In this document: positions 1-43,452 of the stretch, piece by piece
Layout: every line of letters starts with the position of its first letter
Numbering within the stretch: position 1 is the stretch's first letter
IMG/VR virus record: IMGVR_UViG_3300048582_000018
Span: 1 to 43,452 of that record
DNA: 43,452 bases
Source of the DNA: a virus
Direction: 5' to 3' (one strand)
Notes under the pieces: model-generated
Database searches by the model: none
What the model was told of the DNA's origin: nothing
What the model saw: the letters and a program-made list of their open reading frames with translations, nothing else
Translations under genes and position numbers: made by a program

Positions 1-1338
1 CTCGTCGATAGTGCCCTGCGCCACGAGGTTGTGGACGAACGTCGGCCGGTTCATGCCGGCTTGGTATTGCCGGGTGGGGCCGATGCGTTCGATGATCTGT
101 TCACGTTCCTCCAGGTTGTAGTCGAGCCCGAAGAACACAATGATGTTGCACACAAGCTGTAGGCCGTCGATACCGTGGCCGATGCTCGCCGGGTGGCCGA
201 TACCGACAGCCGCCTTGCCCGCTTTGAACTGAGCCAGTCCGGCAGTAGTGGCCAGGTCGACCGAGCCCTTGAAGTGTTTGAGCAAGCGCTCGCGGTCAGC
301 GACGAACTTGTACGCCACCATCACCGGAGCACCCATCGCCTCCTCGACAATGGACTCCAGCGCTTCGATCTTGGCGTCGTGCACGTTTGCCCATGTGCCT
401 TTATCGTCGAGCAGTAACGTACCGGAGGCGAGCTGCAGACACTTGATCGTGCGACTGGCCGCGTTGAACGCCTCGACACCGACGCGCTGAATCTCCAGAA
501 ACATCTCGCGCTCCATCTCCTTGTACTGGCGCATGGCTTTCTCCGGCAGCTTGACCGGCACGTTATTGACCACGCACTCGCTCAGGTCGAAGTAGTCCTT
601 GGCCTGGATGCTCAGGCACACGTCGCTGATCAGCCCGGTGATCTCGTCGAAGGCGTGCGGCAGCGGCTCGATGCTGAACCCGTCGTAACCCTTGCGGAAC
701 CACCGCTGCTCGAATGCGGAATGAATGCGCCCGAGGCGCTTGCCGGCGTCTATGAAAAATAGCTGGCCCCAAATATCACGGACGCCGTTCGGTGCCGGGG
801 TGCCGGTCAGCTCGATAAACCTGCGCACATGCTTGTGCGACACCTTGGCCAGTGCGCTGGTGCGCGATCCGCCACCCTTGCGGATGAACTCGACGCCTGT
901 CTTGCTGACCTGCTGGCTACCTCTGAACCCTTTGAGCTTGGTCGCCTCGTCCGCGATCACAGTGTCGAACGGCCAGTCGTCGCCGTACTGCTCAACCAAC
1001 CACGGCAGATTTTCGTAGTTGGTGACGGTGATAGGCGCACGCTCGCGCAGGGCAGCACGACGCTGCTCCGGTGTGCCAATAGCGCGGGCGATGCGCAGGT
1101 GCTGGGTGTGCTCCCACTTGACCGCCTCGTCGGTCCACACATCGCGCGCCACCCGCAGCGGGCCGAGGCACAGGATGCGCTTGGACTCACCGGCGAGCAT
1201 CAGGATGTCGGAGGCGGTCAACGCTACCGAGGTCTTGCCGGTGCCGGTGCCGGCGTGCAGTGCGCAGCGCGGTGTGTCGAGCACGAAGTCGATGGCCGGC
1301 TGTTGGTACGCGCGGGGGGTGAAGGGTTTAGGGCTCAA
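1..1338 (-). CDS. SNF2/DEAD-box helicase, N-terminal 446 codons (continues across the junction)
   Basis: Superfamily 2 ATP-dependent DNA helicase or translocase of the phage SNF2 type, probably acting in replication or recombination. The minus-strand frame is open from 1338 to base 1 and continues at 43438-43367, giving 469 residues. Visible motifs are Walker A AGTGTGKT (about residue 30), DEAT (VIADEATKLKGF, about 127), ELTGTPAPN (motif III), GHPASIGHGIDGLQ (motif V) and EREQIIERIGPTRQ (motif VI). I chose TTG at 1338: an in-frame TGA lies two codons upstream, GAGG sits 9 bases before it, and the conserved PFTPRAYQQ begins at once. The next in-frame ATG comes after Walker A. It follows the 55-aa zinc-ribbon gene by 11 bases. 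Family assignment is firm; the exact start is inferred. Confidence 0.93.
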   Translation of the reverse strand, partial: MSPKPFTPRAYQQPAIDFVLDTPRCALHAGTGTGKTSVALTASDILMLAGESKRILCLGPLRVARDVWTDEAVKWEHTQHLRIARAIGTPEQRRAALRERAPITVTNYENLPWLVEQYGDDWPFDTVIADEATKLKGFRGSQQVSKTGVEFIRKGGGSRTSALAKVSHKHVRRFIELTGTPAPNGVRDIWGQLFFIDAGKRLGRIHSAFEQRWFRKGYDGFSIEPLPHAFDEITGLISDVCLSIQAKDYFDLSECVVNNVPVKLPEKAMRQYKEMEREMFLEIQRVGVEAFNAASRTIKCLQLASGTLLLDDKGTWANVHDAKIEALESIVEEAMGAPVMVAYKFVADRERLLKHFKGSVDLATTAGLAQFKAGKAAVGIGHPASIGHGIDGLQLVCNIIVFFGLDYNLEEREQIIERIGPTRQYQAGMNRPTFVHNLVAQGTIDE

Positions 1339-1349
1339 ACGTCAACACC

Positions 1350-1517
1350 TCACCGGCAATGTGTGCAGATGTACGGGCACGCAGCGGACGGCTTGTTGCC
1401 GTAACCCGCTCGCCAGAACTCTGACAATTCGCGCGTGACGTGGCAGCGCTCGCACTTGCACACAGGGATGTGCCCAACAACGAACGGCACACCGGCCGGC
1501 AGTATTTGATAACTCAC
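1350..1517 (-). CDS. 55-aa zinc-ribbon-like small protein
   Basis: Small protein with a GTG start, preceded by AAGGTGA. It carries two cysteine pairs, CKCERC near residue 20 and CPYICTHC at the C-terminus, the pattern of a small zinc ribbon. No enzyme motif is visible. The GTG overlaps the TGA of the upstream 57-aa gene by GTGA, and the SNF2 helicase start follows 11 bases after the stop, so it belongs to the replication operon. The zinc-binding pattern and its place beside nucleases and a helicase suggest nucleic-acid or protein contacts, but that is inference. Confidence 0.72.
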   Translation of the reverse strand: MSYQILPAGVPFVVGHIPVCKCERCHVTRELSEFWRAGYGNKPSAACPYICTHCR

Positions 1518-1687
1518 TTGATCACCTTACGGATGTGTTGCCAGCCACGGCAGCGCGAGCACTGCAGCAGGCCGAACGATTGGTAGAACAGCGCGCCGGT
1601 GCCCTGGAGCTTGTGCTTGTGCCGGCACGCCTTGGGGTTTTTCTCACCGCTGAACACGGCGATGCGCTCGCGGGTTTGCTTATTCAT
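1514..1687 (-). CDS. 57-aa basic small protein with a CxxC pair
   Basis: Basic 57-residue protein (starts MNKQTRERIAVF). It has CRHKHK near residue 21 and LQCSRCRGW near residue 41, so a Cys/His set C-x-H-x-H ... C-x-x-C could bind one zinc ion. It overlaps the upstream 36-aa membrane peptide by 8 bases and the downstream zinc-ribbon gene by GTGA. I do not recognise the family. The regular frame, coupling and second zinc-like motif in a row support a real gene. Confidence 0.7.
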   Translation of the reverse strand: MNKQTRERIAVFSGEKNPKACRHKHKLQGTGALFYQSFGLLQCSRCRGWQHIRKVIK

Positions 1688-1790
1688 CGCCGCGCGCCAT
1701 GCACATCAGCGCGCTGATGAGGATGCCGGCGCTGCTGCCGATGGCTAGACCCAACGCGAGGCCGGTGCCGAACACAAGCCAGTCGCTCAT
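1680..1790 (-). CDS. 36-aa single-pass membrane peptide
   Basis: Short peptide (MSDWLVFGTGLALGL...) with one hydrophobic, glycine-rich span over residues 4-30 and a polar tail ARGDE, compatible with a single transmembrane helix. Its ATG overlaps the stop of the VRR-NUC gene by ATGA, and its end overlaps the next gene, so it sits tightly inside the operon. No function can be assigned. Similar tiny membrane proteins often occur in early phage operons. Confidence 0.6.
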   Translation of the reverse strand: MSDWLVFGTGLALGLAIGSSAGILISALMCMARGDE

Positions 1791-2062
1791 TGGGGCATCT
1801 CCGCGATAACGTCAACGGCGAAGCCAAGCTCGCGCAGGCGGGTGTGCTCGCGCTCCTGCGCCTTGGTCGGCTTCTGACCCGGCGCCTTGAACTCGGCAAA
1901 GCGGATGTATTTGGCGACGATCTCGCGGTGCTCATCCGCCACCGGGAACAGGCGCAACCGGTCGGGGACGCTGCGCCGGGCTGGGCTGGTGAACTTGTAC
2001 GGGATGCCGCCGGCAGCCTTATCGCGGGCGCAGTGGGCTGCTTCAATTACCGATTCGCGCAT
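1787..2062 (-). CDS. VRR-NUC domain endonuclease
   Basis: A 91-residue single-domain VRR-NUC protein of the PD-(D/E)XK superfamily, as in many phage replication modules, where it is thought to act on branched DNA. The family signature PYKFTSPARRSVPDRLRLFPV gives the substrate loop and catalytic Asp (about residue 34). FAEFKAPGQKPTKAQEREHTRLRELGFAV gives the E-x-K pair (about 57-59) and the terminal helix. The length matches the family. A strong AAGGAGG lies 7 bases before the ATG, and the palindromic operator at 2094-2109 lies just upstream, so this gene may open its own transcription unit. Confidence 0.93.
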   Translation of the reverse strand: MRESVIEAAHCARDKAAGGIPYKFTSPARRSVPDRLRLFPVADEHREIVAKYIRFAEFKAPGQKPTKAQEREHTRLRELGFAVDVIAEMPQ

Positions 2063-2093
2063 TGCTCAACCTCCTTGCTCAATATCGAATGAC

Positions 2094-2109
2094 TTTAGCA
2101 TGTGCTTAA
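2094..2109. promoter_or_regulatory. Repressor operator copy (palindrome)
   Basis: TTTAGCATGTGCTTAA, a near-perfect inverted repeat of 7+7 bases around a 2-base centre. It matches the elements at 5947, 8785 and 9437. It lies between the polymerase stop and the VRR-NUC start, about 32 bases upstream of the ATG on the minus strand, where it could overlap a leftward promoter. Binding by the CI-like protein is inferred from the copy beside that gene. Confidence 0.72.
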
Positions 2110-2111
2110 CC

Positions 2112-3881
2112 TTACGCGCAAGCGCCGATATCCCGCAGGATCGCGTTGGTCTCCGCGATGTACCAATCGAGGTCGACATCGTCGGGGAACTGCTCGGGCA
2201 GTTGCATCAGCGGCTTGGCACCCTCGCTGCGCGCAACGGTGTAGCCGTTGATCTTGTAATTGATCGCACCCTCGACACCGGTGGCGTAGTACCAGCGCAC
2301 CGCCTTACCCAGGTACTCGTCGCCCTTGACCGCGCCACCCTTGACGGTGCGGATGGTGACGAAGCGGCGAACGTCCTGGCACTGGCGAATGTAGTCCTCT
2401 ACCGGGGTGCCCGCTTTGAGGTACGCGACGACCGCCTCACTGACGACCTCGCAAGTCGGGTTCTTCTGCAACCCGGCCGGTGCATACACGCCTTTGAGCT
2501 TGTAGCCGTTGGACTTGATGGCGACGTAGTTGTTGACATCGCGGGAGTACAGCGCCTTGTAGTGGGTGTCCTCAGTCTCAAACCCGGTGAGCTGCTCCCA
2601 CTCCCACACGACCTGCTCCATCACCGGCGCCAGTGGGCGCGGGCACTTGATCACGATGCCGTCAGTGTTGGCCGATACGACCGCGATACCCTCATCCTCC
2701 AACATCTCGATCAGCATCAGCAGCGAGAGCTGGCCGGTGACCGTGGTCTGGATCAGCAGGGTCGGCGAGTACAGAATCGAGTAGGGGCTGCCAAACTTAC
2801 CAAACGAGCCGTTGATCGTGAGCTTTTTTGAGTCGGCCTCAACCTTGTTACCGGACCGCTTGGCTGCTAGACGTTCCTGAACAATCCTCCGATACACCTT
2901 GGTGAAGTGGTCGCCCATGTGCGCAGGCCGCAGGCCGCAGTTGAGGATGATCGCCGGGTAGTAGCTGGCCACGTCGCGGTCAATCAGCAGCGTGTGCTCA
3001 TCAGCAAAGTGCGCGACTGACTTCTCGGTCGAGTGCAGGCCGCCGATGCCCATCTTGTAAACCGATCCGCCGATAGCGATCTTCAGCTCGGCGATCTCCT
3101 TGGGCATCTTGACGGTGCCGTTCGTGGCAACGAGGAAGTCGGCCGAGCGCACCACGTCGAGCATGTCGCGCAGCACATCGCGCCGGTACTCGATGAACGC
3201 AGGCGGGCGATAGTTGAAGGTCTCACCGGCCAGTCGAAAGGGGTCTTGCTTGGGCAGGCGCTGGCCGCGCAGACGCTCGACCTCGTGACGGATGACCGCC
3301 TCGGCGATCTGTGCGTCGGACTTGCTACGCAGGTCGATACCGTACTGCGCGCCCATCTGCTCACGCAGCTCGATCTGCGGTGTCAGCTTGCGGAACAGGG
3401 CGAGCGTGGTCTCCAGGTCGTTGACGCAGTACCGGCGCAGGTCGTCACGTTGCTCCGGTGCGATCATCGCGTCCGGCTCAATCGGTAGGTCTTGCATTTT
3501 CGGGCAGTGCAGCCGGCCGCCGTAAATCTTGAGGCTGGCGATACCGGGCGCGACCTCGATCAGGTCGATGTGATCGCACTCCACCGGCTCGATGTTGAGC
3601 TGCCAGGCCTTTGCATTGTTGAGGATGATCTTGTCGGCGATGCGCTTGATCCCGACGGTGCCGACACCCTGCAGCGCCAAGCTGATCAGCGGCAGGTCGA
3701 AGTTGATACCGTTGAAACTGACCACCCGGTAGGTGGCCAGTATCTTGCGCACGGTTGCGATGTCGAACGCATGGCCCTCGAACATCTCGAAGTGCCGCAC
3801 GTTACCGGTGTCGGCGTTCAGAAAGGACAGCAGGAAGTAGTTGCCGTAAACTTCACAATCGAAGATCAATGTACCTTTCAC
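2112..3881 (-). CDS. Family B DNA polymerase with 3'-5' exonuclease domain
   Basis: Replicative DNA polymerase, 589 residues. The exonuclease domain shows FDCEVYG (Exo I, about residue 8), FNGINFDLPLI (Exo II, about 55) and YCVNDLETT (Exo III, about 152). The polymerase domain shows motif A RDVASYYPAIIL (about 301), motif B KLTINGSFGKFGS (about 352) and motif C SANTDGIVI (about 405). In motif C the first Asp of the usual DTD is Asn, while the second, metal-binding Asp remains. At 589 residues it is compact for family B, and I see no protein-priming insertions with certainty. The start is GTG, overlapping the upstream gene by GTGA. The surrounding nuclease, helicase and DUF2815 genes fit a replisome role. 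Confidence 0.93.
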   Translation of the reverse strand: MKGTLIFDCEVYGNYFLLSFLNADTGNVRHFEMFEGHAFDIATVRKILATYRVVSFNGINFDLPLISLALQGVGTVGIKRIADKIILNNAKAWQLNIEPVECDHIDLIEVAPGIASLKIYGGRLHCPKMQDLPIEPDAMIAPEQRDDLRRYCVNDLETTLALFRKLTPQIELREQMGAQYGIDLRSKSDAQIAEAVIRHEVERLRGQRLPKQDPFRLAGETFNYRPPAFIEYRRDVLRDMLDVVRSADFLVATNGTVKMPKEIAELKIAIGGSVYKMGIGGLHSTEKSVAHFADEHTLLIDRDVASYYPAIILNCGLRPAHMGDHFTKVYRRIVQERLAAKRSGNKVEADSKKLTINGSFGKFGSPYSILYSPTLLIQTTVTGQLSLLMLIEMLEDEGIAVVSANTDGIVIKCPRPLAPVMEQVVWEWEQLTGFETEDTHYKALYSRDVNNYVAIKSNGYKLKGVYAPAGLQKNPTCEVVSEAVVAYLKAGTPVEDYIRQCQDVRRFVTIRTVKGGAVKGDEYLGKAVRWYYATGVEGAINYKINGYTVARSEGAKPLMQLPEQFPDDVDLDWYIAETNAILRDIGACA

Positions 3882-4357
3882 TTAGTCATGCCCCACTTTG
3901 CAGCGGCTAGGGCTGCTCTTGCTTTATCAGTTGCATCACCTAGCACGCGCTTTGCCACCGCCTTTAGTTTTGCCTCCTGACTAATGACTGAGCGCATTGC
4001 AATAATGGATTCCTCCAGCGCCTCAACCAGCCTCGCGTCTGCTGGGGCTGGGTGTGAGTCAACATACTCATAGTCAAATGCTTCCCACGGCTCAACGAGA
4101 TCATAAAGCCTGTCTAGATACCCCTTATTAGATGCTCGATCTAGGTAATAGGTAAGGTCAGAGAAAGCCGCATTCACCGCTACCAGTCGATACCCTTCCT
4201 TTAGCGGCTCCTGCTGCTGGGCTGGCTGGGCGAGCAGTTCTGGAAAGTGCGAGCCAATACACTCTGCTTCCTCACTCAGTCGCCCCTTTTCGTGCGCTAG
4301 TTGATAGAGCAAGTCCCGTATTTGTTCGAGAAACTCACTATCCACAAGTATCTTCAT
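3878..4357 (-). CDS. Uncharacterised 159-aa protein, accessory block
   Basis: I do not recognise this protein. Starting at the ATG at 4357 (GGGAGC upstream) it is MKILVDSEFLEQIRDLL..., acidic in the first two thirds and helical and lysine/alanine-rich at the end. There are no transmembrane segments and no clear motif. It overlaps the next gene (the polymerase GTG) by 4 bases and the upstream 69-aa gene by 4 bases. The DNA here is visibly AT-richer than the polymerase gene, as in the next two genes upstream, suggesting later acquisition of the block. Confidence 0.78.
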   Translation of the reverse strand: MKILVDSEFLEQIRDLLYQLAHEKGRLSEEAECIGSHFPELLAQPAQQQEPLKEGYRLVAVNAAFSDLTYYLDRASNKGYLDRLYDLVEPWEAFDYEYVDSHPAPADARLVEALEESIIAMRSVISQEAKLKAVAKRVLGDATDKARAALAAAKWGMTK

Positions 4358-4563
4358 GGCTTTGCTCCCTTTTCCAAATAGTGCAACTCCCAAGTCGGGT
4401 GAAACTTGCTCGGCTTTGTTTCGCCATCCAGCAGGATCATTAGATGCGCTCCTTTTGCGCCTGTAATAGTTCCTCGCTGAGTAAGCCTACTGCCTGTGTA
4501 AATGACTTCCCCACCGATCTTTGCAGGCACTTGGTATGCGTCGCGGATGTAGTCCATGCTCAT
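4354..4563 (-). CDS. Uncharacterised 69-aa protein
   Basis: Small protein (MSMDYIRDAYQVPAKIGGEV...) with a run of short beta-strand-like stretches (IGGEVIYTG, RGTITGAKG, LMILLDG) resembling a small beta-barrel, and then a phrase PTWELHYLEKG. Similar short proteins occur in phage accessory regions, but I cannot name a family. It overlaps both neighbours by ATGA and shares the AT-richer composition of the block. Confidence 0.72.
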   Translation of the reverse strand: MSMDYIRDAYQVPAKIGGEVIYTGSRLTQRGTITGAKGAHLMILLDGETKPSKFHPTWELHYLEKGAKP

Positions 4564-4940
4564 GGCTTTACTCCTTTGCTCCGGCAGTCAAGTTCGGCCA
4601 CTACTGCCTCATAAGCGATACGCATGTATGCGTCAGGGCAGGAAAAACGATCTAGTGCTGCACGCACTTTGATTGCTATGTCGTGAGCATCCGGCACGAC
4701 CGTCTGTGCTGCGAGCTGGGCGCGGAGTGCTTCGTTGCAATCCCTGTAAATCTTATTGTCTGCCTTGAGCTGGTCGCGCTCTTGGATCACAAACCACAAC
4801 TCGCTGTGTTCTAAGTCGTACAGCTTCAGCTTCAGCCCCTCGACAATGCGCTGGTGCTGGTTGACTAGCATGTAGTCGCCGTCAGGGTAAGGCTGCAAAA
4901 AGCCCTCAACCAAGTCGTACCGCTCCACTTCCTCATTCAT
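4560..4940 (-). CDS. Uncharacterised 126-aa coiled-coil protein
   Basis: A 126-residue protein with a predicted helical or coiled-coil centre (residues 38-78: VIQERDQLKADNKIYRDC...) and a polar N-terminus. No catalytic motif is visible. It overlaps the downstream 69-aa gene and the upstream membrane-protein gene by ATGA each. The central ERDQLKADN-type segment is typical of many small phage early proteins and gives no function by itself. Confidence 0.75.
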   Translation of the reverse strand: MNEEVERYDLVEGFLQPYPDGDYMLVNQHQRIVEGLKLKLYDLEHSELWFVIQERDQLKADNKIYRDCNEALRAQLAAQTVVPDAHDIAIKVRAALDRFSCPDAYMRIAYEAVVAELDCRSKGVKP

Positions 4941-5281
4941 AGCTCAACCCTCCCGGCAGCCAACCCATCACGCAACCCGACGATGTAACCGTCTGTCTCG
5001 CCCGCCTTTGGATAGGGGCACATCACCGGCGCGAGCGCGTCCAGGTCGCACTGGTCGACACCCCAACACACGCCGACCACATAACCATCGACAAAGTCGG
5101 CGCACCAGTTGCGACCCTCGGCGGCCTGTACCGGCTGGCTGGCCAATAACGTCGCAATGACCCATGCGACGAGCGCAATCGCCGACATAGCGATGGCGCG
5201 GTTGTTGGCTGACTTGACCTCACGACGCAGTTGCCGGTTGTCTTGCTGCAGTCCACGGACCGTTTCTTCTAAGTAATTCAT
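4937..5281 (-). CDS. 114-aa membrane-anchored or exported protein
   Basis: MNYLEETVRGLQQDNRQLRREVKSANN forms a short coiled coil. A hydrophobic segment over about residues 30-50 (AIAMSAIALVAWVIATLLA) follows, ending SQPVQA/AEG, which resembles a signal-peptidase site. The rest carries three Cys (CADF, CWGV, CDLD) plus CPYP and GYxVG repeats (DGYVVGVCWG, DGYIVGLRDG). The ATG at 5281 was chosen because the longer frame runs back through a terminator into DUF2815. A periplasmic or membrane-anchored role is likely (superinfection exclusion or an i-spanin-like role are possibilities), but function is unknown. Confidence 0.72.
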   Translation of the reverse strand: MNYLEETVRGLQQDNRQLRREVKSANNRAIAMSAIALVAWVIATLLASQPVQAAEGRNWCADFVDGYVVGVCWGVDQCDLDALAPVMCPYPKAGETDGYIVGLRDGLAAGRVEL

Positions 5282-5293
5282 CGCGCAACCCTC

Positions 5294-5319
5294 AAAAAAA
5301 TGCCCCCATCGCTGGGGGC
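5294..5319 (-). terminator. Rho-independent terminator behind DUF2815
   Basis: Read on the minus strand, GCCCCC-AGCGAT-GGGGGC is followed by A and seven T. It lies 17 bases after the DUF2815 stop and before the 114-aa gene, so it should end or attenuate the transcript started near the operator at 5947. The genes at 5281-2112 would then depend on read-through or antitermination. Confidence 0.82.
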
Positions 5320-5336
5320 TAAGATCATCCGACCGG

Positions 5337-5888
5337 TTAGACCAGGTCGTCAGCTTCTTCAACAACATCGAAGTCGTCAGCGCTGGCTGGGGAGCCGCCG
5401 CTGAACGCTTCGCCATGCTTGACGAACTGAACGCCCTTGAGGCTGGCGTTGATACGCTTGCCATATTGATTTTCCTGGGCCCAGACATCGAGGATCGCGT
5501 TGACGAAGCAGCCGCCATACGGACGACCATCGGCCGAGGTGAGTGGAGTCTTGTCGCGGTCGATCACAGTGGGGCGAGTCTTGTCGTTGGACGTGACGTA
5601 GTGCATACCCTCGAAGCCGGCGTAGACATCACCGGACTGGTTGCACTTTTCTTCCTCGCGGTAGCAGACCTTGTCAGCCTTGCGCAGTTGCGCCAGGACA
5701 CCGGGCGCCTTGTCAGCCCACTTATCTTTAGCCACTTGCTCAATGGCTGCAGCGAGTGCCTTGGCGCCAGCACTGCCGGGCTCGAGGATGAACGTGGCGG
5801 AATACTTTGGCTCGCCGCCGTCAGTACCGGCTTGAGGGGTGAACAGGTGGGGGAACGACAGACGGGCATTGCTCAGAGATACTTTCAT
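5337..5888 (-). CDS. DUF2815 family single-strand DNA-binding-like protein
   Basis: A 183-residue DUF2815 protein. The family accompanies DUF2800 nucleases in phage replication modules and is regarded as an ssDNA-binding or annealing protein. Diagnostic stretches are ARLSFPHLFTPQAG at the N-terminus, YSATFILEPG, GYAGFEG-like VYAGFEGMHYVTS, and GCFVNAILDVWAQENQYGKRINASLKGVQF, then an acidic C-terminal tail (DDFDVVEEADDLV) typical of SSBs. It is preceded by an operator (5947) and followed by a terminator (5294), so it can be expressed alone at high level. The start ATG has AGGA upstream. Confidence 0.9.
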   Translation of the reverse strand: MKVSLSNARLSFPHLFTPQAGTDGGEPKYSATFILEPGSAGAKALAAAIEQVAKDKWADKAPGVLAQLRKADKVCYREEEKCNQSGDVYAGFEGMHYVTSNDKTRPTVIDRDKTPLTSADGRPYGGCFVNAILDVWAQENQYGKRINASLKGVQFVKHGEAFSGGSPASADDFDVVEEADDLV

Positions 5889-5946
5889 TTTCAGCTTCCT
5901 ATTTCCAGATTGGGGTTCTGCAGGTTCATCGACCTACGGGTGTGAC

Positions 5947-5962
5947 TTTAGCAAGTGCTAAA
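5947..5962. promoter_or_regulatory. Repressor operator copy (perfect palindrome)
   Basis: TTTAGCAAGTGCTAAA is a perfect 7+7 inverted repeat around a 2-base centre and the best copy of the element. It lies 59 bases upstream of the DUF2815 start on the minus strand, between it and the PAPS-reductase-like gene. The bases after it (GCTAAAGTCA on the minus strand) are the same at the 2094 copy, suggesting a conserved promoter-operator arrangement. Confidence 0.78.
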
Positions 5963-5982
5963 TGCTTGTGCAACTACTTTAT

Positions 5983-6687
5983 TCAAAGACTACAAACCCG
6001 GCAGGTGGTCGCTCGTTTGTATTCGCGCAGCTTCCGACCGGAGTCGAACTCCTGCGCCAGTGAGCGGAGGTCCGCCGGCCATGTATCGCGCCCAGGGCTG
6101 CGGAAGGTGGCGCCGAGTTCATCCTCCATCTGGACGGCCTCGATGTACTTCTCGCGGTTGTTCTGCCACAAGTCGCGCCACTCGCCGAGGCGCTGATAAG
6201 GACACTTGGCGCAATCGGTGCGCTGCGGTATGCAGACGCCACGGTCGTCGAGCGCCTTCCACACCGCCGCCTCGTCCATACCCCACTCGCGCAGCGGGAA
6301 ACGGATAAGCATGTCCTCCCCGTAAATTCCGCGTCGTATCTCCTCGTCGGCACGAAGACCGACGTACAGCGTTGAGCCGTCCGGCAAGCTGTCCATGTAG
6401 CGGATGGTCGGCTCGATCTTGAGGATGCGAGTACACCAACGGGCGAACACGCTGGGTAGCATGTTTTGCTTGCGGATTTCCTCGTCCAGGTTGCGCTCGT
6501 GGCGCACCCGGATGATCTCGGTCTTGAGCAAATCCTCCAGGCGCTTCCAATGGTCGACCATCTCCGGCAGCTCGTCGCCGGTCTCGTTACAGATGAACTC
6601 GTACTGGCGCGGCTCACGTTCAACCAGCAGCAAGGCGAGCGCCGTCGAGTCCTTGCCACCACTGAGACCAACGACATGCCTACTCAC
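5983..6687 (-). CDS. Phosphoadenosine phosphosulfate (PAPS) reductase family protein
   Basis: N-type ATP pyrophosphatase fold enzyme, 234 residues. The PP-loop GLSGGKDSTALALLL lies at residues 8-22, NETGDELPE follows at about 36, WCTRILK at about 84, and a Cys set TDCAKCPYQR occurs at about 160, ending in CRVC. The family covers sulfate assimilation, tRNA and nucleobase thiolation and DndC-type DNA phosphorothioation. A phage copy among replication genes is more easily read as DNA or nucleotide modification than sulfur assimilation, but that is inference. The GTG start overlaps the DUF2800 stop by GTGA. No DndD/E-like partner is present in the genome. Confidence 0.88.
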   Translation of the reverse strand: MSRHVVGLSGGKDSTALALLLVEREPRQYEFICNETGDELPEMVDHWKRLEDLLKTEIIRVRHERNLDEEIRKQNMLPSVFARWCTRILKIEPTIRYMDSLPDGSTLYVGLRADEEIRRGIYGEDMLIRFPLREWGMDEAAVWKALDDRGVCIPQRTDCAKCPYQRLGEWRDLWQNNREKYIEAVQMEDELGATFRSPGRDTWPADLRSLAQEFDSGRKLREYKRATTCRVCSL

Positions 6688-7919
6688 GCCAAATCCTCCG
6701 AGCCCAACGCCTCGAATCCATCAGCCACTGGCGCCATCTCCAGCGCCGGGCGCTTATCCGTTACCGGTGCGAGCACTGGCTTACCTTCGGACTGACCGAT
6801 CAGCGACTCGACCTTCGACCACCGGCGAGGGCTGTCTTTGAGCAGCTTCTCGGCTTGCGTCGGGCTGATCAGTTTGAAGCTGTACATCTCGTCGACCTTG
6901 AGGCGCATAGCCTTGAGCGTAGCCTCGACCTCGGACTCGTCGGTCCATGCGCGAGAGCCACGACGACCGGCGACGACCTTGAAGCCGACCAGGTTCTCGC
7001 CAGCCATTGCGCGGCGGTAAGACTCCTCGCGCACCGCCTTACACCAGTCCTCGATAAGGTCGACTTTGCGCAGACTCGCTGCCAGCCAATCCAGATCGAC
7101 GCCGGCGGTTGGCTCACAGGCCGGTGCGTCCAGGTTTGCGAAGTCGTCGGCTGACGCAGGCGGGGAGTCGAACACCACGGTCGCCACGTCGTTTCGCAGC
7201 TTTGGGCAGGTCGCCCTCGCCTTACAGTAGTACTTGCTGCAGTGCTCGCCCGGGGTGAGATGCGGCTCGATCTCGCTGTACTCCTTACCGATCAGCTCGA
7301 CAGCGGTCTGGCCACGGCGGCCGGCGTACCGGGCGAACTCCATCAGATGGTCAACCTCGACCTCGTGGATGTCCGGCTTGCTGGACTTGGGCGGCTGCAC
7401 GATGACGCAATGCACGCGGGTGAAGTCCTGCACGATGCTGAACTCGTCCAGCGCGCCGAGCGCGTAGAACTTGAGCTGTGGCGTCTTGGCTGAGACTTCG
7501 TTCTGCCCGGTCTTAAGGTCCACGATCCACATCTCGCCGTCAGGCGTGACGATGATGGCGTCGGCAGTGCCGAAGCTATCCGGCACACCGATGACATTGG
7601 AGTAGTCAACCCGGTGCTCGACGAACAACTGACCGTCGGTATTGGCGACGATCTCGCGGATGATGCCGACGTAGGTCTGCACCATCTCAGTCATCTTGTC
7701 GTCCACCTCGTACTTGTAACCCTCGACCTCGATCAGACGACCGCGATAGGCCTCGGCGTCTTTGTCGTCGGTCAGGCACCACGATGCCAGTTCATGCGCG
7801 GCAGTGCCCCAGCGTGCTGACTCTCCAGCGCTGTCGGGTAGGCCGTCGCACATGGCGAGGGTGCCGGGGCACGCCAGCCACCGGGCTGACGCGCTGGCGC
7901 TTAATAGTGCATGTGCCAT
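6684..7919 (-). CDS. DUF2800 RecB-like PD-(D/E)XK nuclease
   Basis: A 411-residue DUF2800 protein, a Cas4/RecB-like exonuclease of phage replication and recombination modules. The N-terminus LSASASARWLACPGT and RWGTAAHELASWCL are family hallmarks. The nuclease core is SFGTADAIIVT...MWIVDLKTG (catalytic D and D-x-K, about residues 118-138) followed by QLKFYALGAL. A cysteine cluster HCSKYYCKARATCPKLR (about 225-241) suggests an iron-sulfur cluster as in AddB/Cas4. It begins with TAATG against the preceding 55-aa gene and pairs functionally with DUF2815. Confidence 0.92.
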   Translation of the reverse strand: MAHALLSASASARWLACPGTLAMCDGLPDSAGESARWGTAAHELASWCLTDDKDAEAYRGRLIEVEGYKYEVDDKMTEMVQTYVGIIREIVANTDGQLFVEHRVDYSNVIGVPDSFGTADAIIVTPDGEMWIVDLKTGQNEVSAKTPQLKFYALGALDEFSIVQDFTRVHCVIVQPPKSSKPDIHEVEVDHLMEFARYAGRRGQTAVELIGKEYSEIEPHLTPGEHCSKYYCKARATCPKLRNDVATVVFDSPPASADDFANLDAPACEPTAGVDLDWLAASLRKVDLIEDWCKAVREESYRRAMAGENLVGFKVVAGRRGSRAWTDESEVEATLKAMRLKVDEMYSFKLISPTQAEKLLKDSPRRWSKVESLIGQSEGKPVLAPVTDKRPALEMAPVADGFEALGSEDLA

Positions 7920-8086
7920 TAGTGAGACTCCTCTGGCTCAACTTCCTGCCCACCCAGGGTCTGCAGGAAGTTGGCGGCGTAGATGTGGGCGAGGCTTTTC
8001 TCATCGAAGCCCTCGCCGTCGAAGTCGACCCGCACATCGGCAGAGCCGTCGACGGTGTCGGTGAACGTGATGGTCGCGGTAGCCAT
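7919..8086 (-). CDS. 55-aa acidic small protein
   Basis: MATATITFTDTVDGSADVRVDFDGEGFDEKSLAH... is an acidic peptide with two beta-strand-like stretches, then a helix (SLAHIYAANFLQTLGG) and an acidic tail. A strong GGAGG lies 8 bases upstream of the ATG, and the stop shares one base with the DUF2800 start (TAATG). Short proteins of this layout (strand-strand-helix, with FDxxxxDxxSxAH) are common in phage early operons. I give no function. Confidence 0.78.
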   Translation of the reverse strand: MATATITFTDTVDGSADVRVDFDGEGFDEKSLAHIYAANFLQTLGGQEVEPEESH

Positions 8087-8088
8087 GG

Positions 8089-8478
8089 TTACACCTCCAA
8101 CAATGCAGTGGCTGCCGCGTGGTACTCGGCGAACTTCTCCGGTGCCAGCTCGCTCGCCTTCGGTGCGCCGAACTTGCCCAGCAGCTCGATCAGTTGCGCG
8201 CGCTTGCCCGCCTTGCCGAGTGCCAGGGTGATGTCGATCACGTCCTGCTTGCTGATGTCAGCGACCGGATCAGCGGCTGCAGGTGCAGGCTCGTCCTTTG
8301 GCTCGGGCGTAGCAACAGGGGCCACTTCGGCCACCGGCTCGGGCTTGGGGTCAGCTTTGACCTTCTCGACCTTGGCCGGCTTGGACTCTTTGACCGGCAC
8401 GCTGGCGCCAGTGCTCAGTGCGGCGATCAGGTCGCGGATGTTGGTGTTCAGTTCGGCGATTGCGATTTCAAGACTCAT
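8089..8478 (-). CDS. 129-aa protein with Ala/Pro/Glu/Lys-rich linker
   Basis: Three parts are visible: an N-terminal helix (MSLEIAIAELNTNIRDLIAAL, residues 1-21), a long low-complexity linker of A, P, E, K and V (about 25-72), and a C-terminal helical domain with DVIDITLALGKAGKRAQLIELLGKFGAPKASEL (about 79-111). The C-terminal part resembles domains seen in phage early proteins next to DUF2800/DUF2815, perhaps a protein-protein adaptor. I cannot name the family. GGAG stands before the ATG. Confidence 0.78.
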   Translation of the reverse strand: MSLEIAIAELNTNIRDLIAALSTGASVPVKESKPAKVEKVKADPKPEPVAEVAPVATPEPKDEPAPAAADPVADISKQDVIDITLALGKAGKRAQLIELLGKFGAPKASELAPEKFAEYHAAATALLEV

Positions 8479-8484
8479 GGGGTG

Positions 8485-8742
8485 TTACTCCGGTTGGGTG
8501 GTTGTGTATGCGTAAGCAGCGTCGAGGCGCTGCCGGTCCCGCAGGGTTTGCTCGTTGTAGTCAACGAGATTGGTGACAGACTCGACGATCTCGGCGCCGC
8601 GTTCCCACTCAGCAGTCACCTCAGTGCCAATGCACTGCAGTGCCGCCAAGGCGAGCAGGTTGCCGGTGTCGATAGCTCTGTTCTCGATCTCGCGGCGAGT
8701 GAGGTGTGATTCGACGGTTCCAAGCAGTTGGTGGTAGTGCAT
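8485..8742 (-). CDS. 85-aa uncharacterised first gene of the leftward early operon
   Basis: Mostly helical 85-residue protein (MHYHQLLGTVESHLTRREIENRAIDTGNLLALAALQC...), with no recognised domain. It is the first leftward gene after the immunity operon's terminator and has an operator copy 43 bases upstream and GAGGA before the ATG, so it is probably among the first genes relieved when the repressor is lost. The next gene begins 6 bases after its stop. Confidence 0.75.
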   Translation of the reverse strand: MHYHQLLGTVESHLTRREIENRAIDTGNLLALAALQCIGTEVTAEWERGAEIVESVTNLVDYNEQTLRDRQRLDAAYAYTTTQPE

Positions 8743-8784
8743 TGCTTAATCCTCGTTGCTGGTATTGGTGCCACGGGTACAAGT

Positions 8785-8800
8785 TTAAGCAGATGCTAAA
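8785..8800. promoter_or_regulatory. Repressor operator copy
   Basis: TTAAGCAGATGCTAAA matches the genome's operator consensus TTTAGCAnnTGCTAAA with one substitution. It lies in front of the 85-aa gene, just after the terminator of the repressor operon. It is the most likely control site of the main leftward early promoter (PL analogue). Confidence 0.74.
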
Positions 8801-8812
8801 CGCACTGTCAAC

Positions 8813-8835
8813 AAAAAAGCCCGCGCTCGGCGGGC
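8813..8835 (-). terminator. Rho-independent terminator of the repressor operon
   Basis: On the minus strand GCCCGC-CGAGC-GCGGGC is followed by six T and G. It begins 17 bases after the stop of the 54-aa gene and closes the two-gene repressor transcript before the next operator. Confidence 0.84.
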
Positions 8836-8851
8836 CGGGTGACTGAGTGGG

Positions 8852-9016
8852 TTAGTACAGCCAAACCGCACCGGCTGACCCGATGACAATGAGCACGAGC
8901 AGCACCCGGTGTACGAGCAGCCGCTTGCGCGTGCTGATGGAGCAGAGCGATTGCACTTCGGGCGGTGCTTTTTGTTGTGCCAGGTACATCACGCGCTGCC
9001 GGTCTAGTTCGTTCAT
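8852..9016 (-). CDS. 54-aa membrane peptide coupled to the repressor
   Basis: MNELDRQRVMYLAQQKAPPE... has a basic region (STRKRLLVHR, about 28-37) followed by one hydrophobic segment (VLLVLIVIGSAGAVWLY, 38-54) reaching the C-terminus, so it looks like a tail-anchored inner-membrane protein. Its ATG overlaps the repressor stop by ATGA and a terminator follows, so it should be made in lysogens together with the repressor. That context fits an exclusion or host-interaction role; function is not shown by sequence. Confidence 0.74.
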   Translation of the reverse strand: MNELDRQRVMYLAQQKAPPEVQSLCSISTRKRLLVHRVLLVLIVIGSAGAVWLY

Positions 9017-9426
9017 TTATCACCCAACAAGGAAAGCAATCGGCGAATGTAGGTCTCGTCCAGGGCGCCGCGTTCCTGTGCGAGAGCGACCAGTTCAGCG
9101 AATTGCCGAGGTGTGGCCTTGGTTCCGGTATCACTGAGCATCTGCCCGACGAGCACGATGGTGTCGCTCACACTACCCTCGTCGATCCGGCTCACATAAC
9201 TGTCGTGCTTCTTGTCCAACCATCCGTTCGGCATGCGCAGGCGCTGCTCGATTCCACGCGCCACCTTCTCGGTCACCTGGCGCACCGGGCGGGGGCCGAC
9301 CATCTGACTCAGGTACGACGGCGAGCTGTAGCCGAGCATCTTGGCCAGACTGGTGGCACCCTCGTGTTGCCGGATCAGGGCGCGCAGGTTCTCCCGTCGC
9401 AGCTTGAACACTTCGTCCGTTGGCAT
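9013..9426 (-). CDS. CI-like repressor (HTH, no peptidase domain)
   Basis: A 137-residue transcription regulator. An N-terminal HTH (RRENLRALIRQHEGATSLAKMLGYSSPSYLSQMVG, about 10-44) is followed by VARGIEQRLRMPNGWLD (about 55-71), typical of phage CI/Cro-type regulators, then a helical C-terminus. There is no S24/LexA-like self-cleavage domain with its Ser-Lys pair, so induction must work differently from lambda CI. It is divergent from the Cro-like gene at 9486, with operators in the gap. AAAGGA precedes the ATG. Confidence 0.86.
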   Translation of the reverse strand: MPTDEVFKLRRENLRALIRQHEGATSLAKMLGYSSPSYLSQMVGPRPVRQVTEKVARGIEQRLRMPNGWLDKKHDSYVSRIDEGSVSDTIVLVGQMLSDTGTKATPRQFAELVALAQERGALDETYIRRLLSLLGDK

Positions 9427-9436
9427 GACTCAATCC

Positions 9437-9461
9437 TTTAGCGTATGCTGCACATGCTAAA
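9437..9461. promoter_or_regulatory. Immunity-region operators, two overlapping copies
   Basis: The 25 bases run TTTAGC...GCTAAA and are palindromic as a whole. They can be read as two 16-bp sites offset by nine bases: 9437-9452 (TTTAGCGTATGCTGCA) and 9446-9461 (TGCTGCACATGCTAAA), each with one strong half. They lie in the 59-base gap between the divergent repressor and Cro-like genes, the place expected for the lysis-lysogeny operators. Confidence 0.82.
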
Positions 9462-9485
9462 TCCATTTCAGCAGGATCATAACAC

Positions 9486-9806
9486 ATGAGCGACATGTCC
9501 CAGTTCAAAGCGTGGATGCGGATCGCCACCCCGGAGGAGCAGCGCACGCTCGCCGAGGCGGCCGGTACATCGCGCCACTATCTATACCACTTAGCGAATG
9601 ACCGGTCGCGCTATGGCCGCAGCGCCAGCGCAGACTTGGCCGGTCGTATCGAGGCGGCTTCGCGCGTCCTGTGCGCCAGCAATCCCAAGCTGCCGATCAT
9701 CAGGCGCACCGACCTGTGCGAGGCGTGCCGGAGCTGTGAGTTCGCACGCAAGTGCCTGGGCGATCAGCTCATCACCGAGAGCGAGTTTCGCGTCATTAGT
9801 GATTAA
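9486..9806 (+). CDS. Cro-like HTH regulator with Cys-rich tail
   Basis: A 106-residue protein. The HTH-like region is TPEEQRTLAEAAGTSRHYLYHLANDRSRYGRSASADLAGRIEAAS (about 15-60). The C-terminus contains DLCEACRSCEFARKCLG (Cys at about 76, 79, 82 and 88), a possible zinc-binding knuckle. Its place opposite the CI-like gene and at the head of the rightward early genes supports a Cro role. AGGA lies 10 bases upstream of the ATG. Cysteine clusters are unusual in Cro proteins, but similar LCEACxxC tails occur in some phage regulators. Confidence 0.8.
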   Translation: MSDMSQFKAWMRIATPEEQRTLAEAAGTSRHYLYHLANDRSRYGRSASADLAGRIEAASRVLCASNPKLPIIRRTDLCEACRSCEFARKCLGDQLITESEFRVISD

Positions 9807-9829
9807 CCCCAACCAACGAGGCTAAACCA

Positions 9830-10015
9830 ATGCAGCCGCAAGACCCTAACTACAAACCCAAGACCACAATTATCCCTGCTAATCCCGACCTGTTCCTCAA
9901 CGCCATGCTCGTCGTAGCGTGGGTCATCGAGGACGGCAAGGTGGCCAAGGCCATCACCGCCCCGGAGCGTGTCGTGTATGCGCCTTTGCGCTTGGCAGGG
10001 AGCAAAGATGAATGA
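9830..10015 (+). CDS. 61-aa uncharacterised protein coupled to the primase
   Basis: MQPQDPNYKPKTTIIPANPDLFLNAMLVVAWVIEDGKVAKAITAPERVVYAPL... has a GAGG before its ATG and ends in the ATGA overlap with the primase start. The middle (VVAWVIEDGKVAKAITAPERVV) looks like a small folded strand-turn-strand unit, not a membrane segment. No family is recognised. Position suggests early expression with the primase. Confidence 0.72.
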   Translation: MQPQDPNYKPKTTIIPANPDLFLNAMLVVAWVIEDGKVAKAITAPERVVYAPLRLAGSKDE

Positions 10016-12252
10016 ACAGTGCAGTGACTATCTACGGCGCTCTCCCCGCCGAGTGGGATGCCTTTGTCAAAGCCGGGCTGATGCCCGACATGCTGCCCTA
10101 TGTGGCCGACCCCGGTGTTCAAGCGCAGCCTGAGAACCCAAACGAGCAAACCAAGCGGAGCTGGCGCCCAGGCACGAAGATGCCGGGGGTGGTTGATCCG
10201 AACGGCTTTGGCCGTGGGCTGCGCAAGTGGAACGAACACATCACGACTGAGCGCGACATACGCCGCTGGCGCGACGACGCAAGGCTTGGCTTCTGTGTCG
10301 TCACTCGCCGGCTGCGAGCTATCGATGTGGACGTGGAGGACGCGGCCGAGGCGCACGCTATCGAGTCGTTGATCGTCGAGCACCTGGGTCTGCACCCTAC
10401 TCGCCGGCGCTCGAACAGCAGCAAGTTCGCGGTGGCGGTCATCGTCGAGGGTGAGCTTGGCAAGACGGTGGTCCAAACCAAGTCCGGTGGGGCTGTCGAG
10501 TTCCTCGGCAACAAGCAGCAGTTCTTTGCCGTGGGGATGCACAAGTCCGGTGTGCGCTACACATGGGACGGCGGTGTGCCGGACCAGTTCGACGTGGTCA
10601 CCCTGGCCGACTACAACAACCTTATCGACGTGATCGCTGCGCAGTACGGCACCGAGATCAGCCGCGAGCGCCTGAGCGTCGGGACGGTTGAGCGCACCGC
10701 CTTGGACATCGACGACAACATGGTCGAGTTCATGCAGGAGCAGGACATCGTCAAGCACATCGGCAACGACGGTAAGGTGTTCATCCGCTGCCCGTTCGAG
10801 GACCAGCACACCTCACCCGATGCCGATCACACCGCCACCGTGTACTTCCCCGCTGGCGTGGGTGGCTACACCGAGGGGAACTTCCGGTGCCAGCACGCGC
10901 ACTGCGCGATGCGCACCAAGTCGGAGTTTGAGCAGGCGATAGGCTATTACCGTGAGCAGTTTGCGGTGGTTGAGGTAAGCCCGGAGGAGGAAGCGCGCGA
11001 GGCTGCTGTCCCTGACTTCGACCGCAACGCGCAGACCGGCAAGATACTCACGAACCCGAGCAACGTCATGCGCGCGCTGCGCTGCCCGGAGTGGTTGGGC
11101 GTTGACGTGGCTTATGACGACTTCCTCGGCGAGCTGGTCATAAGCCCCCACGGTCGGCGCGAGTGGCGCCCGTTTCGGGATGCCGACTACATGCGCCTAC
11201 GCCTGCGGATGGAAGCGCAAGGGCTGGCCGTAGGCTCGGAGTTGATCAAGGAGGCTGTAGGCTTGCGCGCCGATGACAACCACACCGACAGCGCAAAGCT
11301 GTGGCTCAAGCACGAAGTGCCGGAGTGGGATGGTGTGCCGCGTATTGACTCGTTTTATCCGCGCGCCTTTGGTACTGACGACACACCGTACACCCGCGCG
11401 GTCGGTGCCTACACCTGGACCGCACTGGCGGCGCGTGTGCTCGACCCCGGTCATAAAGTCGACATGGCGCCGATCCTGTCCTCCGGTGAGGGGTGCCGGA
11501 AGTCGGAGAGTATCGCGGCGATGGTGCCGGACCGTGAGTTCTTTGTCGAACTCGACCTTGGCGACAACGACAAGGAGCTGGTGAGGCTGATGCGCGGAAA
11601 GCTGATCTCGGAACTGGGTGAGATGAAAGGTCTGAACAAGCGCCAGGCCGGTGAGACCAAGGCGTTTATCACTCGCCGGGTGGATGAGTGGCGCCCTGTC
11701 TATAAGGAGTTCGCCATCAAGGCGCCGCGCCGGTTGCTGTTTATCGGCACCACCAACGAGCTGGAGATGCTTTCGGACAACACCGGCCGGCGCCGGTGGC
11801 TGCCGATGGTCATCACTCGGGCCGACACCGATCTGATCGAGAGCGAACGCCTGCAGTTATGGGCCGAGGGTGTTGCGCGGTTCAAAACCAACGGGCGGGT
11901 CGAGTTCGAGGCGGCCGAGGAGTTGGCAAAACAGGAGCACGGCAAGTTCGAGGAGACGCATGTGTGGGACGAACTTATCGGTGGTTGGCTGGATCAGCCT
12001 GCCGATTTTGATGAGGAATTTCGCAACCAAGACAAGCCATTTACGACCGCCCAAATACTCATCAAGGCGCTCGGTTTACCTGCCTCAGAGGTTGCGAGGA
12101 AGTCTCACAGTAATGCGGTTGCCTCAGTACTAAAACGCCTCGGATATGAGTCAGTGCAGATTAGGATGGATGGGCACAAGCCAAGGGTTTGGCGAAAAAC
12201 TGCGAACTCGTTAAAAACTGCAAGTTCGGAAGTGAGGCAAAGGGGTATGTGA
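10012..12252 (+). CDS. PrimPol-VapE primase-helicase
   Basis: A 746-residue replication initiator. Residues about 1-210 form an archaeo-eukaryotic type primase/polymerase domain, with the acidic metal site AIDVDVED (about 103-109), RRRSNSSKF and VEFLGNKQQFFAVGMHKSG. A Cys/His zinc unit follows (IRCPFEDQHT...FRCQHAHC, about 259-299). The C-terminal half is a VirE/VapE P-loop ATPase: PEWDGVPRIDSFYP, then LSSGEGCRKSESI (about 487-499) in which the Gly before the P-loop Lys is Arg, KLISELGEMKGLNK, and LLFIGTTNELEMLSDNTGRRRWLPM. Start ATG overlaps the previous gene by ATGA. The iteron-like repeats and hairpin directly behind it suggest it acts at its own origin. Confidence 0.93.
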   Translation: MNSAVTIYGALPAEWDAFVKAGLMPDMLPYVADPGVQAQPENPNEQTKRSWRPGTKMPGVVDPNGFGRGLRKWNEHITTERDIRRWRDDARLGFCVVTRRLRAIDVDVEDAAEAHAIESLIVEHLGLHPTRRRSNSSKFAVAVIVEGELGKTVVQTKSGGAVEFLGNKQQFFAVGMHKSGVRYTWDGGVPDQFDVVTLADYNNLIDVIAAQYGTEISRERLSVGTVERTALDIDDNMVEFMQEQDIVKHIGNDGKVFIRCPFEDQHTSPDADHTATVYFPAGVGGYTEGNFRCQHAHCAMRTKSEFEQAIGYYREQFAVVEVSPEEEAREAAVPDFDRNAQTGKILTNPSNVMRALRCPEWLGVDVAYDDFLGELVISPHGRREWRPFRDADYMRLRLRMEAQGLAVGSELIKEAVGLRADDNHTDSAKLWLKHEVPEWDGVPRIDSFYPRAFGTDDTPYTRAVGAYTWTALAARVLDPGHKVDMAPILSSGEGCRKSESIAAMVPDREFFVELDLGDNDKELVRLMRGKLISELGEMKGLNKRQAGETKAFITRRVDEWRPVYKEFAIKAPRRLLFIGTTNELEMLSDNTGRRRWLPMVITRADTDLIESERLQLWAEGVARFKTNGRVEFEAAEELAKQEHGKFEETHVWDELIGGWLDQPADFDEEFRNQDKPFTTAQILIKALGLPASEVARKSHSNAVASVLKRLGYESVQIRMDGHKPRVWRKTANSLKTASSEVRQRGM
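12195..12221. repeat. Two direct repeats AAAAACTGC in the 3' end of the primase gene
   Basis: AAAAACTGC occurs at 12195-12203 and 12213-12221, 18 bases apart, with CGAACT and AGTTCG as inverted halves between and after them. They form the left edge of a repeat-rich stretch that leads into the iteron-like set. This may be part of the origin, or chance in lysine/threonine codons. Confidence 0.5.
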
Positions 12253-12279
12253 GGCGCATGTGAGCCGGATGCGAGGCGT
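12247..12279 (+). repeat. Three tandem 11-bp iteron-like repeats
   Basis: ATGTGAGGCGC, ATGTGAGCCGG and ATGCGAGGCGT follow each other without gaps at 12247, 12258 and 12269. A related AAGTGAGGCAA lies at 12230. The 11-bp period is one helical turn, as expected for initiator-binding iterons. The array begins at the primase stop codon. Confidence 0.68.
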
Positions 12280-12309
12280 CGCGCAGCCCAATAACTGCGC
12301 GGTGTCCCG

Positions 12310-12443
12310 CTCGCGTCTCTTATGTCTCATATCTTTTACAAACATATGTATATATATAAAAAGAGCCCTCCCGCCCGGCTCGGGGCACCCTCCGGGGAGG
12401 CTGGGGGTAAGTTTCAAAATAGTTGTGAGACATGAGACGCGAG
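12310..12443. other. Long inverted repeat around AT-rich and GC-rich tracts; candidate origin of replication
   Basis: The arms CTCGCGTCTC + ATGTCTCA (12310-12329, with a 2-base TT bulge) and TGAGACATGAGACGCGAG (12426-12443) pair over 18 bp. The 96-base loop holds a TA-rich tract (CATATGTATATATATAAAAA, 12343-12362) beside a GC-rich hairpin-prone stretch (12363-12410). No ORF with coding character crosses it. Iterons, an easily melted tract and a primase-helicase gene next door are the usual parts of an origin. A structured RNA is the alternative. The 12253-12506 interval holds no gene that I can support. Confidence 0.6.
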
Positions 12444-12506
12444 GCAAACGCAGGGATTTTTGAGGCTGTTCGGCTACCGCCACACCGGCACTTTGGGAGG
12501 AACAAA

Positions 12507-12749
12507 ATGGGACATCGCTATGTGGGTATCGGGGAGTCGGGCAGTCGTTGCGGAGAGACTCACCACCGCGCTCGGTTGACCGACCGCGACGTTGATCTGA
12601 TCCGTGAGCTGCACGAGGAACACGGACTCAGCTACGGCGTCCTGGCGGGCAAGTTCGAGGTAAGCAAGTCGGTCATCAGGGACATCTGCCGCTACCGGCG
12701 CAGGACCGAGCGGCCGATCCGGTGGAAAAAGGTGTTGACCACAGATTGA
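12507..12749 (+). CDS. 80-aa HTH protein, possible late-gene regulator
   Basis: From the ATG at 12507 (GGGAGG 6 bases upstream) the protein is MGHRYVGIGESGSRCGETHHRARLTDRDVDLIRELHEEHGLSYGVL..., with a helix-turn-helix RLTDRDVDLIRELHEEHGLSYGVLAGKFEVSKSVIRDICRYRRR (about residues 23-67) and a basic tail. It resembles small phage resolvase-type or Gp-like DNA-binding proteins that precede terminase. It is the first gene after the candidate origin and before packaging genes, a good place for a late activator, though that is inference. Confidence 0.82.
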   Translation: MGHRYVGIGESGSRCGETHHRARLTDRDVDLIRELHEEHGLSYGVLAGKFEVSKSVIRDICRYRRRTERPIRWKKVLTTD

Positions 12750-12785
12750 GCAATCACTCAAACCATTGAGCAAGGAGTCATCAGC

Positions 12786-12932
12786 ATGACCATCGAGCAA
12801 CTGCGCGAACTGTCGCGCACCATGAAGGACTACAGCGACCAGGTGGGCGACCCGCATTGGCTGGCGCACAAGGCTATCGAGGAACTGATCGCTCTGCGCC
12901 TGAGTGCGCAAACACCTCTACCCATCGCCTAG
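12786..12932 (+). CDS. 48-aa uncharacterised protein before terminase
   Basis: MTIEQLRELSRTMKDYSDQVGDPHWLAHKAIEELIALRLS... is a helical, amphipathic peptide with AAGGAG 6-7 bases upstream of the ATG. It ends 9 bases before the small terminase start. The leader just before it contains TTGAGCAAT/ATTGAGCAA repeats (12755-12783). No family is recognised. Confidence 0.7.
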   Translation: MTIEQLRELSRTMKDYSDQVGDPHWLAHKAIEELIALRLSAQTPLPIA

Positions 12933-12941
12933 TGTTGGCGC

Positions 12942-13373
12942 ATGAGCAGAATCCCGAACTTCACAGAAGGTCTAAAGCATGTGTTCCTGGACACATTGCG
13001 GGCGACCTGCAATATCACGTTGGCCGCTCAAGCTGCTGGCGTGAGTTCCAGCACCTGCTACCACCACAAGAAGATCGACCCGCTGTTCTCCGAGCGTTGG
13101 GACGAGGCACTCAACGAGGGTGTCGACCTGCTCGAAGCAGCCGCACACAAGCGCGCGTTCGAGGGTGTCGACGATCCGGTGTTCTTTAAAGGCGAGGAGG
13201 TCGGCAGCGTTCGCAAGTACAGCGACGCGCTGACCATGTTCTTACTCAAGGCACACCGCCCTGACAAGTACCGCGAGCGCAGCCAGATCGACCAGAACAT
13301 GACCGGCGCCATGCAGCTCCAGGTCGTCACCGGAGTGCCCGAAGCATCGAGCGGTGTTGAGGACTTGGTCTGA
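12942..13373 (+). CDS. Small terminase subunit
   Basis: A 143-residue DNA-recognition subunit of the packaging motor. N-terminal HTH: FLDTLRATCNITLAAQAAGVSSSTCYHHKKIDPLFSERWDEALNEG (about 15-60). It is followed by LLEAAAHKRAFEGVDDPVFFKGEEVGSVRKYSDALTMFLLKAHRPDKYRER, the usual helical oligomer region of this family. Its stop overlaps the large terminase ATG (ATGA at 13373), which confirms the assignment. The tail (about 118-143) is not conserved. Confidence 0.9.
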   Translation: MSRIPNFTEGLKHVFLDTLRATCNITLAAQAAGVSSSTCYHHKKIDPLFSERWDEALNEGVDLLEAAAHKRAFEGVDDPVFFKGEEVGSVRKYSDALTMFLLKAHRPDKYRERSQIDQNMTGAMQLQVVTGVPEASSGVEDLV

Positions 13374-14692
13374 TGAAGGTGGACCTTGGCTACAGGCCTC
13401 GGGAGTGGCAAGACCAATGCCACCGGAACATGGCGCGCTTCACCGTGCTGGCGCTTCACCGTCGAGCCGGTAAGACCGAACTAGCCCTCGCGCAGCTCAT
13501 CCACAAGGCGCTGGCGTTCAACCTTGACCTCGGTATGTTTGCCTACGTTGCGCCTTACCTGCGACAAGCCAAGGCCATTGCGTGGGCACGTTTGAAGCAG
13601 AGGATCGAGCCACTGCGCAGAATCGGCTACGTTGAGATCAACGAGTCCGAGTTATGGGTCAAGTTCAAGCACAACGGTGCAGTGATCCGCATATTTGGCG
13701 GTGACAACCCCGACGCCATGCGCGGCCTGCGCCTGGACGGCTGTGTCATCGATGAGGTGGCACAGATCAAGCCCGACCTATGGGTCGAGATCGTGCAGCC
13801 TGCTCTATCCGACCGACGCGGTTGGTGCGTGTTCATCGGTACGCCCAAGGGCGTCAACCTGTTCTCCGAGCTGTTCTACCGTGCGCAGCAGCTGCCGGAT
13901 TGGTACGCCGCGCGCTACACCGTCTACGACACACAGTCGATTGACACCGACGAGGTCGAGCGTCTGCGCCTGGACATGGCCGAGGATGCGTTCGCCCGTG
14001 AGTTCCTGTGCAGCTTCGAGGCGTCTGGCGACGACCAGCTCATCAGCCTGGCTGATGTGGACGTGGCCACCCGGCGCTCGTTGCGTAAGACTGACTACGA
14101 CTTCGCTCCGCGCATTCTCGGCGTCGACCCTGCGCGCTTTGGCGATGACCGCAGCGTGATCTACCCAAGGCAAGGGCTGTTTGCCGGTGAGCCTGAGATA
14201 TATCGCGGCATCGACAACATGGAACTCGCCGGTCGCGTGGCCATGTACATCGAGCGATGGCAGCCCGACGCGGTGTTCATCGACTCCGGCAATGGTGGCG
14301 GCGTGATCGACCGTCTGCGCCAGCTCGGGCATGACGTGATCGAGATCAACTTCGGCGGTCGACCCATCGACCCCGGCTATGTCAACAAGCGCGCCGAGAT
14401 GTGGTTCAGCCTGCGCGACTGGCTCAAGGAAGGCGGTGTCATCCCCAACCGCGTCGACCTGCGCCAAGACCTGGCCTCACCGGTGTACTGGTTCGACGCG
14501 AGCAACCGCATACAACTCGAACCCAAGGACGACCTCAAGAAGCGCGGCCTACCGTCACCGGATTTAGGCGATGCGCTGGCGCTCACGTTCGCGCAACCCG
14601 TGGCCAAGCGGCTCTATGGGCTTGAGCGTGAGCTGAGTGCGCAAAGCAGCAACGGGCCGTCATACGATCCTTATCGCAACCTCAACAGGTGA
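13373..14692 (+). CDS. terL: Large terminase subunit (ATPase-nuclease)
   Basis: A 439-residue packaging motor. The ATPase domain has Walker A HRRAGKTELAL (about residue 30), a Walker B region GCVIDEVAQI (about 124) and VFIGTPKGVNLFSELF (coupling motif). The RNase H-like nuclease has GVDPARFGDDRSVIY (about 248), AVFIDSGNGGGVIDRL (about 301) and PDLGDALALTFA (about 400), supplying the three acidic metal ligands. The short N-terminus before Walker A and total length match podovirus-type terminases. It starts in the overlap with the small subunit. Confidence 0.95.
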   Translation: MKVDLGYRPREWQDQCHRNMARFTVLALHRRAGKTELALAQLIHKALAFNLDLGMFAYVAPYLRQAKAIAWARLKQRIEPLRRIGYVEINESELWVKFKHNGAVIRIFGGDNPDAMRGLRLDGCVIDEVAQIKPDLWVEIVQPALSDRRGWCVFIGTPKGVNLFSELFYRAQQLPDWYAARYTVYDTQSIDTDEVERLRLDMAEDAFAREFLCSFEASGDDQLISLADVDVATRRSLRKTDYDFAPRILGVDPARFGDDRSVIYPRQGLFAGEPEIYRGIDNMELAGRVAMYIERWQPDAVFIDSGNGGGVIDRLRQLGHDVIEINFGGRPIDPGYVNKRAEMWFSLRDWLKEGGVIPNRVDLRQDLASPVYWFDASNRIQLEPKDDLKKRGLPSPDLGDALALTFAQPVAKRLYGLERELSAQSSNGPSYDPYRNLNR

Positions 14693-14698
14693 CCCATC

Positions 14699-14908
14699 AT
14701 GTGCAGCAAACCATCCAAACCAAAAGCTCCGCCACCACCTCCGCCACCACCGCAGGAGGCTAAGGCTCCGTCAGGCGTCGATCCCAAGAAGCGCAAGGAC
14801 AACCTCGGCGGTTCGGGTGGCTTCGGCACGCCCGGTAGCACGCTGCTCTCCGGTCCATCGGGTGCGGCAGCCCCGAGTATCGGCGCCAATACGCTGCTGG
14901 GTATGTGA
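14699..14908 (+). CDS. 69-aa proline-rich small protein between terminase and connector
   Basis: MCSKPSKPKAPPPPPPPPQEAKAPSGVDPKKRKDN... contains an eight-proline run at residues 11-18 and a GxGG..GSTLL motif, with a short terminal TLLGM. Proteins with this start and the ending S-x-G-A-x-T-L-L-G are common just upstream of podovirus portal genes and are probably minor virion or assembly factors. It starts 6 bases after the terminase stop. The Cys at position 2 is not part of a lipobox. Confidence 0.82.
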   Translation: MCSKPSKPKAPPPPPPPPQEAKAPSGVDPKKRKDNLGGSGGFGTPGSTLLSGPSGAAAPSIGANTLLGM

Positions 14909-14911
14909 TCA

Positions 14912-16591
14912 ATGAATCGGCCAACTCGTCAGAAGTACCTGCAGAGATGGAATTCGCTCAAAACTGAGCGAAGCTCCTTTGATGCGCACGCGAAAGAGTT
15001 GTCCGAGTACTTCCTGCCTCGCTCGTCGCGCTTCACCACGTCGGAGCGCAACCGGGGCGACAAGTCACGCTTCAACCGCATACTCGACAACACCGGCACC
15101 AAGGCCTTGCGCACACTCGCCGCCGGCATGATGTCCGGCATGTCGAGCCCTGCGCGCCCGTGGTTCCGACTGGCGACCAGCGACACCGAGTTGATGGAGT
15201 ACGCACCGGTCAAGTGGTGGCTGAACGAGGTCACCAAGCAGATGCGCATGGTGTTCTCCAAGTCCAACACCTACCGCAGCCTGCACCAGGTGTACGAGGA
15301 ACTGGGTCTGTTCGGCACTGGCGCGTCGATCATCGTCGACGACTTCACCGACGTGATCCGGCACCAGACGCTGACGTTCGGCGAGTATGCAATCAGCACC
15401 GACCCGCGTCGTGAGGTGTCAACGCTGTACCGCGAGTTCGACATGACCGTGGCGCAGATCGTGCGCGAGTTCGGCAAAGAGAACTGCAGCATCGCGGTGC
15501 AGAACCTGTGGAACAACGGCAACCTGGACGCATGGGTCACCGTCATCCATTGCGTCGAGCCAAGGTTCGACCGGGACTTCAGCAAGCGCGACGCGGGCAA
15601 CATGCCGTTCAGCTCGGTGTACTTCGAGCAAGGGTGTGACCACGACAAGCTGCTGCGCGAGTCCGGCTTCGAGCAGTTCCCTGCGATCTGCCCGCGCTGG
15701 ATGGTCACCGGCAACGACATCTACGGCGGCAGCCCTGCAATGGAGGCGCTTGGTGACTGCAAGCAGCTCCAGCACGAGCAGCTACGCAAGGCTGAGGCTA
15801 TCGACTACCAGACCAAGCCTCCGATCATCCTGCCGACTGCGCTCAAGAATCAGGAGGTCAACCTCAACCCTGGCGGTCGTGTCTACGCCGACTCACCGGG
15901 TTCGAGTGGTATGTCGGTGCGCTCCGCGTTCGAGGTCAACCTCAACCTGCAGCACCTGCTGATGGACATCGAGGACGTGCGCGGTCGTATCAACGGCGCG
16001 TTCTACGCTGATCTGTTCATGATGCTGGCCAACGACACCCGTAGCGGGATCACCGCGACCGAGGTGGCCGAGCGTCACGAAGAAAAACTGCTGATGCTCG
16101 GTCCTGTACTGGAGCGCCTGCACAACGAGATGCTCGACCCACTGGTCGACAACACGTTCAACAAGCTAATGCGGTCGGGCTTGCTACCGGAGCCTCCGCA
16201 GGAGCTGCAGGGTATCGAGTTGAAAATCGAGTACATCAGCACCCTGGCACAAGCGCAGCGCGCCGTGGGCACCGCCTCGGTTGACCGTCTGCTCGGCACC
16301 ATTGGCGCCGTGGCACAGATGAAGCCGGACGTGCTCGACAAGATCGACGCCGACCAACTGGTCGACGTGTACTCCGACATGCTCGGGGTCGACCCGTCGC
16401 TGATCGTGGCCGACGACCGCGTCGCCTTGATCCGCGAGGATCGCGCGGCGGTACAGCAGCAGCAGATGGCACAGCAGCAGGCCGTCGTCGCGGCTGAGAG
16501 TGCGCAGAAGCTGGGTAACACACCAATGGGTCAGGGTGACACTGCCCTCGACTCGATGCTCAATCTATTTCAGGGGTACACCACACCATGA
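14912..16591 (+). CDS. Head-to-tail connector (portal) protein
   Basis: A 559-residue podovirus connector (Head-tail_con family), forming the dodecameric portal. Family stretches are YLQRWNSLKTERSSFDAHAKELSEYFLPRSSRF, FNRILDNTGTKALRTLAAGMMSGMSSPARPWFRL, FGTGASIIVDDF, NDIYGGSPAMEALGDCKQLQ and NDTRSGITATEVAERHEEKLLMLGPVLERLHNEMLDPLV. The C-terminus is a Gln/Ala-rich helix (RAAVQQQQMAQQQAVVAAESAQKL), likely the portal barrel. It ends in ATGA overlap with the next gene. Confidence 0.95.
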   Translation: MNRPTRQKYLQRWNSLKTERSSFDAHAKELSEYFLPRSSRFTTSERNRGDKSRFNRILDNTGTKALRTLAAGMMSGMSSPARPWFRLATSDTELMEYAPVKWWLNEVTKQMRMVFSKSNTYRSLHQVYEELGLFGTGASIIVDDFTDVIRHQTLTFGEYAISTDPRREVSTLYREFDMTVAQIVREFGKENCSIAVQNLWNNGNLDAWVTVIHCVEPRFDRDFSKRDAGNMPFSSVYFEQGCDHDKLLRESGFEQFPAICPRWMVTGNDIYGGSPAMEALGDCKQLQHEQLRKAEAIDYQTKPPIILPTALKNQEVNLNPGGRVYADSPGSSGMSVRSAFEVNLNLQHLLMDIEDVRGRINGAFYADLFMMLANDTRSGITATEVAERHEEKLLMLGPVLERLHNEMLDPLVDNTFNKLMRSGLLPEPPQELQGIELKIEYISTLAQAQRAVGTASVDRLLGTIGAVAQMKPDVLDKIDADQLVDVYSDMLGVDPSLIVADDRVALIREDRAAVQQQQMAQQQAVVAAESAQKLGNTPMGQGDTALDSMLNLFQGYTTP

Positions 16592-16932
16592 TCATCCAAC
16601 CGACGACGGCCGAGGCCGAGGGCTGCAGCTTCGTAAGCACCTGGTCCAACATGAGCGCGGGCGACGTGGGCGCCCCTGTCCGATTCGCTGGCGCCTCCGA
16701 CCGCACTGTGCAGGTTACCGGCACGTTCTCCGCCGGCTCGCTGGTGATCGAGGGCTCGATTGACGGCACCAACTACTCAACGCTGACCGATCCCCAGGGC
16801 AATGCGCTCACGTTCTCGACCGCCAAGATTGAAGCGGTCAGCGAGCTGGTGCGGTTCATCCGCCCGAACGTCACCGGTGGCGACGGTTCGACAGCCATTA
16901 ACGTCAACATCCTCATGCGGAGCACGCTGTAA
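16588..16932 (+). CDS. 114-aa beta-rich structural protein
   Basis: MIIQPTTAEAEGCSFVSTWSNMSAGDVGAPVRFAGASDRTVQVTGTFSAG... has alternating strands and the phrase LVIEGSIDGTNYSTLTDPQGNALTFSTAKIEAVSELVRFIRPNVTGGDG, as in small phage head decoration or Ig-like virion proteins. It lies between connector and capsid genes, overlapping the former by ATGA and the next gene by one base (TAATG). A virion role is likely; the exact site is unknown. Confidence 0.78.
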   Translation: MIIQPTTAEAEGCSFVSTWSNMSAGDVGAPVRFAGASDRTVQVTGTFSAGSLVIEGSIDGTNYSTLTDPQGNALTFSTAKIEAVSELVRFIRPNVTGGDGSTAINVNILMRSTL

Positions 16933-17423
16933 TGAGCCAGATCAACACCCGCGAAGCGGCTGAAAGTGCCAAGAACTTAGCGCGCCTTTTCAAGGGCGTG
17001 CTGCAGGTGGGCGAACTGCTCGACAACGTCGCCAACATCGAGCAGTTGGCGAGCGAGGCTAAGGTCGCAGCCGATGCGGCTGTGGACGAGCGCGCCAAGG
17101 CAATCGCTGCGGCGGACGACGCCAAGGGCGAACTGGCTAAGGTCAAGTCCAAGGTCAAGGCTGCTGAGGATAAGGCTGCCGAGGTTGTTGGTGATGCCAT
17201 TGCGCAGGCGAACAAGATCGTCGGCGATGCCAAGAGTGAGGCTGACGCGCTGATGGCCAACGCGCAGGACAAGTGCCTCGCTGCCAACGCTACGTTGGGC
17301 GAGATTCATGCCGCTGTCGTCGAGGCCCAGGCCAAGCGTGACGCGGTCGAGGCTGAGTGTGCTGCTGTCGAGGCCAAGTTGGCCAAGATCAAGGCGCAGG
17401 TTGCTAAGGTTCTGGAGGCTTAA
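16932..17423 (+). CDS. 163-aa coiled-coil protein
   Basis: Almost entirely helical and rich in Ala, Glu, Lys and Asp with heptad spacing over residues about 20-163 (e.g. NIEQLASEAKVAADAAVDERAKAIAAADDAKGEL). It starts by sharing a base with the stop of the decoration-like gene. Such proteins occur in the head modules of BPP-1-like phages, with unknown assembly roles. It could be mistaken for a scaffold, but the gene at 19589 is the better scaffold candidate. Confidence 0.78.
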   Translation: MSQINTREAAESAKNLARLFKGVLQVGELLDNVANIEQLASEAKVAADAAVDERAKAIAAADDAKGELAKVKSKVKAAEDKAAEVVGDAIAQANKIVGDAKSEADALMANAQDKCLAANATLGEIHAAVVEAQAKRDAVEAECAAVEAKLAKIKAQVAKVLEA

Positions 17424-17426
17424 CCC

Positions 17427-17846
17427 ATGGCCATTACCGCCTGCATACCTACCCAGTGCAAGATTGACCTGCTCGCCGGCGTTCATCTCGCGGCTGACGT
17501 TTACAAGATCGCCCTGTACACCAGCGCGGCAAACTTGGACGCCACCACGACTGCATACACGGCTTCGGGTGAGGTTGTTGGCGCAGGCTATACCGCGACC
17601 GGGATCAACATGGTCGGCTACACGCCCGGTAGTTCCGGCACTACTGCATGGATTGACTGGACAACTGACCCAAGCTGGGCGACTGCCACTATCACGGCAC
17701 GCGGCGCGATGATCTACAACAGCACGCGCAGCAACAAGGCCGTGGCCATTCTCGACTTCGGCGCTGACATAACCAGCACGGCAGGCACGTTCACTGTAAC
17801 GCTTCCGGCTGCTGCTGCCGGCACTGCTGTGGTGAGGATTGCTTAA
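17427..17846 (+). CDS. 139-aa structural protein (phage head/neck family)
   Basis: MAITACIPTQCKIDLLAGVHLAADVYKIALYTSAANLDATTTAYTASGEVVGAGYTATG... is a widespread phage beta-rich protein recognisable by KIALYTSAA, YTASGEVVGAGYTATG and RGAMIYNSTRSNKAVAILDFG. Its function is not established, but it is always near virion structural genes. Stop and next start share a base (TAATG). Confidence 0.85.
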   Translation: MAITACIPTQCKIDLLAGVHLAADVYKIALYTSAANLDATTTAYTASGEVVGAGYTATGINMVGYTPGSSGTTAWIDWTTDPSWATATITARGAMIYNSTRSNKAVAILDFGADITSTAGTFTVTLPAAAAGTAVVRIA

Positions 17847-18685
17847 TGGCTATCACTACGCTTGACGGGTTTTATAACGCACTGGCGAACAACTCCAGCC
17901 GTCTGGTTATCGACAAGGCGTCTATCGCCAACGCTGTGGCTGGTCAGTTCCATTCGCTGTGGCGTGCAACTGGTCAGCCTGGGCAGGGGGCCGTTCCGAC
18001 TACCGCAGCCGTGTGTAACAACTCGCTGCTGGGTGGGTTCAACTACACACAGCAGATTGCACCGGCGACCAGCTATCTCGGATACCTTGAGGCCGTCTGC
18101 TCAAACAGTTCTGTGACGCTCGAAGCGCATGACCGCCTGATGCACTTGGGCGGACTGCTCGGCAACGTGGCAACAGCGCAGACCGCTGTGGTTGATCTGA
18201 ATGCCAACCTTGCCACGGACAATCTGGCGGAACGAATTGGTGACGCCAATTTCTCGGACGTGCAATGGTTCCTTGAGTGGTACACCGACACCGGCTCAAC
18301 CGCAGCGACCGCTACCGTAAACGTCACCTACAATGACGGCACGACCGGCAACCTGACAGGCGTTTCTCTCGCCGCAACCCGTCGCGCCAGCTTCCTACAA
18401 CCGCTTAACGGGCTGATCCCTGCCGCCGCTGCTGGCAAGTACATTCGCGCTGTGAACAGCGTGCAATTGTCAGTATCCACTGGCACTGCTGGCAACTTTG
18501 GCGTCACTGCTACCCGGCCGCGTGCATCTTTGCTATGTCCGGTAGCAAACATGAAGTGGTCTGGCGACTGGGCCGCGCTTCCAGTGTCGGAAATACCGAA
18601 CAGCTCGTGCCTGTTCATGGTTCAGATCGCTGGCACGACTTCGACTGGCACTGTCAGGGGTGGCGGCAAGATCGCCCACGGGTAA
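17846..18685 (+). CDS. 279-aa phage structural protein
   Basis: Begins MAITTLDGFYNALANNSSRLVIDKASIANAVAGQFHSLWRATGQPGQG..., a pattern seen in phage genes next to the 139-aa type. The middle has beta stretches (NVTYNDGTTGNLTGVSL) and the end is VSEIPNSSCLFMVQIAGTTSTG. It contains no enzyme motif. The context supports a minor head or decoration role; name and function remain open. Confidence 0.75.
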   Translation: MAITTLDGFYNALANNSSRLVIDKASIANAVAGQFHSLWRATGQPGQGAVPTTAAVCNNSLLGGFNYTQQIAPATSYLGYLEAVCSNSSVTLEAHDRLMHLGGLLGNVATAQTAVVDLNANLATDNLAERIGDANFSDVQWFLEWYTDTGSTAATATVNVTYNDGTTGNLTGVSLAATRRASFLQPLNGLIPAAAAGKYIRAVNSVQLSVSTGTAGNFGVTATRPRASLLCPVANMKWSGDWAALPVSEIPNSSCLFMVQIAGTTSTGTVRGGGKIAHG

Positions 18686-18691
18686 CGGATC

Positions 18692-19246
18692 ATGGCCAAG
18701 ATCATAGATGGTCAGGGTCACAGATACGGATGGCGTGAAGCTCAGATATTCCCGACTGAGTTCTTTTCGGAGTCCTCAGTCAGCGCGTCGGCCTCACCCA
18801 CTGGCGTACAGGTAACAGCATCAGTCGGCACTGCAACCGCATCAGGCGGCGCAGTGAATGGTACGGCTACACCTTCCGGCGTTTCGTGTACTGCGAGCGT
18901 TGGCACTGCAACGGCACGGGTAAGCGTATCGGCATCGCCTAGCGGTCAGCAGGTTGTCGCATCGAGAGGTACGCCGGTAGCAACTGGTGCGGCTAGAGCT
19001 GCGCCGGCTGGCTTGCAAGTGGTCGCATCGGTCGGCACTGCGACAGTAAGAGTCAGCGTTAGCCGAGTGCCCAGTGGCGTATCTGCCGCAGCGTTGAACG
19101 GAACGGCACTGGCCACCGGCACGGGGCGGATCAGCGTCGTCGGGGTCGCAGCCAATGCCGCCTTTGGATTCGCAACAGCCACAGGCGACCCGACAGAAAG
19201 CGTCAGCGGTTGGTCGACTTACGTCTGCCGACGGCGTCGCGCGTAG
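18692..19246 (+). CDS. 184-aa repeat protein with six degenerate ~22-residue units
   Basis: After a 27-residue head, the protein is built from about six repeats of roughly 22 residues, each with a P-x-G-V/L-x-V-x-A-S-x-G-T-A core, e.g. SPTGVQVTASVGTATASG, TPSGVSCTASVGTATAR, SPSGQQVVASRGTPVATG and PAGLQVVASVGTATVR. It is rich in Ala, Ser, Thr, Val and Gly, ends in CRRRRA, and should form a beta solenoid or fibre-like rod. The repeats are visible at DNA level as GTCGGCACTGC variants at about 18823, 18900 and 19031. It may be a head fibre or decoration. Confidence 0.75.
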   Translation: MAKIIDGQGHRYGWREAQIFPTEFFSESSVSASASPTGVQVTASVGTATASGGAVNGTATPSGVSCTASVGTATARVSVSASPSGQQVVASRGTPVATGAARAAPAGLQVVASVGTATVRVSVSRVPSGVSAAALNGTALATGTGRISVVGVAANAAFGFATATGDPTESVSGWSTYVCRRRRA

Positions 19247-19287
19247 GTTGTGCGCATACCCAACTGGAACGCGGATATTGTGACCTC

Positions 19288-19596
19288 ATGAACTACGACC
19301 CGACCGACATTCGACACCTTGAACGACGCGAGAACGACGAGAAGTCTGCCGCGCGTGTAGCCACTGAGCAGCAGCGCGCGGACTTCGAGTGGTTGGCTAG
19401 CGATCCGAGAGGTCGCAGGATTTTGCGGGAGTTCCTGGCTGAGGTCGGGATCACCGACGACTGCTTCACCGGTAATTCGACGACGTTCTACCGGGAGGGG
19501 AAAAGAGCCGCTGGTTTGTGGTTCGAGTTACGCCTCAAACGTCACGCGCTCGATAGTTATTGTCTGATGCTAAAGGAGCAACAGAGCGATGTCTGA
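19288..19596 (+). CDS. Bbp19-like head-module protein
   Basis: A 102-residue protein. The stretch DFEWLASDPRGRRILREFLAEVGI...CFTGNSTTFYREGKRAAGLWFELRL matches the family named after BPP-1 Bbp19, encoded just before the scaffold and capsid genes of that phage. It fits here in the same position. The role is unknown but probably in procapsid assembly. Start ATG at 19288; the end overlaps the scaffold start by eight bases. Confidence 0.85.
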   Translation: MNYDPTDIRHLERRENDEKSAARVATEQQRADFEWLASDPRGRRILREFLAEVGITDDCFTGNSTTFYREGKRAAGLWFELRLKRHALDSYCLMLKEQQSDV

Positions 19597-20215
19597 AGAA
19601 ACCTTGCTGTCCGGGCAAGCCACCACTGATACCGGGGCACAGCAAACCGCCGAAGCTGACGTAAGTCAGCAGCAACCTGCAGCCGAACAAGGTCAGCAGG
19701 CGCAACAGGGCGCTGATCAACAAGGTCAGCAGGAGCAGAAAGCCGAGGGTGCGCCCGAGGCCTATGCGGATTTCCAAGTACCGGAAGGGTTCTCGCTTAA
19801 CGAAGCGGTAGCCCCGAAGTTCTCGGAGTGGGCCAAGACGCACAACCTGACGCAGGAAGCTGCCCAGGCTGCTGTCACCCTTGGCGCGGAGCTAGTGCAG
19901 CAATCCCAGCAGGCACAGGCGGAAGCCTTCACCAGCATGGTTGCCGACTGGCGCAAGCAAACCGAGATCGACAAGGAGATCGGCGGGCCGCAGTTGCAGG
20001 AGAACCTTTCCTACGCTGCGCGTCTGATTGACACCTTCGCCCCGGAGCTGCGGCAAGTGTTTGACGAGACCGGCATGGGCAACCATCCGGTGATGGTCAA
20101 GGCGCTTATCCGCATCGGCAAGGCCATGAGCGAGGATCGCCTCGTTGGTGGCCAGCAACAGGATCAGGGCGGCGCTCTGAGTCTTGAACAACGACTGTAC
20201 CCCTCAATGAACTGA
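19589..20215 (+). CDS. Capsid scaffold protein
   Basis: A 208-residue protein with a Gln/Ala-rich disordered N-terminus (residues 1-55), then EAYADFQVPEGFSLNEAVAPKFSEWAKTHNLTQEAAQAAVTLG (about 57-100) and a helical remainder with LIRIGKAMSEDRLVGG. This is the phage scaffold signature (YADFxxPEGxxL, FxxxAKxxxLTQExAQ). It is placed immediately before the major capsid gene. The coding start is supported by AAAGGAG 6 bases upstream, inside the Bbp19-like gene. Confidence 0.88.
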   Translation: MSEETLLSGQATTDTGAQQTAEADVSQQQPAAEQGQQAQQGADQQGQQEQKAEGAPEAYADFQVPEGFSLNEAVAPKFSEWAKTHNLTQEAAQAAVTLGAELVQQSQQAQAEAFTSMVADWRKQTEIDKEIGGPQLQENLSYAARLIDTFAPELRQVFDETGMGNHPVMVKALIRIGKAMSEDRLVGGQQQDQGGALSLEQRLYPSMN

Positions 20216-20231
20216 ACAGGAGTAAGCCATC

Positions 20232-21230
20232 ATGGCGCTGCTTTCCACGATTCACCCCACTCTGCTCGACGTAACTCGTCGGCTCGATCCGGATGGCAAG
20301 GTTGACGGCATTGCCGAATTGCTGTCTCAAACCAACGAAGTGCTGGACGACATGGTTTGGCTGGAAGGCAACTTGCCTACCGGTCACAAGACCACTGTCC
20401 GTACCGGTCTACCGGGCGTCACCTGGCGCAAACTGTACGGCGGCGTGCAACCGACCAAGTCGACCACTGCACAGATCACCGACACCTGCGGCATGCTCGA
20501 AGCCTACGCCGAGATCGACAAGGCACTGGCTGACCTCAACGGCAATGCCAGCGCGTTCCGTCTGTCCGAGGACCGTGCGTTCATCGAGTCGATGAACCAG
20601 GAGATGTCGCGCACACTGTTCTACGGCAACGAGACCACTACCCCAGAAGCATTCACGGGTCTGGCTCCACGCTTCAACAGCCTTAGCGCCAACAACTCCG
20701 AGAACATCATCCGTTCCGGCGCTGTTGAAGGTAGCGACAACGCTTCAATGTGGCTGATCGTTTGGGGCGCCAACACTGTCCACGGCATTTACCCGAAAGC
20801 GTCCAAGGCCGGTTTGGCTGTGAACGACAAAGGTCAGGTTACTGTCGAGAGTATCGACGGCGCCGGCGGCCGTATGGAAGCCTACCGTACCCACTACCGT
20901 TGGGATTGCGGCCTGACTGTGCGCGACTGGCGTTACATCGTGCGCATCCAGTATGACCAGGAAGATTTGGTCAAGAACGCAGCAACCGGTCCTGATCTGA
21001 TCGACCTGATGACTCAGGCCGTTGAGATGATCCCGTCGCTGTCGATGGGTCGCCCAGCGTTCTACTGCAACCGTACTGCCCGCAGCTTCTTGCGCCGCCA
21101 GATCGCCAACAAAGTGGCCGCTTCTACCCTGACTATGGAAATGGTTGCAGGTAAGCACGTCACCATGTTCGACGGTATCCCGGTGCGTCGTTGCGACCAG
21201 CTCACCAACACCGAACAAGCCATTGCTTAA
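20232..21230 (+). CDS. Major capsid protein, BPP-1 Bbp17-like
   Basis: A 332-residue HK97-fold coat protein. Recognised by similarity of STIHPTLLDVTRRLDPDGKVDGIAELLSQTNEVLDDMVWLEGNLPTGHKTTVRTGLP and FYGNETTTPEAFTGLAPRFNSLSANN to the BPP-1 group capsids. The central AYRTHYRWDCGLTVRDWRYIVRI and MGRPAFYCNRTARSFLRRQIANK are also conserved. Good Shine-Dalgarno AGGAG. It is flanked by scaffold and cement genes as in that group. Confidence 0.93.
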   Translation: MALLSTIHPTLLDVTRRLDPDGKVDGIAELLSQTNEVLDDMVWLEGNLPTGHKTTVRTGLPGVTWRKLYGGVQPTKSTTAQITDTCGMLEAYAEIDKALADLNGNASAFRLSEDRAFIESMNQEMSRTLFYGNETTTPEAFTGLAPRFNSLSANNSENIIRSGAVEGSDNASMWLIVWGANTVHGIYPKASKAGLAVNDKGQVTVESIDGAGGRMEAYRTHYRWDCGLTVRDWRYIVRIQYDQEDLVKNAATGPDLIDLMTQAVEMIPSLSMGRPAFYCNRTARSFLRRQIANKVAASTLTMEMVAGKHVTMFDGIPVRRCDQLTNTEQAIA

Positions 21231-21245
21231 TAGGAGTTCGACATT

Positions 21246-21686
21246 ATGATCCTCGACGAACGTACTGAGTTCTGCGACGTTACCGCGTTGAACACGGGTG
21301 CCGCTGGCACTTATGTGATCGGCGACCAGGTTGACCTGGGCGTGGCTCGTGACTTGGGCGGCGACCAAGCCGCAACCCTGCGCATCAGCGTAGCTACTAC
21401 TGCAACCTCCGGCGGCGCTGCCACCGGTGCGTTCCAGTTGGTTAGCGCCGATAACGCAGCCCTGACCACCAACCCCGTCGTGCACTTCCAGTCGGACGCT
21501 ATCCCCGTTGCCAGCCTCGTTGCCGGCACCGTGGTGGCTGACGTACAGGTTCCGCGCGCCAACTACAAGCGTTACATCGGCATCCGTCAGGTGACTGGCA
21601 CAGCAGCGTTTACCGCTGGCGCCATCGACGCCAATCTGGCGTTCGACACCAGCGGCTGGCGTGCATACGCTGACGCTGTCAACTAA
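21246..21686 (+). CDS. Capsid cement protein, Bbp16-like
   Basis: A 146-residue beta-sandwich decoration or cement protein, starting MILDERTEFCDVTALNTGAAGTYVIGDQVDLG. It shows the Bbp16 family order (DVGDQVDLG-like segment, then SGGAATGAFQLVSADNAAL, RYIGIRQVTGTAAFTAGAIDANL). In BPP-1 the cement protein stabilises the capsid lattice at threefold axes. TAGGAG precedes the ATG. Its position directly after the capsid gene matches BPP-1. Confidence 0.9.
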   Translation: MILDERTEFCDVTALNTGAAGTYVIGDQVDLGVARDLGGDQAATLRISVATTATSGGAATGAFQLVSADNAALTTNPVVHFQSDAIPVASLVAGTVVADVQVPRANYKRYIGIRQVTGTAAFTAGAIDANLAFDTSGWRAYADAVN

Positions 21687-21697
21687 GGGGGTGTGAC

Positions 21698-21874
21698 ATG
21701 CGAGTTCGCGCAAACCAGCACGGCTTCTACGACGGCAGCCATCGTCGCCCCGGTGACGAGTTCGAGGTCAGCCCCAAGGCCAAGGCCAAGTGGTTCGACC
21801 CCGTGGACGCTGAGAAGTCGAAGCGTGCCAAGCCTAGCGAGTCGAAAGTCGAGCAGGCCGACGATCTCGCTTGA
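21698..21874 (+). CDS. 58-aa small protein at the end of the head operon
   Basis: MRVRANQHGFYDGSHRRPGDEFEVSPKAKAKWFDPV... resembles a short phage family with Y-x-G-x-x-R-x-P-G-D-E-F-x-V motifs, in which an SH3-like fold precedes a charged tail; here KAKAKWFDPVDAEKSKRAKPSES. The ATG has AAGGGGG upstream. It is the last gene before a strong terminator, so it is part of the capsid transcript. It may be a head-completion or spike-associated factor; function unknown. Confidence 0.82.
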   Translation: MRVRANQHGFYDGSHRRPGDEFEVSPKAKAKWFDPVDAEKSKRAKPSESKVEQADDLA

Positions 21875-21898
21875 CCCTACCCGTTTAGGCGGGAACTT

Positions 21899-21929
21899 GA
21901 ACGGCCGCCATGTGCGGCCGTTCCTTTTT
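21899..21929 (+). terminator. Strong rho-independent terminator between head and tail genes
   Basis: GAACGGCCGC-CATGT-GCGGCCGTTC is a perfect 10-bp stem with a 5-base loop, followed by CTTTTT. It separates the capsid/cement block from the tail genes starting 14 bases later, and should raise capsid output relative to tail output. Confidence 0.92.
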
Positions 21930-21942
21930 GGAGAACCACCCC

Positions 21943-22533
21943 ATGGCCTCACCCATCGACATCTGCAACATGGCGCTCGCGCACCTTGGCGAGACTCCGA
22001 ACCTGTCCAGCATTAACCCACCCGAGGGTTCAGCGCACGCCGAGAGCTGCGCACGCTTCTACCCAATCGCCCGCGATGTTGCTTTGGAGGCTATCAACTG
22101 GCCGTTCGCTATGGCGCGCGTGGTGCTGGCCGAGCTGACACCCTCACCGGCGTCGAGCGAGTGGCAGTTCGCCTACGCTTTACCGGCTGATTACGTCAAA
22201 GCGGTGGGCGTCGTGCAGCCTGGCGTCACCGACGAGGAGCAGTTCAGCAGCCGGTTCGTGATCGAGGGGTCGGTGATCTACACCAACGCACCCGAGGCGA
22301 CCCTGCGCTATGTGCGCAAGCTCACCGACACGACCAAGTGGTCGGCGTCGTTCGCCCAGGCCGTGAGCTGGTTGCTGGCCAGTTATCTCGCCGGCGCGAT
22401 CTGTGAGGACAAGTCGGTCAAGAACTGGGCGTATGAGATGTACCGGGAGGAGATCGCGCGCAGTGCGCAAAGCGCCAGCAATGCGAGCCAGACTGTCATG
22501 AACTATATCCCCGCCTGGATTCGTAACCGATGA
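21943..22533 (+). CDS. Tail tubular protein A-like (gp11-like adaptor)
   Basis: A 196-residue protein with the typical N-terminus SPIDICNMALAHLGETPNLSSINPPEGSAHAESCARFYPIARDVALEAINWPFA. The rest shows FAYALPADYVKAVGVVQP and TLRYVRKLTD of the T7 gp11-type tail tube A / head-tail adaptor. In podoviruses it links connector and nozzle. It overlaps the next gene by ATGA. Confidence 0.93.
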   Translation: MASPIDICNMALAHLGETPNLSSINPPEGSAHAESCARFYPIARDVALEAINWPFAMARVVLAELTPSPASSEWQFAYALPADYVKAVGVVQPGVTDEEQFSSRFVIEGSVIYTNAPEATLRYVRKLTDTTKWSASFAQAVSWLLASYLAGAICEDKSVKNWAYEMYREEIARSAQSASNASQTVMNYIPAWIRNR

Positions 22534-24806
22534 CCAAGATACGCACCCTCGCCCGCTCGTTCGCCGGTGGTGAGATCGCGCCGGAGCTGTACGGGCGCGT
22601 CGACCTCGACAAGTACCAGACCGGGCTGGCGGCGTGCGTCAACTTCATCCCGCTGACACACGGGCCGGTGCAGACTCGCGCCGGGTTCCGCTACGTCAAC
22701 GAGGTGAAAGACAGCACCAAGGTGACCCGCCTCGTGCCGTTCTCGTTCTCGGCGGATCAGACCATCGTCATCGAGATGGGCGCCGGGTACTTCAGGTTCC
22801 ACACCAACGGCGGAACGATCCTCGAATCAACCAAAGCAATCAGCAGCATCGCCGGCAGCACGGTGAACTGCACCGGGCACGGCTACAGCATTGGGCAGTG
22901 GGTGTTCATCGGCGGACGGTTCTACCGAGTGGCCACGGTCCCAGGTGTCAACAGCTTCACCGTCAACAACCTCGACAGCACTGCCGGCGCCCCAGTTGGC
23001 ACCACCGCTGCGCGCATCTACGAGGTGGCTCACACCTACGCCGAGGTTGATCTGTTCGACGTGCATTACGTTCAGAGCAACGACGTGCTGACGCTGACGC
23101 ACCCGAGTTACCCGGTTAAGGAGTTGCGCCGCACCAGTGCGACGAACTGGTCCTTTATCGACGCATCGTTCGCTGCGCTGTTGTCTCCGCCCGGCAGTGT
23201 GTCGTCGACGCGGGGTCGTGACGCGGGCACGACGAGCGACAGAACATACAGTTATTGCGTCACGGCTGTGGACGAGTCCGGTATCAACGAGTCCGAGGCG
23301 TCGGCAACTACAGCCCAAAGCAACAACCTGGGGCAATTCAACAACACCAACACGGTCACATGGGCGGCTGTCGCTGGTGCCGCTCGGTACAACGTCTACC
23401 GAGTCAAGTCCGGCACCCCCGGCTACATCGGCCAGACCAGCGATCTGTCGTTCACCGACGACAACATCGTGCCGGACATGACGAAGTCGACACCGGAATA
23501 CACCAACCCGTTCAACGCTTCGGACAAGTACCCAAGCTGCGCCACCTACTTCGATCAGCGCCGGTGCTTCGGGGCGACCAACAACTTACCTCAATCGGTG
23601 TGGATGACCCGCCCAGGCACCGAGGGCAACTTTGGCCTGTCGTTCCCCACGATCAGCAACGACCCCATCTCGTTCAAGATCGCAGCGCGTGAACAGAACC
23701 GCATCCGCCACCTGATCCCGCTGGGTGACCTGCTGGCGCTGACGGCCGGGGGTGAGTGGCGAATCTACAACGGCAACGGCGACCCGGTAACACCGCAGAC
23801 CGTTATGGCTCGCCCTCAGTCCTACGTCGGCGCGACCAATGCGCAGCCGATGGTGACCGCGTTCTCGGCGCTGTATGTGCAGTCGCAAGGCTCGCACGTT
23901 CGGGAGCTGACCTACGACAACCAGGGTCAAGGTGGTTACAAGTCCGAGGACATCAGCATCCTGGCGCCGCACTTGGTCGATGGCTACACCGTCACCGAGC
24001 TGGCGTATTCGCGCGGACCGATCCCGATGATGTGGGCGGTGCGTAGTGATGGCACCCTGCTCGGGCTGACGTATGAGCCGGCGCAGAAGGTGCGCGCGTG
24101 GCATCAGCACACCAGCGAGGGCGGTGACGCTCAGTTCGAGAGTGTTACCTGTGTAGCAGAAGGTAACGAGGACGTGCTTTACGTCGTCGTCAATCGTACC
24201 GTCGACGGGCGTACCGTGCGCTACATCGAGCGCAAAGACCCGCAGCTATTTGCCAACAGTTACGGCGCGGCTGGCGTGTCCGCCCCCAAGGCGACCGAGG
24301 CGTTCTGTGTCGACTCCGGTCTGACCTACCGGGGCGCCCCGGTGAGCGTCATCTCCGGGCTATGGCATCTGGAGGGCAAGGCGGTCAGCATCCTGGCCGA
24401 CGGCGCAGTGATGCCGCAGGCAGTTGTCACAGAGGGCACCGTGACCATCGCACAGCCCGCGAGCGTCATACATATCGGGCTGCCGATCTACGCCTACATC
24501 TACACCTTGCCGGCGACGTTCGAGGCGCCAGCGTTCGGTCAGGCGACAGTCAAGTCGGTCACCAAGGTGACGCTGCGCGTCAATCGCAGCTCCGGCATCT
24601 TTGCCGGTCCCGACCTTGCCAGCCTGCGCGAGTACAAGCAACGCACCACCGAGGTGTACGGCGAGGCGCCCAACATCGTTGGTGGTGAGGTTGACATTCC
24701 GCTGACCGGCGCGTGGCGTGACGGCGGGCAGATCGCGGTGGTGCAGACCGACCCGCTACCGCTGACGATCCAGTCGATGGTGCTGGAGGTGGCGGTCGGT
24801 GGCTAA
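22530..24806 (+). CDS. Tail tubular protein B-like (gp12-like nozzle), with FnIII-like insertion
   Basis: A 758-residue tail nozzle or stabilisation protein. N-terminus: IRTLARSFAGGEIAPELYGRVDLDKYQTGLAACVNFIPLTHGPVQTRAGFRYV, then LVPFSFSADQTIVIEMGAGYFRFHTNGG. An inserted fibronectin-III-like segment lies at about 225-320 (DRTYSYCVTAVDESGINESEAS...YNVYRVKSG). The second half carries LLALTAGGEWRI and ELAYSRGPIPMMWAVRSDGTLLGLTYEPAQKV, common to this family. It is coupled to its neighbour genes on both sides. Confidence 0.93.
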   Translation: MTKIRTLARSFAGGEIAPELYGRVDLDKYQTGLAACVNFIPLTHGPVQTRAGFRYVNEVKDSTKVTRLVPFSFSADQTIVIEMGAGYFRFHTNGGTILESTKAISSIAGSTVNCTGHGYSIGQWVFIGGRFYRVATVPGVNSFTVNNLDSTAGAPVGTTAARIYEVAHTYAEVDLFDVHYVQSNDVLTLTHPSYPVKELRRTSATNWSFIDASFAALLSPPGSVSSTRGRDAGTTSDRTYSYCVTAVDESGINESEASATTAQSNNLGQFNNTNTVTWAAVAGAARYNVYRVKSGTPGYIGQTSDLSFTDDNIVPDMTKSTPEYTNPFNASDKYPSCATYFDQRRCFGATNNLPQSVWMTRPGTEGNFGLSFPTISNDPISFKIAAREQNRIRHLIPLGDLLALTAGGEWRIYNGNGDPVTPQTVMARPQSYVGATNAQPMVTAFSALYVQSQGSHVRELTYDNQGQGGYKSEDISILAPHLVDGYTVTELAYSRGPIPMMWAVRSDGTLLGLTYEPAQKVRAWHQHTSEGGDAQFESVTCVAEGNEDVLYVVVNRTVDGRTVRYIERKDPQLFANSYGAAGVSAPKATEAFCVDSGLTYRGAPVSVISGLWHLEGKAVSILADGAVMPQAVVTEGTVTIAQPASVIHIGLPIYAYIYTLPATFEAPAFGQATVKSVTKVTLRVNRSSGIFAGPDLASLREYKQRTTEVYGEAPNIVGGEVDIPLTGAWRDGGQIAVVQTDPLPLTIQSMVLEVAVGG

Positions 24807-25284
24807 CGTCATTCGATGGCTGCGCGATGGCGACATCGAGGCACTGGTTGCCAACATGCGCAAGGCTGACATCGATGAGGTCACGGCCGCCACCGGGCGA
24901 CCGCTCGACCAGATCATCATCGACGCGATCCGCTCATCCACCTGGGTGATGGCGCTGGATGTTGACGACGAGTTGGGCATGATCTTCGGCGTCGCGCCGA
25001 TGGGTAGCACGCTCGGCGCCACCGGCGCACCGTGGGCGCTTGGCACCACTGCCGTCGAGCGCAAGCCTCGTGCGCTTATCGAGCTGGGGCCGAGCTACTG
25101 TGAACTCATGCTGGCGAGCTACCCCCACCTGTACAACTACGTCGACGCGCGCAACAAGCGCAGCATCCGCTGGTTGAAGTGGTTGGGGTTCGAGTTCCAC
25201 GACGCGCAGCCCTACGGGGCGGCCGGCTTGCCTTTCCACAAGTTCGAGATGAGGGTGAAACCATGTGTGAACCGACCACGATAG
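24799..25284 (+). CDS. Internal virion protein A-like (gp13-like, DUF2833)
   Basis: A 161-residue protein in the T7 gp13-like/DUF2833 group with an acetyltransferase-like fold. Starts GTG (GTGGCTAACGTC) inside the end of the nozzle gene, with GGAGG upstream. Motifs: MFGVAPMGS-like IFGVAPMGST, PWALGTTAVE, YVDARNKRSIRWLKWLGFEFH and PFHKFEMRV. In T7 this protein is made for capsid core assembly. It overlaps the next gene by 22 bases. Confidence 0.85.
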   Translation: MANVIRWLRDGDIEALVANMRKADIDEVTAATGRPLDQIIIDAIRSSTWVMALDVDDELGMIFGVAPMGSTLGATGAPWALGTTAVERKPRALIELGPSYCELMLASYPHLYNYVDARNKRSIRWLKWLGFEFHDAQPYGAAGLPFHKFEMRVKPCVNRPR

Positions 25285-25784
25285 TGATGGTGGCCAGCGC
25301 TGTTTACGGCGCTTACAGTGCGTACCAGGGTTCGCAGCAGGCGAAGTACCAATCCGAGTACGAGTCCGACGTTGCGCGCAATAACGCCACGATGGCCGGA
25401 TACGCCGCCGAGGACGCTGCCAATCGCGGTGCCCGTGAGATCGAGCAGAGCAACCAGAAGGCACGCGCACTGCGCGGCGAGCAGGAGGTGCGGCTCGCGT
25501 CCAACGGCCTCGACCTGTCAAGCGGTTCGGCGCTGTCGCTCCTGCAGGACACGGATTGGATGATGGCGCAAGACGCCGGCACGATCCGCACCAACGCCGC
25601 ACGCGAGGCGTGGGGTTACAACGTCGAGAAGTCGAACAACCTCAGCAGCTCGGCCAACTACAAGCAAGCCGCGAAGAACACGAAGCCGTGGCAAGCCGCA
25701 GCCGGATCACTGCTCGGCAGTGCCGGCAAGGTGTACGGCGCCGGCAAAGCTGATGGTCTATGGGGCCAGAAGGCAGGAGCGTAA
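25263..25784 (+). CDS. Internal virion protein B-like (gp14-like)
   Basis: A 173-residue protein starting at ATG 25263 (AGGGTG upstream), helical and Ala/Ser/Gln-rich. The conserved patch NNATMAGYAAEDAANRGAREIEQSNQKARALRGEQEVRLASNGLDLSSGSALSLLQDTDWM matches internal virion proteins of podoviruses, where the membrane-related N-terminus (VMVASAVYGAYSAYQ) helps form the channel through the cell envelope. The longer upstream frame is a shadow of the previous gene. Confidence 0.85.
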   Translation: MCEPTTIVMVASAVYGAYSAYQGSQQAKYQSEYESDVARNNATMAGYAAEDAANRGAREIEQSNQKARALRGEQEVRLASNGLDLSSGSALSLLQDTDWMMAQDAGTIRTNAAREAWGYNVEKSNNLSSSANYKQAAKNTKPWQAAAGSLLGSAGKVYGAGKADGLWGQKAGA

Positions 25785-25787
25785 GCA

Positions 25788-27923
25788 ATGGCACGAGTAC
25801 CCCAGTACGAACAGCAGCAACAGCTCCGCGCCCTCCCCGGCGTGCGGCAGAACATCGCCACACCGGCCGCCGCGTTCGGTGACGGTGGCGCGTTCGCGCA
25901 GAACATCGGGCAAGGGCTCGAGCAGGGCGCTGAGATCATGGCGCGCGAGCAGTTGCTGGCCGATGAGGTCCGCGTCGACGAGCAGTTAAACAAGTGGAAA
26001 GAGTACCAACTCGACCTGACGTTCAACCCGGAGAGCGGTTACACCACGCAGAAGGGCGCGCAGGCGATGTACCGCCCGAGCGGCAAGCCGCTGGCGGATG
26101 AGTACTACGAGAACGCCGATAAGTATTCGAGTGACCTGGAGAACAGCCTCGGCACCGACCGGCAGAAAGCAATGTTCCGGCAGAAAGTGACGCAGCAGCT
26201 CACCGGCTTTAAGGGTGACTTGATGCGCTACGAGGGGCAGGAGTTCCGTAGCTACCAGGTCAGTGTGCAGGAGGGCAAGATCGCCACCGAAGCGCGCACC
26301 GTGGCCAGCTACTACAACAACCCGGACAAGGTTAACGAGTCCATCGCCGAGATCAAGAAGTCGGTGTACCTGCAGGGTCGGCTCGAAGGTAAGAGCGCCG
26401 AGGAGATCGCCGCGCGCACTGACGCGATGGTCAGCGCAGCGCACGCTGGCGCACTCGATCAGGCGCTCGGCAACGGCAGCCCGCTGTACGCCGATCAGTA
26501 CCTCAAGACGTACAAGGACCAGATGACCCCGCAGGACTTGCTCAAGGCTCGCTCCAAGATCGGCGAGCAGGTCGAGACTGTGGTCGCTACCAAGACCGCC
26601 GACCTCATGTTCGGCAAAGTCGTGTCGGCTGAGAACCCGACCGACATGGACCGCGTCATCAACATCACCATGCAGAGCGAAAGCAACGGCCGGCGATACG
26701 GTCCGGGTGGGCAGATTCTCACCAGCAAAGCCGGCGCCAAGGGCGAGATGCAGGTGATGGACCCAACCAACGGCGACCCGGGCTTCGGCGTCACACCGGC
26801 GCGCGATGACTCACCCGATGAGCGTGCGCGCGTTGGGCGCGACTACATGGGCGCGATGGTCAAGAAGTACGAGGGCGACCTCGGCCGCGCATGGGCCGCG
26901 TACAACGCAGGTCCGGGCGCTGTCGACAAGGCTATGGATGAGGCGCGTGCTGAGGGTAGCCCCGGTGCATGGCTGTCGAAACTGCCCAAGGAGACACAGG
27001 ACTATGTGCGCAAGAACGCGACGGCATACGGCTCGGGTCAGGGTAAGCCGAAAGCGCCAACAGTGGATGAGCTTAAAGCCGAGTTGCGCCAGCGTCCGGA
27101 GTTCGCGGAGCGCCCGAATGCACTGCGCAAGGCTGAGGATGAGATCGACCGCCGTTTCGCGGATTACGAGAAGGGTCGCAAAGCGCGCCAAGAAGGCGCT
27201 TACGACGAGGCGATCCGCATGATCGACCAAGGTGGCAGCTTCGAGTCGCTGCCGCCCGCGATGAAGCGCGACATGGACGCCGGTAAGTTCACCAGCCTGC
27301 GCGAGTACGAGAAGAAAGTCCGCTCCGGCACACCGGTGGAGACCGACCTCAGTACCTACCAATTGCTGGCCACCAACCCGCAGCGCGTGCGTGACATGAG
27401 CGACGCGGAGTTCAACGCGCTAAAGACCTCACTCTCCTCCGGCGACTTTAAGAAGTTCTCCGACATGCGCGCCGACAAGGTCAACGCCAAGGACAACCCG
27501 CAGGGTGTGGACTTCGAGGCGGTCAACCAAGTGCTCACACCGCGACTGCGCGGTATGGGTATCCCGCAGAGCGGCGTCAACACCATCGACGCGCAGCGCT
27601 CGGCCGCGATCCGGCAGCACATTGCCGACGTGGTGCTCCAGCGCCAGCAGCAGCTTGGTCGCAAGCTCACCGACGCGGAACTGATCAAGACCGTCGACGA
27701 GCGCTTCCTGGCGATGCGCACGTCCGAGACTTCGGCATTTGGTCAACTGTTCGGTGGCGACAAGGTGCGCAAACAAAACGTCCTGCGGTCTAAGGTTGGC
27801 GACATCCCCGGCGACGTGCGCAAACGTATCGAGCGAGACCTCAACGATCAGGGCATCGACAGCCCGACCGATCAGGATTTGCTCACCGCGTACTTCGGAC
27901 TGGACTACCAGATACCTCAATGA
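25788..27923 (+). CDS. Internal virion protein with lytic transglycosylase domain (gp15/gp16-like)
   Basis: A 711-residue internal virion protein. N-terminus: VPQYEQQQQLRALPGVRQNIATPAAAFGDGGAF. An SLT-type lytic transglycosylase domain lies at about 285-385: NITMQSESNGRRYGPGGQILTSKAGAKGEMQVMDPTNGDPGFGV, with the catalytic Glu in SESNG, then MGAMVKKYEGDLGRAWAAYNAGPGAVDKA. The remaining parts are helical. The protein should travel with the DNA and locally open peptidoglycan on infection. The stop lies 9 bases before the giant gene. Confidence 0.92.
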   Translation: MARVPQYEQQQQLRALPGVRQNIATPAAAFGDGGAFAQNIGQGLEQGAEIMAREQLLADEVRVDEQLNKWKEYQLDLTFNPESGYTTQKGAQAMYRPSGKPLADEYYENADKYSSDLENSLGTDRQKAMFRQKVTQQLTGFKGDLMRYEGQEFRSYQVSVQEGKIATEARTVASYYNNPDKVNESIAEIKKSVYLQGRLEGKSAEEIAARTDAMVSAAHAGALDQALGNGSPLYADQYLKTYKDQMTPQDLLKARSKIGEQVETVVATKTADLMFGKVVSAENPTDMDRVINITMQSESNGRRYGPGGQILTSKAGAKGEMQVMDPTNGDPGFGVTPARDDSPDERARVGRDYMGAMVKKYEGDLGRAWAAYNAGPGAVDKAMDEARAEGSPGAWLSKLPKETQDYVRKNATAYGSGQGKPKAPTVDELKAELRQRPEFAERPNALRKAEDEIDRRFADYEKGRKARQEGAYDEAIRMIDQGGSFESLPPAMKRDMDAGKFTSLREYEKKVRSGTPVETDLSTYQLLATNPQRVRDMSDAEFNALKTSLSSGDFKKFSDMRADKVNAKDNPQGVDFEAVNQVLTPRLRGMGIPQSGVNTIDAQRSAAIRQHIADVVLQRQQQLGRKLTDAELIKTVDERFLAMRTSETSAFGQLFGGDKVRKQNVLRSKVGDIPGDVRKRIERDLNDQGIDSPTDQDLLTAYFGLDYQIPQ

Positions 27924-27932
27924 GAATAAGCC

Positions 27933-30900
27933 ATGGCCACGGATACCCAGCTCTACGTCGATGAAAACACCCTCGGCTTGGAGCTGGGCACAAGCCTCGA
28001 TCTAGCCGGTAAATCACCGGTTAAGCCAGACGACGAGGCCGCCCTCCGTGATGCCAGCAAACGCTTAAACATCCCGCTCGACACTGCGCGCACCTTGCCG
28101 CAGGAAACCAAGCAACTCGCGCAGCAGTCGACGTTCGACCCCATCGACTACAGCCAGAAGTACCCCAACGCCGCCAAGTTCCTCGCCGATCAGAACAACG
28201 CCTTGGTCGCGCACGATGACGTGCAGCCGCTGAGTGCGGTGGAGAGCGCGGTCCTTAACAACAAGCAACACAGTCAGTCGTTGGCTGACTCGGTTGAGCG
28301 TGGTATCGGGCAGCTCGGCGTCCTGGGCGAACTGACCGCCACCGGTATCGACCGGGCGCTGTCCGCATTGGGTAGCATGTTCCTGCCCGAACCTAAGTAT
28401 GGCGGCAATGTCGACGTGCGCAACCGCGCACAGGAGTCGTCGCTCGCCACCGTGGCGCAGGGTTACGTCGGCATGCCGCGCGATCTGCGCATGGACGTGA
28501 TCGCGCAGATCGTCAACGACGCGCACGCACAGGGCGCAACCTTCGGCGGCGTGACGGACGCCATCGGCTACATGGCGCAGAACCCCGGCGCCGTGCTCAA
28601 TTTCTTCGGCGAGATGATACCGGCCGCTGTGGTCGGTGGTGGTATCGGCGGCGCTGCGGTCAAGCCGCTGGCCGGTGCGATTACCAACCGCGCGGTGTCT
28701 GGCTATGTGACGGGCGCAGCGGTGTCTGGCGCAGCCACGGCCGCCGGCGCTTACCCGGCTGAGTTCGCCAATCGCCTCAACGAGAACGGCGGCAACGTCG
28801 ACGAGGCGCTGGGTTACGCTGGCACCAAGGCGACGGTCGAGGGGGGTGTCAACGCCCTGTTCGGCGGTATCGGCGGCGCGCTGCCCATTGGCTCGACACT
28901 GGCCGGCCGCGTCGGTAACGTCCTCGGTCAAGCCGGCGCCCAGGCGGTAGGTGGTGGCGCTGGCGCCGCTGCGGCATCGGCTGCGGTGGGCGAGACCATC
29001 AGCGCCGGCGAGCTGTTCCTCGAATCTTTCCTCGAACTGGTCACCGCGCCGTCGGACATTGCTATCGCCGCAGCCGTCCAGGCGCAGCAGAACGCCGACG
29101 CGCGCCAAGTGCAGGCCGAGCAGGCGCAGATGGCCGCCGGCAACCTCGAACAACTCCTCGCTGCTGCCGCTCAGTCGCAGACCCGCGTGCGCGCACCGGA
29201 GTCGTTCAGCCAACTGGTGCAGGACGCCGCTGTCACGGGCGGGTCGATCACCGAGGTGTACTTCGACGCGCAGCCGTTTGTCGATGTGCTGGAGCAGTCG
29301 GGCCTGACCCCTGAGCAGATCGAGCGCGTGCTGCCGTCAGTGCGCGACAACTTGGCGGCAGCGGTGTCGAGTAATGGCACGATCATGGTGCCGATTGGGG
29401 AGCTGACCACCGCGTTCGCAGGCACCGGTGTCGAGCAGTCACTGCTACAGCAGGCACGCACAGCGCCCGACGCCCTGAGCGTGGCGGACACTGAGCAGGC
29501 GCAGGCGCTGGTCGAGCAACTGCAGCAAGATGCCGAGGGCATTCTCGCGCAGCAGGAGCAGCGCAAAGCGTGGGACGACAGCGCGCGCCAGGTGTTCGAC
29601 ACCATGTCGCAGCAGCTCAATACAGCGGGCCGGTTCTCCCCCGATGTGAACAAGACACTGGCCAGCGTGGTGCGTGATTACTACACCGTGATAGCCGGGC
29701 GCACCAGCACCACACCCGCCGAGCTGTATCAACGGTTCCCGCTGCGCGTGTCCGGCGTGATGCCGACCGCTAAGGGTAACGAGGTGTTGGAGCAGGGTAG
29801 CCCTGAGCTACAGCGCGCCCTGGCGATGAGCGAGGACGACTACATCGCGGCGGTCAACCCTACCGGCAAGACGCTCGACGCCGAGGATCGCATGATCCTG
29901 CACGTCGGCGATCTGGACACCCCGAGCGACGCCAAGCCGGTCAGCACGTTCAACGACAGCAACGGCACGCCGGTGCAGGTCATGCGCGATGGCAGCGGGA
30001 TCATGTACGCGGTGCGCGATGGTGAGACCCTCGGGATGATGGGGCCGCTGGAGGATAACGAGACCGTTATCGACGTGGTTGAGGAGGCTAAGGGTCAGGG
30101 TGTCGGTCGCGGTTTAGCTGCCGCGTACATCCGCGAGAACCCCATGGCGCCGAGCGGTGGATTCTCCCCGGCGGGCGAGGCGAATCGCCGGTCAGCGTTC
30201 AGGGCGTTGAAGGCGTCGGAGTCCCTCAACCAATCCGTCCAGCAGACCGAGACCAAAGCATTCAAGGAATGGGCAGGAACCGACCGCCCGGTTGTTGAGC
30301 CGAGCGAGATCAACGACTTCGACTTCAACCAGCCCGGTCCGTTTGTTGTGCGCGGCTTCCACGGCACCACCAATACGTTCAGCGAGTTCAACGCAGGGGT
30401 GAAAGGAAACGTCGAGGGGCAGTTCGGCGCCGTCAATTATTTCACTTCGAGCGAACAGGACGCCGGCGACAACTATGCCGGCGAGGGGCCGGACCTTACC
30501 CAGCGGATTGAGTTGAAAGCCGAACGTCTGGTGGACGAGATCACTGACGTCTATCAAGAATATGAGAACGACGAGGACGGTGTCGCCGCGCTTAAAGAGC
30601 AGTACGGCGAGGACGTCTACAGCGAAGACTTCATGGTGATGGCGCGCAATATCGCGCGCAAAGAACTGCACGGCGGTGACGAGATCGTCATGGAAGTGTT
30701 CATTCGCACCGAAAAGCCGTTCGTCGTCGGGGATGTCAATTCTCCGTGGATTGAGTTCTTCGACGAATCGAAGCTCGAAGCGGATGCAATGGAACGTGTC
30801 GCGGACAACACCGGTGTCGACATTGCTGACATTGAGGCTGAAATTGACGAATACAGTGACCAGATTGACGATGCCCGCTACGAGATCATGGATGAGCAGG

Positions 30901-33900
30901 GTAACGCCGTCGTGCAGGCCGTACAGACGGTGGCCGAGCGGTATGACTTTGACCCGTCTGACTTGCTGGCCGAACTTTACGACATGGCGTCAGACGGTAG
31001 CGTTCGCCACAACCGTCTTGAGGAGTTCATGCGTCAAAGTGAGTCGCTCACCTATGCCGAGAGGCCGGACGACGGCGCGATTGTTCAGTCGCAAATGATC
31101 GGTGAGATCATCCAAGAACTCGGGTTCGATTCGATCATCTTGAAGAACGCAAACGTGCGATTCAAGAGTATGAACATGGAGCGCGGCACCGCGCACGTTC
31201 ATGTGTTCGATGCGAATAACACCAACATCAAGAGCGCCACCGACAACAACGGCAATTTCGACCGGAACGACCCCAACATCCTCAATCAGTTCGCCGGTGA
31301 GCGCGCCCTAACTGCCAACCAGCAGGCGCTGGCCGACGCGCAGGCGCAGCTCGCCGCCGGTGCTGACCCCGAGGCTGTGCGCCAGGCGACCGGCTGGTTC
31401 AAGGGTGCCGAGGGTAAGTGGCGGTTCGAGATTGCGGACGGTGACGCCAAGCTCACCCCGACCCTCGACGCTATGCGCTACGCCAACCGTGACGGCGAGA
31501 CCATCACGTCGGTGACTTACCGCGAAGCCGGTGGCCTGTGGGTCGTTCAAGTTGCTACCGACGGCATGCAGCGCCCGACGGACATTATCGAGCTGACCAC
31601 GGACAACGTCGGCAGCCTCCGGCCGGTGCTCGGTTCCGAGATCGTCAACCGCCTGCAGGCCGGTGAGGGTGAGCCTGACGTAACCAGCGACAACGACGCC
31701 GACAAGTACCTCACCGGTGAGGGTCAGCAGTTCAGCGCACCGACCGGTCGCTGGTCGACCATCGGCGAAGTGCTCGACCATCCGCGACTGTTCCAGGCCT
31801 ATCCGCAACTGGCGGACATGCGCGTCGTCTACGCGCCCGAGAAACTCCCAGCTAAGGTTAGCGGCGCCATCGCCTTCGACACCCGGAACAACGAGCCGGT
31901 GATGATTCTCGGCGATGTCAATGCGCGCGAGCTGCGCAAGACCGTGCTGCACGAGCTGCAACACGGTATCCAACGCATTGAGGGCTTCGCACTCGGCGGG
32001 TCGTCCGACAAGCTGCAGGACTCACCGCAGTATCGCCATGATGTGCAGAACGACGCGCAGACGTTCCGCGAGCAGCAGAACCCTGACGCCGCGCAGGAGA
32101 ACCTGGACGACCTCGACGCGCTGGAGATTTACCACCGGCTCGCGGGTGAGGCTGAGGCTCGTAACGTCGAAGCTCGCGCAGACTTCAGCGAGCGGGTCGC
32201 GGCTGCCGTGCCACCTCAACGCACCGCCGACGTGAAGGACGCCGACGCGCTGGTGACATGGAACGCCATCGACATGTACAGCGAGGTGGTTGACCAAGCC
32301 GCCGCTCCAATGGCGCAGCAAGGCGACGCCCCCCGCGCCACGTTCACCCCGGAGACACTGAACATCGCGCTGCTGGAAAAGGCAAACCTGTCGTCGTTCC
32401 TGCACGAGCTGGGTCACTTCTTTTTCGAGATGCAGGCCACACTGGCCAGCCAACCCGGCGCACCGCAGCAGATCAATGACGACATGGGCGCCCTGCTTAA
32501 GTTCGTCGAGTTCGATGGTACGGCCGCCGAGTGGCTGGCGCTGCCGGTCAACGCTCGCCGCGACGCGCACGAGAAGGTGGCCGAGTCGTTCGAGCAGTAT
32601 CTGTTCGAGGGTAAAGCGCCGAGCCTGGAGATGCAGAGCCTGTTCTCCCGCATGCGGGCGTGGATGAATAGTGTCTACCGCACCCTGCAGCAGTTCCTGC
32701 AGACCAACCGCAACGCCAACCTCACCGACGAGGTGCGCGGTGTGTTCGACCGGATGCTCGCCACCGACGCGCAGATCGAGGCTGCCCGCGCCGCCCGTAG
32801 CTTTGGGCCGATGTTCGAGTCGGCTGAACAGGCCGGCATGACACCGGAGCAGTTCGACGAGTACCGCGCCGGTATGCAGCAGGAAGTCGACGACGCCACG
32901 CGCGACCTTGACTCGCGCCGTCTGCGCGACATGCGTTGGCTGCAGAACTATCGCGGCAAGAAGTTGCGCGAACTGCAGAAAGAAAGCCGCGCCAAGCGCG
33001 CCGCCGTGCAGGAGGAAGTCACCAAGGAGATCGACGCGCAGCGTCCGTACCAGGTGCTCAACTTCATCCGCAAGGGCGTGCTACCCGACGGTGTCGCCAA
33101 GCCTGACGGCATGGCCAGCACTCGCCTCAACCGGGGCGTCGTCGAATCGATGTACGGCGAGACCTTCAAAGTACCGGACCTGTTGCTCGCCAAGAACGGG
33201 GTCGACCCGGAGGCTATCGCCACCCTGTTCGGTTACGCCAGTGCTGACCAGATGATCCGCGAAGTCGCCGCTACCGAGCCGCGTACCCAACTGATCGCCG
33301 GCTTGACCGATCAGCGCATGCTGGAGCGCTACGGCGATCTGGCCAGCGCCGAGTCAGTCGAGCGCGCTGCCGACGCAGCCATTGCGAGCGACGTGCATGC
33401 GCGCATGGTGGCAACTGAACTGGCCGCTGTGACCAAGCAGCTCGGCAGCGTGCGAGCCATCCAGCGCGCCGCGCGTGACTTCGCCGAGCGCAGTATCGGC
33501 AGCAAGGCGATCAAGTACCTGCGCCCGGATCAGGCCGCAGCCGACGCCGCGCGCCACCGCAAGGCTGCCGAGCAGGCGCTCAAGAAAGGCGACACCAATG
33601 CCGCAGTCGACGCCAAGCGCAACGAGCTGCTGGCGCTGGAGCTGCAACGCGCGCAGACACAGGCCAAGACCGAGATCGTCAAGGCGCGCGACAGCATGCG
33701 CAAGCTGTTCGGCCGCGATGAGCAGAAGGCTAAGAGCCGCGACATGAACATGGTCAACGCCGCCCGTGCCATCGTTGCGCAGTACGGTCTGGCACCGACT
33801 GCCGGTGGTCTGGCTGCGGATAACTACATGGAGCTGATCGCTCAGAACGACCCGGCGCTGGCCACCAACCTGCAGTCGCTGATCGCTCAGGCGCCAGCAC

Positions 33901-36149
33901 CCAAGCCGTTCAAAGACTTGAACGTCGACGAGTTCCGCGTCGTGCGTGACCTGGTGCAGTCGCTGTACTACATGAGCCGCCGCACCAAGCAGATGGAGAT
34001 CGACGGTCAGAAAGTCGAACTCGACGCGGTGGCCGACGAGTTGGTGCAGCGGATCACCGACCTGAACGGTGGCGAGATTCCACCGATACCCGGCTACGAC
34101 AGCACGCCGACCAAGTGGGACCACCTCAAGCTCGGCGCGTTGGGCGCTCGGGCAATGGGTACGCGCGTCGAGCAGTGGGCCGGCATGATGGGGCCGCAGT
34201 TCACCAAGTACGTCTGGAACCCGGTTACCGACGCGATCACCGCGTACCGTACCAAGCGCAACGAGATGGTCGGCAAGTACCGCGACCTGCTCAAGCAGAT
34301 CGAGCCGACCATGAGCTACCGGCCGATCTACGCGCCGGAGCTTGGTCCTGCCGGGTTCACCTTCAACGCAGGCAAAGCCGAGCTGCTGCACGCGCTGCTG
34401 CACTCCGGTAACGACAGCAACCTCAAGAAGATGCTCGTGGGTCGCAACTGGGGCACTGTCGACGAGAATGGCAACTTCGACCGCAGCCGTTGGGATGCGT
34501 TCGTCGCCCGTGCGTTCCGCGAGAACATCCTCACCAAGGTCGACATGGACTTCGCGCAAGGCGTGTGGGACTTGCTGGAGACCACCAAGACCGATGCCCA
34601 GCGCGCGCACCGCGAGATGTTCGGCTTCTACTTCAACGAAGTCACCGCCAACCCGGTACAGACGCCGTGGGGTGAGTACCGTGGCGGCTACGTCCCGGCG
34701 GTTGCCGACCCGATCAGTTCGCCCGACGCTGCGCAGAAGCGCGAGGCCGAGGACATGAACGCCGTGGGCAACAGCTACATGTTCCCCACCACCGGTAAAG
34801 GGTTCACGCAGTCGCGCGTCGAGTACAACCGCCCGCTGCAGCTCGACCTGCGCACCTTGTCCAGCCACATCGACAAGGTCACGCGGTTTTCGTTCGTCGA
34901 GCCTGCGGTGCGTGACGTGGCCAAGTTGGTCACCAGCAAGCGCGTCAACCGTGCGCTCAACGGTCACGACCGTGGTGCTGTCGACAAGATGCTGCTGCCG
35001 TGGTTGCAACGCGCTGCACAGCAGACGACCAGCCTCACCGGTAAGGACCGCTACGTCGACAAGTTCTTCCGCAACCTGCGCTCGCGGTCGGGCATGTTCA
35101 TCATGTTCGCCAACGTGGTCAACACCATGCAGCAGATCACCGGCTTCTCGGTGGCCGCGCTCAAGGTGCCGGCGCCGGTGCTGCTGCGCGCGACCTACCG
35201 GTACATCCAGTCGCCCAAGGTCACCGCAGCCGAGGCGGCCAACCTGTCGCCGTGGCTGTCGCAGCGCCTGGGCAATCAGGCGTTCGAGATGACGCAGCAG
35301 ATCGACGCGATGCTGATCGACCCGAACGCCTACGAGAAGGCCGAGGCGTTTATGAAGCGCAATGCCTACTTTATGCAGACGGCGGTGCAGAACGTCATGG
35401 ACGTGATCGTGTGGACCGGCGCCTATGACAACGCGCTGGCCAAGGGTGCCGATGGTAAGCAGGCGGTGCGCTACGCCGACGAGGCGGTGCGTACCACTCA
35501 GGGCACGTTCGCACCGGAGGACGTGAGTGCGATGGAAGTGCAGACCCCGTTCGTGCAGTTGTTTACGCAATTCTGGGGCTACTTCAACATGCTGGCCAAC
35601 ACGCTGGGGACCGAGGCCGGTAAGGCGATCCGCGACATGGGTTACATGGCCAGCACCAAGCGCCTCGCGTTTGTCTGGTTTGCAGGTTTAGCGATCCCGG
35701 CTGTGGTGGCTGAGATCATCGCCAACGGGGTGCCGGATGACGATGACGATGAGGACGGCGACGGTGTGCTCGATGAGTACATGGCGATGTTCTTCGGGTC
35801 GCAGGGCCGCACGCTCACCGCGATGGTGCCGATTGCCGGTCAGGCTGCACAGCTCGCGTGGAACAAGCTCGACGACAAGTGGTACAACGACCGGTTCAAC
35901 ATCTCGCCGGCGGTGAGCATGAGCGAGGGCGCTATCGGTGCGGTGGCCAGTGTGCTGCAGGGTAAGGCGTTCGACGAGCGTCTGACCAAGACCGAGGTGC
36001 GCGAGATGGCTACGCTCATCGGGCTGGCCACCGGCATGCCGACCAACGTCATCAGCCGCCCGGTCGGGTACATGCTCGATGTGGAAGCCGGTAAGAAGGA
36101 AGCCGACAGCGCGGCGCGCATAGCGTGGGGGCTCACGACCGGGCGCTGA
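27933..36149 (+). CDS. 2738-aa polyvalent virion protein with ADP-ribosyltransferase-like and two zincin-like domains
   Basis: A giant ejected internal virion protein. From the N-terminus: glycine/alanine-rich segments with possible membrane helices (about 215-350); a GNAT-like glycine loop (GQGVGRGLAAAYIREN, about 719-734); an ADP-ribosyltransferase-like domain starting RGFHGTTNTFSEF (about 805) and ending IKSATDNNGNFDRNDPNILNQ (about 1100-1120), the usual end of this polyvalent-protein domain; a zincin site VLHELQHGIQ (HELQH 1340-1344); a second zincin site FLHELGHFFFE (HELGH 1491-1495); charged coiled coils (about 1650-1990); and an LPD38-type C-terminal region (about 2060-2600). Near the end are a hydrophobic span (about 2577-2600) and the acidic run DDDDDEDGDG. 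The order matches phage polyvalent proteins, which carry host-modifying effectors. The substrates are unknown. Confidence 0.9.
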   Translation: MATDTQLYVDENTLGLELGTSLDLAGKSPVKPDDEAALRDASKRLNIPLDTARTLPQETKQLAQQSTFDPIDYSQKYPNAAKFLADQNNALVAHDDVQPLSAVESAVLNNKQHSQSLADSVERGIGQLGVLGELTATGIDRALSALGSMFLPEPKYGGNVDVRNRAQESSLATVAQGYVGMPRDLRMDVIAQIVNDAHAQGATFGGVTDAIGYMAQNPGAVLNFFGEMIPAAVVGGGIGGAAVKPLAGAITNRAVSGYVTGAAVSGAATAAGAYPAEFANRLNENGGNVDEALGYAGTKATVEGGVNALFGGIGGALPIGSTLAGRVGNVLGQAGAQAVGGGAGAAAASAAVGETISAGELFLESFLELVTAPSDIAIAAAVQAQQNADARQVQAEQAQMAAGNLEQLLAAAAQSQTRVRAPESFSQLVQDAAVTGGSITEVYFDAQPFVDVLEQSGLTPEQIERVLPSVRDNLAAAVSSNGTIMVPIGELTTAFAGTGVEQSLLQQARTAPDALSVADTEQAQALVEQLQQDAEGILAQQEQRKAWDDSARQVFDTMSQQLNTAGRFSPDVNKTLASVVRDYYTVIAGRTSTTPAELYQRFPLRVSGVMPTAKGNEVLEQGSPELQRALAMSEDDYIAAVNPTGKTLDAEDRMILHVGDLDTPSDAKPVSTFNDSNGTPVQVMRDGSGIMYAVRDGETLGMMGPLEDNETVIDVVEEAKGQGVGRGLAAAYIRENPMAPSGGFSPAGEANRRSAFRALKASESLNQSVQQTETKAFKEWAGTDRPVVEPSEINDFDFNQPGPFVVRGFHGTTNTFSEFNAGVKGNVEGQFGAVNYFTSSEQDAGDNYAGEGPDLTQRIELKAERLVDEITDVYQEYENDEDGVAALKEQYGEDVYSEDFMVMARNIARKELHGGDEIVMEVFIRTEKPFVVGDVNSPWIEFFDESKLEADAMERVADNTGVDIADIEAEIDEYSDQIDDARYEIMDEQGNAVVQAVQTVAERYDFDPSDLLAELYDMASDGSVRHNRLEEFMRQSESLTYAERPDDGAIVQSQMIGEIIQELGFDSIILKNANVRFKSMNMERGTAHVHVFDANNTNIKSATDNNGNFDRNDPNILNQFAGERALTANQQALADAQAQLAAGADPEAVRQATGWFKGAEGKWRFEIADGDAKLTPTLDAMRYANRDGETITSVTYREAGGLWVVQVATDGMQRPTDIIELTTDNVGSLRPVLGSEIVNRLQAGEGEPDVTSDNDADKYLTGEGQQFSAPTGRWSTIGEVLDHPRLFQAYPQLADMRVVYAPEKLPAKVSGAIAFDTRNNEPVMILGDVNARELRKTVLHELQHGIQRIEGFALGGSSDKLQDSPQYRHDVQNDAQTFREQQNPDAAQENLDDLDALEIYHRLAGEAEARNVEARADFSERVAAAVPPQRTADVKDADALVTWNAIDMYSEVVDQAAAPMAQQGDAPRATFTPETLNIALLEKANLSSFLHELGHFFFEMQATLASQPGAPQQINDDMGALLKFVEFDGTAAEWLALPVNARRDAHEKVAESFEQYLFEGKAPSLEMQSLFSRMRAWMNSVYRTLQQFLQTNRNANLTDEVRGVFDRMLATDAQIEAARAARSFGPMFESAEQAGMTPEQFDEYRAGMQQEVDDATRDLDSRRLRDMRWLQNYRGKKLRELQKESRAKRAAVQEEVTKEIDAQRPYQVLNFIRKGVLPDGVAKPDGMASTRLNRGVVESMYGETFKVPDLLLAKNGVDPEAIATLFGYASADQMIREVAATEPRTQLIAGLTDQRMLERYGDLASAESVERAADAAIASDVHARMVATELAAVTKQLGSVRAIQRAARDFAERSIGSKAIKYLRPDQAAADAARHRKAAEQALKKGDTNAAVDAKRNELLALELQRAQTQAKTEIVKARDSMRKLFGRDEQKAKSRDMNMVNAARAIVAQYGLAPTAGGLAADNYMELIAQNDPALATNLQSLIAQAPAPKPFKDLNVDEFRVVRDLVQSLYYMSRRTKQMEIDGQKVELDAVADELVQRITDLNGGEIPPIPGYDSTPTKWDHLKLGALGARAMGTRVEQWAGMMGPQFTKYVWNPVTDAITAYRTKRNEMVGKYRDLLKQIEPTMSYRPIYAPELGPAGFTFNAGKAELLHALLHSGNDSNLKKMLVGRNWGTVDENGNFDRSRWDAFVARAFRENILTKVDMDFAQGVWDLLETTKTDAQRAHREMFGFYFNEVTANPVQTPWGEYRGGYVPAVADPISSPDAAQKREAEDMNAVGNSYMFPTTGKGFTQSRVEYNRPLQLDLRTLSSHIDKVTRFSFVEPAVRDVAKLVTSKRVNRALNGHDRGAVDKMLLPWLQRAAQQTTSLTGKDRYVDKFFRNLRSRSGMFIMFANVVNTMQQITGFSVAALKVPAPVLLRATYRYIQSPKVTAAEAANLSPWLSQRLGNQAFEMTQQIDAMLIDPNAYEKAEAFMKRNAYFMQTAVQNVMDVIVWTGAYDNALAKGADGKQAVRYADEAVRTTQGTFAPEDVSAMEVQTPFVQLFTQFWGYFNMLANTLGTEAGKAIRDMGYMASTKRLAFVWFAGLAIPAVVAEIIANGVPDDDDDEDGDGVLDEYMAMFFGSQGRTLTAMVPIAGQAAQLAWNKLDDKWYNDRFNISPAVSMSEGAIGAVASVLQGKAFDERLTKTEVREMATLIGLATGMPTNVISRPVGYMLDVEAGKKEADSAARIAWGLTTGR

Positions 36150-36219
36150 CGGTGCGCATAGGGTGACGACGCCAACCGATAGTTAGCACTATGAAAATAG
36201 CGCAGCTTCGGAGTGTGCC

Positions 36220-37578
36220 ATGGCGTTCTCACCTTCCCGCAACACCGCCAGCTTTGGCAACGGACCCCTCAACGTGCGGGCGTTCGGCGCTGTCGGTGAT
36301 GGCGTAACCAATGACACCGCAGCCATACAGGCCGCGCACAACACCGGCCGGGTGATCTACTACCCGGCGGGCACCTACCTGATCACGCCGACCATCACCA
36401 TCGCGGCGGGCGGCATTGTCGGCGAAGGTCCGTCGAACACCATCATCACCAGCACCGAGGTCGGTAGCGCCAACTTCTACACGTTCACCGGCGCACTGGA
36501 CCAGCTCGACCCGACACCGACGTTCCGCGATTTCAGCATCGTCGCCGACATCACCAAGAGCGGCGGCGCCGGTATCCAAGTCCTGCCGACATCCGGCGAG
36601 GCGTCTTACCTGGACTTCCGCAATGTGCAGTTCGCGTACCTGCCCATCGGCATCGACTTCGTGGCGGCATCGCTGTGGAAGGTTATCGGCTGCTCGTTCC
36701 TCGCGTACACCATTGCAGGGATACAGGTCGCCAACACCAACACACCGGACTCGGGCGACTCGGTCATCACCGGTTGCGTGTTTAACAACCCATACGCCAC
36801 CGGCTCGGGCGTGTGGCAGAAGTCGTCGGGCGGTCTCAAGATCGTCGGCAACAAGTTCCTCGGCGGCCAACGCGGCTACACGATGAACCTGGAGGGCACC
36901 ACCGGCGCGCTGATGATCACCGGCAACTCGTTCGAGAACATGGCTGACTCCGGTCTGTCGTTCTCGCGCGCAACGGTTGGGCAGACGTTTGCGAACGTGG
37001 TCATCTCCGGTAACGAGTTCAGCGTCGGCACCAAGGCGATAGCCACCGACGGCACCGGGTTCATGTCGAACGTGTGCATCTCGGCGAACCAGATCAACAT
37101 GGGTGCAGTCGGCTCGAATGCGTGCATCTCACTGGACTCTGTGACCGACTTCTTTGTCGGCAGCAACATGATCAGGGGTAACGGCGGTGCTGGTTCGAGC
37201 GCTGTGTCCATCAACAACTGCACGACCGGCAAGATCGGGCGCAACACCTACGCCAACCTGCCGAACCCAATCTCGGTCACATCGTCGCCGACCGTGACGG
37301 TAGACAAAGATCAGCAAGCCGGAACTGTGGCGACTGCCACCTCCGGCTGGACGGCTTACGGTTCAACCTTCAAGTCGCCGCTGCAGACAGTCACATTCGA
37401 CAACCCCTTCCTGGTCACGCCTGCGCTGGCTGACGTATCGCTCACGCCTACGGGCGGCAGCGGTGAGATCGGCGCTATCGCGGTGTCAGTGAGCAAGACG
37501 CAGATCACGTTCAACGTGCTGTCGGTCAATACATCCATAGCAGCCCAGTGCAACTGGCGCGTGCATGGAATTCTCTGA
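36220..37578 (+). CDS. Tailspike with right-handed beta-helix (pectate-lyase-like)
   Basis: A 452-residue receptor-binding/tailspike protein. The N-terminus VRAFGAVGDGVTNDTAAIQAAHNTGRVIYYPAGTYLI is the typical start of pectate-lyase-like phage depolymerases. Repeated strands such as GCSFLAYTIAGIQVANTNT, MITGNSFENMADSGLSFS and NVVISGNEFSVG make the solenoid. The C-terminal domain (about 360-452) reads QTVTFDNPFLVTPALADVSLTPTGG...QCNWRVHGIL, like a lectin-type trimerisation or receptor head. It probably binds or cuts a surface polysaccharide. No enzyme residues can be named. The upstream gap (36150-36219) has no further gene; it contains an ATAGT/ACTAT palindrome. Confidence 0.88.
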   Translation: MAFSPSRNTASFGNGPLNVRAFGAVGDGVTNDTAAIQAAHNTGRVIYYPAGTYLITPTITIAAGGIVGEGPSNTIITSTEVGSANFYTFTGALDQLDPTPTFRDFSIVADITKSGGAGIQVLPTSGEASYLDFRNVQFAYLPIGIDFVAASLWKVIGCSFLAYTIAGIQVANTNTPDSGDSVITGCVFNNPYATGSGVWQKSSGGLKIVGNKFLGGQRGYTMNLEGTTGALMITGNSFENMADSGLSFSRATVGQTFANVVISGNEFSVGTKAIATDGTGFMSNVCISANQINMGAVGSNACISLDSVTDFFVGSNMIRGNGGAGSSAVSINNCTTGKIGRNTYANLPNPISVTSSPTVTVDKDQQAGTVATATSGWTAYGSTFKSPLQTVTFDNPFLVTPALADVSLTPTGGSGEIGAIAVSVSKTQITFNVLSVNTSIAAQCNWRVHGIL

Positions 37579-37658
37579 GGTGTGCATATATCGCCGGTGT
37601 GAGTTGATACTCCGCACCATCGGACGTGTGCGGCGGATGAGCTACTAAGGGGGTGGTG

Positions 37659-38090
37659 GTGTCGGCGATGGAAACGGAACTCGGCGTACTCAAGAATGAG
37701 ATTGAAGGCATGCACAAGGCCTTTGATCTTTTTCGTGCTGAGTTCTCTAGCAAGCTCGACATCATCATGGCGATGCAGGTGCAAGTAGTGCAACTGCAGG
37801 AACGGTACAACAACGCCCAGGCGTCCATCGACCGCGCGTTCAACGCTATCGGCGAACTTGAACGCCGTGGGGATGACACCAAGGGTTACGTCGATAAGAG
37901 TCTCGGCGGCGCCAAGATTTTCGCCATCACCGGCGCGCTCATCGTCGGCATGCTGCAGTGGTACTTCCTCAAGCAGATCGACAGTATCGAGGCGACCAAC
38001 GAGATGATGACCACCATCGACCGGCGCGTCGCGTGGCTTGAGCACGAGAAGTACGGCCGCGCCGAACCACTGCCGGAGAAACCGCAATGA
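37659..38090 (+). CDS. Coiled-coil membrane protein, possible holin-like (XhlA-type)
   Basis: About 143 residues: a soluble coiled-coil N-terminus (METELGVLKNEIEGMHKAFDLFRAEF...), then a membrane segment AKIFAITGALIVGMLQWYFL (about 95-114) and a polar tail with IDRRVAWLEHEKYG. The Shine-Dalgarno AAGGGGG at 37647 best serves one of three in-frame GTGs (37653-37659), better than the ATG at 37668, which is too far away. It lies at the head of the lysis genes. It may be an accessory holin or antiholin. The interval 37579-37652 otherwise shows no gene. Confidence 0.72.
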   Translation: MSAMETELGVLKNEIEGMHKAFDLFRAEFSSKLDIIMAMQVQVVQLQERYNNAQASIDRAFNAIGELERRGDDTKGYVDKSLGGAKIFAITGALIVGMLQWYFLKQIDSIEATNEMMTTIDRRVAWLEHEKYGRAEPLPEKPQ

Positions 38091-38569
38091 GCGCAGACAT
38101 CCAATACAGCGCAGTCGCCAAGCTCGACGAGGCACTGGCGCTGCTGCCTGCGCGCATGGACACACCGGCCGCGCGCGTCATGCTGCTGGCCATCGGCCTG
38201 CAGGAATCTCGGTTCCTGCACCGGCGCCAGATCGGCGGACCGGCTCGGGGATTCTGGCAGTTTGAACTGGGTGGCGGTGTGCGCGGTGTGCTTAAGCACG
38301 TCGCTAGTCGTGAGCTGGCGCAGAAGGTGTGCCGTGATCGCAACGTCATCGCAACCGAGAGCGCCGTGTATGAAGCACTGGACGATGACGACGTGCTCGC
38401 CTGCTGCTTCGCTCGCCTACTACTGTGGACTGACCCCAAAGCGCTCCCGGCCGTGGGTGAGGTTGACGATAGTTGGGCGCTGTACCTGCGCACATGGCGA
38501 CCAGGTAAGCCACACCGGCACACCTGGAGCGGGCTGTATCTCACTGCGATGGGCGAGGTGATGACATGA
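38087..38569 (+). CDS. Endolysin-like peptidoglycan hydrolase
   Basis: A 160-residue protein. The segment AIGLQESRFLHRRQIGGPARGFWQFELGGGVRGVL (about 31-65) has the pattern of phage lysozyme-like transglycosylases, with Glu in LQES as the likely catalytic residue. WALYLRTWRPGKPHRHTWSGLYLTA follows near the end, as in related phage lysis proteins. It overlaps both neighbours by ATGA, and they are membrane proteins, which strongly supports a lysis cassette. I infer, but cannot show, its cleavage specificity. Confidence 0.82.
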   Translation: MSADIQYSAVAKLDEALALLPARMDTPAARVMLLAIGLQESRFLHRRQIGGPARGFWQFELGGGVRGVLKHVASRELAQKVCRDRNVIATESAVYEALDDDDVLACCFARLLLWTDPKALPAVGEVDDSWALYLRTWRPGKPHRHTWSGLYLTAMGEVMT

Positions 38570-38991
38570 GTCTCGATCCAATCAGCGCAGCGCTCGACAT
38601 CGGCGGCAAGCTCATCGACCGCCTTTGGCCAGACCCGGCGCAGCGCGATGCTGCCAAGCTGGAGCTGTTCAAGATGCAGCAGTCCGGCGAGCTGCAGCAG
38701 ATGGCGATGGTCGTCGACCTCGACAAGGCGCAGATCGCAGTCAATAACACCGAGGCACAGAGCAGCAGCCTGTGGGTGTCTGGCTGGCGCCCCGCTGTAG
38801 GTTGGGTGTGCGTCAGCGCCTGCGCGTGGAACTGGGTCGGATTGCCGGTGGTTGCGGTTGTCGTAAAGCTATCCGGTTACGACATCCCGCTGTCGCCCGC
38901 CAACCTGTCGGAGATGCTGCCGGTGCTGGGCGGAATGCTCGGGCTTGGCTGGTTGCGCACTCGGGAAAAGATCGAAGGTGTCGCACGCTAG
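38566..38991 (+). CDS. Holin of the 3TM type
   Basis: A 141-residue protein of the GTA_holin_3TM group: a cytoplasmic DPAQRDAAKLELFKMQQSGELQ segment, then SSLWVSGWRPAVGWVCVSACAWNWVGLPVVAVV and a terminal LPVLGGMLGLGWLRTREKIEG. This WRPAxGW...MLGLGxxRTxEK signature is common in holin genes. Adjacent to the hydrolase, overlapping by ATGA. No clear Rz/Rz1 spanin pair was found. Confidence 0.88.
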   Translation: MSLDPISAALDIGGKLIDRLWPDPAQRDAAKLELFKMQQSGELQQMAMVVDLDKAQIAVNNTEAQSSSLWVSGWRPAVGWVCVSACAWNWVGLPVVAVVVKLSGYDIPLSPANLSEMLPVLGGMLGLGWLRTREKIEGVAR

Positions 38992-39051
38992 TGCGCAAAG
39001 GCTGGGCGTTGCCGCCTACGATCATCCTCAGGATTATCCGAGGCTCAGCCA

Positions 39052-40590
39052 ATGACCATAAGCTCAGAAGATCGCAGCACCGCACCGTTCTCCGGTAACG
39101 GTGCTGCCACCATATTCCCCTTTGCCTTCAAAGTGTTCGCCAAGTCGGACTTGGTTGTCGTCAAGACCAACGTCGACCTGGTCGACACCACGCTGACGCT
39201 CGACTCCGATTACTCGGTGGCGCTCAACGCAGACCAGGACAACTCGCCAGGCGGAACCATCACCTACCCGATCAGCGGCAGCCCACTCGCCACCGGTGAG
39301 AAGTTGATCGCCTACGGCGACATCGCGTTCCTGCAGCCGACCGACATCGTCAACCAATCAGGCTTCTATCCGCGCGTCATCGAGGATGCGCTCGACCGCC
39401 TGACCATGTTGATCCAACAGGTGTTTGGGCTGGCGCGTCGCGCGATCCGGGTGCCGGTGTCGGCTGTCGCCACTAGCACCGAGCTACCCGATATTGAGGG
39501 GCGAGCTAACAAGATCATCGCCTTCGATGCTGACGGCAACGTCATCGTGTCGAACAAGACATTGGGTGAAGTTGAGAGCGATACCGACATCCGGCAAGGC
39601 ACGCGCACCACGCAGCAGTACATCGCTACGGCTGGGCAGACGTTCGTGGACACCCTCTACAACTTCGTGCCCGGTGCCAATCAGATCGCCGTGTCGATCA
39701 ACGGCGCCCTGATGACGCCCGGTGTGGACTACGTCGAGACCGACCAGAACACCGTCACGTTCACCAACCCGCTGCAGGCCGGCGACGCTGTGCAGGTCGA
39801 ACTGTTCGGGCGCACGATCAACTTTGTCGATGAGGCGAACGTCGGCGTCAATGGCGGCACGCTTGCCGACTTCCTCGATACACTCGTTAAGCAGTCAAGT
39901 GCTACCGATACAACGCCAGGCAGGCTGATGGCTGTCGGGGCGTTTGGGCTTGGTTCTGCCGTGGCTATACCTGTGACATCTCCAGACTTTAACACGCTGC
40001 TAAATACTGGCGTTTATGCTGTAGGTGGAACATCGACCAACGGGCCCAATACGGCTGTCGGAACTCTATTCGTTTGGGGGAACAACTCTACTAGCGGGCG
40101 AACTGTCCAGCACTATGTTACGCATCTAAGTGGTGACTACTACTTCAGGGCAATGTCTATTGGGGTTTGGGGCGATTGGCAGAAGGTAGCCGTAACCGCG
40201 TCCCCTGCTTTTACCGGCACTCCTACTGCTCCGACACCTACTATTGGCGACAACAGCACCAAGATTGCTACTACGGCGTTCGTGGCTGCTAATGCTGGGG
40301 GCGGGCTGGGGTATGGCCAGACTTGGCAGAACATGACCGGCAGCAGGGCGCTGGCGACCACTTACACGAACAGCACAGGGAAGCCTATACAGCTTATTGT
40401 TGGGTGTTCGTCTTCTGTAGCGGCTGGCGTTCTGCTTTCTATTAACGGAGGGACTGGGATTCAAGGTACTGCGTCAAGCGCAGGGAACAGCATAACAGCC
40501 CCCAACGCCATTATTCCAAGCGGGGCAACTTATGCGGTGACTATTACCGGCGGCTCTGCTTCAAGTCTAAGCTGGTGGGAGCTACGCTAA
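39052..40590 (+). CDS. Tail fibre (T7-fibre-like N-terminus) with exchanged tip
   Basis: A 512-residue fibre. The N-terminal domain is TISSEDRSTAPFSGNGAATIFPFAFKVFAKSDLVVVKTNVD..., like T7 gp17 attachment domains, followed by TQQYIATAGQTFVDTLYNFVPG and a short rod. The tip holds ASPAFTGTPTAPTPTIGDNSTKIATTAFVAANAG, a common fibre hinge, then a GTGIQGTASSAG-rich head. From about 39895 the DNA becomes visibly AT-richer than the first half. With the hinge inside this stretch, that is consistent with tip replacement by recombination. Confidence 0.9.
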   Translation: MTISSEDRSTAPFSGNGAATIFPFAFKVFAKSDLVVVKTNVDLVDTTLTLDSDYSVALNADQDNSPGGTITYPISGSPLATGEKLIAYGDIAFLQPTDIVNQSGFYPRVIEDALDRLTMLIQQVFGLARRAIRVPVSAVATSTELPDIEGRANKIIAFDADGNVIVSNKTLGEVESDTDIRQGTRTTQQYIATAGQTFVDTLYNFVPGANQIAVSINGALMTPGVDYVETDQNTVTFTNPLQAGDAVQVELFGRTINFVDEANVGVNGGTLADFLDTLVKQSSATDTTPGRLMAVGAFGLGSAVAIPVTSPDFNTLLNTGVYAVGGTSTNGPNTAVGTLFVWGNNSTSGRTVQHYVTHLSGDYYFRAMSIGVWGDWQKVAVTASPAFTGTPTAPTPTIGDNSTKIATTAFVAANAGGGLGYGQTWQNMTGSRALATTYTNSTGKPIQLIVGCSSSVAAGVLLSINGGTGIQGTASSAGNSITAPNAIIPSGATYAVTITGGSASSLSWWELR

Positions 40591-41000
40591 TGAACTACTT
40601 CAAAGACGAAACCGGCGCAGTCTACGCCTACGACTCCGAACAGGTTGCTGCCGGTCTAGCCGATGGCAAAACACCAATGACGGCTGAGGAAGTCGAGGCG
40701 CACAAGAACCCGCCAAAGACGACCGGCCGGCTAATCGACGAGTTCAAGTCGGCCATCCAGTCGCACATGGATGACGCTGCTAAGTCAGCCGGTTATGACG
40801 ACATAAAAGCCGCAGTGACCTATGCGGATGAACCTTCCGTGCCTAAGTTCCAGAATGAAGGTCGAGCGTTCCGCGCTTGGCGTTCACTGTGCTGGGCATA
40901 CGGCTATCAGGAAATGGACAAGGTGCTTGGTGGTACTCGACCAATGCCAACCGTCGCAGAACTGATTTCCGAGCTGCCCGTACTGGAGCTGCCCGCATGA
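40590..41000 (+). CDS. Tail-fibre assembly chaperone-like protein
   Basis: A 136-residue protein that begins MNYFKDETGAVYAYDSEQVAAGLADGKTPMTAEEVEAHKNPP, the usual start of phage fibre chaperone-like proteins. The middle has IDEFKSAIQSHMDDAAKSAGYDDIKAAVTYADEPSVPKFQNEGRAFRAWRSLCWAYGYQ. The start ATG shares one base with the fibre stop (TAATG). It probably folds or attaches the fibre tip. Confidence 0.88.
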   Translation: MNYFKDETGAVYAYDSEQVAAGLADGKTPMTAEEVEAHKNPPKTTGRLIDEFKSAIQSHMDDAAKSAGYDDIKAAVTYADEPSVPKFQNEGRAFRAWRSLCWAYGYQEMDKVLGGTRPMPTVAELISELPVLELPA

Positions 41001-41572
41001 TCTTCCTCGCCGCTGTGCAATGGACGTGGCTGATCGTGGCCCGCGCTGCCGGCATCATCACCGGCTTGGTGGTGGTCGCTGTGGCGATCCCGTTCCGTGT
41101 TGCCGGTCTATCTGGCAGCGACGGGCGTCCGATCCTGAACCTGCCGCGCTGGGCGTGGCTGTGGGGCAATGACTTCGACGGCCTGCTGGGTGACAAGCGT
41201 GGCTGGTGGGAAGCCAACACGCCGCGCGGCTGGGCCGTTGACAGCTTCGCGGCAATGTACTGGTGGGCCGCTATCCGCAATCCGGCCAACAACATGCGGT
41301 TCTTGGACGCATTCAGCGCGCCGGTTATCGGCAGTCGGATCAAGTATCGCGGCAGCTACACGGTAGAGGACAAGCCCGGTCTAGATGGCTGGCAGTTCGT
41401 CTGGGCCGAGCAGGACGGCCGGCGCTGGTTCGGGTTCTACCTTGTGCGATGTTGGAGCGCAGAGCGCGCCTTCGTGGTTCGGCTTGGCTTCAAGCTCAAA
41501 CCGGAACATGAAGGAAAGGACGAGCCGCGCAAGGGGCTGACGTTCAAGATCAACCCTTACAAACAAATCTGA
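40997..41572 (+). CDS. DUF7338-like protein, last late gene
   Basis: A 191-residue protein: an N-terminal membrane span (IVARAAGIITGLVVVAVAIPF, about 13-33), then LPRWAWLWGNDFDGLLGDKRGWWEANTPRGWAVDSFAAMYWWAAIRNPANNMRF and a beta-rich C-terminus (SYTVEDKPGLDGWQFVWAEQDGRRWFGFYLVRCW). This is the pattern I know from DUF7338 phage proteins. The ATG overlaps the chaperone stop by ATGA. A terminator follows 50 bases later. Function is unknown. Confidence 0.83.
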   Translation: MIFLAAVQWTWLIVARAAGIITGLVVVAVAIPFRVAGLSGSDGRPILNLPRWAWLWGNDFDGLLGDKRGWWEANTPRGWAVDSFAAMYWWAAIRNPANNMRFLDAFSAPVIGSRIKYRGSYTVEDKPGLDGWQFVWAEQDGRRWFGFYLVRCWSAERAFVVRLGFKLKPEHEGKDEPRKGLTFKINPYKQI

Positions 41573-41581
41573 CAAATAGCT

Positions 41582-41593
41582 GTCCAATACTCG
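41582..41593 (+). repeat. 12-bp direct repeat, copy 1
   Basis: GTCCAATACTCG, identical to 41769-41780, in the interval flanking the integrase gene. The spacing and location fit an integrase arm-binding or attachment element, but a chance duplication is possible. Confidence 0.6.
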
Positions 41594-41621
41594 CTACCCA
41601 CTTGGTGAGGTTCACTCTCAC

Positions 41622-41650
41622 AACGGCACCACTCGGTGCCGTTTTTCTTT
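41622..41650 (+). terminator. Rho-independent terminator of the late operon
   Basis: AACGGCACC-ACTC-GGTGCCGTT forms a 9-bp stem followed by TTTCTTT. It sits 50 bases after the DUF7338-like stop and should end late transcription before the convergent integrase gene. It has no T-tract on the minus strand. Confidence 0.88.
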
Positions 41651-41745
41651 GGACCGCGGTCTGCAGATTCTCGTTTATGCTCGCGCACTTATGCGATTTT
41701 TACCGAGTACCAGGCGCGTAGTTGCGGACGTGTGGAATCAATGAG

Positions 41746-42708
41746 TTAGCCACCGCCGGATTGGACGCGTCCAATACTCGGACCACTCACCACCGGCGCC
41801 TCGGTGTCGCGCAGATAGCGCCGGGTCATGCGTGCGTCGGTGTGCCCGAGTAGCCCCTTGGCGTCGCCACCCTGGCGGTCGGTCTCTGTGGCTGACATCG
41901 CGCGCAGGTCGTGCAGCGTGCAGTGCTCGACACCGGCAGCCAGTACGGCGTTCGTCCAATCCTCGTGAATCGTTCGGTACTTCCACTGCACCAAGCGCAT
42001 GCGTGCGACCTTGCCGTGCTGCGCCTTGGCTTCGTCCACGGCAGCGCGTAGCTCAGGTGTCCATGCGACGACCAGCTCGACCTTGGTCTTTTGCTGGCGC
42101 ACATACACACCGGCGTCGAGCAGGTGGCTGCGCTCGATCTTGAGCACGTCGCCGATCCGCTGGCCGGTGAGATAGCAGAGGTCCATCACCACCCGCAGGC
42201 GTGGCGGCGCCTCGGTCCTGATGCGGTGGAACTCGTCAAGGGTGACGCGCCGGGTACGCTTGTGCTCGGTGTACTTGCGCACGCCTGTGACCGGGTTGCT
42301 GTCGGCGAGGCCGTTCTCCAGCGCCCACTGGAACACCATCTTGAGCACGAGTAGGCACTTGTTGGCCATCACTGGCGTAGCGACCAGGCCTCGGCGCATC
42401 TGCGCGACGACCTTGGGCGTGACCTGCTCCGGTGAGAACTCGGCCAGCACCTCCTGCAGCCGGCGCGCGGCCAGCGTGTACAGCTTGCCGGTGTTGGGCG
42501 CCTTACCCTCGATGATCTCCGGCAGCGCCTGCTCGATCAGCGCCGGCATGCCGGCAGCAGTGTGCTCGATCAGCCGTGCATACTCGCGCAAAGCAGTCTG
42601 CAGATCAGCGCCGAGGCGTGCCCACTTTCCGCGCTTTACCAAAAAGTACGCGCCGTGGCGTAGAAAAACGCAGCTCGGGAGGTGTCGGTTGTGTTTGCGG
42701 GGTCGCAT
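41746..42708 (-). CDS. int: Tyrosine-type integrase
   Basis: A 320-residue site-specific recombinase from the ATG at 42708. Catalytic elements: Arg in LCYLTGQRIGDVLKIERSHL (about 182), Lys in QQKTKVELVV, HxxR in HDLRAMSAT (about 264), GH in LLGHTDARMTRRYL (about 286) and the Tyr of that same stretch (about 297). The N-terminus MRPRKHNRHLPSCVFLRHGAYFLVKRGKWARLG is the DNA-arm-binding type of phage integrase. It overlaps the DUF4224 gene by 104 bases. The longer frame upstream of ATG 42708 is not needed. The stop ends near the attP candidate and the operator-like palindrome ATTGGACGCGTCCAAT (41760-41775). Confidence 0.94.
   Translation of the reverse strand: MRPRKHNRHLPSCVFLRHGAYFLVKRGKWARLGADLQTALREYARLIEHTAAGMPALIEQALPEIIEGKAPNTGKLYTLAARRLQEVLAEFSPEQVTPKVVAQMRRGLVATPVMANKCLLVLKMVFQWALENGLADSNPVTGVRKYTEHKRTRRVTLDEFHRIRTEAPPRLRVVMDLCYLTGQRIGDVLKIERSHLLDAGVYVRQQKTKVELVVAWTPELRAAVDEAKAQHGKVARMRLVQWKYRTIHEDWTNAVLAAGVEHCTLHDLRAMSATETDRQGGDAKGLLGHTDARMTRRYLRDTEAPVVSGPSIGRVQSGGG
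41769..41780 (+). repeat. 12-bp direct repeat, copy 2
   Basis: GTCCAATACTCG, identical to 41582-41593. It lies within the last codons of the integrase gene and partly overlaps the palindrome ATTGGACGCGTCCAAT (41760-41775). See copy 1. Confidence 0.6.
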
Positions 42709-42847
42709 GAATGTCGTAGTGAAAGACGACGATGGAACCATCCGGCCGGAGCCGGTAGGGGATGGACAGCGCCGAGAGTACCCGACGCTGCGCGGAGCGC
42801 TGACGCTTACCGGTGATAAGCGTCAGGTCTTGCTGGGTGAGGATCAC
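42605..42847 (-). CDS. DUF4224 protein, integrase-associated
   Basis: An 80-residue protein, MILTQQDLTLITGKRQRSAQRRVLSALSIPYRLRPDGSIVVFHYDI..., of the DUF4224 family normally found directly upstream of phage integrases and likely an excisionase-like or DNA-binding partner. The start is GTG, overlapping the previous gene by GTGA. The C-terminal 104 bases overlap the integrase start in another frame, which is the usual arrangement for this pair. Confidence 0.9.
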   Translation of the reverse strand: MILTQQDLTLITGKRQRSAQRRVLSALSIPYRLRPDGSIVVFHYDIHATPQTQPTPPELRFSTPRRVLFGKARKVGTPRR

Positions 42848-43029
42848 GGTAGCTTGTGCTTATCCCGGCACGGCGCGCACGCCCCACCGATCAGTCGACC
42901 GAACCACTCGCCACAAATCTCACAATCTCCGGCGACACCTGGCTGCAGCACGAACGGCTTGATCTGCGCCAGTGCTTGCTGGCGGTGCATCTCCTCGTGC
43001 TCGGCAGCGAGATCAATCTCATCGGCCAT
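42844..43029 (-). CDS. DksA/TraR-like zinc-finger protein
   Basis: A 61-residue protein, MADEIDLAAEHEEMHRQQALAQIKPF..., with the four-Cys zinc finger CEICGEWF...CAPCRDKHK. The acidic helical N-terminus and CxxC-x(n)-CxxC finger match small phage TraR/DksA proteins, which can bind RNA polymerase and shift transcription. Start ATG shares a base with the DUF3310 stop (TAATG); its end overlaps the DUF4224 start by GTGA. Confidence 0.87.
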   Translation of the reverse strand: MADEIDLAAEHEEMHRQQALAQIKPFVLQPGVAGDCEICGEWFGRLIGGACAPCRDKHKLP

Positions 43030-43364
43030 TACTTGGCACCTCGCTCGAACTCGATGAGCATGTCGATTGTGTGCTTGGCTTTCTCCAGATCAGCGACACC
43101 GCCCTTATCCCTGAACCGGGTGACGTACTTGACGATGGTGTGTTGGCAGGCGTCGAGGCCGTTGGCCATGCTGTACGTCATCGGCTGGATATTCAGCTTC
43201 TTGTAGTGGTCGCCGCCGACTTGCACGTCCATAGCGCTGACGCCCGTTTCGCTCTCAACCAGATCGAGGTCGTCGAGTTCATACGCAGACCTAGTGCTGG
43301 CCAGCTCCCCGTAGTGCTCACCGTCGTTTCCATTTTGTCCAATGATGTCCATTCGACTTGTCAT
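43029..43364 (-). CDS. DUF3310 protein
   Basis: A 111-residue protein. The C-terminal half is DUF3310: VGGDHYKKLNIQPMTYSMANGLDACQHTIVKYVTRFRDKGGVADLEKAKHTIDMLIEFE, a small phage family often near nucleotide and replication genes (a possible nucleotide kinase-like or cofactor role is not established). It starts 2 bases after the helicase stop with AGGGG upstream. The N-terminal 40 residues are variable and acidic. Confidence 0.9.
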   Translation of the reverse strand: MTSRMDIIGQNGNDGEHYGELASTRSAYELDDLDLVESETGVSAMDVQVGGDHYKKLNIQPMTYSMANGLDACQHTIVKYVTRFRDKGGVADLEKAKHTIDMLIEFERGAK

Positions 43365-43366
43365 TC

Positions 43367-43438
43367 TTATTTCCCCTTGAGTCTTTCCAGTAGCAACTGC
43401 TGCAGGCTGGCTTTTGTTTCCACGCGGGTGAGCACAGT
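43367..43438 (-). CDS. SNF2 helicase, C-terminal 23 codons and stop
   Basis: Reads TVLTRVETKASLQQLLLERLKGK and TAA. Joined after VAQGTIDE at base 1 it forms the characteristic SNF2 end VAQGTIDETVLTRVETK. The reading frame is kept exactly when the 14-base overlap is collapsed, so this is the same gene as 1-1338. The DUF3310 gene begins 2 bases later. Confidence 0.93.
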   Translation of the reverse strand, partial: TVLTRVETKASLQQLLLERLKGK

Positions 43439-43452
43439 CTCGTCGATAGTGC
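43439..43452. repeat. 14-base terminal overlap with positions 1-14
   Basis: CTCGTCGATAGTGC occurs at both ends of the window. It shows that the ends join: the same bases are part of a single helicase reading frame. The likely cause is assembly of a circular or circularly permuted molecule. It could in principle be a genuine short direct terminal repeat, but its position inside a gene argues against that. Confidence 0.85.

Follow-up and report, generated by a model that had tools for sequence, protein, structure and literature searches.

The window analysed here is the whole 43,452-b stretch of viral DNA (IMG/VR record IMGVR_UViG_3300048582_000018, positions 1 to 43,452), and its early region is laid out around two divergent regulatory genes. 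On the minus strand lies a CI-type repressor of 137 aa (P0001, 9013-9426), with an HTH and a helical C-terminal part, and on the plus strand a Cro-like protein of 106 aa (P0002, 9486-9806) from a YdaS-like family, with a C-terminal Cys motif. A 54-aa ORF with a hydrophobic tail (8852-9016, minus strand) overlaps the CI stop, and three blocks of genes follow leftward on the same strand: the first (5983-8742) holds 85-aa, 129-aa and 55-aa ORFs, a DUF2800 exonuclease and a PAPS reductase-like gene; the second (2112-5888) holds the ssDNA-binding protein, small ORFs and the DNA polymerase; and the third starts with an endonuclease-like gene (1787-2062; phrog_93), after which comes a helicase-like ORF (1338-1).

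P0001 had no Pfam match at 0.01, its predicted model has helices only in the C-terminal part, and no S24 domain, the C-terminal domain of lambda-like self-cleaving CI repressors, was detected in it. The top fold match of the model is PDB 5d50 (prob 1.00, E 0.014, 17-21% identity), a complex of the antirepressor Ant with Rep, the repressor of a temperate phage of Salmonella; no antirepressor gene was identified in the present phage. The Cro-like protein matched nothing among 50,697 phage records, and the top fold matches of its model are 8co2 and 8c7k (prob 1.00, but E only 0.04-0.06). At that level of support, a divergent HTH repressor and a YdaS-fold Cro are paired here as in the CP-933P prophage.

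Probable operators and promoter-like sequences of the early region

An earlier note on this DNA had described a 16-bp palindrome recurring as overlapping copies in the CI/Cro gap and once ahead of each of three leftward gene blocks, always outside genes, and a scan of the whole window with the consensus TTTAGCANNTGCTAAA at up to 3 mismatches returned exactly five matches, a total reached by none of 100 shuffled sequences (mean 0.49 matches, maximum 3). The unit is a 16-bp dyad with the half-site TTTAGCA and a fixed 2-bp centre. All the positions stand, but only the copy ahead of the second block and its ssDNA-binding-protein gene (5947-5962, minus strand) is exact. The copy at PL, ahead of the first block (8785-8800, minus strand), and the one after the DNA polymerase gene, ahead of the endonuclease-like gene and the third block (2094-2109, minus strand), have 1 mismatch each, and the pair in the CI/Cro gap (9437-9461, strand not assigned) is degenerate, its overlapping 16-mers 9437-9452 and 9446-9461 each having 3 mismatches among the 14 consensus positions. 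By its letters this pair is better read as a composite, TTTAGCG-TA-TGCTGCA-CA-TGCTAAA, in which two good outer half-sites flank a shared weak middle one. Every site falls in a gap of the ORF list (2063-2111, 5889-5982, 8743-8851 and 9427-9485), these gaps amounting by hand count to about 5% of positions 1-9486, and the same scan found no site within the window's long stretches of coding sequence. A 12-bp match to the core, at 43391 in the apparent 3' end of the helicase gene, was discarded as an operator.

The three distal sites all sit inside sigma70-like promoter sequences on the minus strand, covering spacer and -10 in each case: TTGACA-18-TAAACT at PL (8811-8782), where a terminator-like hairpin (8818-8836, minus strand) lies directly upstream of the -35; TTGCAC-17-TAAAGT before the ssDNA-binding-protein gene (5973-5945); and TTGCGC-18-TAAAGT before the endonuclease-like gene (2121-2092), the last two having weak -35 boxes with 3/6 matches. 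The minus-strand sequence GCTAAAGTCA, also pointed out before as common to the 5947 and 2094 copies, is indeed exact at those two alone (5952-5943 and 2099-2090), with two more 1-mismatch matches elsewhere; at up to 1 mismatch the decamer is not rare by itself, since 5 of 100 shuffles reach four. The shared sequence is a predicted -10 box fused to the right half of the operator.

Conservation across relatives

A short-peptide search of viral contigs yielded no close relatives of the 137-aa CI, and relatives were instead recovered through DUF2800 and through an alignment of Cro. In the main comparison, of 65 dereplicated Cro-anchored loci scanned with the unchanged window motif at up to 2 mismatches, the early-left arm (428 kb) carries 128 sites versus 4 in the opposite arm (441 kb), and four control patterns gave 0-1 matches per arm. 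Over whole records, the motif at up to 1 mismatch is present in 33 of 46 relatives, the reversed-pattern control in one. The sites also occupy matching positions, in the PL region (28/31), between the ssDNA-binding-protein and endonuclease genes (24/38) and, as TTTAGCA-based sites, in the CI/Cro gap, although not every relative has every site, the one before DUF2800 or the ssDNA-binding protein being found in 29 of 47 even at up to 2 mismatches. On these comparisons of sequence the operator set is conserved family-wide. In the relatives the right half of the operator again runs on into the -10 (TACAAT/TAAAGT), and a TTGACA-like -35 is correctly spaced at 33 of 92 sites versus 1-16 at shifted offsets. 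It could be argued that the distal sites are roadblocks to elongating polymerase, like the L5 stoperators, since a long leftward transcription path runs through them and each follows a gene end; however, a -10 overlaps each of them in the window, the -35-like boxes of the relatives are enriched at the right spacing and none of the window's sites is inside a long coding run, which makes roadblocks improbable.

Among phages with a common replication module, the motif goes together with the phage's Cro/CI family (Fisher 3e-5 and 2e-4): a site at up to 1 mismatch is found in 29 of 33 loci with Cro versus 1 of 9 without (Fisher 3e-5). Of 42 loci, six have a Cro- or CI-family gene yet lack such a site (L023, L032, L036, L037, L047 and L059); by eye, weaker sites of related sequence are present in L023, L036 and L037. 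A de novo palindrome search in the motif-less loci gave nothing convincing, but it is uninformative, being swamped by GC-rich palindromes and failing even in the window to rank the true motif first. One locus, L035, has an AT-rich palindrome set in four copies. The Cro tree is poorly resolved, with 30 of 55 inner branches open.

In the lineage of L143 and L142 the operator set has changed in concert to TTTAYCANNTGRTAAA, and the recognition helix of CI is different as well; the L143 form is TTTATCANNTGGTAAA versus TTTAGCANNTGCTAAA in the window, altered at position 5. The Cro helix also differs in L143 and L133, so CI and Cro are not distinguishable on this basis, and covariation did not separate them for want of variant lineages, L142 and L143 being almost the same and the L133 contig short; searching with the L143 CI brought back just the L142 and L143 contigs. 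That the conserved sequence is purely a promoter element, an extended -10 with a conserved spacer, would account for the right half overlapping the -10 and for the promoter-like spacing, but it is very improbable given that the left half TTTAGCA, which no promoter element requires, the 2-bp centre and the dyad symmetry are as conserved as the right half, that the other arm is nearly devoid of sites and that both half-sites were altered together in L143. A host regulator, for instance a LexA- or MarR-like factor, could be entertained because the relatives apparently have environments and host range in common, the sole cellular match among them being a Burkholderiales MAG contig; I find it hardly credible, since, where the replication module is common, the motif goes with the Cro/CI genes that the phages carry, and the operators changed in the same lineage as the phage regulators.

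A probable distributed switch and its candidate readers

The sites are thus probably distributed operators belonging to a CI/Cro-type switch of the phage itself, by which several early promoters would be silenced separately. Because the same switch precedes each early block, at matching places in many, mostly unstudied relatives, one repressor probably silences several promoters and not a single one. The earlier note had likened the layout to a multi-site immunity system, and here a multi-site arrangement at several internal promoters has strong support from conservation, from the strand and promoter setting of the sites and from their concerted change in one lineage, while binding of the sites by the 137-aa CI, repression, immunity and any sharing of tasks between CI and Cro are what I infer from sequence. 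As proposed, each 16-bp dyad would serve an HTH dimer and is so placed that it covers the spacer and -10 element of a sigma70 promoter; every leftward early block has one such operator-promoter (at PL, before the ssDNA-binding gene and after the DNA polymerase gene), and the CI/Cro gap has the composite operator. With CI on all these sites in a lysogen, RNA polymerase would be blocked at every promoter, so that the replication and recombination blocks are silenced separately; during lytic development the sites would be bound by the Cro-like protein, which would lower the activity of the early promoters.

Several lineages without full-length CI still have Cro and operators. Where no CI match was found and the left arm is at least 3 kb, all 9 loci have a site and 6 of them at least two, and CI remnants or deletions occur beside intact PL sites. 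Because operators and Cro persist where full-length CI was not found, the Cro-like protein probably also reads the operators, and for part of the reading it is no worse a candidate than CI, its presence tracking the motif at least as well. One may go further and consider the distal sites mainly as Cro operators for lytic early-gene shut-off, CI acting mostly at PL and in the CI/Cro gap, and the CI-less loci as well as the odds ratios with which the motif is tracked (Cro 58, CI 20) speak for this; yet CI losses may be recent, leaving the sites no time to decay, the CI recognition helix of L143 changed far more than its Cro helix, and in CP-933P, a cryptic prophage of E. coli O157:H7, PaaR2 (CI-like) and YdaS (Cro-like) both bind the same operators, of half-site GTTTAGTAA, with overlapping DNase footprints (PMC8630535), so that I regard a mainly Cro-directed role as unlikely. 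A tentative extension, which I would sooner doubt than accept, is that the network outlives lysogeny in a large, mostly uncultured family: CI would be lost repeatedly, the YdaS-like Cro and distributed operators would stay under selection, Cro would shut early genes off at many promoters in virulent descendants, and accessory cassettes with their own operator-promoter at fixed spacing would be recruited into the regulon.

A phage group that is barely represented in culture gains a defined, conserved operator set, one that would make immunity groups predictable from sequence. Furthermore, L143 provides a natural experiment on the joint change of a repressor and many separate operators, and the CI-less lineages provide another on the fate of an operator network after repressor loss.

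Relation to known systems

Dispersed operators have precedents in P1 C1 and in phiC31, where conserved inverted repeats for the repressor stand at early promoters. The present sites are similarly repeated at several promoters with one repressor as the putative reader, the likeness to phiC31 resting on site layout, although both belong to phage groups unrelated to this one. Searches of the open-access literature for dispersed operators yielded no description of the present motif or family, and a text search for the half-site returned nothing relevant.

The CP-933P switch regulates PR, PRM and PL and has a leaderless repressor mRNA (PMC8630535). It shares with the present phage the divergent CI-like and YdaS-type regulators, YdaS being the top fold match of the Cro model, but its operators are grouped as OR1-3 and OL1-3, whereas here there is one at PL, the distal ones are single and only the CI/Cro gap is composite; moreover, its repressor operon has a toxin-antitoxin pair where a small hydrophobic ORF follows CI here. 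In the Cluster A (L5/Bxb1) mycobacteriophages, one repressor reads many genome-wide sites whose consensus co-varies with it, escape mutants mostly inactivate the repressor and not the sites, and the sites themselves (13-14 bp, 20-30 per genome) are not dyads, bind the repressor as a monomer and lie mostly off promoters, Rep being the sole regulator identified there (PMC6550527). Unlike these stoperators, the present sites are dyads, with five matches in the window, of which the three distal ones show promoter features. One dyad operator per promoter across a long early region, as predicted here, fits neither the CP-933P nor the L5 logic.

The replication module and gene order are like those of Bordetella phage BPP-1 (NC_005357), with DUF2800 (43% identical), ssDNA-binding protein, DNA polymerase, endonuclease and helicase. 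The regulation differs, the CI of BPP-1 being UmuD-like and its palindrome being ATGCGYNNRCGCAT, which in intergenic DNA is confined to the cro/cI gap (three copies) and the PL region (two), its other matches being intragenic and scattered.

Probable distributed operators in the early region

The earlier note had described one palindrome in the gap between the CI and Cro genes and before each of three leftward gene blocks, always outside genes, and a pattern scan of the whole 43,452-b record bore this out, with five matches to the 16-bp dyad (half-site TTTAGCA) at ≤3 mismatches, a number reached by 0 of 100 shuffles, and every match in a gap of the ORF list. The copy at 5947 is exact, those at 2094 and 8785 carry one mismatch each, and in the CI/Cro gap (9437-9461) two copies overlap, each with three mismatches, a layout that reads best as a weak middle half-site common to two good outer half-sites. 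Each distal operator lies across the spacer and the -10 box of a minus-strand, sigma70-like promoter: TTGACA-18-TAAACT at 8785 (PL), where a terminator-like hairpin directly precedes the promoter and its T run passes into the -35, and -10 boxes TAAAGT with weak -35 boxes (3/6 matches) at 5947 (TTGCAC) and 2094 (TTGCGC). The bases said to be common to the latter two copies, GCTAAAGTCA, are indeed exact on the minus strand at 5952-5943 and 2099-2090 and, since the -10 boxes overlap the operators, represent the operator right half plus the -10 box.

The set is best explained by a single dyad operator at each early promoter: in the lysogen, CI (P0001, 137 aa, 9013-9426 (-)) would occupy the operator of each early promoter, in lytic growth Cro (P0002, 106 aa, 9486-9806 (+)) would probably occupy the same operators, and the bound regulator would sterically block RNA polymerase, promoter by promoter. 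Of the multi-site immunity system, with several promoters controlled, that the note had proposed, the sites and their positions are documented, as are their conservation and concerted change with the regulators, while binding, repression and immunity at the putative operators are what we infer from them. A temperate lifestyle is likely, given an integrase-like ORF (42741-41746, named by eye); the window covers one whole virus record and looks circular because a helicase-like frame running off its left end seems, by eye, to resume at the right end.

Conservation among relatives

The DUF2800 exonuclease, as scan query, recruited 56 loci, the majority with TTTAGCANNTGCT[AC]A-like sites at corresponding positions, namely the PL region, before the DUF2800 or ssDNA-binding (SSB) gene, and the polymerase-endonuclease interval. 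The Cro-like protein recruited 93 relatives, of which 80 were kept, and a single Burkholderiales MAG contig besides; judging by eye from the contig names, about 29 of the 80 retained relatives lie on contigs of the DUF2800 set, which makes the two sets overlapping rather than independent. Across 65 loci, with 16 redundant loci dropped and the window left out, the window's own motif, with ≤2 mismatches allowed, occurred at 128 sites in 428 kb of early-left arm vs 4 in the other arm (441 kb), and each of four control patterns scored 0 or 1 matches in an arm. By position, after seven near-identical loci were dropped, a site was present in the PL region of 28/31 loci and the SSB-to-endonuclease interval of 24/38 (both ≤1 mismatch), and upstream of DUF2800 or SSB in 29/47 (≤2 mismatches); among whole records searched, 33 of 46 contained the motif at ≤1 mismatch, and one of 46 the reversed control. 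The left half is conserved equally to the right (91 sites, ≤1 mismatch) though only the right overlaps the -10, a comparison that the one-mismatch filter by itself biases toward conservation. A TTGACA-like -35 (4/6 matches or better, spacer 16-19) accompanies 33/92 sites in relatives and window vs 1-16 sites at each of eight displaced offsets, a count to which the T-rich terminators that precede many PL sites may contribute.

Which regulator would bind the sites

Among 42 DUF2800 loci (those of 55 with at least 3.5 kb upstream, L038 being without a DUF2800 ORF), the motif occurred in 29/33 with a Cro-family gene vs 1/9 without (Fisher 3e-5), and in 24/26 with CI vs 6/16 without (Fisher 2e-4); six loci with Cro or CI (L023, L032, L036, L037, L047, L059) had no site at ≤1 mismatch. 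Two relatives, L142 and L143, have a divergent CI recognition helix and operators of the form TTTAYCANNTGRTAAA, found at ≤1 mismatch at seven sites in L143 (one in the other arm), four in L142, one in L133 and none in the remaining 79 (82 entries in all). The Cro helix likewise differs in this lineage, so operators and regulators change together and the reader is not singled out. Full-length CI is missing from 15/61 loci, several of which show CI remnants or deletions; at least one site persists in 9/9 loci without a CI hit (two or more in 6/9; left arm ≥3 kb) and in 39/39 with one (two or more in 32/39), L097 and L098, with truncated CI, being scored as CI-positive. The poorly resolved Cro tree requires 11 label changes, 5 of them forced by well-supported branches. 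CI is deleted, truncated or undetected beside intact Cro and operators in L092, L126, L096, L097/L098 and L102, which are candidate naturally virulent derivatives.

Known systems

CI matches two phage transcription-regulator families, a Pfam search with it gave no hit, and its model (mean pLDDT 84) has an HTH and three C-terminal helices, with 5d50, the Salmonella phage Rep repressor with its antirepressor bound, as closest PDB fold (E 0.014), while the closest fold to the Cro-family model is YdaS of CP-933P; both fold hits fall short of E 0.001. In CP-933P, the footprints of PaaR2 (CI-like) and YdaS (Cro-like) overlap on operators with half-site GTTTAGTAA, close to the TTTAGCA of the window family, at PR and PRM, and both proteins regulate PL (PMC8630535). 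BPP-1 has a replication module of the same kind (DUF2800 43%), but its CI is UmuD-like, the motif is absent at ≤2 mismatches, and its own palindromes number three in the cro/cI gap and two in the PL region, all further matches being scattered and intragenic; the replication module therefore does not by itself account for scattered operators. Distributed operators are known from phiC31 and P1. What is new here is a CP-933P-like pair combined with single dyad operators across the early region, distributed operators themselves being known, as in L5-type phages (PMC6550527).

Accompanying elements

A repeated cassette, TATACATTATGCG, occurs in L040 (17207, 17845, 18502), L044 (19458), L008 (15342) and other relatives, with as many as three in one locus, close to the early-arm end and adjoining small ORFs; in 24/26 copies (not dereplicated) an operator-like 16-mer (≤2 mismatches) begins at a distance of exactly 34 b from the cassette's first base. 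In several loci (L044 19381-19396 and comparable positions), a near-perfect palindrome, TCTAGCACCTGCTAGA, that can be extended into a longer hairpin precedes the cassette operator by about 112 b; it may be a terminator or a high-symmetry operator. The Cro-like proteins share a C-terminal C-x2-C-x5-C motif whose three Cys are invariant (16/16, alignment A1), often directly preceded by a fourth, a possible metal or Fe-S site. A PAPS-reductase-like gene (5983-6687 (-)) sits within the early block and, among DUF2800 loci, has a relative in L051 only, at another place. Finally, a small ORF of ~50-55 aa whose C-terminal part includes a hydrophobic stretch (8852-9016 (-); ..EEIKQRIAYLVEHGG..DDP.. in relatives, found among L064-L144), which we would guess to be a CI-linked exclusion protein, begins at the CI stop or close to it in 43/46 CI-bearing loci (script count, the window scored in a different frame), and the distance from CI stop to PL site is 207-254 in 41 of the 44 loci with a site.

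What the first reader, a model, noticed from the sequence alone, without database searches (positions are those of the whole stretch)
12190..12443. Candidate replication origin directly behind the PrimPol-VapE gene
Three uninterrupted 11-bp repeats (12247-12279) begin at the primase stop. Two AAAAACTGC direct repeats precede them. An inverted repeat pairing over 18 bp (12310-12329 with 12426-12443) encloses a TA-rich tract (12343-12362) and a GC-rich hairpin-prone tract. Iterons, a melting tract and an initiator gene next door are the standard parts of an origin (established for many plasmids and satellites). I know of no described origin for BPP-1-like phages of this type. The 250-base interval has no convincing gene.
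Basis: partly seen in the sequence, partly recalled or inferred. Interest (0 to 1): 0.78.

Follow-up and report, generated by a model that had tools for sequence, protein, structure and literature searches.

The report
Phage replication origin behind primase-helicase gene
The stretch directly behind this phage's primase-helicase gene is very probably its DNA replication origin: two sets of short repeats face each other across the most easily melted DNA of the genome, a layout so far described mainly for phage-satellite islands and found here behind the same gene in dozens of phage loci, and in the model phage BPP-1.

Summary
The repeats are real and sit where stated. The core is two opposed arrays of a short iteron (GTCTC at 12315 and 12324; GAGAC-type at 12425, 12432, 12439) flanking the lowest-GC stretch of the record. 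The 11-bp triple repeat (12247-12279) is an accessory array of the same iteron. In the window alone the geometry is modest evidence (3 of 2000 shuffles). Relatives decide it: behind the PrimPol-VapE gene, 47 of 56 distinct loci carry opposed arrays, against 0.3% of shuffles and 1.4% of control windows. Iteron sequence changes between phages, tracking the VapE C-terminal winged-helix domain more than its helicase core. The annotated origin of Streptococcus phage Sfi21 has the same anatomy. BPP-1 has it at 26607-26711, away from the stem-loop proposed in the literature; a sister phage keeps the arrays but not the sequence at that stem-loop. Best reading: a PICI/SaPI-type origin in a complete temperate phage, bound by the VapE C-terminus, which loads helicases that melt the AT tract. 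Binding and origin activity are inferred, not shown. New member of a known kind, but it contradicts the published statement that this layout is confined to PICIs.

The parts
10012..12252 (+). PrimPol-VapE primase-helicase gene, inferred initiator
   Evidence: Pfam VapE-like_dom 2.4e-55 and Prim-Pol 1.6e-5; VapE core matches PDB 7pds 6.6e-45
11962..12198 (+). Codons of the C-terminal winged-helix domain (aa 651-729), inferred iteron-binding domain
   Evidence: AlphaFold2 blocks pLDDT 94-97 with H-E-H-H-E-E order; covaries with iteron beyond the helicase core
12195..12228 (+). Direct 16-bp repeat AAAAACTGCGAACTCG / AAAAACTGCAAGTTCG, inside VapE coding sequence; role unknown
   Evidence: similar GCAAAAAATTGCAAGTT-like elements in L008, L011, L013, BPP-1
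12231..12279 (+). Accessory iteron array (element B): cores at 12232, 12249, 12260, 12271; includes the reported 11-bp triple and the VapE stop codon
   Evidence: L008 has the matching array at +7, +18, +30 from its VapE stop
12315..12330 (-). Left main iteron array (element C): GTCTCTT, GTCTCAT, 9-bp spacing
12331..12364 (.). AT-rich tract with TATATATATA, inferred melting site; lowest GC of the record
   Evidence: TATATATA in 16 of 55 relatives' regions against 0.2 expected
12366..12405 (.). GC-rich tract able to form small hairpins, between AT tract and right array; role unknown
12425..12445 (+). Right main iteron array (element D): GTGAGAC, ATGAGAC, GCGAGGC, 7-bp spacing, opposite orientation to C
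12507..12749 (+). Small helix-turn-helix gene (BPP-1 bbp27 homologue) next to the origin; not required for the arrays
   Evidence: 24 array loci lack it

Best explanation
12231-12445 is the phage's replication origin, of the type described for SaPI/PICI satellites. The winged-helix C-terminus of the PrimPol-VapE protein made from the adjoining gene binds the short iterons on both sides of the AT tract; because the arrays face each other, two helicase assemblies load in opposite orientation, melt the TATATA tract between them, and the fused primase domain primes synthesis on the opened strands, giving bidirectional theta replication. Shown here: the sequence anatomy, its conservation as a layout with changing iteron sequence, its independence of the neighbouring HTH gene, and covariation with the C-terminal domain. 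Inferred: binding, hexamer loading, melting, priming, bidirectionality.
For: Opposed arrays at score 3.5 or more in 47 of 56 distinct VapE loci, 3 of 1120 shuffles, 1.4% of 641 control windows. L008-derived motif enriched in the window region, P 2e-7. Lowest GC of the record lies between the arrays; same in BPP-1, where the 60-bp GC minimum of the genome starts at 26624 between its arrays. The annotated origin of Streptococcus phage Sfi21, directly behind its SF3-type primase gene, holds the only detector hit in 10.7 kb: TTAGTTAC x2, AT tract, GTAACTAA x2. Iteron similarity tracks the C-terminal domain after removing the helicase core: partial r 0.35, 0 of 5000 permutations. Wing residue 725: Trp goes with GTTCC iterons, 7 of 10 against 0 of 33. 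C-terminal domain modelled as winged helix. Literature: PICI origins lie immediately 3' of rep with two iteron sets flanking an AT-rich region, and pri-rep-ori of EcCICFT073 drives plasmid maintenance (PMC6092414); [quoted passage not shown]
Against: No replication or binding test. In the window the iterons are degenerate and the exact-6-mer test fails. Nine of 56 relatives score below 3.5, some because of truncation or a longer spacer. No GC-skew switch at the site. Foldseek matches of the C-terminal model are winged-helix proteins but none is significant (best E 0.03). The covariation test does not correct for phylogeny beyond the helicase core, and the residue-725 association was noticed by eye before it was tested.
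Confidence: 0.85

Rival explanations
1. The inverted arrays act as one long stem-loop or cruciform that the replication protein recognises by structure, as proposed for plasmid pRN1 and phage BIP-1.
For: The single strand 12280-12470 folds far better than shuffles, z -4.8; pRN1 needs a 100-bp stem-loop downstream of its PrimPol-helicase gene, and the same authors proposed a stem-loop for BIP-1 (PMC4234260).
Against: In relatives the left and right arrays often differ in spacing (9,9 against 10,9) and copy number, so units are kept but not a continuous stem. In BPP-1-like phage vB_BbrP_003 the region next to the primase where the BIP-1 stem-loop was placed is replaced by unrelated sequence, while the arrays are 99.5% kept.
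Confidence: 0.06
2. The repeats are operators of the small HTH protein encoded at 12507-12749 and regulate the late genes, not replication.
For: The HTH gene lies next to array D in the window, BPP-1, Jess A and in 24 of 56 loci overall.
Against: 24 loci have the arrays without the HTH gene nearby, 23 with it; the layout around an AT minimum and the match to the Sfi21 origin are not explained; no promoter-like site in 12000-12800.
Confidence: 0.05
3. Transcription terminator or attenuator behind the primase gene.
For: Inverted repeats near the stop codon in several relatives; one weak terminator-like match at 12297-12316.
Against: Terminator matches are about what shuffles give (1 against 0.7); direct-repeat arrays with 9-bp spacing on each side of a 30-130 bp spacer do not make a terminator.
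Confidence: 0.03

Closest known systems
SaPI / PICI replication origins (e.g. EcCICFT073, SaPIbov1)
   Same: Directly 3' of the initiator-helicase gene; [quoted passage not shown] iteron sequence differs between elements (PMC6092414, PMC7581432)
   Different: Here in complete temperate phages with their own terminase, portal and tail genes, with PrimPol and VapE fused; extra accessory iterons around the initiator's stop codon
Streptococcus phage Sfi21 annotated origin (302-bp non-coding region, phage inhibitory sequence)
   Same: Behind the SF3/Pox_D5-type primase gene; opposed TTAGTTAC/GTAACTAA repeats around an AT tract
   Different: Separate PrimPol and helicase genes; different helicase family (Pox_D5/DUF5906); unrelated iteron sequence
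pRN1 plasmid and BIP-1 stem-loop origins
   Same: Origin just downstream of a PrimPol-helicase gene with winged-helix C-terminus
   Different: Described as a stem-loop without iterons; in BPP-1/BIP-1 the arrays found here are at 26607-26711, about 470 bp beyond the primase stop
Satellite phage P4 alpha protein and ori1/crr (own knowledge, plus PMC4234260)
   Same: Fused primase-helicase with C-terminal winged helix binding short repeats
   Different: TOPRIM primase; ori1 is not directly behind the alpha gene; not compared by sequence here

Membership tests
PICI/SaPI-type replication origin | Lies immediately 3' of the replication initiator gene | tested here: met
   Arrays span 12231-12445, VapE stop at 12252
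PICI/SaPI-type replication origin | Two sets of short iterons on either side of the melting region | tested here: met
   C and D arrays in opposite orientation, 3/2000 shuffles; 47/56 relatives
PICI/SaPI-type replication origin | AT-rich region between the iteron sets | tested here: met
   Lowest GC of the record
PICI/SaPI-type replication origin | Initiator is a VapE/Rep-type helicase | tested here: met
   VapE domain 2.4e-55; PDB 7pds 'Similar to D. nodosus vapE' 6.6e-45
PICI/SaPI-type replication origin | Initiator C-terminal domain recognises the iterons | tested here: inconclusive
   Winged-helix model and covariation, no binding data
PICI/SaPI-type replication origin | Initiator plus origin drive autonomous replication | not testable with these tools
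   needs a plasmid assay
Iteron plasmid origin (RepA/RepE type with DnaA boxes) | DnaA boxes next to the iterons | tested here: not met
   Only one TTWTNCACA match with 1 mismatch, at 12334, in the region; record-wide count equals chance (27 against 27.0)
Lambda-type origin | Iterons inside the initiator gene | tested here: not met
   Main arrays start 60 bases beyond the VapE stop; only accessory copies touch its end
pRN1-type stem-loop origin | Conserved continuous stem-loop downstream of the gene | tested here: inconclusive
   Fold z -4.8, but array spacing in relatives breaks a continuous stem

The most novel reading that the evidence does not exclude
PrimPol-VapE phages and PICI satellites share one modular initiation system in which a winged-helix C-terminus reads a fast-changing 9-bp iteron through its recognition helix and wing (residue 725 among others), so that origin specificity switches by domain and array replacement while geometry stays fixed; the BPP-1 origin is at 26607-26711, not at the published stem-loop.
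Probability: 0.5. Interest if true: 0.65.

Novelty: new member of a known kind. Interest (0 to 1): 0.5.

Why it matters
[quoted passage not shown] Finding it behind the initiator gene in dozens of distinct phage loci links satellites and full phages through one replication system, gives a directly testable origin for the model phage BPP-1, and supplies natural iteron/DNA-binding-domain pairs for working out a recognition code. A simple rule follows: look for opposed 9-bp repeats around an AT minimum behind a VapE or D5-type gene.

Tried and rejected
Close-relative search of viral contigs with the single protein found nothing; an alignment of five relatives found 80. Exact 6-mer test of opposed repeats: good for the family (44/56) but control windows reached 16% and the window failed it, so a geometry-aware detector with one mismatch was used instead. 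Rfam: no hit. tRNA: none. GC/TA skew: no switch at the site. DnaA boxes: at chance. First covariation run contained three loci with truncated protein ends and was repeated without them. Alignment of window and L008 origin in both orientations gives similar identity (57%), with an 18-base exact match AAATAGTTGTGAGACATG only in the inverted comparison; not pursued. Phages MW202640 and MW202722, related by terminase, whose primase/helicase is not annotated as VapE, show no arrays at score 4 or more in the stretch held. A paper on Francisella phage KIRK describes a lambda-like origin, not this type.

Full report
What is in the sequence. The window is a whole virus record of 43,452 bases of a temperate phage with BPP-1-like gene order: regulators at 9.0-9.8 kb, PrimPol-VapE 10012-12252, a small HTH gene 12507-12749, terminases, portal, tail genes, integrase at 41.7-42.7 kb. 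The 11-bp triple is unique in the record and absent from 2000 shuffles. The lowest-GC stretches of the record lie between the arms of the inverted repeat.

What the repeats are. Read with relatives in hand, the inverted repeat is two opposed arrays of a short unit: GTCTC at 12315 and 12324 on the left (9-bp spacing), GAGAC/GAGGC at 12425, 12432 and 12439 on the right. The 11-bp triple and a copy at 12232 are further copies of the same unit in the orientation of the right array. The 63%-identical relative L008 shows the unit more cleanly: GTGAGGC x2 and GTGAGTC just after its VapE stop, GCCTCAC and GTCTCAC on the left, GTGAGAC x2 and GTGAGGC on the right. A motif taken from L008 alone is enriched in the window interval with P = 2e-7.

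Conservation of layout, not of sequence. From 120 loci with a VapE homologue, 56 distinct at 85% identity were compared. A detector for two opposed arrays (at least two 7-mers each, up to one mismatch, 7-12 bp spacing, 30-130 bp spacer) scores 3.5 or more in 47 of 56 regions behind VapE, in 0.27% of 1120 shuffles and in 1.4% of 641 control windows of the same loci. The unit is often TGTNNCCNN repeated every 9 bp and reading into the spacer from both sides: TGTTACCAC, CGTAACCAC, TGTACCAAC, TGTTCCTAC, TGTCACCCA, GACAACCTA and others. TATATATA occurs in 16 of 55 regions against 0.2 expected. In 33 loci whose left array starts beyond +36, extra copies near the VapE stop are common, as in the window. 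Examples include named phages with complete genomes: Yersinia YeP5, Acidovorax ACF1, Caulobacter Jess A and Hamiltonella APSE-1.

Which protein reads it. The arrays occur with (23 loci) and without (24 loci) the neighbouring HTH gene, so that gene is not what they belong to. Similarity of arrays between loci tracks the VapE C-terminal domain (r 0.45) better than the helicase core (r 0.31); the partial correlation given the core is 0.35, not reached in 5000 permutations. The domain (aa 651-729) is modelled with high confidence as a winged helix. At aa 725, in the second wing strand, Trp goes with GTTCC iterons in 7 of 10 loci and 0 of 33 others (530 tests, phylogeny not fully corrected). The VapE core matches PDB 7pds.

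Positive control. In Streptococcus phage Sfi21 the record annotates an origin of replication of 302 bp directly behind the primase gene. The detector's only hit in the 10.7 kb taken lies inside it: TTAGTTAC x2 and GTAACTAA x2 around an AT tract. Its helicase is of the Pox_D5/DUF5906 type, so the layout is not limited to VapE.

BPP-1. The PrimPol-D5 phage BPP-1 has TTGCCTC at 26607 and 26616 and the inverted unit at 26695 and 26704; the 60-bp GC minimum of its genome starts at 26624 between them. Two other places in BPP-1 tie in detector score, but neither lies at the GC minimum or next to the replication gene. The arrays lie beyond a small gene, bbp28, that separates them from the primase. A literature proposal puts the origin of the near-identical BIP-1 at a stem-loop next to the primase end at 27,177 (PMC4234260). 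Phage vB_BbrP_003 keeps the primase (847 of 855 positions) and the arrays (99.5%), but the sequence between them, where that stem-loop lies, has no similarity left. This favours the arrays as the origin.

Known kind. [quoted passage not shown] pri-rep-ori plasmids replicate (PMC6092414). SaPI Rep recognises such iterons with its C-terminal domain, apparently as two hexamers (PMC7581432). The window fits every sequence feature of that description but sits in a full phage. I found no held paper that describes this for PrimPol-VapE phages; subscription papers are not in the library, so earlier notice cannot be excluded.

What is not shown. No binding, melting or replication has been tested. The window's own arrays are degenerate, and without relatives they would be only suggestive.

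Noticed in passing
window 1-14 and 43439-43452: The first and last 14 bases are identical (CTCGTCGATAGTGC), which suggests a circularly closed, complete genome.
   Followed up: no
L124 (BPP-1) 26607-26711: BPP-1 carries the same kind of opposed iteron arrays around its genome-wide 60-bp GC minimum, beyond the bbp28 gene; not annotated.
   Followed up: yes
window 12195-12228; L008, L011, L013, L124 near the VapE or primase end: A second element like GCAAAAAATTGCAAGTTC recurs near these origins, in L011 many times; function unknown.
   Followed up: partly
window 12416-12434 and L008 about 6278-6300: An 18-base exact match AAATAGTTGTGAGACATG between the right array of the window and the inverted left array of L008; the block may have been inverted between the two phages.
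   Followed up: no
window 12507-12749: Small HTH gene (annotated 'endonuclease' in BPP-1, bbp27) sits just behind the origin in about half of the loci; role unknown.
   Followed up: partly
L126 3738-4067 and L124 26809-27165: Different small genes occupy the same slot between primase and origin in two nearly identical Bordetella phages, a spot for accessory genes.
   Followed up: partly
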